Shown here piece by piece: positions 1 to 44,998 of a DNA stretch of 44,998 nt (position 1 is its first letter; the number at the start of each line of letters is the position of its first letter). Below the pieces are notes generated by a model, which made no database searches, had not been told where the DNA came from, and was given only the letters and a program-made list of their open reading frames with translations. The position numbers were made by a program, and so were the translations under genes. This stretch comes from an uncultured bacterium (lineage in GTDB: Bacteria > Cyanobacteriota > Vampirovibrionia > Gastranaerophilales > Gastranaerophilaceae): assembly GCA_947361225.1 (NCBI GenBank), contig CANAIK010000007.1, positions 1 to 44,998 on the forward strand. Reading direction: 5' to 3'.

Positions 1-615
1 AACGGAATTTACGGTGCAACAACTTATCTTATTTATGATAAAGCCTCAAGGGAAGCTGCAATTGTAGATTGCACAAGTTCTATCGAGGAAATTGAAAAAA
101 CGATTAAGAATAATAATCTTACTTTAAAATATATTCTAATAACTCACGGGCATTTTGATCACGTTTATTGTGTTCAAAAAATGAAAGAAAAATTCCCAAA
201 TGCCCTTATTTTAATGCACAAAGACGACCTGCCGCTTTTGAATCAGGTTCAAGTCCAATGCGCTATGGCGGCTGTTGATAATATTAGCGTTCCTTGTGTG
301 GACGGATTATTGGATGAAAAAAGTCATAATTTATCTTTAGGAAAAAAGGAAATTAAAGTTCTTCACACAAAAGGACACTCCAAAGGCGGGGTTTGTTATT
401 TAATCAATGATTCTTTATTCTCGGGTGATACTTTGTTTCAAGAATCAATCGGAAGATGTGATTTATTTGGCGGGGATTATAAAGAAATTGAAAAAAGCAT
501 TAAAGAAAAACTCTTTCAATTAGAAGAATCCACAACCGTCTATCCCGGACACGGAAGTTCTACCACAATAGGTCACGAGAAAAAATACAACCCTTATTTT
601 GGGTCCAACTATTAA
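1..615 (+). CDS. Metallo-beta-lactamase-fold hydrolase (5' partial)
   Basis: The reading frame is open from base 1, so the gene starts before the window; the first internal ATG is at 181 but is not the real start. The part upstream of 181 encodes THGHFDH, the HxHxDH metal-binding signature. Further on come a conserved HTKGHSKGG histidine, GDTLF (bridging Asp) and YPGHG near the C-terminus, which together are the binuclear zinc/iron site of the glyoxalase II-like, YcbL-type MBL hydrolases. A hydrolase acting on a thioester or similar small substrate in the cytoplasm is likely, but the substrate cannot be read from the sequence. No terminator is evident in the 106 bp before atpD. Confidence 0.88.
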   Translation, partial: NGIYGATTYLIYDKASREAAIVDCTSSIEEIEKTIKNNNLTLKYILITHGHFDHVYCVQKMKEKFPNALILMHKDDLPLLNQVQVQCAMAAVDNISVPCVDGLLDEKSHNLSLGKKEIKVLHTKGHSKGGVCYLINDSLFSGDTLFQESIGRCDLFGGDYKEIEKSIKEKLFQLEESTTVYPGHGSSTTIGHEKKYNPYFGSNY

Positions 616-697
616 TTTATTTTTCCACTCATATAAAAGGTTGAATTTTCCTTGAGGCTAATAAAAAAATTTTTATATCAAGCTATAATTTTAATAA

Positions 698-2128
<1,431 letters not shown>

Positions 2129-2131
2129 ACA

Positions 2132-2542
2132 ATGAATGATAAAATTCATTTAAAGGTTATAACTCACGAAAAAATTGTGTATGAAAAAGATATCGACGAG
2201 CTTTACGTTCAAGCAAAAGACGGAAAAATCGGGTTTTTAAAAAACCACACTCCAATGATTTGCGCTCTTGGAATCGGTGTTACAAAAGCAGTTAGCGATA
2301 ATAAACCCCAATGTATTGCAACAATGGGTGGAATATTGCAGTTCTCCAACAACAACGCAACTATCCTAACAGATGTCGCTGAACTTGATTGCGATATTGA
2401 TATTGCAAGAGCAAATCACGCAAAAGAAAGAGCAGAGGCAAGATTAAGAGCAAAAGAAGACAATCTGGATGTCTTGAGGGCTCAAATTGCATTGTCCAAA
2501 GCAATTGCAAGAATCTCAGCCAAAGATAACAAACATTTCTAA
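2132..2542 (+). CDS. atpC: F-type ATP synthase subunit epsilon
   Basis: 136 residues, typical for epsilon. The N-terminal beta-sandwich carries the recognisable GKIGFLKNHTPMI stretch, and the C-terminal part is a helical hairpin rich in Ala, Arg and Lys (LSKAIARISAKDN), which in the family can insert into F1 and inhibit ATP hydrolysis. It starts 3 nt after the atpD stop, with GAGG in the last atpD codons as ribosome-binding site, so the two are translated from one message. No terminator is visible after the stop. Confidence 0.96.
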   Translation: MNDKIHLKVITHEKIVYEKDIDELYVQAKDGKIGFLKNHTPMICALGIGVTKAVSDNKPQCIATMGGILQFSNNNATILTDVAELDCDIDIARANHAKERAEARLRAKEDNLDVLRAQIALSKAIARISAKDNKHF

Positions 2543-2618
2543 ATCTTAATTTAATCTTTATAAGCTAAATTATTAATTTATGCTAATATAGATAAAAAGG
2601 AAGTTTAAGGAGATGAAA

Positions 2619-3740
2619 ATGAGAATTCCTATTATCAATTCAAAACGTCAATACGAATCAATTGCGCCTAAAGCCGAAAAAGCGGTTTTGGAGGTTATGC
2701 GCTCAGGTTCTTATATTCTTGGTGAGAATAACAAAAAATTCGAACAAGAAATGTGCGAATATCTAAACGTAAAAAACGCAATCGCCCTAAACTCGGGAAC
2801 CGACGCACTGCATTTGGCGCTAAGAGCACTTGATATAGGAGAAGGAGACGAAGTAATCTCAACCGCTTTCACTTTTGTTGCAACAAGTGAATCAATTGGA
2901 ATTGTAGGGGCAAAACCCGTTTTTGTTGACATTGACCCTGATACTTTTAATATTGATGCGACAAAAATCGAAGCGGCAATTACTCCTCGAACAAAAGCAA
3001 TTATTCCTGTCCATTTATACGGTCAGCCCTGCGATATGGATGTAATTATGGATATTGCAAAACGTCACAATCTTTTTGTAATTGAAGATGCTTGTCAGGC
3101 AATCGGAGCGGAATATAAAGGTAAAAAAGTCGGAACAATCGGAGATATCGGATGTTTCAGTTTCTATCCCACCAAAAACCTTGGCACAATGGGCGACGGG
3201 GGAATGGCAGTTACCAATTCAACATATTTAAAAGACAGAATTCTTGCTCTTCGAAACCACGGAGGCGCAATTCGTTATCATCACGATGAAATCGGCGTTA
3301 ATTCAAGATTAGATGAAATTCAAGCAGCAATTCTTCGAGTAAAACTTCCTTATATTGATTCTTGGAACAAACAAAGAAGAGAACACGCAAAATATTACAA
3401 CGAATTATTATCCAAATGCGATTTAATTGAAACGCCCAAAGAACTCGACGGAACCTATTGTGTTTATCATCAATATACTATTAAAATTCCTAATCGGGAC
3501 AATGTTCATAAAATGCTTGCAGATTCAGGCATCGGAGCAATGATTTATTATCCGATTCCCTTGCATTTGCAAAAAGTGCACGAAAAATACGGATTCAAAG
3601 AAGGTGAATTAATTAATACCGAAAAAAATACAAAATTAGTATTATCCCTTCCGATGTTTGCTGAAATTACAAAAGAAGAACAAGATATTGTTGCTAAAAC
3701 TCTTATTGAATGCGTGGAAAAATCACTTGCAGCAGTTTAG
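2619..3740 (+). CDS. DegT/DnrJ/EryC1/StrS-family aminotransferase
   Basis: A PLP-dependent sugar aminotransferase of fold type I. The PLP-binding segment [12 protein letters not shown], the Asp of [11 protein letters not shown] and the Schiff-base Lys in [15 protein letters not shown] (near residue 186) are all present, as is the family RNHGG motif. About 373 residues, the normal length. The start at 2619 is chosen over the in-frame ATG at 2613 because AAGGAG at 2607-2612 directly touches the earlier ATG but stands 6 nt from the later one. Enzymes of this family amino-transfer keto-sugars for cell-surface glycans; the actual sugar is unknown and no other glycan gene is adjacent. Confidence 0.9.
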
Positions 3741-3751
3741 AATCCTGTAGT

Positions 3752-3780
3752 TTGCATCAAATTTAACTTTATTATATTAT
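3752..3780 (+). promoter_or_regulatory. Promoter of the NrtR-like gene, apparently leaderless
   Basis: TTGCAT (3752-3757), a 17-bp spacer and TATTAT (3775-3780) stand exactly 6 nt before the ATG at 3787, and there is no purine-rich ribosome-binding site. Transcription would begin at or next to the start codon. Confidence 0.5.
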
Positions 3781-3786
3781 AAAGTT

Positions 3787-4473
3787 ATGAGAACATTCGC
3801 TGAAACTAAAACCCACGAAGTCACGGTCGATGTTGTGATTCTTACTATTCACAACGATAGAATCAAAGTTCTGCTTGTAAAACGTGCAAATGAACCCTTT
3901 AGAGGCAAATGGTCAATCCCCGGGGGATTTATAAGACTGTCTGAGAATATTGACGACGCTGCTTTAAGGGTTTTAAAAGAAAAAACCACAGTTTCTAACA
4001 TTTATCTAGAACAACTCTACACTTTTGGAGACCCCTTAAGGTATCCTGACGCCAGAGTCATTACTTGTGCTTATTTTGCACTTTTAAGGGCCGAGGATAT
4101 TATAATTGACACAAAAAAACTGGAAGGGGTCAGCGATATTCAATGGCACGAGGTTGAAAAACTGCCTCCGCTTGCTTTTGACCACAAAGAAATCATCGAA
4201 TATTCCCTTAAAAGAACAAGGGAAAGACTTGAACTTTGTCCAATTGCTTTTCAGCTACTGCCCAAAAAGTTTACGCTTACTGAACTTCAAAAATCCTATG
4301 AGCTTATTCTACAAAAAAAACTTGATAAAAGAAATTTTAGGAAAAAAATGCTATCAGGGAATATTTTAGTTGAAACAAACGAATACACGAAATCTGTCTC
4401 AAAACGCCCGGCAGCGTTGTATTCATTTGACAATTTCACGCTTAACTCCAAACGTGGACATTTTTTCAGCTAA
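3787..4473 (+). CDS. NrtR-like transcriptional regulator (Nudix domain plus winged helix)
   Basis: 228 residues. An N-terminal Nudix-fold domain (about 10-140) is followed by a C-terminal winged helix (about 155-225) with the NrtR-type pattern FTLTELQ...LDKRNFRKK...RPAALY. The segment TFGDPLRYPDARVI is also typical of NrtR-family regulators. The Nudix box reads GGFIRLSE, seven residues, then RVLKEK instead of REUxEE, so catalytic glutamates are lost. This points to a ligand-sensing repressor and not a hydrolase. NrtR proteins bind ADP-ribose and control NAD genes; relatives in Bacteroidetes control sugar genes. No obvious target gene is adjacent, so the regulon is open. Confidence 0.85.
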   Translation: MRTFAETKTHEVTVDVVILTIHNDRIKVLLVKRANEPFRGKWSIPGGFIRLSENIDDAALRVLKEKTTVSNIYLEQLYTFGDPLRYPDARVITCAYFALLRAEDIIIDTKKLEGVSDIQWHEVEKLPPLAFDHKEIIEYSLKRTRERLELCPIAFQLLPKKFTLTELQKSYELILQKKLDKRNFRKKMLSGNILVETNEYTKSVSKRPAALYSFDNFTLNSKRGHFFS

Positions 4474-4531
4474 AAATATTAAAAAATTTTAACTTTTAGC
4501 CCGAGGACAATAAAAATGTTAAAGTTGTTAA

Positions 4532-4744
4532 ATGATAGCACCAATTCAAGAAGATTTTTTAAATCTAAAGCTTTTATTACGTTTAAAAAAAGAAATTGAG
4601 AACGAACAGCTGCAAAAAACAATTGATGAAATTGATTATTTTAATAAAACGCAACAAGACTCAATTTCGAAACGAAAATTTGTTGCAAAAGAAAAAATAG
4701 ACTTAATTAAAAAACTAAGCAATGCAAGAATCAAAAATTTATAA
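4532..4744 (+). CDS. Small hypothetical protein (70 aa)
   Basis: A 70-residue, Lys/Glu/Ile-rich, probably all-helical protein whose 3' end overlaps the next gene by 23 nt in another frame. No family is recognised. The overlap with the DUF2344 gene and same-strand placement suggest translational coupling, but the upstream ribosome-binding site is not convincing, so a spurious ORF in AT-rich DNA cannot be excluded. Confidence 0.4.
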   Translation: MIAPIQEDFLNLKLLLRLKKEIENEQLQKTIDEIDYFNKTQQDSISKRKFVAKEKIDLIKKLSNARIKNL

Positions 4745-5408
4745 ATATCGCTTAAAATTAACAAAAAACAAAGCCTTAAGGTTTATTTCCCACCTTGATT
4801 GGCAGAATTTGATTCTAAAAATTTTTAGAAGATGTGAACTGGAACTTGTTTTATCCCAGGGATTTAACAAAATGCCCAAAGTTTCATATTCTCCGGCGCT
4901 GCCGATTTTTCTTGAATCAAATTGCGAATTAGTGAATTTTCAAGTCTATAAACCCCTGTCCGATTCTTTTTTAGAGGATTTTAAAAAAAATTCCCCTAAA
5001 GGAATTGAAGTTTTATCAATAACCCCGATTGAAGATAAAAAAGAACCAAAATCCCTTGAGAATTACTTGCAATGGGCAAGATATGAGGCAATTATCAACC
5101 AAGAAAAAAAATCTATTTACAATTTAGATAAATTAAGATATATTATAGACAAGTGTTTATCTTGTCAAGAATTATTAATCAACAAGAAAACAAAAAAAGG
5201 TTTAGAAAAAACGATTAATTATCGAAATTCCCTAAAGTCTTTTGAAATTAAGGATGATAATGTTTTGTCTTTTGTGCTAAAAGTTGGGCAAAACGAAGAA
5301 ATTCCGGCACTTAGAGCGGATGAATTCTTGAAAAAAATATTTCCTAGTATCAGTTTCCTAAAAATCAAACGAGTGGAGTTTTTCGATAGTAATTTAAAAG
5401 TTATTTAA
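4722..5408 (+). CDS. DUF2344 / TIGR03936-type radical-SAM-associated protein
   Basis: 228 residues. The N-terminus (YRLKLTKNKALRFISHLD, then RRCELELVLSQGFNKMPK and SYSPALPIFLES) is the hallmark of TIGR03936/DUF2344. In many bacteria this domain is fused to or follows a radical-SAM protein and sits just upstream of RNase E/G, exactly as here: RNase E/G starts 20 nt downstream. No radical-SAM partner with a CxxxCxxC motif is encoded next to it. A role in RNA or ribosome-linked modification has been guessed from this neighbourhood in the family but is not established. Confidence 0.85.
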   Translation: MQESKIYKYRLKLTKNKALRFISHLDWQNLILKIFRRCELELVLSQGFNKMPKVSYSPALPIFLESNCELVNFQVYKPLSDSFLEDFKKNSPKGIEVLSITPIEDKKEPKSLENYLQWARYEAIINQEKKSIYNLDKLRYIIDKCLSCQELLINKKTKKGLEKTINYRNSLKSFEIKDDNVLSFVLKVGQNEEIPALRADEFLKKIFPSISFLKIKRVEFFDSNLKVI

Positions 5409-5428
5409 GTTTAAAAAAGGATTATCTA

Positions 5429-7189
5429 ATGTCAAAAAGAATAGTTATTTCGGAAAAAGACAACGTTGCAGCATTAATCGAGGATTCCAAAGTTAGTGAA
5501 TTTTTCGTATCTAAAGGAGATGTTCTTTTAGGAGATGTTTATCTATCAAGGGTTGACAATGTTCTTCCTTCAATCGAGGCTGCGTTTGTCGATGTCGGAA
5601 TGGCTGATAAAATGGGCTTTATCCACACCGATGATATCATCGGGAAAGGAACATTAAAAGAAAAAGTTCAACCGAATCAAAAACTTATTGTTCAGGTTGT
5701 AAAAGAACCAACAGGACACAAAGGTCCGAGAGTCACAACCGCACTTTCTTTGCCGGGGCGTTTTTTGGTGTTATTGCCCGATGAAAAAGGAGTTAATGTT
5801 TCAAAAAAAATCACTTCTCAAAAAGAAAGAGCAAGACTAAAATCAATTGTAAGTTTATTAAAACCCGTTGGAGTCGGGGTTATTGTAAGAACCGAGGCTC
5901 AAGGTCAATCGGATAGTGAAATTCAAGAGGATTTAGAAATTCTTCTTGATAAATGGAATTCAATTGTAAACGCAGCTGATAGCGCTAATCCGCCGGCTTT
6001 ATTGTATCGAGATCAAGATTTATTATATCGAGTTATAAGAGAGGCTGCCGACAATGAAATAGATGAAATTATTGTTGACACTGCTTTTGCACTTCACAGA
6101 ACAACTCAGCTATTGTCCCATTGGAATTTGCAAATTAAAGTAGTAATGCACAAAGGATCTGAACCACTTCTGGTTTCCACAGGGGTTAATAAAGAAATTC
6201 TTAACGCACTTAACACAAAAGTTAATCTTCCTTTGGGCGGATATTTGTTTATCCAACAGACTGAGGCGCTAACTGTTGTTGATGTTAATTCAGGGAAATT
6301 TACAAGTTCCACCAATCAAGCGGAAACTATTCTTAAAACAAATATGCAGGCGGCTGATGAAATCGCCCGTCAGCTAAAATTAAGAAATATAGGAGGAATG
6401 GTTGTAATCGACTTTATCGATATGAATAGTCGAATGGATAAACTTGCGCTGTTAGAGCATTTCGAGTTGGTTTTAGAAAAAGACAAAGCAAAACCCCAAA
6501 TCGGACAACTTTCTGATTTAGGTCTTGTTGAACTTACCCGTCATAGACAAGGACAAAGCTTATGTGAAATTTTCACAAAAAAATGCGATAAATGCTCAGG
6601 TCAAGGGTTTATAATCGATGATTTAAAATTTGCAACACCAACTGCAATTGGTGAGAATCGAGCTAAAATGAACAAAATCAAAGGACCGTTTAACTCGAAT
6701 TTCTCCAATGCGCCTGAGAATGCTCCTAATCAGAATAAAAACTTTAAATTCGATAAAAATCAAAGAAAAGATAAACAAAAAAAAGAAAGATTCCAGAATC
6801 AACAAAATCAACCTGAATTAACGAAAACAGAAGTTAATGATTTAATTGATGATTTAATTAAAGACGTGGTTATGGATAATAAACCTGAAATCGCAGAAGA
6901 AAAACAGGTTGAAGTTGAACAAACCCCGATTGAATCAACACAAGAAACAGAAAAACAGGTTGAAGTTGAAAAAGAACCTCAAGCAAAAAAACTTCCAAGA
7001 AAAACTAAAAAAACAAGAAAAAAAGATGAATCCGAACCTTTAAAACCGGAAATAAAGGAAGAAACAAAAGAAGAACAGCCGCAAGAAAAAGAAGAAACAA
7101 AAGAAGAACAGCAAGAAACTCCAAAAGAGGCTAAAAAACCCGCTAAAAAAACAACAAGGAGGACAAAAAGTGCTAAAAGCGGCAAGTAA
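5429..7189 (+). CDS. rng: Ribonuclease E/G family endoribonuclease
   Basis: 586 residues. The S1 RNA-binding domain spans about 35-110, the RNase H-like and DNase I-like parts follow. The metal-binding aspartates are in VVDVNSGK (D285) and VIDFIDM (D328), and the zinc-link CDKC is at 386-389, followed by SGQG. It processes rRNA and starts mRNA decay in single-stranded AU-rich RNA. Residues from about 400 to the end form a disordered Asn, Lys and Glu-rich tail, ending in basic KKTTRRTKS, comparable in place to the degradosome scaffold of RNase E. Start supported by AAGGA 7 nt upstream. rne versus rng cannot be decided from the domain alone. Confidence 0.95.
   Translation: MSKRIVISEKDNVAALIEDSKVSEFFVSKGDVLLGDVYLSRVDNVLPSIEAAFVDVGMADKMGFIHTDDIIGKGTLKEKVQPNQKLIVQVVKEPTGHKGPRVTTALSLPGRFLVLLPDEKGVNVSKKITSQKERARLKSIVSLLKPVGVGVIVRTEAQGQSDSEIQEDLEILLDKWNSIVNAADSANPPALLYRDQDLLYRVIREAADNEIDEIIVDTAFALHRTTQLLSHWNLQIKVVMHKGSEPLLVSTGVNKEILNALNTKVNLPLGGYLFIQQTEALTVVDVNSGKFTSSTNQAETILKTNMQAADEIARQLKLRNIGGMVVIDFIDMNSRMDKLALLEHFELVLEKDKAKPQIGQLSDLGLVELTRHRQGQSLCEIFTKKCDKCSGQGFIIDDLKFATPTAIGENRAKMNKIKGPFNSNFSNAPENAPNQNKNFKFDKNQRKDKQKKERFQNQQNQPELTKTEVNDLIDDLIKDVVMDNKPEIAEEKQVEVEQTPIESTQETEKQVEVEKEPQAKKLPRKTKKTRKKDESEPLKPEIKEETKEEQPQEKEETKEEQQETPKEAKKPAKKTTRRTKSAKSGK
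6898..7130 (+). repeat. Low-complexity repeats in the RNase E/G tail
   Basis: The codons for EKQVEVE occur twice (around 6900 and 6950), and the run for KEETKEEQ occurs twice about 30 nt apart (around 7060 and 7090). The stretch encodes a Lys/Glu/Gln-rich tail. Such direct repeats make tail length prone to change by slippage. Confidence 0.6.
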
Positions 7190-7595
7190 ATTTATTTTTA
7201 TTCTTGTTCTTTTTATAACAACAAATTCACAAGCAACAGAAATGACAATTCCCGTAACAAGGGAGTTGTCAGACAAAAACGGGCAAATGGAACTTGTCCA
7301 GAATGAAATTAAAGTTGAGGATCTTGATATTGAACCGATTAACACGGATAAATTGAAAAACAGCATTATCCCCGACCCTAAAAAAGAAGGAGAAAAAATA
7401 ATAGCATTGTTCCTAAAAACAATGCTAGGTGTTGTTTTGTGCACAGTGTTTCTTTATTTGGTTCTGCTTTTTATCAAAAAATTCTACACAAGTGCTTTTA
7501 TAGGTGAGGAGGAATCGTTTGAAAATCTTGATTTATCAACGCCGCAAAATAAACAAGACGCACTCAAATCTTTTCTCAATCGGGCAAATAACTAA
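7170..7595 (+). CDS. Small membrane protein with signal peptide (141 aa)
   Basis: GTG start at 7170, preceded by a strong AAGGAGG at 7156-7162 with 7-nt spacing; the gene overlaps the RNase E/G tail by 20 nt, so the two are probably translationally coupled. Residues 1-22 form a signal peptide or first membrane segment, then an acidic extracytoplasmic stretch, then a long hydrophobic helix at about 83-107, then a short Lys/Phe and acidic cytoplasmic tail. The layout recalls the FliO type of small bitopic protein, but there are no flagellar genes here and I do not recognise the family. It could anchor the RNase, which is only a guess from the operon. Confidence 0.75.
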   Translation: MLKAASKFIFILVLFITTNSQATEMTIPVTRELSDKNGQMELVQNEIKVEDLDIEPINTDKLKNSIIPDPKKEGEKIIALFLKTMLGVVLCTVFLYLVLLFIKKFYTSAFIGEEESFENLDLSTPQNKQDALKSFLNRANN

Positions 7596-7852
7596 GCAAC
7601 AATCGAATTTGACCCCAAAATTTCCGCCTCGTTAGGCAAACCCTTGGTTTTTAATAATTCGTCCACAATATATTTCATTTTGCATTTAAAGGAATATCCT
7701 GTTTTATATATAGGGCAATTTTTGCATTTGCAATTTAATTTATAGCATTCAAGAGCGCTTGGAGTCCAGTTTTGCACAATTGAATCAGAAATTACTCCCT
7801 TGGTTTGACATTCGAACAATTCAACTTTAAAACCACTTTTTTTCTTGAGCAT
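7592..7852 (-). CDS. Cys-rich small hypothetical protein (86 aa)
   Basis: The start is the ATG at 7852, because AGGGG lies 8 nt before it; a longer version from TTG at 7870 would begin upstream of that site. The core CYKLNCKCKNCPIY with a further Cys 11 residues on and one more Cys near the N-terminus looks like a zinc or iron-sulphur binding knot. The flanks are Lys-rich. No family is recognised. Its TAG stop overlaps the TAA of the plus-strand neighbour within the tetranucleotide CTAA. Confidence 0.65.
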   Translation of the reverse strand: MLKKKSGFKVELFECQTKGVISDSIVQNWTPSALECYKLNCKCKNCPIYKTGYSFKCKMKYIVDELLKTKGLPNEAEILGSNSIVA

Positions 7853-8004
7853 TCTTGTATCCCCTAACAACTTCTATATTTATATTATGAGCTATCGAAA
7901 CGGATTTTTCAAAATTAATCCTATGAATGTAGTAGGAAAAAAATTACCCGCAATTTGTCTTTTTGGCTAATTAAAATTTACTAAAAATAACATAAACTTG
8001 TATT

Positions 8005-9462
8005 ATGTACGAATATTTTAAAAACTTAATAGACAAATCCGCCTGTCAATCAATCGGTGCGTGTTCAACCCATCCTACGATGAGTGCTTTATATGATATT
8101 TTCTTATCACAGCTAAGGGAAATTTCTTTTTATTTGGTAAAATTAAAAGAATTTGGAATTACAAACAAAGAAATAATGGCAAAATCAATTGAATCTTTGT
8201 CAATTTTTCTTATCAACACGAGTTTTAATCACCAAAAATATCTTTCTTTGATTGTTGAATTAAACGAGCTAAAAAATCAAATTAAAGAAAAATATCTTCT
8301 TTATTGTGCTCAAAAAGATTTCCCTTGTGAAATTATTAATACAAATGTCCAAATTGACAAAAAAACCACAATTTCAGAGCTAATTAACGCTGCGCAGAAT
8401 AAACAAAAAAATCTTGATAAGATAAAACAAAGATTATTTGAACTAATTACAATTTTTGCAAAATTATCTGCTATTGACGTTATTAAAATTAAAAAATTCG
8501 ACCCTACGTTCGATAAATTCGATTTTGAAATCTTAAGATTTTTTGCCCTTACGAACGGCTATTCAATAAGGAATGAAAAAATTGTAAGAAGAATTAAAGA
8601 ATTTAGTAAAATTAATTTAGAAATTAAAGAAAAACTTTATTCGACCCTTGAACAACAATACGGAAAAAAACAGAATGCAACAATTCTCACTTCCCCTGTT
8701 AAAGGACACTGCATTTTGGTTTCAGGGGATGATTTAAACGAACTTGAGGAGCTTTTAAAAACCCTCGAGGGACTTGAGCTAAAAGAACAAATCAATGTTT
8801 ATACGCACGGACCTTTAATTCTGGCCCATTTTTATCCTTATTTTAAAAACAACAAATTCCTAAAAGGACACTACGGGTCAAACAACGCTCAGTACGATTT
8901 TTCAGTATTCCCTGGTTCAATTCTAATAACACAGAACTTTGTTCAAAAAATCGACAATTTATATAAAGGTGAAATTTTCTCGAATAAGATTATTTCTTAT
9001 GAACGTGTTTTTGATATCAAAAACAACGATTACAAACCCATAATTGAAGCAAGTTTATCACAAAGCGGATTTTTATCGAATCAAGATAAAAAAGAAATTA
9101 AAGTTAACTATGAAATCGATGATATAAAAAATATTCTATCCGATTTTTGCGATAACGAAATTGCGATTGTGACATCAAAAATTGATGATTCAGGATTTTT
9201 AGACGAATACGATAACAAAAAAATAATTTATTTTAATTGTCCCCTGGAGAATGATTTATTGATTGAAACAATTAGAACCCTTGAGCAAAAACAGGTAAAA
9301 ATAAGCGTTTTTAACTCTCAATGTACTATAGAAAATTTAAATACGATTCTGTTTTTACTTAGCAAAGAACTAAATCTTTATTCTGTTGATTGTACTTCAA
9401 TCCTAATTAATCCACATATTATTGAATCATTGAATGAAGATTTTGGCGTTAAGACAATATAA
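8005..9462 (+). CDS. Degenerate hybrid-cluster protein (Hcp/prismane) homologue
   Basis: 485 residues. Landmarks of Hcp are recognisable in order: SACQSIGAC (15-20) like the second half of the N-terminal Cys motif, then PVKGHCILVSG (231-241), INVYTHG (263-269), the KGHYGSN region (288-293), FPGSILIT (302-309), and the C-terminal INPHIIESLNEDFG. Yet residues that hold the clusters in true Hcp are changed: the first CxxC is replaced by E3/K6, the His of SGHD is D, the Glu of THGE is P, the Cys after the FPG motif is N, and the persulfide Cys and distal Glu have no counterpart. C412 and C440 may be survivors. True Hcp reduces hydroxylamine/NO; this one is unlikely to. Its role is unknown. Alignment is by eye. 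Confidence 0.75.
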   Translation: MYEYFKNLIDKSACQSIGACSTHPTMSALYDIFLSQLREISFYLVKLKEFGITNKEIMAKSIESLSIFLINTSFNHQKYLSLIVELNELKNQIKEKYLLYCAQKDFPCEIINTNVQIDKKTTISELINAAQNKQKNLDKIKQRLFELITIFAKLSAIDVIKIKKFDPTFDKFDFEILRFFALTNGYSIRNEKIVRRIKEFSKINLEIKEKLYSTLEQQYGKKQNATILTSPVKGHCILVSGDDLNELEELLKTLEGLELKEQINVYTHGPLILAHFYPYFKNNKFLKGHYGSNNAQYDFSVFPGSILITQNFVQKIDNLYKGEIFSNKIISYERVFDIKNNDYKPIIEASLSQSGFLSNQDKKEIKVNYEIDDIKNILSDFCDNEIAIVTSKIDDSGFLDEYDNKKIIYFNCPLENDLLIETIRTLEQKQVKISVFNSQCTIENLNTILFLLSKELNLYSVDCTSILINPHIIESLNEDFGVKTI

Positions 9463-9481
9463 ATTTGCATTAAATATCCAA

Positions 9482-9514
9482 TTCAAGACCTTAAAATTAT
9501 TTTAAGGTCTTGAA
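9482..9514. terminator. Bidirectional terminator-like hairpin
   Basis: Perfect 15-bp inverted repeat (9482-9496 and 9500-9514) with a TTA loop, lying in the 62 bp between the convergent Hcp-like gene and the 1339-residue GH13 gene. The stem is AT-rich at base and loop with a GACC/GGTC core; T-tails are weak, so it may also act as a 3'-end stabiliser. Confidence 0.7.
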
Positions 9515-9524
9515 TAATGTAATA

Positions 9525-12500
9525 TTAACTTGCTTGATTGTATAAATAGCTCATATATTGAGGATTTTCACTATGCGGAGCATAGAAAATCAAATTGTTG
9601 TTATCAAATGAAATTTTATCAGCGTTATCTAACGGATAACCTTTTTGTATCTTAGGAATTGCACTTTCTTTATAAATTGAACCTTTATAAACAACATATC
9701 TTGATTTATCATCCAAATAATAGGTTTTATCGGAATTGTATATTTTTCTTTTAAGAATTGTTCCGTCTTCTAAAGGAGCTATGTTGTCATCCGATTTGAT
9801 TGGAATGCAATCCAAAGAAATTTTAGTTTTTTTCATTTCTACAGGAATGTTAATTTTTTTCCCGTCTGATTTTTCAACTTCTTTTGAAGTCATCATACCG
9901 TTATTTGTTGCAATCGAAACAACCCTTGACCCTTTTTCGTCATAAAAATAACTTGGTGCAAGATTAAGAGTATATTTATCAGCTTTTGTATAATAAGTTT
10001 TTAGAGCATTGAATTCTTTGTCGAATTGTTCAAATTCAGCATCATCAAGCCCGAACATCTCTTTTACAAGACTTCTGTATTCTTCAGGGTGATTATTTCT
10101 TTTATCATCCAACGATTCAAACATAATTTTAACATTAAGTCCGTCTGTTTGATTTGAATCTTGATATTTAAATGTTATTTGAATAAAATCTGCAATTTTT
10201 TTACTAAATTTATCAAAATTTTTGGGATTTACTTTTTCAATCGAATAATCCCTAGCAAGCATTTCTTCTTTGTAAGTCTTGAGAATATCACAAAAACCGC
10301 CCCTTAGCGCACTTAAATCTTTTTTCATATGCAGCGCACAATTGATTTCATAGAATTTTCTATCCGCCTTAAAAAGATCGTTTTCTCGAAGTTCGGATAA
10401 AACTCTGTTTCTGTTTGTGCAATAAACATTCTTACTTTTAGTTTCATAACCTGTTTCAGCATATTCAGTTCCATTTAGAACCGTAAATACACCTGGCAAT
10501 GAATGCGCAATTTCTACAATTGAATTAAAACGTTCTTTTGATGCTTTCAATGCCTCTTGCTCAAGTTCAATACCCGAAACCGTATCAACATTTGCATAAT
10601 TAAGCGCATCTTGAAGAGAATATTTAAAGGCAGTTGCGCCAAAAACATCCGCTCTATCAAAATCAGGCTCGTCGGAATCTTTTATTTTTCCGTTTGCAAG
10701 ATTTGTAATTGCGTGTTTAACTTTTATTTTATCATCATCACCCAACAATTCGGACTTATCAACGGCTTGTTTCAAAAAATGAGCCGTAGCAACAGCTTTA
10801 GCGGAAATATTCTCATAATCGTCCCTTCCTGTTACATCTTTTGCAATTTGCTTGTAATAAACATTAGCGTTAGATAAATCTTCGGTTAAGAATAATTTTG
10901 TATCCAAAGGAAAGCAGTGGAGCGGGAACGGCTTGTCGTGATTATGCGTAAAAAAGTGCGCATAAATAAAATTGTTGGGCTGAGAAACATTCATTGATTT
11001 TTTAACAATTTGCATTAAATCTTCCAGATTTCCGCATTTGCTTGGATAATTAGCTCCTGTTTCAGGATTAACCCCGAATAATTCTGATAAATTGTTAAAA
11101 TATTCAAACATTGAGGTTGTTGTGGAATTTGTTTTCCCGAGGTATCTTTTCTCAATAACAACCGGAGGATGCTCTCTATATTCATTCCAGTTGTCTAGTT
11201 CTTCTTTAGTCATATTCTTGACTTTTTCAAAGAATTTAGCATCGTAGTCTCTAATTGAATCTAGATCTTTCCATTTGTAGATAGAATCACCCATATCTGT
11301 TAATTCATTAATAACCGTAGATGCAGGATTATAACGTCTTATATTGGAAATAAAATCGCCCCAGAATGCTTGAACTCCTTCGTCTTTGTCACTTCCGTTC
11401 CAAATTTGATCGAAAGTCGCATCCCCGTTTTTAACAGCGTCAATATCGCCAACGTCTTTCGCTGCATCAAATCTCCAGTTCAAGCCGGCTTTAGATTTAA
11501 GAACAATTGATTCAGCCAATTTGAAGTCTTCAAGTTTAATTTTATTTAAATCTTTTTTAATGCTTTGTTTAATTTTATCGCCATTCTGCGGACTAATTCC
11601 TGCTAAAATCCCCTTTAAAACACTTTCTCTTTCTTCTTCGGGACTGGTTATTGGAATAAGACCTTCAAAAGTTTTTATATTAACGTTTTTTAATTTGGAT
11701 AGAATCGGTTTTCCGTTGTCGTCAAGCAAATTAGAATCAATTGCTCCAACGATAACACTTTTAATAATATCGGGAGCATAAGATTTAACAACAAAAGTCC
11801 TGTATTCTTCGTTATCTTTATATTCGTCAGGAATAACTTCGTCAATAACGGAATTTACAATGCTAGACAATTGTTGATAAGCACTTCCGCCTTTTTTGTT
11901 GAATTCATTCTGGAATTCAACTTGAGAAAATACTGCGCTTAACTCAGACGAGGTTTCAATTGATTGCAAGGGGAAAGAATCAACATAATCCTCAACTTTT
12001 AAATCCTGATCAAGAATAAATGAATCAGCGTCGTCATTATCGATTGCTTCTTTAATATTTTCATATTCTTGAGCACTTATTCTATTATTTTTTGCAACTT
12101 CCTGTTTTTCTTTATCACTCAGAAGAGGAGTTTTGTGGATATGTTCTCTTTGAATGGTTTCAGTCCAAAAAGCAGCTGCGTTAGTTATGTAGTTTCTTGC
12201 ATTTTTGCAACCTTCAATATTTTTTGGATCATTAGTCGGGTTGGAAAGATTCAATTTTATAAGATCGACACTTCCATCCCAGAAAGTTGCCCCTCCGGCT
12301 TTTGATTTGGTGACAATTTTTCCATTCTCAAAAGTCAAAAAATCATCCAAATTTTTAATTTCGCTCAAAAAAACCTTATTAGAACCATCTTTAAAAGCAT
12401 TCTTAATTTTTTCTTTTGTTTTTGGATCCTTAGGGTCAATTTCGAATGCATAAGGATAAACCGAGCTGTTTGCGTCTATAATTTCATAATGATCGTCGGG

Positions 12501-13544
12501 TTCTTTATCGTATGTAAAAATAAGATTTTTTGAATCGTCTTGTTTTTTTTGTGACAACAAGCGTCTATCAAAAAACTGAATATAAGTCGGTTTTGATTTA
12601 TCATAATTAGAATTTTTCGGATGATTTACAAGTCTTATTCCGATATCGTCATAGATATCTTTTTTAGCCCCGATTTTTCTTTCGGGAATAACACCGGGCT
12701 GCAATTTGCCATTGATTTTCAACATATTATAAAAAGGAGATTTGTCACCCCATTTGAAAACGTGTTGCACCATTGGTGAATTTATACCCATTGAAGTAAA
12801 AGCGCCGTCTGCAACGTAGCCTTTTCCTTTTTGGAATAACTTAAAGTTTAATTCTTTAAAATCATCCATATTGCTGCATTGATACTGGTTTTCAGGCCAA
12901 TATTTATGAGACGAAATTTTATCGTTTCCAATATCAGGATTTGTCATTACATAAGAATAAGAATTAAGAATATCCGTGTAATCTAAGATATTAATCAAAT
13001 CCTTTGTTGTTCCACCATATAAATTATACGGATTTCTTGGAGTTGCTTTAACTGTTTTTACATCAACGTTTGAAGTTTGCGTGTAGATATTTGAATCTTT
13101 AAAATAATGGTACATATTACCACCTTTAGGTGATAAACCGTAAAAAGAACCCATTTCAATAAGATTCATTTCATTTCCGTTGTTATCTTTTATTCTTTGA
13201 GAACTGTCAAGATAATATCTGGTTTCCCCGTCTTTGGATTCGATTCTATATCTTATTCCAAGGCCGGTTGTAAATTTTTGGATAAGTTCTTGAGAAAGCT
13301 GAATCGGTTTTTCATCTTTAAATTCTTTTGTTTTTATTTGTTCTTGTTTAGGAAAAATATATTCATTGGTTTTCGGATCCAAATTAAGATATGAATATTC
13401 CAAAAATACCTTATCACCGGTTTTGTGAGGAGGAATTGTAAATTCAAGACAAGGAACGTTATATTCGTTAATTTCACCCTTAACGCCCTTAAAGTTTAGA
13501 TTTTCTTTATTGGCTTGTCTTAAAGTAATTGTTGATAAATTCAT
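9525..13544 (-). CDS. Giant divergent GH13 alpha-amylase-family protein (1339 aa)
   Basis: The last gene of a four-gene minus-strand operon, with AAGGAAAA before its ATG. Residues 1-130 look like a beta-rich N-terminal domain. From about 140 a GH13-like TIM barrel can be traced: VADGAFTSMG (244-253), FWDGSVDLIKLNLSNP (421-436), then the core WRFDAAK (nucleophile D693), VINELTD (acid/base E747) and THNHDKP (D870). About 250 residues, mostly helical and acidic, are inserted between the WDG segment and the nucleophile strand. A further large C-terminal part (about 900-1339) has no recognised domain. No signal peptide is seen. It probably acts on alpha-glucans or related saccharides in the cytoplasm; specificity unknown. 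Confidence 0.7.
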   Translation of the reverse strand: MNLSTITLRQANKENLNFKGVKGEINEYNVPCLEFTIPPHKTGDKVFLEYSYLNLDPKTNEYIFPKQEQIKTKEFKDEKPIQLSQELIQKFTTGLGIRYRIESKDGETRYYLDSSQRIKDNNGNEMNLIEMGSFYGLSPKGGNMYHYFKDSNIYTQTSNVDVKTVKATPRNPYNLYGGTTKDLINILDYTDILNSYSYVMTNPDIGNDKISSHKYWPENQYQCSNMDDFKELNFKLFQKGKGYVADGAFTSMGINSPMVQHVFKWGDKSPFYNMLKINGKLQPGVIPERKIGAKKDIYDDIGIRLVNHPKNSNYDKSKPTYIQFFDRRLLSQKKQDDSKNLIFTYDKEPDDHYEIIDANSSVYPYAFEIDPKDPKTKEKIKNAFKDGSNKVFLSEIKNLDDFLTFENGKIVTKSKAGGATFWDGSVDLIKLNLSNPTNDPKNIEGCKNARNYITNAAAFWTETIQREHIHKTPLLSDKEKQEVAKNNRISAQEYENIKEAIDNDDADSFILDQDLKVEDYVDSFPLQSIETSSELSAVFSQVEFQNEFNKKGGSAYQQLSSIVNSVIDEVIPDEYKDNEEYRTFVVKSYAPDIIKSVIVGAIDSNLLDDNGKPILSKLKNVNIKTFEGLIPITSPEEERESVLKGILAGISPQNGDKIKQSIKKDLNKIKLEDFKLAESIVLKSKAGLNWRFDAAKDVGDIDAVKNGDATFDQIWNGSDKDEGVQAFWGDFISNIRRYNPASTVINELTDMGDSIYKWKDLDSIRDYDAKFFEKVKNMTKEELDNWNEYREHPPVVIEKRYLGKTNSTTTSMFEYFNNLSELFGVNPETGANYPSKCGNLEDLMQIVKKSMNVSQPNNFIYAHFFTHNHDKPFPLHCFPLDTKLFLTEDLSNANVYYKQIAKDVTGRDDYENISAKAVATAHFLKQAVDKSELLGDDDKIKVKHAITNLANGKIKDSDEPDFDRADVFGATAFKYSLQDALNYANVDTVSGIELEQEALKASKERFNSIVEIAHSLPGVFTVLNGTEYAETGYETKSKNVYCTNRNRVLSELRENDLFKADRKFYEINCALHMKKDLSALRGGFCDILKTYKEEMLARDYSIEKVNPKNFDKFSKKIADFIQITFKYQDSNQTDGLNVKIMFESLDDKRNNHPEEYRSLVKEMFGLDDAEFEQFDKEFNALKTYYTKADKYTLNLAPSYFYDEKGSRVVSIATNNGMMTSKEVEKSDGKKINIPVEMKKTKISLDCIPIKSDDNIAPLEDGTILKRKIYNSDKTYYLDDKSRYVVYKGSIYKESAIPKIQKGYPLDNADKISFDNNNLIFYAPHSENPQYMSYLYNQAS

Positions 13545-13568
13545 AAATAACTTTTCCTTATTTAAATT

Positions 13569-15659
13569 TTAAGCAGCTTTAACATCGTCTAAATATTGCT
13601 GTTTTAATACATTCTTTGGATTTGATAATTGCTCAATTTGACTGTCATCAATTTCAAATACCAGTGCTCTGTTTGTTCCTAACTCTACTGAAATTGTGCC
13701 GTCTTGATTGTTTTGAATTTTGCAATCTTCACCAAATTTAGGCATTAAATTGTTGAATTTTTGATTTGGTTTTAATCCCGGAATTAAAATTTTCCCTGAA
13801 ACTTTAAAGTTAACATTTCTATTACCTATAAACAACAAGGTTTTTCCGTCTTTATGTCTTGCAAAAGAAATGATTTCATCATTATTCGAAGGAAGAATTA
13901 TAAACGACCCTTTTGTAATAACATCTTGAGCGTTTGTCATTTGAAGTTTATTTTTAAGGTTCAATTCGTTATATTTATTGTTTCTCAATGCAAAAGCCGT
14001 TTTTACAACATCTGCAATTTCAAGATTTTTTCCTCCCGGTTTTCTTGATTTGTTGAAAATGTCCATTCTTCCGGTATGAACCGTGCATTCGTGGTTATCT
14101 GTCTCACTTTGTTCAACAGTTGCGTGGTCATATGGGAAAATGTAATAATCGCCGGTTTGGACTCCGTCTGTCATATAAGGATTTACTTGAGGAAGCATTG
14201 ATTGAAGGGTTGTTGTAAACATTACCCAGGGCGCTCCTCCGTATAACATCGGAGAAACATCATCGTGGGTTGCAAAAGACCCGATTAAGCTTTTTGCACT
14301 TCCGATTTCGTTATTCATATCGATATTTTCTTTGACATAATCATACAATTGAGACGCATTGGTCCAATCCTGGAAAATATGGTATTGCCCGTAGTATGTG
14401 TCAAAACCGGCCTCTAATAAGTCTTGAGGCCTATCGTGAGGCATATTGAGCATAGGACTGGCGTCTTCGTGGGTGTAAGTTTCAGCTAACCAGCCGAATT
14501 GAGGGTCTTTTGCTCGGGAATATTGAGTTATAACATTCCAGAACCCAACCGGTTTTGCCCTTCCGACATCGGCTCTTATTCCATCAAAGCCTAAATCGAT
14601 TGTCATATCAACATATTGTTTATGCAAATCCAACAAAGCTTTGTTTAATTCTCTTGTAGATTCATTCTCGAATGGTTCAAGCATTCTTATATCTTGCCAG
14701 CCTTTCGGGGTTTTGTCTTTTCCGTCCGGAGTTCTTGCCATTAAATGAGGATATTTTTTTGCAAAATCCAAACTAACGCAGGACGGCAAATCCAACATTA
14801 CTTTAATTCCACGTTTATGGCATTCATCAACAAAATATTTACATTGAGCAAAAGCAACCTCAGGGTCGTTTTTATCCATTTTGGTCAGCTTTTTGCCTGT
14901 TTTTTGTTCATATAGCTGAGAAATTCTGTCATACGCCTCTTTTGGAGGATTTTCATCTACCAATTCAGGATCCAAAGTTAATAATTCAGCCGGAGCATAA
15001 ACGGAACCCGCTGTTCCCATTGCATTGGTTTTTCCTGTCGGATGAATGGGAAGAACGTGTAAGGTGTTAAATCCCAATGATTTAATTTCATCCAATCTTA
15101 GAACGTCATTAACAAAAGTTCCCGATTTTTCATTCCCCTGGATTAATTCGTTGCCGTCTAAATCCTGAGCGTTCATTATTCTTGGAATAACGGCTAGAAT
15201 TTGGGCTTTATTTGTAATTAAGGATTCTCTAAGATTATTTTTGTATCCGGGAACCCTTTCTTTAGATTCAGCCAAATTAACATTCGAAACATTATTTGTT
15301 TTAGGAGTTTGCACTATTTGTTTTGTATTAAAATTATAAATCGGCGCAGGTTGTTGATTTACAACCCTTGTTTGAACGGGAACCTGCGGCATTTGATAAA
15401 TCGGTTGAGAATTGAGCACAGGTTTTACAGGGTAATTATAAATCGGCACTTGAGGCATTTGATAAGCCATTGGAGCTGTTCTATAAGGAATAATTTGAGC
15501 AGGTTGAATTGGTTGCTGCTGCATTTGAGGCATTTGATAAGCCATTGGAACAGGAGTTCTATAAGGAACAATTTGAGCAGGTTGAATCACCTGTTGTTGA
15601 ACTTGAGACATTACAGGCATTCTATAAAATTGATTTTGAGCTATTACAGGATTAATCGC
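13569..15659 (-). CDS. GH13 alpha-amylase-family protein with Pro/Gln repeat N-terminus (697 aa)
   Basis: Residues 1-125 are low-complexity, Gln/Pro/Tyr-rich, with two copies of an IQPAQIxPYRT...PMAYQMPQ unit. A GH13 TIM barrel follows: FNTLHVLPIHPTG, KVMLDLPS (289-294), GFDGIRADVG with nucleophile D365, WLAET with acid/base E394, and THDD with D467; a C-terminal beta-domain closes the protein near residue 680. The region-I NH dipeptide normally after the Asp is not present. No signal peptide. ATG directly follows the stop of the upstream gene (the listed end may be taken as 15662, the first base of the ATG), with GGAGGTG in that gene's last codons as ribosome-binding site, so it is coupled to the membrane protein. 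Confidence 0.85.
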   Translation of the reverse strand, partial: AINPVIAQNQFYRMPVMSQVQQQVIQPAQIVPYRTPVPMAYQMPQMQQQPIQPAQIIPYRTAPMAYQMPQVPIYNYPVKPVLNSQPIYQMPQVPVQTRVVNQQPAPIYNFNTKQIVQTPKTNNVSNVNLAESKERVPGYKNNLRESLITNKAQILAVIPRIMNAQDLDGNELIQGNEKSGTFVNDVLRLDEIKSLGFNTLHVLPIHPTGKTNAMGTAGSVYAPAELLTLDPELVDENPPKEAYDRISQLYEQKTGKKLTKMDKNDPEVAFAQCKYFVDECHKRGIKVMLDLPSCVSLDFAKKYPHLMARTPDGKDKTPKGWQDIRMLEPFENESTRELNKALLDLHKQYVDMTIDLGFDGIRADVGRAKPVGFWNVITQYSRAKDPQFGWLAETYTHEDASPMLNMPHDRPQDLLEAGFDTYYGQYHIFQDWTNASQLYDYVKENIDMNNEIGSAKSLIGSFATHDDVSPMLYGGAPWVMFTTTLQSMLPQVNPYMTDGVQTGDYYIFPYDHATVEQSETDNHECTVHTGRMDIFNKSRKPGGKNLEIADVVKTAFALRNNKYNELNLKNKLQMTNAQDVITKGSFIILPSNNDEIISFARHKDGKTLLFIGNRNVNFKVSGKILIPGLKPNQKFNNLMPKFGEDCKIQNNQDGTISVELGTNRALVFEIDDSQIEQLSNPKNVLKQQYLDDVKAA
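15450..15587 (-). repeat. Two tandem copies of a Pro/Gln-rich coding repeat
   Basis: Encodes residues 26-46 and 52-71 of the 697-residue GH13 protein. The copies share IQPAQ, PYRT and PMAYQMPQ, and the DNA is nearly identical over about 60 bp, so the duplication is recent or under homogenisation. Shorter YQMPQVP echoes follow. Confidence 0.75.
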
Positions 15660-15662
15660 CAT

Positions 15663-17906
15663 TTATTTAGCACCTCCGTCTTTTTTTTGGTTGTCCGGAT
15701 TTTTTACTTTTCCAAAGAACGGCTGTATTAATAAAGTCGAAATAGATAAAATAATTGCCATTTTTCCGAATTTTCTTAACCAAGATTTATCATTGTAAAG
15801 TTTTGTTGCTTGTTGTTTCATTAAAGTTGCAAAACTTCCGGCTCTAAAGAAGTTTTCTTTGTTGGTTCCGCTAAATTCTTGAAGTTCACCCACAATCGTT
15901 CTAATTCCGGGCATAACCTTTTCTTCATCTTTAAAGCTTTCTTTATCGAAAAGAATTTTTATTGCTTTTTGATATAAATTTACATCTTTTGTAAATCCGG
16001 AGTTTTGTCTTAAAGATGCGGTTCCGTCATAAGCAATTTTTCTCATCATATCAATCAATTGCGAACCGTGTTTTTTAAAATCTGGATCTTCTTTTAATCT
16101 TCTTTCAAAATTAGCGCAAATTATCGGTTTTACTTTAACTGATAACAAATCTAATTTTTTGCAGTTTATATAATTAACAAAAGTTGATACAACGCCTCCT
16201 TTGGAGAATATTTTTTTAGTTGGATCTTGAGCTGAGGGTTCAATTGTTCCAAAAATCGCTTTATCAAGAGATTCAATTCCTTTTTTAGGAGCAAGAGCGT
16301 TTAAATATGATTCTTTTGAAAAATTATCGATTAAATCGGTTAAGTCCGAAATGGGTTCCCCTGTTATATTTTTTAGCAAATCAATATATTCATCCTTGGT
16401 TTTTGTTTTTCCTACTGCGTTTTTGAATATATTAGATAAAATTTCTATAGTTTCGTCAACCGAGCTGTCTTTAAGTCCTTTTAAAGTATTGTTTGAATTC
16501 TTGGAACTATATTTAATATCAAGTTTTTTAATTAAATTAGTCATTGAATCATTAAAAGTTTTTGTTGTAATAGATTCATATTTAGATCCCGCAATGGGAT
16601 TAAGTGCGTCTAAATATGCTTTAATATTTCCTCTCATTTTAGAGAAAACTGTTTTATTGTATTTTTTTACAGTTTCGTAAAAACCGTTTGAATCTAATCT
16701 TAGTTGTTTATTAGAAACAATTTCATCAATTTGTTTGGTTGTAAAATTATGTTCTGTTAAAACTTCTTTGGTTTTGGAAATTGTCGGATTCTCACCCAAA
16801 TCATTAATTATTTGTTTAATTTTATCGTCGCTCAAAGAACTTGATTGTTGAGAAAGCTTTGCTTTTCTTGCTTTTTTACCCATCATTGCAGCTTCTTCAA
16901 AATCGTCCGTAATATCATTGGCTATTTCAAAATCTTGAAGAATATTCTCTAAAGAACTTGTTCTAACGACTGCTTTTTGTTGATAAAGATCTTGGAATTG
17001 TTCAACAACTCTATTTGTTGAGAATTCTTTAAGAATATTGATATCGTCTTTGTCTTTTACAACATCAGCCAAAGAGGCAAAGTTAAACATTTTTGAAAGT
17101 TGTTCAAACATTTGTTTATCAGGGCTTTTCCCTGCTTTTTCGTAGCTTTTGAACAATTTATCCAAACTTTGTGAATCAATTGGCAGCGATTGTGAGTTTT
17201 GGATATATTCACCAAAAGTTTTTGGATTTTTCATTAACTTAGAGGCTTTTTTGTAGTTGTGCTCTACAATTTTGTTGTAAACAAAAGGTTGTGCAACATT
17301 TCCGATTAAAGAAGTCATTAAAGGAGCACCAAACGCTACAGTTGCAAGATTCAAGGTTCTATTCTGCAATGCAACCATTCTGTGTTTTTCCCTGTCTTCT
17401 TCTTTAATTCCGGTAATATCCCATACGATATATTGGTTATCAAGATAAAGATCTTTTTTATCACCTTGCGCACTTATGTATTTTTTATCAACATCAACCC
17501 CGTGGATTAATTTTGCCGGTGTGTTAATAAAAATTTTGGGCCACAATGACATTGAGGCTAAAAACGCACCGCCGCCAACGAATTTCATTGCAGCATCAGT
17601 TTTGGTTTTAGAATTAAGTGCAAGATAAGAAGCAATTAACAAAGATCCGAGTTTCATCCCTAAATCATTAATTCTTCCTAAATTATTATCTGTAATTTCG
17701 CCTGTTTTTATAGCTTTAGAAAAATTATAAACATCTTTTCCGCTATCCTTAAGTGCTGAAGCTGCGCTTTGGAAAATATTTTCATCAACAAGAACGGCTT
17801 TATTCTCATTTGGTTTTATTGTGTGAGCATTTTTTGCCAAATTTTCATAAAGTCTGTCGTGACTTGACATTGGTTGATTGAATAATAGAGGATTAATTGT
17901 TGTCAT
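15663..17906 (-). CDS. Membrane-associated helical protein of the GH13 operon (about 747 aa)
   Basis: The start is the ATG at 17906, 7 nt after GGAGG; it shares one base with the upstream TAA (TAATG). A TTG six bases earlier is too close to the ribosome-binding site. Hydrophobic segments lie at about 85-130 (GSLLIASYLAL and GGGAFLASMSLW), at about 190-210 (LATVAFGAPLMTSLIG) and near the C-terminus (AIILSISTLLIQPFFG). The centre, about 220-680, is helical, Lys/Asp-rich and soluble-looking. No known domain is recognised. It resembles the preceding 335-residue protein in layout and in a KYI...ALQN pattern. Likely an inner-membrane partner of the two GH13 proteins. Confidence 0.8.
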   Translation of the reverse strand: MTTINPLLFNQPMSSHDRLYENLAKNAHTIKPNENKAVLVDENIFQSAASALKDSGKDVYNFSKAIKTGEITDNNLGRINDLGMKLGSLLIASYLALNSKTKTDAAMKFVGGGAFLASMSLWPKIFINTPAKLIHGVDVDKKYISAQGDKKDLYLDNQYIVWDITGIKEEDREKHRMVALQNRTLNLATVAFGAPLMTSLIGNVAQPFVYNKIVEHNYKKASKLMKNPKTFGEYIQNSQSLPIDSQSLDKLFKSYEKAGKSPDKQMFEQLSKMFNFASLADVVKDKDDINILKEFSTNRVVEQFQDLYQQKAVVRTSSLENILQDFEIANDITDDFEEAAMMGKKARKAKLSQQSSSLSDDKIKQIINDLGENPTISKTKEVLTEHNFTTKQIDEIVSNKQLRLDSNGFYETVKKYNKTVFSKMRGNIKAYLDALNPIAGSKYESITTKTFNDSMTNLIKKLDIKYSSKNSNNTLKGLKDSSVDETIEILSNIFKNAVGKTKTKDEYIDLLKNITGEPISDLTDLIDNFSKESYLNALAPKKGIESLDKAIFGTIEPSAQDPTKKIFSKGGVVSTFVNYINCKKLDLLSVKVKPIICANFERRLKEDPDFKKHGSQLIDMMRKIAYDGTASLRQNSGFTKDVNLYQKAIKILFDKESFKDEEKVMPGIRTIVGELQEFSGTNKENFFRAGSFATLMKQQATKLYNDKSWLRKFGKMAIILSISTLLIQPFFGKVKNPDNQKKDGGAK

Positions 17907-18913
17907 TAACAAACCTCCGTTTCTTTGTTAGGGTCAAGCTGCGTTTTTAAGGTATCCGGTTTTTGTTTAAAGGCAATTACGGGAATTAACCAGCTAAGAA
18001 GAGTTGAAACAACGCTTAAACCCAAAAGTGCCTTGCCTGCGTGTTTGTGGATAAAACTTCTGTCTTTTCCTTCACCCAAGAATTGTTTAAAACCTTTTTT
18101 GAATGAATTTTTAATGCTTTTTAAACTTCTAAAATTAATTTCCCCGAAAGCCTCTTGAGAACCAAGCGCAACACAAGTTGCAGCTACAATATATTTCCCG
18201 ATATTCTGCAGTGCTGTTGTTCTTGCTTTAACGCCTCTAATTCTTTTATTAATTTCTTGATCAGGCGAGTTAAGGGGTTTATCTATTCCTGCTTTTTTTG
18301 CAATTTTATCTTTGTAATAATATCTTGAGCCGTGGTTTAATTCCCCGTCATATGCCAATAAGTCGTCTCTAAAGAATGTAACAGAATCATAAACGCCTGG
18401 TTTTTGTTCTCTTACAATTCCTTGTTTTTCGCCATTTTCGGGCAATTCGGCATTTTTATTTATATATTTTTGTTCTAAATTAATATCCGTTGATTTTTTA
18501 ACTCCAAAATTTGAAATTTTTGAATGCAGCCATTTACCCAAGGCAAAAAGCACAACGCCCATTCCCATCATTTTAGCGCCTTTAGAGGCTGAGGCGCTGT
18601 CTTGAGCGTTAAAGAATTTATTAGCCCCACAGCTTGTATAAATGAGCATGAAACTTCCGATTAAATTAGGAACAATCCCCATTGACAAATATTCGTAAAA
18701 ATCGCTGTTTTTAGACCCTTGAAATCCTTTTGGAAAGTAGGTAACAACGTCATTTGTTAATTTATGCGCATAAACCTTTGCGTTTGTAAGGAATCCTTGT
18801 TTTTGAGGAATATGCGATTCATTTTTGGCATGTTCTTCTTTTATTTTTTCCTTGTCTATGTAATAACCGGTCTTAGGCACTGGTTTTGCTACCGGGTTTG
18901 TTATTCGCTGCAT
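17906..18913 (-). CDS. Membrane protein, first gene of the GH13 operon (335 aa)
   Basis: The start is placed at the ATG at 18913 (MQRITNPVAK), preceded by GGGG at 5-nt spacing; a longer form from 18940 lacks such a site. Four hydrophobic segments are seen: MGIVPNLIGSFMLIYTS, MGMGVVLFALGKWL, YIVAATCVALG and LLGLSVVSTLLSWLIPV. An intervening segment (INLEQKYINKN ... RTTALQN) matches the corresponding part of the next protein in layout, suggesting ancient duplication. No known family is recognised. Same-strand, overlapping placement marks it as the start of the operon with the GH13 enzymes. Confidence 0.75.
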   Translation of the reverse strand: MQRITNPVAKPVPKTGYYIDKEKIKEEHAKNESHIPQKQGFLTNAKVYAHKLTNDVVTYFPKGFQGSKNSDFYEYLSMGIVPNLIGSFMLIYTSCGANKFFNAQDSASASKGAKMMGMGVVLFALGKWLHSKISNFGVKKSTDINLEQKYINKNAELPENGEKQGIVREQKPGVYDSVTFFRDDLLAYDGELNHGSRYYYKDKIAKKAGIDKPLNSPDQEINKRIRGVKARTTALQNIGKYIVAATCVALGSQEAFGEINFRSLKSIKNSFKKGFKQFLGEGKDRSFIHKHAGKALLGLSVVSTLLSWLIPVIAFKQKPDTLKTQLDPNKETEVC

Positions 18914-19092
18914 TTTTACCCCAAAACATCTAACACACATATATTTAAAATATTGTAAAGATAAAAATTTGCCATGTTTTTTATCAATTATTAATAAATG
19001 TTAATATTTTAATAACCGTAAAATCTACACTAAATCTGCTATTTAGCGACAAGCTAATTTTTTCAACAACACATTATTTCAATTTTTGCCTA

Positions 19093-19121
19093 TTGCAAAT
19101 ACTGCTGTAAATTAATACAAT
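19093..19121 (+). promoter_or_regulatory. Promoter of the ATPase-TPR gene, apparently leaderless
   Basis: TTGCAA (19093-19098), 17-bp spacer, TACAAT (19116-19121), then 7 nt to the ATG at 19129. No ribosome-binding site is present, so the message probably starts at the AUG. The 215 bp between the divergent start codons at 18913 and 19129 otherwise shows only AT-rich DNA. Confidence 0.6.
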
Positions 19122-19128
19122 ATTTATT

Positions 19129-21426
19129 ATGCCACAAGGTTTATTTCAATTCAATAGTTTAATGATAAATGAAATTGTAGAATTCTCATTATCTTCTTAT
19201 GATTTGTTTTTTATAAGCGGTCCTCAAGGGTCGTCTAAAAGTGAATCAATTGCAAAATCGATTCGTGAACTTGAGGTTGAAAATCTTGTTTTTTCTCATT
19301 TTTGCTTTGAAAACACCGTAATTGACGATTTTTTACTTAATTTTTATGATGCGCTAAGAAACTTTTCTCTTGCGTCTAAGATTTCTCTTAAAAAATTTGT
19401 ATCCGATAACTTTAAAGAAAAAGTAAGTCATTATTTTAAAAGCCTCAATAAAAACTGCATTATTGTTGTTGAGAATTTTGACAAGGTTGAAAAAAATATC
19501 GAAATTATAGATTTTTTAGCGCACTTAGGAACTTATCCCAATGTTAAAATAATTATTGTTGCAAACGATAAATCCAAAAATCCTTTTGTGGGAAGAATTA
19601 ATAAAATAAAAACTTATGAAATTACAAAAATCCCAAGAGAAGATTTTATCCAAAAACTTGCTATGATTATCGAACCGATTGACAACGATTTAAAGGAAAA
19701 ATTCTATATTATTTCCAAAGGAAGCGAACTTTATCTTCAAATGTGCATTAAATATTGCTCTACGACCGATAACAGCTTGAAAGATTTAATTAATGAATTT
19801 AGTCGAAAAAATATTGATTTTGAAGAATTTTTAGTTTCCAAATTTGTTTCTTTGACTCCAAATTCTTATCTGGAGCTTTTTCGAATCCTTTGTGCGCTCG
19901 ATTGTCCTGTGAGTCGGGAATTTTTGAATGAATATAAACTTGTTAATACAAATCATATTGAATATCTTTCGAAGAATTTTTTAATAAATTTTTTCGGAAA
20001 TGAAATTTATGTTAAGGATTATTTTAAAAAATACATTACAAAGAATTTTTCAGTTCAACAAAAAGCGCTTTATTACAAAAATTTAATAAAAATTTATGAA
20101 AACGAACTTACAAAAAGCCCTCAAAACAGACTTTTAAGACTATCAAGAGAATCCATTCGAAAAGAAATCGAACTTTTCCGCTCCTTAATTCCCTCGATTA
20201 ATTCTAAAGCTCATTCTAATTTACCTTATCTTGGAATTAACACAAATCCCTGGAAAAGCGATGAGAATGAAAAAAAATCAAAATTAGCACTAAAATTTAG
20301 CAAAATTAAAGAAAAAAGAGACGAACTTATAAAAAAAGACTTGGAATTATTGGTTCGACCAAAAAAACCCGACAAAAACAAAGAAAAAAACAGACTTTTA
20401 ATTATTGATTTAATTAATGAGGCCCACGTTCAGGAAAAAGAATTCAATTATTCTAATGTGGATAAAATCCTAAAAAAAGCTCTGAGTCTTGATTTTGAGT
20501 CAGAATTTAAAATTGAAATTTTAATTTTATTATCAAAAAACTATATTCACCTAAACGAACTTGATTATGCAATTAAAACAGCCCAAGAAGCGCTTGATTA
20601 CGCTACTCAAGTGAATGATAGCAGAAAAATTGAGTTAGAGTTTTTAATTGCTAAAACAAATAAAAATCTTTACAGACTGGATAAAGCAAAAGAACAATTC
20701 GAGAATATTGTAGTTAATGATAACAATAAAGATAAACATAGAGCACTTGCATCCCTTGAATTAGGCGAATTGAAAGAGGCTCAAGGACAACTCAAAGAGG
20801 CGGTCGAATGCTACAAATTAAGTCTTTCTTTATCTTTATCGAAAAATAAAGAAATCGTATGTCGAAGTTATTACAAACTTGCTCTTTTGTATGATGAGAA
20901 CCAAAAATTAGATAAAGCATTGGAATATTACCAAAAAAACTACTTAACAAGTTCTTACAAAAAAGAAAACAAATATTACAGTATTTCCCTAACTAATTCA
21001 GCCTCAATTCTTATAGAACAAAAAAACTACAAAAAAGCAACCGAATGCTTAAAGCTTGCCTTGGAATTCGACACTTTAAACAAGGATTTAGAGAATATTT
21101 ATTATTCTCAAAAAGAACTTGCAAAACTCTACACAAAAATTGACCAAAAAAGCGCTCAAGGATACTTTAAACAAGCGCTTTTAACGGCTGAAGAATTAAA
21201 AGATAACTTCAAAGTTGCTCTTGTTCATTTCGAACAAGGGGAATTCTATTACGATATTGAAGAAGATAAACAAGCTCTTATTTGTTTTTTGGATTCTAAA
21301 AAAGCGCTTAAAAGTTCAAAAAACGACGAGAATTTATCAAGAATCAACTCAAGAATTAAGGATTTAAGAATAAGATTAGGAAACAAACTTTTTGATTCGA
21401 TTGTAGATAATTATGATAAAAACTGA
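19129..21426 (+). CDS. P-loop ATPase with C-terminal TPR repeats (765 aa)
   Basis: An N-terminal nucleotide-binding domain has the P-loop GPQGSSKS (31-38), in which Ser replaces the usual second Gly, and a Walker B-like IIVVENFD (111-118). A helical region (about 200-400) follows, and from about 425 to 740 comes a run of TPR-type helical pairs (for example ASLELGELKEAQGQLKEAVECYK). The layout is that of STAND/AAA_16 signal-transduction ATPases, which assemble on ligand sensing, but no effector domain is visible. The end overlaps rsmG by 14 nt, so the genes are co-transcribed. The partner recognised by the TPRs is unknown. Confidence 0.75.
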   Translation: MPQGLFQFNSLMINEIVEFSLSSYDLFFISGPQGSSKSESIAKSIRELEVENLVFSHFCFENTVIDDFLLNFYDALRNFSLASKISLKKFVSDNFKEKVSHYFKSLNKNCIIVVENFDKVEKNIEIIDFLAHLGTYPNVKIIIVANDKSKNPFVGRINKIKTYEITKIPREDFIQKLAMIIEPIDNDLKEKFYIISKGSELYLQMCIKYCSTTDNSLKDLINEFSRKNIDFEEFLVSKFVSLTPNSYLELFRILCALDCPVSREFLNEYKLVNTNHIEYLSKNFLINFFGNEIYVKDYFKKYITKNFSVQQKALYYKNLIKIYENELTKSPQNRLLRLSRESIRKEIELFRSLIPSINSKAHSNLPYLGINTNPWKSDENEKKSKLALKFSKIKEKRDELIKKDLELLVRPKKPDKNKEKNRLLIIDLINEAHVQEKEFNYSNVDKILKKALSLDFESEFKIEILILLSKNYIHLNELDYAIKTAQEALDYATQVNDSRKIELEFLIAKTNKNLYRLDKAKEQFENIVVNDNNKDKHRALASLELGELKEAQGQLKEAVECYKLSLSLSLSKNKEIVCRSYYKLALLYDENQKLDKALEYYQKNYLTSSYKKENKYYSISLTNSASILIEQKNYKKATECLKLALEFDTLNKDLENIYYSQKELAKLYTKIDQKSAQGYFKQALLTAEELKDNFKVALVHFEQGEFYYDIEEDKQALICFLDSKKALKSSKNDENLSRINSRIKDLRIRLGNKLFDSIVDNYDKN

Positions 21427-22036
21427 AATAATACAACAACAACTAAATTTAAATTTGGATTCAACTGTGGTTAAAAAGCTTGAGAATTTTGAAAAATTTT
21501 TCCTCGAGTACAATTCTCACACAAATTTAATGTCTAGAAACGATTGTTCTGTTCTATTTGAAAAACATATTATTGATTCTTTATCAATCGTTAAATGGAG
21601 TGATTTTAACCCCGAAACAATCCTTGATGTGGGCGCAGGGGGCGGTTTTCCATCTGTAATTTTAGCAATTTGTTTTCCTTGTATTAAAATTTTCGCTGCT
21701 GATTCAAGAATTAAAAAAATTAATTTTTTGAATTATATTAAAGACAAACTCGAACTTAATAACTTAAGTGTTGTTTATTCAAGAGTGGAAGAACTTAACC
21801 CCCTGGGTGTTGATTTGATTGTTTCAAGGGCGGTTGGAAAAACTTTGGATGTTTTTGAGCTATCAAAAAAACATCTTAATAAAAAAGGGCGTTTTTTAAT
21901 TTATAAAGCAAAAAATTATTCAATCGAACTTGAAGATTTTAAAAAAAAGTACAAAAACGCAAATTTCGAAATAATTCCTTATAAACTGCCATTAAAAGAA
22001 AATTACGAGAGAAATCTTATAATTCTTAATTTATGA
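21413..22036 (+). CDS. rsmG: 16S rRNA (guanine-527-N7)-methyltransferase
   Basis: 207 residues, normal for RsmG/GidB. The family pattern YNSHTNLMSR near residue 34-42, the SAM-binding LDVGAGGGFPSVILA (71-85), AADSRIKK and the conserved VSRAVG are all present. It methylates N7 of G527 in the 530 loop of 16S rRNA using S-adenosylmethionine; loss gives low-level streptomycin resistance in other bacteria. Translation is probably coupled to the upstream ATPase gene (14-nt overlap). Confidence 0.97.
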   Translation: MIKTEIIQQQLNLNLDSTVVKKLENFEKFFLEYNSHTNLMSRNDCSVLFEKHIIDSLSIVKWSDFNPETILDVGAGGGFPSVILAICFPCIKIFAADSRIKKINFLNYIKDKLELNNLSVVYSRVEELNPLGVDLIVSRAVGKTLDVFELSKKHLNKKGRFLIYKAKNYSIELEDFKKKYKNANFEIIPYKLPLKENYERNLIILNL

Positions 22037-22042
22037 TATAAT
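22037..22042 (+). promoter_or_regulatory. -10 element six bases before purB
   Basis: TATAAT directly follows the rsmG stop and stands 6 nt from the purB ATG with no ribosome-binding site between. It would give a leaderless purB message. No good -35 is seen inside the rsmG end, so its use is uncertain. Confidence 0.4.
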
Positions 22043-22048
22043 AATTCT

Positions 22049-23326
22049 ATGATTGAAAGATATTCAAGAGAACAAATGAAATCTATTTGGGAGCTGGATA
22101 AAAAATTCAGCTATTATTTGGATGTTGAACTTGCGGTAATTAAAGCGCAGGTTGAATTGGGCAATTTCGATAATAGAATTTACACTGAAATTAAAAAAAC
22201 CGCAAAATTTGACGTTAATCGAATTAACGAAATTGAAAAAATTACAAAACACGATCTTATCGCTTTTTTAGAGAATGTCAATGAATCCGTAGATAGAGAA
22301 TTTTCTCCTTATATCCACAAGGGATTAACCAGCTCTGACGTCATTGACACGGCTTTGGCACTTCAAATTAAAGACGCCTCAAAAATTATCTTAAGCGATT
22401 TGGATAGTTTAATTAATTCAACAAAAACCTTGGCAAAAACCCACAAACACACTGTTTGTCTTGGAAGAAGCCACGGTATGGGAGCTGAGGTTATTACTTT
22501 CGGTTTTAAGGTTCTAAACTTGTTAGACGGACTATTAAGAGCAAAAGAAAGGTTTGAGTTTGCGCTAAAAGAAGTTTTAGTAGGACAAATTTCAGGTCCC
22601 TGCGGGACTTATTCCAATATCGACCCCGAGGTCGAAATAAAAACTTGTGAAATCCTGGGGTTAAAACCTGCTCGAATTTCAACACAGGTAATCAATCGAG
22701 ATAGACACGCCTTTTATCTTCAAACCCTTAGTTTTATCGCCTCTATAATTGAAAGTTTTTCAATTGAAATAAGGCATTTATCAAGATTTGAAGTAGGAGA
22801 AGTTGAAGAAGGATTCTCTAAAGGTCAAAAAGGTTCAAGTGCTATGCCCCACAAGAAAAACCCCGTGGCAAGCGAGAATTTATCGGGTTTAGCAAGAATT
22901 ATAAGATCAAACGCATTCGCTGCAATGGAGAATATTCCTTTATGGCACGAAAGAGATATAAGTCATTCCAGTGTCGAAAGAATAATTTTTCCTGATTCAA
23001 CAATTCTTATTGATTATATGCTTAATCGATTCCGAAATGTTATTGAGAATCTTGTTGTTAAAAAAGATTCAATGATTAACAACTCCAATAAATTCGGAGG
23101 AATAATTTATTCGCAAAGTTGCTTATTAAAGCTCCTAAATCACAACTTAACAAGAGAAGAGGCCTACGCAATCGTTCAAAAAGAAGCGCTTAGCGCTTAT
23201 CAAAATAATGGAAACTTTAAAAGCAATATGGAAAAATATTTAAACCCACAAGAACTTGAGGAATGTTTTTGCGAGGAAAGATATTTAAAGAATATCGATA
23301 CGATTTTTAATAGGTTCGACCTTTAA
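22049..23326 (+). CDS. purB: Adenylosuccinate lyase
   Basis: 425 residues. The fumarase/aspartase superfamily signature GSSAMPHKKNP is at 262-272 with the catalytic Ser on the flexible loop, and the histidines of THKH (131-134) and GRSHG (139-143) and the TSSDVIDTA segment (94-102) are in place. It makes AMP from adenylosuccinate and AICAR from SAICAR in purine synthesis, in the cytoplasm. The last 42 nt overlap the convergent LD-carboxypeptidase gene. Motif detail excludes argininosuccinate lyase. Confidence 0.97.
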   Translation: MIERYSREQMKSIWELDKKFSYYLDVELAVIKAQVELGNFDNRIYTEIKKTAKFDVNRINEIEKITKHDLIAFLENVNESVDREFSPYIHKGLTSSDVIDTALALQIKDASKIILSDLDSLINSTKTLAKTHKHTVCLGRSHGMGAEVITFGFKVLNLLDGLLRAKERFEFALKEVLVGQISGPCGTYSNIDPEVEIKTCEILGLKPARISTQVINRDRHAFYLQTLSFIASIIESFSIEIRHLSRFEVGEVEEGFSKGQKGSSAMPHKKNPVASENLSGLARIIRSNAFAAMENIPLWHERDISHSSVERIIFPDSTILIDYMLNRFRNVIENLVVKKDSMINNSNKFGGIIYSQSCLLKLLNHNLTREEAYAIVQKEALSAYQNNGNFKSNMEKYLNPQELEECFCEERYLKNIDTIFNRFDL

Positions 23327-24124
23327 TTCAACTTTTTTCCCGTATGGAATCGTAATATTTGTATTTTTGTGGGTAATATCTTTTGTTTTAGCGCAAAAAA
23401 CATTAAATAATTGAGAATACTCAAGAATTAAAGGGTCGATTTCAGAATCCTTTAAATAAAAATCGCCAAAAATTATTCCTTTAATTCTTGATTTCAACTC
23501 CTCGTTTCGATAAATTTGATAGAACATTTTATCAATTTTATACAAAGGTTCCCCTAAATCTTCCAAAAATAGGATTAAATCGTCCTCAGGCAAGTATTGC
23601 TGGCTTGAGAATAAACTTACCAAACTCGATAAATTACCCCCAAAAAGCACTCCTTTAGCGATTTTACCTCTTAAAGGCACTAAATTAATATCAAAAATAT
23701 CATTCTCAATTATTTCAATATTTTTATCCAAATTATCCAAAAAACCGTTTGTTAACATTAAACTGTGGAAAGTTTTAACATTTGTTTTTTTATTGAGCGC
23801 AGCTAAAAAGATTGAACCATCTGAACTTGCAGCGAAATATTTGTCTTTAATTAAACTATAGTCAATTTTATCAACAATTCGAATCGCTCCGTATCCCCCT
23901 CGAATCGAAAGAACCAAATCAACGGATTTATCTAAAAAAGCTTGTTCAAAAAATTGAATTCTGTTGTCGTCACTATCAGCGAGGTAATTATTTTTAGCGC
24001 ATTCGCTAAAATATTTTTTTACCTTAAATTTTTTTGATAAAAACTCAATTTTTTTGTTTATTTCGTTGATATCTTTAATGACACCGCTAGGGGCGATTAA
24101 TGCTATAGTTTCAATTTTTTTCAT
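23285..24124 (-). CDS. LD-carboxypeptidase (peptidase family S66)
   Basis: 279 residues. IALIAPSG at the N-terminus, SIRGGYGAIRIVDKIDY (73-89), the nucleophile-type SSD (100-102) in the position of the family GYSD, LFGGNLSSLVSL, the Glu-bearing LEDLGEPLYKID, and a C-terminal His (THKN) followed by PYG form the S66 layout. It removes the terminal D-Ala from L,D-linked muropeptides in murein recycling, acting in the cytoplasm since no signal peptide is present. TATAAT (24132-24137 on the minus strand) stands 7 nt before the ATG, so its message may be leaderless. Usual symbol ldcA, not proven here. Confidence 0.9.
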   Translation of the reverse strand: MKKIETIALIAPSGVIKDINEINKKIEFLSKKFKVKKYFSECAKNNYLADSDDNRIQFFEQAFLDKSVDLVLSIRGGYGAIRIVDKIDYSLIKDKYFAASSDGSIFLAALNKKTNVKTFHSLMLTNGFLDNLDKNIEIIENDIFDINLVPLRGKIAKGVLFGGNLSSLVSLFSSQQYLPEDDLILFLEDLGEPLYKIDKMFYQIYRNEELKSRIKGIIFGDFYLKDSEIDPLILEYSQLFNVFCAKTKDITHKNTNITIPYGKKVELKVEPIKNRIDIL

Positions 24125-24199
24125 ACATTTTATTATAGCATTTTATTAAGAAATATTAAACAAATAAAACCAATTAAGCAATTTTTATTCTAAAAAATA

Positions 24200-24405
24200 C
24201 TTTATATAAATGTAAGAACAAAATTCTACCATCGGGTTATAAGACATCGTTAGTTTATAAGTTGATGCTCTCAAAACAACTAGATTAATGCTAAAGATAA
24301 GGTTAATTTAAAAAAAATTGCTTTGGGTTGAGTGGACTATTAACAATAGTACATAGGAGAACAACAAGTTTTTAGGGTTTCTTGAAATTTCAAGAAACCC
24401 TAATT
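24200..24405 (+). ncRNA. Candidate small RNA ending in a perfect palindrome
   Basis: The 381 bp between the LD-carboxypeptidase and the 118-residue gene holds no ORF of note but has GC-richer, non-coding-looking DNA. It includes a small hairpin (ACTATT, AAC loop, AATAGT around 24331-24345) and ends with a long palindrome at 24372-24403. A TATA-rich stretch around 24190-24200 could be a promoter. Boundaries are approximate and no known RNA family was recognised; 6S-like or other regulators are possible. Confidence 0.35.
24372..24403. repeat. Perfect 32-bp palindrome
   Basis: Two 16-base arms with no spacer: TTAGGGTTTCTTGAAA and its exact reverse complement. As RNA it could fold into a strong hairpin followed by a weak T-rich tail (TTTCT) on the plus strand, hence an intrinsic terminator for a small RNA. 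As DNA it could be an operator. It lies about 70 bp upstream of the apparent promoter of the next gene. Confidence 0.85.
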
Positions 24406-24505
24406 TCTAAAAAATTTAACTTTTGTTAAGAAAAATAAAAATTAGAGCAATTTATTAACAAAAAAACACTTTATTATAATATAGGATTTAGATAGGCACA
24501 TATTT

Positions 24506-24862
24506 ATGAGTATTGATTCACTAAAATTTGGAAGTTTAACCAACAATCAATATTTCCCGACACAAGGTCCAAGAGTTGAGTTTAAACCGTATCAAAATCA
24601 ACACAAACAACAATCTCAAGGACAAATCGGGGGATATTCGACACAGGATTTAGAAACCGCACTTCAAGTTGCAAATGGCAACTATAATATTAACCCAACT
24701 AAAAGTGCGTCAACTAATTTCTTTACTTCAAAACCTCAAGACGCAAGAGGGGCAGCTTGGGAAGGGTTTCAAACCCAAAACTTTACGGGAACCGGAGAAT
24801 TAAGCCCTGTAATTGAAGGAAGAGAAGATTCTTTAAATTTATTAAAAGATTATTATGCGTAA
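24506..24862 (+). CDS. Small hypothetical protein (118 aa), Gln/Asn-rich
   Basis: A monocistronic gene with TATAAT at 24475-24480, ATG at 24506 and its own terminator. The product is polar and low in hydrophobics, rich in Gln, Asn, Ser and Gly, with no signal peptide and no known domain. A helix is possible at LETALQVANGNY and at the C-terminal LNLLKDYYA. It stands divergent from and adjacent to other proteins of lineage-specific look; function unknown. Confidence 0.65.
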   Translation: MSIDSLKFGSLTNNQYFPTQGPRVEFKPYQNQHKQQSQGQIGGYSTQDLETALQVANGNYNINPTKSASTNFFTSKPQDARGAAWEGFQTQNFTGTGELSPVIEGREDSLNLLKDYYA

Positions 24863-24892
24863 AAAAAGGCTATTTTTTAAATAGCCTTTTTT
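24862..24892. terminator. Bidirectional intrinsic terminator
   Basis: GGCTATTT and AAATAGCC form the stem core with a TTT loop, flanked by six A on the left and six T on the right, so it can end transcription of the 118-residue gene (plus) and of the 247-residue gene (minus). It begins at the stop codon of the former. Confidence 0.92.
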
Positions 24893-24911
24893 CATCCCTG
24901 GTTTATAATGT

Positions 24912-25655
24912 TTAGCTAAATACTTTAAAAGTTGATTCGACGTTATCATCTATTACTTTTGAAACGCTTTCAATTTCCGTCTGAATCGCTTCTCTTTCGG
25001 TTTCAAGTTGATCCAATCTTAATTCCAGTTGTTTATCCAATTTTTGAAGTTTTGTCTGAGTTTTTTGAAAATCTGCTTCGGCTTTAGCGTCGTCGTTTGT
25101 GTCTAATTCTTCAATCATAGCACCTGAGCCCATAGTTTCCCAGCTTTGAGGAGCAGACAAACCCCAGCTGTTGTCTTTTTGTTGTTCCCATTTAGAAAAA
25201 TAATAAACCCCGTCTTTAATTGAATTCTGGAACATATCAACATTGTCCAAATCTTCAACAATGATAAAATTAGACGCATCAAATTTGGGGTTACCGTCTG
25301 CATCTAAGTCATTGTTAATCATTTGAGACTTTTCTTCTTCACTTGCAACAACAATTTTTCCTGTTTGTGTTACAAGGTAATATTTTTCTTGAGAATTTCC
25401 GGTTGAACCGCTTTGTTGATTAACGAAATTTTTATAATTCTGATAAGTTAAATCGACTTTTTTTGCTCCAGTGCCGTCGTTGTAGCTGTACATTATTTTT
25501 CGATTCGACATTTTATCCTGATACTCATTAGAAGCATCGGAAAGTTTATTTGCCACTTGAAGCCTTTGGAAACTTATCTGCTGCGCTTGATATTCAGTAT
25601 TACTTTTTCTGCCAGTCAACTGCAAAAACCTTGCCTGGCTTGCCGAAAGCCCCAT
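24912..25655 (-). CDS. Hypothetical coiled-coil protein with GLSASQARF N-terminus (247 aa)
   Basis: ATG preceded by AAGGAG at 9-nt spacing. The N-terminal segment MGLSASQARFLQLTGRKSN, followed by a Gln-rich helix (YQAQQISFQRLQVANKLSD), looks like a conserved secretion or assembly head. I believe it recurs at the start of proteins in related gut genomes, but could not check. The middle has an Asp/Asn-rich stretch (NNDLDADGN) and the C-terminal 65 residues form a predicted coiled coil (LDKQLELRLDQLETEREAI). No signal peptide. The layout resembles appendage or secreted-filament subunits, which is inference only. Confidence 0.75.
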   Translation of the reverse strand: MGLSASQARFLQLTGRKSNTEYQAQQISFQRLQVANKLSDASNEYQDKMSNRKIMYSYNDGTGAKKVDLTYQNYKNFVNQQSGSTGNSQEKYYLVTQTGKIVVASEEEKSQMINNDLDADGNPKFDASNFIIVEDLDNVDMFQNSIKDGVYYFSKWEQQKDNSWGLSAPQSWETMGSGAMIEELDTNDDAKAEADFQKTQTKLQKLDKQLELRLDQLETEREAIQTEIESVSKVIDDNVESTFKVFS

Positions 25656-25821
25656 AGCATTATTCTCCTTAAAATGTCTTTATATAATCTTTTTCGGATT
25701 AATTAATTAAAAACTTTAGAAAAATAAAACTTTTTGTAACAATAATTTACAAATTACCCTCAAAGCTAATAACCTCATATCCAATGGATTATTTAAACTT
25801 TTCCAATAACATTTAAGTATT

Positions 25822-26355
25822 ATGAAAAAACAATTATTTATTATTCTAGGGTTATTTTTATTTATATTCTCAGCAGCAAGCGCTGTTCAAAAAGTTTATT
25901 TACAAAAAGGGTCAAGAATGCCGAATTACAACTACAACTATTATAACAGACCCTATCGACCGGTTTACAACCCCTACACGGGTAGATACAACCCCTATTA
26001 TTCATCTCCTTATTATTCCAACAACAATATAATAAGAAGAATTAACAGAGCAAACACCTTAAGACGCTTAGAAAGACAAAGGTTGAGAAACACCTGGGGA
26101 AATTATCTAAGTTGGAACAAAAATAAAAACGGGGTTTTAAGCGGATATTCCGTCCCAATAAACGACGATATTTACCAACAAATGGGGATTACTCCTTACA
26201 ACAAAGCTCCTAAACAAAGCCCAAAATCTCCCAATTGTCAAACCGATCTTTTTTCATCCCCGCAGGGTGATGAAATGTATTACACCAATGGTGAAAAAAA
26301 TGTTGACTTAAGAGGCGCAACAGGAAAAACCGGTGTTACAATAATTTATGATTAA
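25822..26355 (+). CDS. Secreted Tyr/Asn/Pro-rich protein (177 aa)
   Basis: A classical signal peptide (MKKQLFIILGLFLFIFSAASA) is followed by a Tyr/Asn/Pro/Arg-rich region (residues about 35-75) containing YNYNYYNRPYRPVYNPY, then an Arg-rich helix, and a short polar C-terminus. There are no Cys-based structures. Such composition is common in envelope or matrix proteins. The stop overlaps the stop of the convergent bamA by 4 nt (TTAA). No ribosome-binding site is obvious; TAACAT 9 nt before the ATG could be a -10. Function unknown. Confidence 0.7.
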   Translation: MKKQLFIILGLFLFIFSAASAVQKVYLQKGSRMPNYNYNYYNRPYRPVYNPYTGRYNPYYSSPYYSNNNIIRRINRANTLRRLERQRLRNTWGNYLSWNKNKNGVLSGYSVPINDDIYQQMGITPYNKAPKQSPKSPNCQTDLFSSPQGDEMYYTNGEKNVDLRGATGKTGVTIIYD

Positions 26356-28520
26356 TACATTTCGCCCATGCCAAAGGTGAAGAAACCGGATTTTCTATCA
26401 ACACCTGCTGTACTTGTCAAAGGCAAGCCATAGTCAAGATTGATTGGCCCAAGCCCTGGAATAAATATTCTAAGTCCGACACCAGCGCTAATTGCATAAC
26501 CGGGTTTATCATAAAGTTTTGTTCCGATTGATTTATTAAACAAAGTTCCGGCATCAACAAAAGCAGCCAGTCTTAAGTTGTTTAAGAACGAATTTGAAGT
26601 CATTCTGTCGATAAAAGGAATAGGAACACGCACTTCAGCACTTCCCATCATATATCCGTCACCAACACCGACTTCAGATATATTGAAACCACGAATTGTA
26701 TAAGGACCACCAAGGGCATAATTAGCAAATTCGGGAATATCCCCGTGGATTTTGCCCCCGGCTTTAGCTGTCAGTACAACTGATGATTTTTTACCCAAAG
26801 CGCTAAATTTTCTTATCATACCGTGAAGTTTTCCAAATGTTTCACCCGAAATTCCCAGGTTTTCTTCAAGTGAAATTCGAGCTAAAACCCCACGACGAGC
26901 ATTAACTGCGCTGTCTCTGGTGTCGTATGTTAAAGCAGGTGTAACTTTGATAAAGAACCCGCCGTCCAATTCTTTTTCACGATTGCTCCAAGCAATTCCT
27001 CGCTGCAAATATTTTGCTCTAATTTTATCCTCGTCCCCTTCGGATAAATTAACGTTCTCAACTCCAAAGCCGATTGAACCTGACAAATTTTTGTAGGTTG
27101 TGAATTTTCGAGCAATTGTAGCCTCGGCTCCAAATCTTTTCTCAATTGCCAAAGGAACCTGATAACTACCGTAATAACGCATAAAACCACGAAGAGCCAA
27201 AGATTGATTTTCACGTTTAAACATTGGTTCTAAGAAACTCAACTCCCCTTGGAAATTAGCTTTATTAATTACAGAACTGTCGTTCATTAAAACCCCGGTT
27301 CCTGCAAGCAAATTAAGGTTTAGTTTTTGTCCTAATCCTCTAAAGTTGTTTTCTCCAAAACCAACAGAACCGAAAAACCCTGATGCTGAGTCAATCCCGA
27401 CCCCTAGTGAAATTTTTCCCGTTCTTTGTTCTTCAAGCGCAATATAAACATCGTACAATCCGGTTCTTTCGTCTTGTTTTAGCTCCCTTTGAACGTCTTT
27501 AAAGGCTTGGGTTCCCATTAGTCTTAGAATATCGGATCGCATTGTGTTCTCGTTATAAACACATCCGGGTTTTAGGAAAATATTCCTTTTAACGATAAAA
27601 TCCCTTGTTTTGTTGTTTCCATCAACAATAATATCCCCGATTACACCTTCATCAATTAGAATATTGATATATCCGTCAGGATCGTCGGCAACTTTTTTAA
27701 CACGAGCTAAGATATAACCCTTAGACGAATACAACTCCTGGATTTCATTAATTGCGTTATTAATACTTAGAATATTTTGGGGTTGACCCACGTATGGCTC
27801 TAAAATAGCCATGATTTCAGCATTTGAAACACTATTGTTGCCAACAATTCCAAAACCCGCCACGGGTGGGTTTTCCTCTAATACGATTCTAAGTTTTACG
27901 TTATTATTATCAATTTTAATCGGAAGAGCTCTAATATTCTGGGTAAAAAATCCCGTATTATAAAGAGTTCTTAAGTCATTGGAAACATCGGATCGAATGT
28001 ATTGATAACCTTCTTTGGATTTAATTTGTTCTTTAATATAGTTAAGGTCAACCAGATTATTACCGAAAATTTCAAGTTCTTTAATTATTACAAATTCTGT
28101 ATCGTCGTTAATATATGTTCTTTGATCGTCCTCAATAATTTCCTCGTTTGTAATCGGGGTTTCTTCTATAATTTCTTCGGTTTGTGTTTCTTTTTTCTTT
28201 TTTTGGAAAAGTTTTTTCTTTGGTTTTTTGACTTTTTCCTTCTTTTTTGTTTTCTGTTCGTTTTGAACTTCCTTTATAGATGTTGGGAAAACACTTTCGT
28301 CTTCATAAGAAGAAAAAGGAAGATCGGGGGTTTCAATTTCCTCTATTTTTATTTCTTTTTTTGGTTTTTCTTTCCTTGGTTTTTTCTTAATATTTTTTGT
28401 AATATTTTTGAGTTTTTTAAACTCCGCAATATCGATTCCTGAAGCAAAACAAGCGCCAACATTAAAAGTAAGCGCAAATGATATAAAAATTACGAATGTT
28501 TTTATATTAATCTTTTTCAT
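26352..28520 (-). CDS. bamA: Outer-membrane assembly factor BamA/Omp85
   Basis: 722 residues. Residues 1-27 are a signal peptide; about 30-130 is an unusual, strongly Lys/Glu-rich linker; about 143-370 has three POTRA-like repeats (for example LEIFGNNLV, GFGIVGNNSVSNAEI, IIVDGNNKTRDFIV); the rest is the 16-stranded barrel with the GGPYTIRGF (conserved RGF) motif and the C-terminal strand ending in an aromatic (Tyr). It folds beta-barrel proteins into the outer membrane, showing the cell is diderm. Three POTRA, as in cyanobacterial Omp85, versus five in proteobacteria. The -35/-10 pair TTGCAC-18-GATAAT lies upstream. Confidence 0.93.
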   Translation of the reverse strand: MKKINIKTFVIFISFALTFNVGACFASGIDIAEFKKLKNITKNIKKKPRKEKPKKEIKIEEIETPDLPFSSYEDESVFPTSIKEVQNEQKTKKKEKVKKPKKKLFQKKKKETQTEEIIEETPITNEEIIEDDQRTYINDDTEFVIIKELEIFGNNLVDLNYIKEQIKSKEGYQYIRSDVSNDLRTLYNTGFFTQNIRALPIKIDNNNVKLRIVLEENPPVAGFGIVGNNSVSNAEIMAILEPYVGQPQNILSINNAINEIQELYSSKGYILARVKKVADDPDGYINILIDEGVIGDIIVDGNNKTRDFIVKRNIFLKPGCVYNENTMRSDILRLMGTQAFKDVQRELKQDERTGLYDVYIALEEQRTGKISLGVGIDSASGFFGSVGFGENNFRGLGQKLNLNLLAGTGVLMNDSSVINKANFQGELSFLEPMFKRENQSLALRGFMRYYGSYQVPLAIEKRFGAEATIARKFTTYKNLSGSIGFGVENVNLSEGDEDKIRAKYLQRGIAWSNREKELDGGFFIKVTPALTYDTRDSAVNARRGVLARISLEENLGISGETFGKLHGMIRKFSALGKKSSVVLTAKAGGKIHGDIPEFANYALGGPYTIRGFNISEVGVGDGYMMGSAEVRVPIPFIDRMTSNSFLNNLRLAAFVDAGTLFNKSIGTKLYDKPGYAISAGVGLRIFIPGLGPINLDYGLPLTSTAGVDRKSGFFTFGMGEMY

Positions 28521-28538
28521 TTATTCTCATCAAGTCTA

Positions 28539-28568
28539 ATTATCGTATCTTATAATATTATAGTGCAA
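28539..28568 (-). promoter_or_regulatory. Promoter of bamA
   Basis: On the minus strand TTGCAC (28563-28568), 18-bp spacer, GATAAT (28539-28544), about 20 bp before the bamA ATG. Same TTGCAn -35 form as at other genes in this window. Confidence 0.5.
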
Positions 28569-28713
28569 AAATTCTACAAGTCCAAAAAACTTAACAAAAT
28601 ACTTAATATATTCTAGTTTTTTAAAAAAAATGTTACAAAAGAAAATTATTTTTGTACAATATAATTTTTTTATACTAATATTTTATTGAAACAGACTAAA
28701 ACGGATAAGAAAG

Positions 28714-29307
28714 TTGTATATAGATAAAAATCATAAAAATCTTATTGAATCTGTTATTAAAGAAAATCGAAGATACAAAGGAAACGAGCAGCTTTTGGAT
28801 ATTTTTCTTGAGGCTGTCTATAAAAAGTCTTATTTATTGCTTGATGCAATGAAAGACCAAAATCGTTTAAAAAGACATCTTGAGGAAATTTGTGATACTT
28901 GTTTAGAGGATATTCTTCTTGAGAAACAAAAATTCGATGGAATTAGAATTGCAAAAAAACCACCGGTTGCAAAAAAACAGCCCCCTCTTGAAGAAAAAAA
29001 AGCTGAAATTCTTCCTCAAGCGGAATTTAAGTCTTATGAATCAAATGAGTTAAACTCGGTTGATGATCCGATTAATTTTTTTCCCCAGCAGAATATTGTC
29101 CCTTCAAAACTTGAAACTTTTATTAATTATATTAAAGAAATCGATGAAATTTATCCAAGCAAAAAATATTATGATATTTTTTGTCTCAGGTACCTAAAAA
29201 AACAGGATCAAACCCAAATTGCCCAGATTCTTGAGATTTCTCAAATTGAAGTATCGAAAAGGTTTGTTGAACTTGTCAATTTAATTAAAGATAGATATAA
29301 ACATTAA
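28714..29307 (+). CDS. Sigma-region-4-like helix-turn-helix protein (197 aa)
   Basis: TTG start at 28714 is the earliest sensible start; no other in-frame start precedes it. Residues 1-75 are helical and might be a remnant of sigma region 2. A Pro/Lys/Glu linker (95-125) follows. The C-terminal segment CLRYLKKQDQTQIAQILEI followed by SQIEVSKR (about 165-190) closely resembles sigma-70 region 4 with its helix-turn-helix. It could be an alternative sigma factor or a DNA-binding regulator. It lies 64 bp upstream of clpB on the same strand, so it may act on or be co-expressed with clpB. Start codon and class are uncertain. Confidence 0.65.
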   Translation: MYIDKNHKNLIESVIKENRRYKGNEQLLDIFLEAVYKKSYLLLDAMKDQNRLKRHLEEICDTCLEDILLEKQKFDGIRIAKKPPVAKKQPPLEEKKAEILPQAEFKSYESNELNSVDDPINFFPQQNIVPSKLETFINYIKEIDEIYPSKKYYDIFCLRYLKKQDQTQIAQILEISQIEVSKRFVELVNLIKDRYKH

Positions 29308-29333
29308 AATAAAATTAATTTTAGAAAAATTTC

Positions 29334-29371
29334 AAAAAATCCTTATAAAATAAAAATAGAAAGGATTTTTT
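29334..29371 (+). promoter_or_regulatory. Hairpin burying the clpB ribosome-binding site (candidate RNA thermometer)
   Basis: Perfect 11-bp inverted repeat: AAAAAATCCTT (29334-29344) and AAGGATTTTTT (29361-29371), loop of 16 nt. The right arm contains the AAGGA ribosome-binding site and ends at the base before the clpB ATG at 29372. UCCUU pairs directly with the Shine-Dalgarno sequence, as in fourU-type and similar thermosensors. The loop also contains TATAAA, so a promoter/operator reading is an alternative. Confidence 0.5.
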
Positions 29372-31954
29372 ATGTTTGACAACTTTACCGATTCAACAAA
29401 AGAAATAATTTTTAACGCTCAAAATAAAGCCCTTGAGAATCACAACAGCTTAATTGAGTCGATTCATTTGCTTTATGCAATGGCAAACACTGAAATTGAT
29501 TCGATTAGTTTATTATTTAAAGAATTAAAACTTAATAATAAGTTATTTTTAGATGATATTAATAATATTCTAAACGGATTGGCTAAAACAAGCAATATTA
29601 ACGATAAAATCTTTTTTAGCAAAAATTTACTCAAGGTTTTTGAATTAGCACAAGATAAAGCAAAAAAACTTAAGGATAAATTTGTTACAAGCGAGCATCT
29701 TCTTCTTGCAATGATTGAAGATGGGGAATTAAAAAGAATTGTCGATAAATACAATTTATCCGAGAATAGGATTTTGAGTGCAATGAAAACAATTAGGGGG
29801 GATAAAAAAGTGGATAATAAAAACGCAGATGAAGATTATAGAATTCTTGAAAAATATTCAATTGACTTAACAAAACAAGCAGAACTCGGAAAACTCGATC
29901 CTGTAATCGGAAGGGACGAAGAAATTAGAAGAATAATCCAGGTTCTTAATAGAAGAACGAAAAACAACCCTTGTTTAATAGGGGAAGCGGGTGTTGGAAA
30001 AACAGCAATTGTCGAGGGTTTAGCTCAAAGAATAATAAGAGGAGATGTCCCTGAAAGTTTAAAAGAAACCACCCTTATTTCTCTTGATATTGGAGCTTTA
30101 ATTGCAGGGGCAAAGTTTAGAGGAGAATTTGAGGAAAGATTAAAAAAAGTTCTTAAAGAAGTTGAACAATCAGAAGGCAAAATAATAATGTTTATAGACG
30201 AACTCCACACAGTGGTTGGAGCAGGGGGAGCAGAAGGAACAACAGACGCAGGAAACCTCCTAAAACCGCTTTTAGCCCGAGGTGCGATAAGAACAGTGGG
30301 AGCAACGACGATTAGTGAATATAGAAAATATATTGAAAAAGACCCGGCGTTAGAGCGTCGTTTTCAACCGATTTTAGTCGACGAACCCACAATTGATGAC
30401 ACAATTTCAATCCTTCGAGGCTTAAAAGACAAATACGAAGTTCACCACGGGATAAGAATTAAAGACAGCGCCCTTGTTGCTGCTGCAAAATTATCCGATA
30501 GATATATTCCGGATAGGTTTCTGCCTGATAAAGCAATTGATTTAGTAGACGAAGCATCAAGTGCTACAAGAATTGAAATTGATTCAATGCCCGAAGAACT
30601 TGATAAGTTAGAAAGACAAAAACTTCAACTTCAAATCGAGCTGCAATCCTTAAAAGATGATAACGACGAGGAAAAAATTAAGAATGTTGAACAACAACTT
30701 AATAGTATTAACTCAAAAATTGAAGTTCTAAAAACGCAGTGGGAAAAAGAAAAATCAACAATTAAAGGCGAAGTTTCAATTAAGGCTGAGATTGAAAAAA
30801 CCAAAACCGAAATTGAGAAGGCAAAAAGGGATTATGATCTTGAACTTTTGGCAAAACTTCAATATGGAAAACTCCCGGAACTTGAGGCGCAGTTAAAAAA
30901 CTGCAAAGATACTGAGCATAAAAACGCTCTTCTAAAAGAAGAAATCGATGAGAACGATATCGCTCAAATTATCTCTAAATGGACAGGAATCCCGATTGCA
31001 AAATTGGTTGAGAAAGAAAGTCAAAAACTTTTGGATATGGAATCAACAATCCATAACCAGGTCATAGGACAAAAAGAGGCGGTCGAAGTCGTTTGCGATG
31101 CAATTAGAAGAGCTCGATCGGGGTTGAATGATCCTAAAAGACCAATCGGAACATTTTTGTTCTTAGGTCCCACAGGGGTTGGAAAAACAGAATTAGCGAA
31201 AGCTTTATCGAAGTTTATGTTCTTAGATGAGAATAGTTTAATTCGAATCGATATGTCAGAATATTTAGAAAAACACTCAGTTGCAAGACTAATCGGAGCT
31301 CCCCCTGGATATGTCGGATATGACGAAGGAGGGCAACTAACCGAGGCTGTTCGAAAAAAACCATATTCCGTTGTTCTTTTTGATGAAATTGAAAAAGCTC
31401 ATCCCGATGTTTTTAATTTAATGTTGCAAATTTTCGATGACGGAAGATTAACCGATTCTAAAGGAAAAACCGTAGATTTTAAAAATACGATTATAATTCT
31501 AACATCCAACATTGGATCGGATATTATTCTTGACAATGCGATTAAAGGAATGATTAGTCCAACAAACAAAGAACAAGTAAAAGAAGAAATTACAAGCAAA
31601 TTAAGAGAATACTTTAGACCCGAATTCCTCAATCGAATCGATGAAACAATCTTTTTCGATGCTCTAACTTTGGATAATTTGTCGAATATCGTCGATATTC
31701 AACTAAAAAATTTATCGGAGCTGCTGCAAGAAAGAAAAATCGAATTTGAAATTACAAAAGAAGCAAAAGAACACTTGGCACTTCAAGGCTACAACCCAAT
31801 GTATGGAGCAAGACCACTAAAACGCACAATAAGACAATTAATCGAGAATCCTCTATCTAAAGCGCTTTTAAAGAATGAATTCAAAGACGGGGATAGAATC
31901 AAAATTGATTATAAAGACGAAAAAATTGTCTTTTTGTCTAATGAAAATAAATAA
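29372..31954 (+). CDS. clpB: ATP-dependent disaggregase ClpB
   Basis: 860 residues, matching ClpB. The N-terminal Clp_N repeat domain spans 1-145; AAA1 has Walker A GEAGVGKT (204-211) and Walker B MFIDELHT; the long coiled-coil M domain (about 400-530) with [14 protein letters not shown] and [13 protein letters not shown] is diagnostic of ClpB as opposed to ClpA/ClpC; AAA2 has GPTGVGKT near residue 600 and [12 protein letters not shown]. It rescues aggregated proteins with DnaK. No CIRCE element is seen upstream; instead the ribosome-binding site is in a hairpin. A structured element follows its stop. Confidence 0.96.
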
Positions 31955-31975
31955 AAAAAGAAATATTATAATAAT

Positions 31976-32068
31976 ACCGGAGTTAATCCTATCACCTGTT
32001 TAGTGTTTATCTTAATGTTTATAAATAAAATCGATAGGTTGAAAACAGCTCCGGTTTCCTATTTTTTT
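31976..32068 (+). promoter_or_regulatory. Structured leader or terminator with competing folds
   Basis: Nested complementarities: ACCGGAG (31976-31982) with CTCCGGT (32049-32055), CCTATC (31988-31993) with GATAGG (32033-32038), and CTGTTT (31996-32001) with AAACAG (32043-32048) as a possible pseudoknot. ATAGG (32034-32038) can instead pair with CCTAT (32058-32062), which runs straight into seven T: an alternative terminator that would break the first fold. This could be clpB's terminator or an attenuator of the gene at 32176. No known riboswitch class was recognised. Confidence 0.45.
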
Positions 32069-32175
32069 CATTAATTTTTGTAACAATTCCAAAAAAATCC
32101 TTAAAGACCAACTAAAAAAATGTCGTATCGAATAATAAGACAATAGATTTTTTTTCGAAAGGGGATTTTTGGATA

Positions 32176-34725
32176 ATGAGCAGCGATTTATCTTCTTCTA
32201 ACAACGATTTACTTAAACAATACAGTTCAACCGTAATGAAAGACACTTGGCTTGAGGGTTTGTATGATAAAACAAAAGCCAGCCAACAAAGCGCCTTAAA
32301 ACAAGTTTTTACCGTAATTTCGGATAATAACGTTACGACAGCTCAAAAAAAATCTCTTGAATCAAGAGCACAAATCTTACAGGATAAACTTGAAACCTTA
32401 AAAGCCAAAATGGAAATTCTGCAAGATGAAATAGCAAAAAGTGAAGATCAAATAGAAAAACATTCAAATGATATTGCGGATTTAGTAACAAGCGTTGAAT
32501 CCAAATCAAAAACTCTTGAAAAACAGCAGAAAGCAAATGTCAAAGCTGCGATTGATGATGTTTTCTATTATTATCAAAAAGGATTAATTGAAAAAGATTC
32601 AATTTCGGGTGAAATTAAAAAAAGAGTTCGAAATGGAGCTTTTAAGCTTCAAACAGGACAAATTGAGCGAATCTTGGACCAATTGGATAAAAAACAAGGT
32701 GAAGTCCAGGGATTAATAGACGGAGCCACAAAATGGATGGATCAAAAAACTCTGCTTGAAAGTCAATACAGCCCGACTAAAGCAGCGTATGATTTAATCT
32801 GCGCTAATATTGCGCAAATCGGAAACACTGAAACCGATTATACAAATAGCGATTTTGATTCTAAAATTCCAACTTATTCTTTAGCTAAAACAGATATTAT
32901 AAGTGATTTTTTTGCCGATAGTTCAATTAATGTGGATTCAACTAACTCCAACTACAAAGAAGGGTCTAATCCTCCGACTTTAGATAGTATTAAAGAAAAA
33001 TACAACGAATTTTTTACCAAAGATTCAACCAAAGGGGTTGATAAAAACAGCATTAAAAATAAAGCTGTTGCAAACCTCGGAAAAGCGGTTGAGGCGGGAT
33101 TATTAACAGAATTATCTCAAAGCGGGTTAGGAATTAATGAAATTTCTCAGTTTTTAGTTGATAATTTTAGCGGAACAAAACTTAAGTTCGATAATAACAA
33201 AATGTCCATTCCATACGGACACGACGCAAAATCCAGAAAGATTTTCTCGAAAGTTAAAAATTTTTATGCAGGAATTGAGAATAACTATCAAGGTCAGCCC
33301 AACACCTGGAATAAAGAAGCCGGAAACACGATTGATTCTAACAAACAAATTGAATCTTTGTCGAAGAATTATGATAAAATTCTAAATATAATGGCAAAAG
33401 ACCCGAAATTTACCTTTAAAGAGGCAATGTATGCGCTTTTTGATAAGGATAAGGGTTTATTTAAAAATTGCGGGATTAACTTCGATTTAGAAGAATCCGC
33501 AAAAGAAAACGGACCAACCTACTCAATTAATTTAGCGGGAGATAAAGAAACCGCAAAATTATACAAGGATATTGCTAAAAAAATTAAAGATATCTGGGGC
33601 GTTGGAGCAACCAGAAGTGCTGATTTCGAACAAATCCCCGAAAACAAAACAAAAGTCAAAAGAACGGACCCTATAACCTTTAAAGACGGGAATAATGAGT
33701 TTGCTTTTATTATTGATAGAGATAAAGACGGAACCTTTTCAGGCAAAAACGAATTTTTAGGAGCGCAAGAAGGTTCAAGCTGGCTTGATGATTTAAAATC
33801 GCTGGATACGAATAACGATGGGAAACTAAGCGGAGACGAACTTAAAAACCTTAAGTTGTTAAAATCCGGTTACACCGATAACAAAGAAACAAAATCCAAC
33901 AAAGAAGGCTATTTAAGAGAGGAAACCACAAATATCGAATATTCTATGACCGACGCTCAATCTTTAGGGATTGAAGAAATTAACTTATCCGAACTAGAGA
34001 ATAATGTTAATCAATCAAGCGGAAAGACAGATATTAACGGATCGGAAATTTTTAACGACAGCTTTTCCTTTAACTTAGGAGGAAAAGAAGTGGTGGCGCA
34101 AAGAAAAGACGATACCGATATATTTATGGATACTGTTTATTCAAAAGCCTATGGAAAAAACTATAAAATTGGATTCACAGATAAAGAAGCACAAGAAATT
34201 ATCGATAAATCTTATCTTGAATCAAAAACGATAATCCCCGGATTTAAAGAAACATTGGACGATATCAATGTGTTAAAAAATGTCGGTGAAATCGCTAAAG
34301 AAACAAGAAATATGTTCGAAAACACTCTTAATCGAATTGAAAAAGACGAAAACGCAATGTTATTTAGAGCCTCCAACAAAGCTGCAGCCGAAACAAACCT
34401 TGATTCCTGGGGGGATATTCTAAAACAAGTCCAATCAATTGCAAATGACGAAGGAATTACAATTGACCTTGAACAAGCAAAAGGGATTTATGTTATTAAC
34501 GGATCCTTATCCCCGCAACAAATTGTCGATGAATATAAAGCTATGGTCGAAGAAGAAAACAGACTCGAACAGGAAAGCTTAACTCAAGCAGAGGCTTATC
34601 GGGCAATTGTTTTGTGCGCTAAGAATAACATTATCCCTAATTCCAATGAAATTATCGAACTTTTGAGCTCAGGACAAGCAAAAACCGCTCAAGATGTTGT
34701 TGATATACTAAAACAAAAAGAATAA
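32176..34725 (+). CDS. Large coiled-coil protein with an EF-hand pair (849 aa)
   Basis: Residues 55-125 form a coiled coil (LESRAQILQDKLETLKAKME). The middle is polar with no signal peptide or membrane segment. Two calcium-loop motifs lie 30 residues apart: DRDKDGTFSGKN (514-525, Asn at position 12) and DTNNDGKLSGDE (544-555, canonical with Glu at 12). Together they look like a real EF-hand pair. Helical repeats fill the C-terminus, with SGQAKTAQDVVDILK at the end. The family is not recognised. An attenuator-like element precedes it, and a terminator overlapping the bioB end follows. It may be a secreted or surface protein exported without a Sec signal, which is speculation. Confidence 0.75.
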   Translation: MSSDLSSSNNDLLKQYSSTVMKDTWLEGLYDKTKASQQSALKQVFTVISDNNVTTAQKKSLESRAQILQDKLETLKAKMEILQDEIAKSEDQIEKHSNDIADLVTSVESKSKTLEKQQKANVKAAIDDVFYYYQKGLIEKDSISGEIKKRVRNGAFKLQTGQIERILDQLDKKQGEVQGLIDGATKWMDQKTLLESQYSPTKAAYDLICANIAQIGNTETDYTNSDFDSKIPTYSLAKTDIISDFFADSSINVDSTNSNYKEGSNPPTLDSIKEKYNEFFTKDSTKGVDKNSIKNKAVANLGKAVEAGLLTELSQSGLGINEISQFLVDNFSGTKLKFDNNKMSIPYGHDAKSRKIFSKVKNFYAGIENNYQGQPNTWNKEAGNTIDSNKQIESLSKNYDKILNIMAKDPKFTFKEAMYALFDKDKGLFKNCGINFDLEESAKENGPTYSINLAGDKETAKLYKDIAKKIKDIWGVGATRSADFEQIPENKTKVKRTDPITFKDGNNEFAFIIDRDKDGTFSGKNEFLGAQEGSSWLDDLKSLDTNNDGKLSGDELKNLKLLKSGYTDNKETKSNKEGYLREETTNIEYSMTDAQSLGIEEINLSELENNVNQSSGKTDINGSEIFNDSFSFNLGGKEVVAQRKDDTDIFMDTVYSKAYGKNYKIGFTDKEAQEIIDKSYLESKTIIPGFKETLDDINVLKNVGEIAKETRNMFENTLNRIEKDENAMLFRASNKAAAETNLDSWGDILKQVQSIANDEGITIDLEQAKGIYVINGSLSPQQIVDEYKAMVEEENRLEQESLTQAEAYRAIVLCAKNNIIPNSNEIIELLSSGQAKTAQDVVDILKQKE

Positions 34726-34730
34726 TTTTT

Positions 34731-34757
34731 TCTTAAAGCCCCTAGTTTAAGGGGCTT
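34731..34757. terminator. Bidirectional terminator between the EF-hand gene and bioB
   Basis: CTTAAAGCCCC and GGGGCTTAAG pair with one bulged A and a TAGTTTAA-type loop. The right arm and loop encode the last residues and stop of bioB on the minus strand; T-rich stretches flank both sides. Confidence 0.75.
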
Positions 34758-35662
34758 AAGATTTTTCCTGCATTAATAACTTTTTTTTCGTCTTCACAAG
34801 CCGAAAATCCTGTTGTTGTAAGGTAGTTTCCAACAATTGCACTATCAACACAAGTTTTTATCAAAAGTTCGATATTTCCTTCCTCCAGCCTTGCTTTTTT
34901 GCCCCCTGCCAGTCTTATTGAAGAATCAGGGTTTGCAATTTTAATAATCGCAATTGTTCGAATAATATTTTCTTCATCGATTTTATCGAAATAATTCTCA
35001 AAAGGCGTTCCTTTAATTGGAGTTAGGATATTAACAGGAATGCTTTCGGGGTTAATTTGAGCCAATTCAAGCGCCATTTCAACTCTTTGTTCTTTTGTTT
35101 CACCCATTCCGATTATTACACCCGAGCAAAGTTCCAAACCCGCCTCTTTAACATATTTACAGGTCTTAATCCTGTCTTCGTAGCTGTGGGTTGAACATAT
35201 TTTATCGTGATAAGTTTTACAAGTGTTAATATTATGATGAAAACGAACAAGTCCCGCCTCTTTTAGCGCCAAAAGCTGGTTTTTATCCGCAATTCCAATA
35301 CTGGCGCAAGGTTTTAAGCCAATTTTTTTAATTTCTTTTATCATTTGAACTAAGGTTGAAAAATCCTTAGATTCATCCGGAGTTTTCCCTGAAGTTACGA
35401 TTGCGAAATTAATTGCTCCGTTTTTTTTGGATTCAAGTGCCGATTTAATAACAGAATCAATACTAACCAAATCGTGGAACTTACAATCGGTTTTATAAAA
35501 ACTTGATTGAGCGCAATATTTACAATCCTGGGAACATTTTCCGGTTCTGGCTGAAATTAAAGAACAAAATTCAAATTCTTTTTTAGTGTATTTTTGAGCC
35601 TCCCTTAAAAGCTCCTCAAGAGGCAGTTCGTATAATTCCAATAATTCTTCTTTTGTTTTCAT
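34742..35662 (-). CDS. bioB: Biotin synthase
   Basis: 306 residues. The radical-SAM cluster motif C43xxxC47xxC50 (CSQDCKYC) is followed by AQSS, the BioB hallmark. NINTCKTYHDKICSTHSYEDR carries Cys residues for the auxiliary cluster, and IRLAGGK (Arg ligand) is near the C-terminus. It inserts sulphur into dethiobiotin to form biotin. AAGGA lies about 8 nt before the ATG. Divergently transcribed from bioD with a palindromic TATAATTATA shared by both -10 elements. Confidence 0.97.
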   Translation of the reverse strand: MKTKEELLELYELPLEELLREAQKYTKKEFEFCSLISARTGKCSQDCKYCAQSSFYKTDCKFHDLVSIDSVIKSALESKKNGAINFAIVTSGKTPDESKDFSTLVQMIKEIKKIGLKPCASIGIADKNQLLALKEAGLVRFHHNINTCKTYHDKICSTHSYEDRIKTCKYVKEAGLELCSGVIIGMGETKEQRVEMALELAQINPESIPVNILTPIKGTPFENYFDKIDEENIIRTIAIIKIANPDSSIRLAGGKKARLEEGNIELLIKTCVDSAIVGNYLTTTGFSACEDEKKVINAGKILSPLN

Positions 35663-35683
35663 ATTAAAAATCCTTTTTTGTTC

Positions 35684-35693
35684 TATAATTATA
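35684..35693. promoter_or_regulatory. Palindromic shared -10 element of bioB and bioD
   Basis: TATAATTATA reads as TATAAT on both strands (35684-35689 plus, 35688-35693 minus). The plus element is 6 nt before the bioD ATG (leaderless message); the minus one gives bioB a short leader with an AAGGA site. Two polymerases cannot occupy it at once. Confidence 0.55.
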
Positions 35694-35695
35694 CT

Positions 35696-36358
35696 ATGAA
35701 AAATTTTTTTATTACAGGAGTTGATACGGATATCGGAAAAACCTTTGTTTCAATTGGTTTAGCGCTCATTGAAACCGAAAAAGGCAAAAAAGTCGGATAC
35801 TACAAGCCCCTTCAAAGCGGAGCGTATCAAAAAAACGGCGTTTTAATTGCCCCGGATCCTTACGAACTAAAAAAATACAGCAGCATTGAAACCAAATATT
35901 CCTATTTGTTAGAAGGTGAGGTTTCTCCGTATCTAGCGAGTAAACTAAACAAAGTTTCAGTTGATATTGAAAAAATTAAACAGGATTATATCGATTTTTC
36001 AAAAAACAAAGATTTAACTATAATTGAAGGAGCCGGAGGGCTTTTTTGTCCAATTTTTGATAACTATTTGTTTTCCGATTTAATAAAAGACTTACAAGAA
36101 GAAGTAATTATTGTTACAACCCCTAATTTAGGAAGGATTAACCATACTTTATTAACAATTTTTGCGCTTAATAAGCTGGGGGTTAAAATTAAAGGAATTA
36201 TTATAAATAAAATGCCTAAAAACCCAAATCTTGCTCAAAAAAACTTTGTTCAAGAGCTTAAAAGCTTTACGGATGTTAGAATTTTAGGAATTATTAAAGA
36301 AATTGAAAAATTCGACAAAAAAACCATTCTAAATGCGTTTTTCGACCTTGATATATAA
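35696..36358 (+). CDS. bioD: Dethiobiotin synthetase
   Basis: ATG at 35696 (MKNFFITGVDTDIGKT); an earlier TTG at 35678 would lie upstream of the -10 element and is not used. The P-loop GVDTDIGKT, the YYKPLQSG lysine segment and VIEGAGGL are typical. It makes dethiobiotin from 7,8-diaminopelargonate, CO2 and ATP. About 220 residues, normal. The 3' end overlaps convergent bioC by 30 nt. Confidence 0.95.
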   Translation: MKNFFITGVDTDIGKTFVSIGLALIETEKGKKVGYYKPLQSGAYQKNGVLIAPDPYELKKYSSIETKYSYLLEGEVSPYLASKLNKVSVDIEKIKQDYIDFSKNKDLTIIEGAGGLFCPIFDNYLFSDLIKDLQEEVIIVTTPNLGRINHTLLTIFALNKLGVKIKGIIINKMPKNPNLAQKNFVQELKSFTDVRILGIIKEIEKFDKKTILNAFFDLDI

Positions 36359-37030
36359 AGGCTTGTAGGTAATTTTATTGTTATAGTTAGTTTCCAGTTG
36401 TTTTAATTTAGATAAATTAAAACTATCTTTAGATAAAGAATTAACACCCGTTTTTTTAAGATGTCTTAGAATTTCAATCGGATTATTAAATTCTAAAGTC
36501 ATTTTTTCTTCAATAATTTGGCTCCTGGGGAAAATTTCTTTAATTTCTTCAATCCCGGGATAATCCAAACTAAGATTAAACGTGTTTTTAATTTCGATTA
36601 AATTATCACAAGAAAAAGTCGAAACTATAAGCAAGGAGTTATTATTTAAATAAGAATAAAGATTAAAAATCGTTTTTTTAAAGTCATTGCACCATTGAAG
36701 AGCAGCGTTCGATATTATTAAATCGAATTTTTGGTCGGTTTTATATTCCTCAACATCTTGTTTAATAAAACGAATTCTTGAATCAATTTTTTTAACAAAT
36801 TCCCCTGAATCAACAATATCAAGAGCGCAATAGTTTTTAAACTCAAAATTATCTACGATTTTTTTAGTTAAAATCCCCGTATAAGAACCAATTTCAAGAA
36901 TTTTATCAAATTTTTTCCGATTAATTATAGAAACAAGTTTATTCGCCATTTGTTTTTGAACAAGAGCGTTTTCATTATAAGTTGTTAAACTTTGCTCGAA
37001 TTTTTTTTGAATATTTTTTTTATCTAACAT
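36329..37030 (-). CDS. bioC: Malonyl-ACP O-methyltransferase BioC
   Basis: ATG at 37030 overlaps the bioG stop (ATGTTAG); a GTG at 37042 is an alternative. KKFEQSLTTYNENALVQ is the BioC N-terminal pattern, and LEIGSYTGILTKKI is the SAM-binding motif I; ISNAALQWC matches the conserved NxAxQW of BioC. It methylates malonyl-ACP so the fatty-acid pathway can build the pimeloyl chain. Last gene of the minus-strand bio operon; about 233 residues. Confidence 0.92.
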   Translation of the reverse strand: MLDKKNIQKKFEQSLTTYNENALVQKQMANKLVSIINRKKFDKILEIGSYTGILTKKIVDNFEFKNYCALDIVDSGEFVKKIDSRIRFIKQDVEEYKTDQKFDLIISNAALQWCNDFKKTIFNLYSYLNNNSLLIVSTFSCDNLIEIKNTFNLSLDYPGIEEIKEIFPRSQIIEEKMTLEFNNPIEILRHLKKTGVNSLSKDSFNLSKLKQLETNYNNKITYKPLYIKVEKRI

Positions 37031-37662
37031 AACAGCTGACACCAGGAATCGTAGTTGTCAAAAGGACAATGGGTTGAGTTAATTTTTTCAATTTTTGTCT
37101 TATTAGACCAGAATCGAATCTGATTCTCGCTTGGAACAATTCTATCATCAAGTGAAATTAAAGCTTTATCAAAAACCAATTCTTTATCTATTTTTATCCC
37201 TTCAATTGCAATAAGTTCTTCTTTTAATTCCTCTAAGTTTCTTGTAATTTTAATATTTGGATTCAAAGAACCGTTTTTAAACATATTCTTAATAAATTTG
37301 TCTCTTGAATCTTCGTTTAAATATTTTGTTGTAACCTTATAAATCCTTGGAGGAATTCCAAAGTCATTATCAATCATTTTTGTTGTTCCATTAATTGCAA
37401 TTTTTTTATCAAAACCCGATAAATCTTGATAAAAAAGATTTGATACTAAAACTCCCATTGACCAAGCGATTAAATATTTTTCTTGATAATTCTTATAATT
37501 AAAAGTCGATAAATCAATATTTGTATTTCTATAATCAAATAGAATTAAAATATCAAAATCGTCTTTTTTTAGGTGCTCCAGGGGGGTTTCATTCATTGCC
37601 CAGCCGTTAAAAAAAACGATTAATTTTTTATTATTTTGCTTATTTAACCAAAAATATTGCAT
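37024..37662 (-). CDS. bioG: Pimeloyl-ACP methyl ester carboxylesterase, BioG type
   Basis: ATG at 37662, 7 nt after AAAGGA; a TTG at 37689 lies before that site and is rejected. The start is one base past the bioF stop. VFFNGWAMNE at the N-terminus, the nucleophile elbow AWSMG, and a C-terminal THCPFDNYDSW with the catalytic His are BioG (DUF452) features. It removes the methyl ester from pimeloyl-ACP, ending chain elongation. It takes the place of BioH. About 212 residues. Confidence 0.9.
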   Translation of the reverse strand: MQYFWLNKQNNKKLIVFFNGWAMNETPLEHLKKDDFDILILFDYRNTNIDLSTFNYKNYQEKYLIAWSMGVLVSNLFYQDLSGFDKKIAINGTTKMIDNDFGIPPRIYKVTTKYLNEDSRDKFIKNMFKNGSLNPNIKITRNLEELKEELIAIEGIKIDKELVFDKALISLDDRIVPSENQIRFWSNKTKIEKINSTHCPFDNYDSWCQLLC

Positions 37663-37663
37663 T

Positions 37664-38794
37664 CTATAATCCTTTAAACAATTCTTCAATTTCTCTTAGT
37701 TCAATTTCACTGGTCAAAGAAATTCTTAATCGAGAAGTTCCAACCGGAACCGTAGGAGGATTAATCGCAAGAGCGTAAAAACCCTCTTTTTGAAGATTTT
37801 GAGCGTAATCGAGCGTTTTTTTAGAATCCCCCAAAACTACAGGAATAATTTGAGAACAACTTGGACTTGTGTAAATTTTGTGTACTTGTTGAAACAAGGA
37901 ATTGAGTTTTTCTTTTCTTTCTTTTAATAAATCGAATTTTTCTTCCAGTAAAAAATTACTCCAAAGCACGTTTATTGAAGGAATTGCGGTTGTAAAGATA
38001 AAACTTGAGGCAAAATTTATTAAATAATCAATAATTGTATTGTTGGCTAAACAAATCGCTCCAAAAGACCCTAGCGCCTTACCAAGAGTTAAAGTTATAA
38101 TATCAATTTCTTCTAATAATCCTTCTTGAGCGCTAATTCCTTGAAGATTGTCCGAAAAAACCCCGAAAGCGTGCGCTTCGTCTATCATTAACAAGCAATT
38201 GTACTTTTTTTTAAGTTCTACCAATTTTTTAATATCCGCTATGTCTCCGTCCATTGAAAACACGGATTCTGAAATTATTATTGCGTTTTTATAGTTTTTT
38301 CTGTTTTTTTTGAGCAATTCTTCCAAAGAATCGTAATCCAAATGCTTGTATCTGTAATGTTTTGCATTTGTTAACTTGAGTCCTGAAACAATACTTGCGT
38401 GGTTTAGTTTGTCTGAAAAAATGCAATCGTCTTTTGAAAAAAGAGTGCTTACAACCCCCTGATTGCATTGATATCCGGTTGAGAACAAAAGGGATTGTTT
38501 ATTGTATAAACTAGAAAAATTTTGCTCAAGTTTTTTATAACAAATAGAATTTCCGGTTAAAAGCCTTGCCGACGCTGAAGAAAAAAGCAGTTCGGGGGAG
38601 TTTTTATATCTATCCCAAAATTCAAGAACCAAATTTTTGTCCGATCCGACATTCAAATAATCGTTGGATGATAAATTGAGCATTTTTTTACCATCGACGC
38701 TTATATATTTGCCGTTTTTTTCATTAATATTCTTGAGGAAACGAAAACTTTTTGTACTTTTCAAATCCTCCAGTTTTTTAATATAATTCTGCAT
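37664..38794 (-). CDS. bioF: 8-amino-7-oxononanoate synthase
   Basis: 376 residues of the alpha-oxoamine synthase family. LNLSSNDYLN, SSASARLLTGN, LLFSTGYQCNQG, DEAHAFGV and the PLP lysine in TLTLGKALGSFG are all in place. It condenses pimeloyl-ACP (or pimeloyl-CoA) with alanine in biotin synthesis; glycine C-acetyltransferase is a related alternative, but bioC and bioG beside it settle the call. The start is 2 nt after the stop of the small membrane protein, so coupled. Confidence 0.95.
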   Translation of the reverse strand: MQNYIKKLEDLKSTKSFRFLKNINEKNGKYISVDGKKMLNLSSNDYLNVGSDKNLVLEFWDRYKNSPELLFSSASARLLTGNSICYKKLEQNFSSLYNKQSLLFSTGYQCNQGVVSTLFSKDDCIFSDKLNHASIVSGLKLTNAKHYRYKHLDYDSLEELLKKNRKNYKNAIIISESVFSMDGDIADIKKLVELKKKYNCLLMIDEAHAFGVFSDNLQGISAQEGLLEEIDIITLTLGKALGSFGAICLANNTIIDYLINFASSFIFTTAIPSINVLWSNFLLEEKFDLLKERKEKLNSLFQQVHKIYTSPSCSQIIPVVLGDSKKTLDYAQNLQKEGFYALAINPPTVPVGTSRLRISLTSEIELREIEELFKGL

Positions 38795-38796
38795 AA

Positions 38797-39261
38797 TTAT
38801 AACATTTGGAATTTAATCATATTAACAATATTGTAAGCTAATGTGAAAAAGTAAATTCCCGCAATTATCACAGTTAAGATTTTTTGAAAATCACTGAATA
38901 CAATTAAATGTTTTTGTTTTTTTAGTTCTTTATAATCCGTATATTCTTTATTGTAAGGTCTTTCAGGAAGTTTTGTTTCTAAATATTCCAAAACATTTGC
39001 ATATTTAATTTTTATCATAGTTTGATAAGTGTCAATATTAATCCACCACATTAAAGAAATTGATAAACCGATAACGCTTAAAACGATAACCGGTTGATAC
39101 TGCGGGGTTAGGGTGCTTAGAAAATACGTTGCCAAAAGAACAACAATATTCAAAACCAAATAGAATCTGTTGGTTGAGAATTCCCTGTCAATAAATTTTT
39201 CCTTAGCATCGGAATAAATTTTGTATTGTTCCAATAGTATATATTGTTCATCTTTATCCAT
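38797..39261 (-). CDS. Small membrane protein, first gene of the bio operon (154 aa)
   Basis: ATG at 39261 with AAGGAG at 9-nt spacing; a GTG at 39282 lies upstream of that site and is rejected. Three hydrophobic helices are seen: a close pair at about 35-75 (FYLVLNIVVLLATYFL and PVIVLSVIGLSISLMWW) and one near the C-terminus (ILTVIIAGIYFFTLAYNIV), with a soluble loop between. The layout resembles RipA-type small membrane proteins, not confirmed. Being the first gene before bioF-bioG-bioC, it might aid biotin or precursor traffic, but this could be chance placement. Confidence 0.8.
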   Translation of the reverse strand: MDKDEQYILLEQYKIYSDAKEKFIDREFSTNRFYLVLNIVVLLATYFLSTLTPQYQPVIVLSVIGLSISLMWWINIDTYQTMIKIKYANVLEYLETKLPERPYNKEYTDYKELKKQKHLIVFSDFQKILTVIIAGIYFFTLAYNIVNMIKFQML

Positions 39262-39289
39262 TCTTAATTTCTCCTTATTCACAAAATAA

Positions 39290-39319
39290 AGTTTAGCACA
39301 ATTAAGGATTTTTGTGCAA
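39290..39319 (-). promoter_or_regulatory. Promoter and dyad operator of the bio operon
   Basis: On the minus strand TTGCAC (39314-39319), 18 bp, TAAACT (39290-39295). GCACAA (39296-39301) and TTGTGC (39312-39317) form a 6-bp dyad with 10-bp spacer that fills the region between the -35 and -10. This is the place for a repressor. It does not match the BirA TTGTAAAC or BioR TTATCTATAA sites as I remember them. Confidence 0.5.
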
Positions 39320-39333
39320 TAATTTTTTGTCGG

Positions 39334-39357
39334 AAAAAAAATGGGGCAAATACCCCA
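39334..39357 (-). terminator. Intrinsic terminator on the minus strand, upstream of the bio promoter
   Basis: TGGGG, loop TATTTG, CCCCA, then eight T, read on the minus strand. No minus-strand gene lies before it within the 39358-39549 gap, so it either ends an unseen small RNA that starts near 39400 or blocks antisense read-through into the bio operon. Confidence 0.65.
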
Positions 39358-39507
39358 ATTCGCATACTAGCCGAAGCATTAACAACATCTTTATAATACC
39401 TTTAATTATTAAAAAAAGGAAGTGGTTGTTAAGAAATGTAATGTAAATAGTTGAAGATATTAAGAATATATAAAAATTCCGATTCCAATATCAATATTTC
39501 AATCTTT

Positions 39508-39518
39508 TATAATATAAT
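39508..39518 (+). promoter_or_regulatory. -10 region of the symporter gene
   Basis: Two overlapping TATAAT hexamers (39508-39513, 39513-39518) lie about 30 bp before the TTG start at 39550. They place the mRNA start after 39520, which rules out the longer reading frame beginning at 39451. Confidence 0.5.
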
Positions 39519-39549
39519 TGTTGTATTCAAAAAATACGGAGCAAATTAC

Positions 39550-40800
39550 TTGAAAAGTTCAAAAAGACTTACATTATATATATTCCTGGCTTTAATCCTG
39601 GGCGTTTTGTTCGGCTGGTTGTGTCCTCAGTATGCAGTCAAAATGCAGCCTTTAGGGGATATGTTTTTAAGAATGGTAAAAATGATTATTGCTCCTTTAA
39701 TTTTTGCCACTCTAACTGTTGGAATCGCAGGTCACGGGGATGTTAAAAACTTAGGAAAAATCGGTCTTAAAACCATAATTTATTTTGAAATTGCAACCAC
39801 AATAGCGCTTGTTATAGGGCTTTTAATGGCAAATATTCTAAAACCCGGTGTTGGTTTTAATATTAATGTGAGCTCGAATTCTCTAGCGATTGTTGAAACA
39901 ATGAAAAACTCAACCACAGGCGGGGTTTCTCTGGTTCATATGCTTGTTGACTCAATCCCTGTAAGCATTGTGGATTCAATGGCAAAAGGAGATTTATTGC
40001 AAATCGTTGTTTTTGCAATTTTTTTCTCGCTTGCAGTTTGCGCTGTAGGGCAAAAAGCCCGTCCTGTTTTGGATTTTTTGCAAAGTGTTTGCGATGTAAT
40101 GTTTAAATTCACTCAATATGTTATGAATTTTGCTCCAATCGGGGTATTTGGCGCAATTAGCGCTACAATCGGGCACAACGGAATTGGAATCTTAGCAAGT
40201 TATGCAAAATTAATTGTAATTACTTATTTATCCTTAATTGTTTTTGTGGTTCTGGTTTTGGTTGTTGCTTGCAAAATTATTAAAGTTTCTTTTACGGGTT
40301 TAATTAAAACAATAAAAGACCCCGCCTTGCTTGCTTTTACAACGGCATCCTCAGAAGCTGCCCTTCCCAAGGCAATGAGTCAAATGGAAAAATTCGGAGT
40401 GCCTAAAAGCATTGTAAGTTTTGTAATGCCTATGGGTTACACCTTTAACCTTGACGGATCAACTTTATATCTTACTTTAGCAACGCTTTTTTGCGCCCAG
40501 CTTGCAGGAGTCAGCTTATCAATCGAGCAACAACTTGTAATAATGTTAACTTTAATGTTGACTTCCAAAGGAATCGCCGGCGTTCCAAGGGTTTCACTCG
40601 TAATTCTAACAGGAACCTTAACAAGTTTTAATCTTCCTTTAATCGGGGTTGCGGTACTTTTAGGGATAGATCAAATTCTTGATATGGGAAGAACAACCGT
40701 CAACTTAATCGGAAATTGCGTTGCAACAACAGTTGTAGCGAGGTGGGAGAATGAATTTGACCACAAAAAAATGGAAGATTTTCTAAAAAATAACCCATAA
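39550..40800 (+). CDS. Dicarboxylate/amino acid:cation symporter (DAACS family)
   Basis: TTG start at 39550 with GGAG at 8-nt spacing. About 416 residues with eight or so membrane helices. Re-entrant loop 1 has a Ser-rich type segment (TTASSEAALPKAMSQM), and the NLDGSTLYL motif in helix 7 and the TSKGIAGVPR loop are diagnostic of the GltP/DctA/GltT family. It brings in glutamate, aspartate or C4-dicarboxylates with H+ or Na+ in the inner membrane. Exact substrate cannot be told from the sequence alone. Confidence 0.93.
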   Translation: MKSSKRLTLYIFLALILGVLFGWLCPQYAVKMQPLGDMFLRMVKMIIAPLIFATLTVGIAGHGDVKNLGKIGLKTIIYFEIATTIALVIGLLMANILKPGVGFNINVSSNSLAIVETMKNSTTGGVSLVHMLVDSIPVSIVDSMAKGDLLQIVVFAIFFSLAVCAVGQKARPVLDFLQSVCDVMFKFTQYVMNFAPIGVFGAISATIGHNGIGILASYAKLIVITYLSLIVFVVLVLVVACKIIKVSFTGLIKTIKDPALLAFTTASSEAALPKAMSQMEKFGVPKSIVSFVMPMGYTFNLDGSTLYLTLATLFCAQLAGVSLSIEQQLVIMLTLMLTSKGIAGVPRVSLVILTGTLTSFNLPLIGVAVLLGIDQILDMGRTTVNLIGNCVATTVVARWENEFDHKKMEDFLKNNP

Positions 40801-40841
40801 GGGGAATTATAAGATTTAGAGTTTATAATAATATTTCAATT

Positions 40842-41846
40842 ATGAAATTATTATTTTTTGATATAAGAGAACTAGAACTTAACTATCTTCTGGATAAAAT
40901 CCCGGTGGAAATTGAACCTTGTTTTATCAAATCCCCCTTAATTGAATCAACTTATGTTGACAAAAAACATCTTGATTGTGAGGGTTTGAGCGTTTTTGTA
41001 TCGTCTGTTCTTAATAGGAAAGTTCTTGAACAATTTAAGAATTTAAAATTTATTTTCCTAAGATGTGTTGGTTTTTCCAATGTTGATTTGGATTATTGTA
41101 AAAAAAGAGGAATTACTGTATTAAACACCCCTAATTACGGGAATTCAACCGTAGCGGAATTCGTTTTTACTTTAATTTTGACCCTATCAAGAAAAGTTAT
41201 TCAAGCAAAACAATCAATAATACAAGGAACTATCAACCAAGACGAACTAATCGGATTGGAACTTGATAAAAAAACAATTGGAGTTATTGGCGCAGGAGCA
41301 ATCGGGAAAAAAGTAATTGAAATAGCTCAAGGGTTTAATTTAGAAACCCTGGTTTATGATATTAATAAATCAAACGAATATAATTTTGTTGAATTAGACG
41401 AATTATTACAAAAATCGGATTTTGTTTCAATTAATTGCCCCTTAACCGATAAAACCAGGAATTTGATTAACGAACAAAAAATTGCGCTAATGAAAAAAGA
41501 CGCAATTCTAATAAACACCGCTCGTGGTGAAATTGTCGATACAAGAGCTTTGTACAACGCTCTTGTTAATAAAAAATTGTTAGGCGCAGCGCTCGACGTT
41601 GTTGAATGCGAAGAAACGTTGTGTCAAACTTACGGAAAATGTGAACAATATGACGAACTTAGGACAAATTGTCTTAAAAAATTCTTTTTTATTCAAAAAC
41701 TTGTGCAATTGCCCCAGGTTATAATAACACCCCATATCGCATATAATACAAAAGAAGCGCAAACAAGAATTCTTGATATAACTTTATTTAATATTGAGGA
41801 ATCTTTAAATATTAACTCTGGCTTTAAAAATTTAGTTTTGATATAA
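40842..41846 (+). CDS. D-isomer-specific 2-hydroxyacid dehydrogenase, D-lactate dehydrogenase-like
   Basis: 334 residues. NAD-binding GAGAIG is at 150-155. Catalytic Arg (INTARGE, R228), Glu (DVVECEE, E255) and His (TPHIAYNT, H298) are all present. The LRCVGFSNVDLD segment and overall length fit D-lactate dehydrogenase or hydroxyisocaproate-type enzymes, so it may reduce pyruvate during fermentation. Erythronate or phosphoglycerate dehydrogenase is less likely, as the family regulatory domains are absent. A TAATAT 7 nt before the ATG suggests a leaderless message. Confidence 0.88.
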   Translation: MKLLFFDIRELELNYLLDKIPVEIEPCFIKSPLIESTYVDKKHLDCEGLSVFVSSVLNRKVLEQFKNLKFIFLRCVGFSNVDLDYCKKRGITVLNTPNYGNSTVAEFVFTLILTLSRKVIQAKQSIIQGTINQDELIGLELDKKTIGVIGAGAIGKKVIEIAQGFNLETLVYDINKSNEYNFVELDELLQKSDFVSINCPLTDKTRNLINEQKIALMKKDAILINTARGEIVDTRALYNALVNKKLLGAALDVVECEETLCQTYGKCEQYDELRTNCLKKFFFIQKLVQLPQVIITPHIAYNTKEAQTRILDITLFNIEESLNINSGFKNLVLI

Positions 41847-41853
41847 TAAATTT

Positions 41854-42513
41854 ATGATTGAAATAAATAATTATATTGAACACACTTTATTAAAAGCAGA
41901 CGCAACCAATAAAGAAATTGAAAAATTAGTCGAGGATGCAATTAACTACAAATTTTTCGGGGTTTGTATTAATCCAAGTTACGTTGAACTTACAAATACC
42001 CTGCTTAAGGGTTCTAACGTCAAAATCGTTACGGTTGTTAATTTTCCCTTATCGAACAATACTATCGATATGACATTATATCAAACCCAAAGGGTTTTAG
42101 AACTGGGCGCAAAAGAAGTTGATACGGTTTTAAATATTTCAGCGCTTAAAAACAAAGATTACAAAAAAGTTGAACAGGATATTAAAAAAACAAAGGAAAT
42201 TTGCGCTAATAACACCTTAAAAGTGATCTTAGAAACGGATTTGTTAAACGAATTAGAAATCGTCGAATCTTGTAAATGCGCAATTAACGCAGGAGCCGAT
42301 TTTGTCAAAACTTCAACCGGTTTTGTAAAAAACGGCGTTGGAGCAACTGTTAGTGCAGTTAAGTTAATGTATGAAACCGTAAATCCTCAAGGACTTGGAG
42401 TTAAAGCCTCGGGGGGAATTAAAGATTATACTAAAGCAAGAGCCTTGATTGAAGCAGGAGCGCAAAGACTCGGAACATCAAGCGGGGTTGAAATAATAAC
42501 AAGAAAGGTTTAA
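41854..42513 (+). CDS. deoC: Deoxyribose-phosphate aldolase
   Basis: 219 residues of class I aldolase. The Schiff-base Lys is K152 in FVKTSTGF; the second Lys in VKASGGIK and the Asp in EVDTVLN (D90) complete the site. It splits 2-deoxyribose-5-phosphate to acetaldehyde and glyceraldehyde-3-phosphate in nucleoside salvage. TATAAT at 41842-41847 spans the end of the upstream gene and stands 6 nt from the ATG with no ribosome-binding site. Confidence 0.96.
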   Translation: MIEINNYIEHTLLKADATNKEIEKLVEDAINYKFFGVCINPSYVELTNTLLKGSNVKIVTVVNFPLSNNTIDMTLYQTQRVLELGAKEVDTVLNISALKNKDYKKVEQDIKKTKEICANNTLKVILETDLLNELEIVESCKCAINAGADFVKTSTGFVKNGVGATVSAVKLMYETVNPQGLGVKASGGIKDYTKARALIEAGAQRLGTSSGVEIITRKV

Positions 42514-42515
42514 CA

Positions 42516-42713
42516 ATGACCAGGGAAGAAAACAAAATTACAATAAGATCAGACAGAAAAACCGATTACACTTTTATTTATAAAGGTGAAGACGTTGTCC
42601 TAAAAGCCGGTAGCGTTGTTTCTATTGCGGACGGACTTAAAAATGTTGTTTTTCCAACAGTTGCAATGAAAATAATGAACAACTTAATTGTCGTTAAGGA
42701 AGATGTGAAATAA
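42516..42713 (+). CDS. Small hypothetical protein (65 aa)
   Basis: Starts 2 nt after deoC with AAAGG at 7-nt spacing, and its stop is joined to the next start as TAATG. The short, mixed beta-rich sequence (NKITIRSDRKTDYTFIYKG and VVLKAGSVVSI) suggests a small beta-fold. No family is recognised. Tight packing between deoC and the ACT-domain gene makes it a true gene, but gives no function. Confidence 0.7.
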   Translation: MTREENKITIRSDRKTDYTFIYKGEDVVLKAGSVVSIADGLKNVVFPTVAMKIMNNLIVVKEDVK

Positions 42714-42991
42714 TGAAAGAAGATAAGGTTATAATAACAGTAAGCGGTGAAGATAAAGTCGGAATCGTAGCTAAAGTAGCGCAAAAACTTGCTTTAAATA
42801 AAGTTAATATCGAAGATATCAAACAAACAATAATGCAAGACAACTTTGTTATGATAATGTTGTGTGATATTAAAAATTTAACCGTTTCCTTTAAAGAATT
42901 CAAAGAAGATATTAAAAAACTGGAACAAGAACTTTCAATGGAAATTTGGGTTCAAAAAAAAGAAATTTTCGATAGAATGCACACAATTTAA
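42713..42991 (+). CDS. ACT-domain protein, UPF0237 family
   Basis: 92 residues, essentially one ACT domain: VIITVSGEDKVGIVAKVAQKL is the first beta-alpha unit, followed by NIEDIKQTIM and a C-terminal helix. UPF0237 proteins are regularly paired with UPF0210, which follows 9 nt later, so the two probably work together. The ACT fold often binds amino acids, so a sensing role is likely. Overlaps the preceding stop by one base. Confidence 0.92.
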   Translation: MKEDKVIITVSGEDKVGIVAKVAQKLALNKVNIEDIKQTIMQDNFVMIMLCDIKNLTVSFKEFKEDIKKLEQELSMEIWVQKKEIFDRMHTI

Positions 42992-43000
42992 AGGTAAAAA

Positions 43001-44371
43001 ATGCTGGAAAGTTTTAATAAACAACAAATTATAGAAACAATAGAGATGATAAAAATTCATCATCTTGATATTAGAACAACAACCCTTTCTTTGAGTTTGA
43101 GGGATTGTTGTTCTTGTGATACCAAAAAAACCGCAACAAAAATTTATGATAAAATTACAAAAACAGCTAAAAATTTTGTACAATTAGCAAATGAAATAGA
43201 GAATGAATACTCTATTCCGATTGTAAATAAAAGAATTGCCTTAACTCCGATTTCTCTTGTTGTAGAATCTTGCAACGACCCGGATTATGTTTATATTGCC
43301 TCAATTATTGATAAGGCAGCTAATGAAATCGGGGTTGATTTTATCGGAGGTTACAGCGCTTTAGTTGATAAAGGGTTTACTAAAGGGGATTTAGCTTTTT
43401 TTGATTCAATCCCCGAGGCATTATCCACAACCAAAAAACTTTGCTCCAGTGTTAATTTGGGAACTTCAAAAACCGGAGTTAACATGGACGCAGTTCTAAA
43501 AACAGCCTCAATTATTAAAAAAACCGCTCTTTTAACCAAAGAACAAGATAGTATCGGGGCAGCGAAATTTGTATGTTTCTGTAATGCCGTAACCGACAAT
43601 CCCTTTATGGCAGGGGCTTTTTGCGGGATTAATGAGGCTGAATGCACTTTAAATATTGGTGTTTCAGGTCCCGGGGTAGTTGCAAGCGCTATTCAAAATC
43701 TTAGTAAAACCGCTGATTTTGGTGAGGTTTCCAATTTAATTAAAAAAATGGCATTTAAAATAACAACCACAGGTGAGTTAATCGGAAGAAGATTAGCAGG
43801 AAAAATGAATATTCCATTCGGAATAATTGATTTATCCCTTGCCCCAACACCTTTGCAGGGTGATAGCGTTGCTGAAATCTTTAAAGCAATGGGTTTAGAG
43901 CAAGCTGGCGCTCCCGGGACCACAATGGCACTTGCAATGCTCAACGATGCAGTCAAAAAAGGCGGAATAATGGCGTCAAGCTACGTTGGAGGCTTATCAG
44001 GAGCGTTTATCCCGGTTTCAGAAGACGCAGGAATGATTGAGGCTGCAAAACTCGGTTCTTTAACAATTGATAAACTTGAAGCTATGACAAGCGTTTGTTC
44101 AGTCGGACTTGATATGATTGCAATCCCGGGAGATACCCCCGATTCAACAATAGCAGGGATTATCGCCGATGAAATGGCAATTGGTATGATTAACAAAAAA
44201 ACCACAGCAGTTAGAATCATTCCGGTTATCGGGAAAAAAGTGGGTGAAAGTGCCGAATTTGGAGGGCTTTTAGGCTCCGCTCCCATAATGAAAGTTAATT
44301 CATTCTCAAATGAAATTTTCGTTAACAGAGGAGGCAGAATCCCTGCTCCCTTGCATAGTTTAAACAACTAA
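43001..44371 (+). CDS. UPF0210 (DUF711) family PFL-like protein
   Basis: 456 residues. The N-terminus ([17 protein letters not shown]) and Gly-rich blocks such as [28 protein letters not shown] and [10 protein letters not shown] are those of the UPF0210 family, which has a pyruvate formate-lyase-like fold but no known reaction. AAAGG is 6 nt before the ATG. Together with the ACT protein it forms a pair conserved across many bacteria. The stop shares CTAA with the convergent XRE gene. Confidence 0.93.
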
Positions 44372-44817
44372 AACTCAAGAGCTGCTTTAATTCCGTTCAA
44401 ATTCTGAATAAGTGCTTCAAGAGCCTCTTTATTGCCCTTTTTAATTTGAATAAATTTAAGAATCATATCCCTTGTAACACCGCTTTCGAGCAATTCCGTG
44501 AGCGCAATAAAATCCGAATCCGAAAGATTGAATTTTTTCTTAAGTTCAATATTTAATGGTTCTTGAATTGTATCGCTTTTAAGAAACATTTCCCCTAAGC
44601 CCGTAAAGTAGTAATTCAAGTTCACATTATAGATTTTTGCAAACTCAACAAGCTTTTCTTCCGAAAGTTTCTCTCTACCGTGATAAATATTGTTGACATA
44701 TTGTCTTGAGATATTAAGTTTTGTTGCAATATCAGATTGCCTTAAATTAAGCTCATTTACGATTCTTCTAAATCTTTGTGCTTTATTTGTATTATTTGTT
44801 TCTGAATTACTTGACAA
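44368..44817 (-). CDS. XRE-family transcriptional regulator (149 aa)
   Basis: The only early start is a TTG at 44817; there is no Met upstream of the helix-turn-helix. The helix-turn-helix [20 protein letters not shown] lies at about residues 25-45, followed by [21 protein letters not shown]. The C-terminal 75 residues are helical and probably used for dimerisation. It is divergent from a prepilin gene whose strong promoter overlaps its start codon, so it may repress itself and that gene. Confidence 0.9.
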
Positions 44818-44840
44818 AAGTATCTTATATCCTATATAAT
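44811..44840 (+). promoter_or_regulatory. Consensus promoter facing the prepilin gene
   Basis: TTGACA (44811-44816), 18 bp, TATAAT (44835-44840). Both hexamers are perfect. It overlaps the first codons of the XRE gene on the other strand and would yield a leader of about 100 nt for the prepilin gene. Confidence 0.75.
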
Positions 44841-44872
44841 TTTATTGTACACCTATTTAAACTATACCATAA

Positions 44873-44892
44873 AAACGGCAATTTTGCCGTTT
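44873..44892. repeat. Inverted repeat in the prepilin leader
   Basis: AAACGGCAA and TTGCCGTTT separated by TT, perfect. It lies between the promoter at 44811-44840 and the prepilin ATG. It could act as an XRE operator, or as an RNA hairpin that attenuates the pilin message. Confidence 0.7.
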
Positions 44893-44948
44893 AGTTTGTG
44901 CAACAAAAAAATTAACCAAAATATAACAAAAATATAAGGAAAAAAAGT

Positions 44949-44998
44949 ATGAAAAAAGCTTTCTCTTTGATTGAGCTGTTGATAAGCTTAATCACAAT
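44949..44998 (+). CDS. Type IV prepilin-like protein (3' partial)
   Basis: Only the first 16 codons are in the window: MKKAFSLIELLISLIT. This is the class III signal: short basic leader, cleavage site before F with Glu at position 5 after it, then a hydrophobic helix. AAGGA lies 8 nt before the ATG. The protein would be cut and N-methylated by prepilin peptidase and be a pilus or pseudopilus subunit. The leader here is unusually short. Confidence 0.85.
   Translation, partial: MKKAFSLIELLISLIT

Follow-up and report, generated by a model that had tools for sequence, protein, structure and literature searches.

A class-restricted gene cluster of two membrane proteins and divergent GH13 proteins in Gastranaerophilales: a candidate membrane-tethered alpha-glucan-processing complex

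The closest described relatives of the cluster reported here belong to the GH13 superfamily, which is well known; its membrane partners, here called M1 and M2, and the arrangement of the genes are undescribed. The neopullulanase/cyclomaltodextrinase/maltogenic amylase group of GH13 (1sma, 1ea9, TVA I 5z0t, TVA II, 2wc7) shares its barrel and catalytic triad with GB, the larger of the two GH13 proteins of the cluster, and the N-terminal region of GB is alignable with that of TVA I. However, GB is about twice as long as these enzymes and only 16-18% identical to them, carries huge helical inserts inside the barrel, adjoins membrane proteins and has no NCBIfam match. TreY (3hje, 6lcu), a GH13 enzyme that also has large inserts, is the top Foldseek match of GB, but the TM-score is low. 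The catalytic regions of the second protein, GA, align with those of 1gju, 4gkl, 3dhu and GlgE (3zss), from which GA is set apart by a region I that reads DLPSC, by an N-terminus of low complexity, by its genetic linkage to M1-M2 and, in family f9 of the class, by being covalently joined to M2.

Sus, maltose-ABC and glycogen operons likewise contain GH13 alpha-glucan enzymes, but no SusC/SusD-like or ABC genes were seen in the cluster, and its enzymes are coupled to M1-M2 and lack visible signal peptides. A GH13-fold protein with a membrane partner is also found in rBAT (SLC3) and its amino-acid transporter; rBAT, however, occurs in animals and has no enzymatic function, whereas in GA and GB the triads are invariant, and no transporter matches M2 by fold. 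In the literature searched we found no description of the cluster, or of such membrane tethering of GH13 enzymes.

The Gastranaerophilales (Melainabacteria) are non-photosynthetic relatives of the cyanobacteria that often occur in animal guts; the literature searched outlines their sugar metabolism from genomes only. Genome surveys predict that they ferment starch and glycogen (PMC4040986; PMC3787301). We propose that M1-M2-GA(-GB) forms a membrane-tethered, probably cytoplasmic complex that processes alpha-glucan or maltodextrin, and we assign this reading a probability of roughly 0.55. A near-universal cluster with a natural fusion offers a concrete handle on alpha-glucan handling in this order, and would add a means of anchoring GH13 enzymes at the membrane.

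Gene order and linkage

The window, meaning the whole stretch of DNA that was analysed (44,998 nucleotides), is the entire contig C7 of a 1.9 Mb genome. A check of its open reading frames placed all four genes where the earlier note had claimed them, on the minus strand in the order M1-M2-GA-GB, with coupled or near-zero gaps:

17906-18913, minus strand: M1, small membrane protein, first gene of the cluster
15663-17906, minus strand: M2, second membrane protein, containing a long, variable helical stretch and, C-terminally, a hydrophobic helix
13569-15662, minus strand: GA, GH13 protein of 697 aa, triad D365/E394/D467, low-complexity Pro/Gln N-terminus
9525-13544, minus strand: GB, giant GH13 protein of 1339 aa, triad D693/E747/D870, barrel broken by helical inserts

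The longest reading frame of M1 spans 17906-18940, and the ATG at 18913 is the start preferred among orthologs. M2 has an alternative start, a TTG at 17912; its ATG at 17906 gives a TAATG overlap with the M1 stop codon. The gap between M2 and GA is zero, and that between GA and GB was recounted as 24 nt, against 25 previously. In keeping with the reported absence of Sec signal peptides, none was visible when the N-termini of all four proteins were inspected. Beside GB, at window positions 8005-9462, lies a gene for a divergent prismane/hybrid-cluster-like protein (NCBIfam hydroxylamine reductase, 160 bits against a cut-off of 367), which adjoins GB in most members of the genus.

Chance does not explain this arrangement. 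Of the 146 genomes of the order, 141 contain GA and 136 contain GB, and none of the genomes sampled from the same family or the same order lacked M2. Save for one marginal match of M2 (G289, E 3e-5), M1 and M2 are restricted to the class: M1 was found in the same family and in class families f9 and f15, but it was missing from the listed genomes of families f8 and f10-f14, and no genome beyond the class yielded it. Among 107 distinct GA loci, M2 lies directly upstream of GA at 103 and is fused to it at 3, the remaining locus being at a contig edge, so that adjacency or fusion is seen at 106 of 107. The M2-GA gap at the 103 loci ranges from -98 to +78 nt, with a median of -4. At most loci the M1-M2 and M2-GA frames overlap or touch at their stop and start codons, in the order M1-M2-GA, which suggests that the three genes are translationally coupled. 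One genome in which GA seemed to lack M1 and M2 (G114, locus L063) is best accounted for by a contig break, as two M2 halves lie near two contig ends.

GB is the direct downstream neighbour of GA at 56 of the 107 loci; in many genera it is unlinked from M1-M2-GA, and in some it lies elsewhere in the genome. M1-M2-GA is therefore the strict unit, which GB often joins. The earlier view of the four genes as one conserved cluster holds, though GB is less tightly bound than the other three. The search for co-conservation that had been suggested as a check was strongly positive, and neither of two results that would speak against the idea, a failure of the genes to co-occur elsewhere or membership of the membrane proteins in a known unrelated family, appeared when looked for.

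Natural gene fusions are the best evidence that M2 and GA act together, as they very likely do. In three genera of f9, which belongs to another order of the class, M2 and GA are encoded as a single reading frame after M1, with the M2 part N-terminal and the GA part C-terminal, and the separate M2 gene is missing. The fused frames, of 986, 1030 and 1082 aa, match the M2 HMM at E 4e-44 to 4e-37 and the GA HMM at E 3e-143 to 2e-120:

L076, 9229-12189, plus strand: M2-GA fusion, family f9
L079, 9820-12912, plus strand: M2-GA fusion, family f9
L080, 9000-12248, plus strand: M2-GA fusion, family f9

Two divergent GH13 proteins

GA and GB had been described as GH13 proteins with complete catalytic triads, and profile matches and residue conservation bear this out for both, as does the predicted fold for GB. 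A GA profile built from 18 orthologs has the Thermotoga maritima maltosyltransferase 1gju as its best PDB match (E 3e-22), and also matches the alpha-amylases 4gkl and 3dhu and, with a lower score than either, GlgE 3zss (E 7e-16). Regions II and III align with 1gju, 3dhu and GlgE, and D365, E394 and D467 are invariant across the 18 orthologs. The window copy has sub-threshold Pfam matches only, with PF00128 not listed among them, while the ortholog at L074 scores 33.5 bits against a cut-off of 22; nothing rose above the NCBIfam or PHROGs cut-offs. Judged by these profiles, GA is a genuine but very divergent GH13 protein. It has almost no hydrophobic segments. Its region I reads DLPSC where Asn-His is usual, which suggests that its catalysis, and with it the reaction, may be out of the ordinary.

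These matches also bear on a possible but rather unlikely reading, in which GA is GlgE- or maltosyltransferase-like and the complex builds or primes alpha-glucan at the membrane, possibly a storage or envelope glucan. The best profile match would agree with it, and the alignment with GlgE takes in the catalytic stretch of GA; however, plain alpha-amylases outscore GlgE, and GA is too divergent for GH13 subfamily specificity to be read.

The GB profile (17 orthologs) has its best matches in maltogenic amylase 1sma (E 6e-20) and cyclomaltodextrinase (E 7e-20). Region III of 1sma and of 1ea9 can be aligned with the stretch around the catalytic Glu, and D693, E747 and D870 are invariant across the 17 orthologs; in region IV the usual His is replaced by Tyr or Gln in two orthologs. 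For the window copy there was nothing meaningful in Pfam, no NCBIfam match, the TreY model included, and nothing above the PHROGs cut-offs; the ortholog at L074 reaches 22.4 bits with the Pfam alpha-amylase family, for which the cut-off is 22. An AlphaFold model of GB residues 95-1250 (pLDDT 83, pTM 0.83) contains the (beta/alpha)8 alpha-amylase barrel together with hundreds of extra residues, largely in helical inserts, and superposes on the alpha-amylase TVA I 5z0t with Z 28.6 and rmsd 3.4 over 445 residues. By profile and predicted fold, GB is a genuine but very divergent GH13 protein with an alpha-amylase fold. Foldseek ranks the TreY structures 3hje and 6lcu at the top (E 3e-6, full-length alignment, TM-score 0.25-0.40), whereas with VIA-align ordinary amylases come first, not TreY. 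A TreY-like role for GB may be kept in mind because Foldseek puts these maltooligosyltrehalose synthases first, at a low TM-score.

Most GB proteins have no hydrophobic segments. Near the N-terminus, at residues 16-20, there is a hydrophobic-x-F-x-G motif in which F18 and G20 are invariant in the 17 orthologs; the possibility that it is a general sorting tag was rejected, since unrelated proteins encoded nearby show no enrichment of it.

The membrane partners M1 and M2

M1 and M2 typically have two to four moderately hydrophobic segments each, so that their earlier description as multi-helix membrane proteins is fair, if the membrane character is mild. The two are homologous to one another: a profile-profile comparison with hhalign gives E 2e-6 over the N-terminal part of M2, and the M2 HMM picks up M1 proteins of f9 down to E 7e-12. 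On these comparisons, M1 and M2 are paralogous membrane proteins. Neither has a Pfam, NCBIfam, PHROGs or PDB sequence match above the cut-offs. M2 was modelled alone, from a compact ortholog, and the model is nearly all-helical (pLDDT 85); fold searches of it gave no match below E 0.5, with a best Z-score of 8.4 to a designed protein, and a comparison with viral models gave nothing convincing. The statement that the membrane proteins are unrecognised is accordingly borne out by sequence for M1 and M2, and by fold for M2. Counts of charges flanking the hydrophobic helices of M2 (the positive-inside rule) gave no topology, which leaves us to infer the membrane side.

It is conceivable, though unlikely, that M1 and M2 are the founders of a new membrane-protein family that anchors GA and couples sugar passage or sensing to GH13 catalysis. 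If so, a coupled, membrane-bound glucan-processing machine would be a defining trait of this non-photosynthetic class of cyanobacteria.

Genome setting and proposed role

In f9, GB is divergent from M1, and at five loci it adjoins an MFS gene whose best family, below the cut-off, is the sucrose/proton symporter group (GPH_sucrose-like, SLC45/GPH-type). This linkage of transporter and GB was seen in f9 only; a homolog of the symporter gene is kept, but unlinked, in 10 of the 11 members of the order tested, the window genome included:

L074, 13536-15038, plus strand: MFS sugar symporter beside GB, family f9
L075, 1387-2763, minus strand: MFS sugar symporter beside GB, family f9
L076, 2654-4003, minus strand: MFS sugar symporter beside GB, family f9
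L079, 2852-4240, minus strand: MFS sugar symporter beside GB, family f9
L080, 1894-3345, minus strand: MFS sugar symporter beside GB, family f9
L194, 7211-8599, plus strand: MFS symporter homolog, window genome, unlinked to the cluster

Several other genera carry a GA paralog, 37-40% identical, that has a visible Sec signal peptide and at three loci lies beside a ROK-type kinase, named by reading its sequence and not by a database search:

L188, 6733-8280, minus strand: exported GA paralog, beside ROK-type kinase
L189, 6115-7644, plus strand: exported GA paralog, visible Sec signal peptide
L190, 6605-8161, minus strand: exported GA paralog, visible Sec signal peptide
L191, 6669-8225, minus strand: exported GA paralog, beside ROK-type kinase
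L195, 5642-7315, minus strand: exported GA paralog, beside ROK-type kinase

The paralog was not seen in the window genome, and a comparison of its cysteine content with that of GA was uninformative. The contrast between an exported paralog and a tethered GA is compatible with GA acting inside the cell on a substrate of the same type. The window organism probably has an internal alpha-glucan metabolism, because its genome holds GT5 genes, a GT35 phosphorylase, a GH77 gene, a GlgX-like debranching enzyme and a TreS-like GH13 protein that seems to be exported.

In the complex that we propose, M1 and M2 would serve as anchor and scaffold for a class-specific, apparently coupled unit, with M2 holding GA at the membrane, as the natural fusions suggest, and GB acting as a second, bulky GH13 enzyme in the same pathway. 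Its most likely job would be the cleavage or transglycosylation of maltodextrin or another alpha-1,4-glucan at the cytoplasmic membrane, on its inner face; the sugar symporter would feed it, and its products would pass to glycolysis and to the enzymes of glycogen metabolism. Of this picture, the conservation, the overlapping genes, the fusion, the GH13 and M1-M2 homologies and the invariant triads are observed directly; that the proteins form a complex in the window organism, which face of the membrane they work on, their substrate and their type of reaction are inferred. The earlier note had suggested a membrane-bound complex for alpha-glucan or glycolipid. The membrane-bound complex for alpha-glucan is well supported, and the alpha-glucan role is favoured because the GH13 relatives of GA and GB are maltosyltransferase, amylases and the neopullulanase/cyclomaltodextrinase group, because an SLC45/GPH-type symporter adjoins GB in another order, because the exported GA paralog lies beside a ROK-type kinase, and because GT5, GT35, GH77 and GlgX-like genes occur in the same genome.

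The glycolipid half found no support. Membrane association, and the finding of a membrane protein fused to a GH13 domain, would suit a cluster whose GH13 proteins act at the membrane in the synthesis or trimming of a glycan that is lipid-linked or on the surface, but the cluster has no recognisable conserved glycosyltransferase, flippase or lipid-biosynthesis gene, and the conserved neighbour in f9 is a sugar symporter; we think such a role quite improbable. By analogy with rBAT, GA and GB might instead be non-catalytic accessory subunits of an M1/M2 transporter, as the pairing of GH13-fold proteins with membrane proteins and the presence of rBAT among the weaker fold matches of GB would allow. 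This is very unlikely: triads invariant in the orthologs of both GA and GB are not expected of idle subunits, and the M2 model is unlike any known transporter. The view that the genes are mere neighbours in a slowly rearranging genome, doing no joint work, is largely refuted, for although GB is separated in many genera, and the TPR and RsmG flanking genes also stay put in the genus and in genomes close to it, the flanks (HCP-like, TPR, RsmG) differ between families and orders while the M1-M2-GA core persists, and M2 and GA are fused in three genera.

The size of the genes also varies. In genus g14 (L192, 4346-10700, plus strand) they are enlarged, with M2 at 1000 aa and GA at 742 aa.
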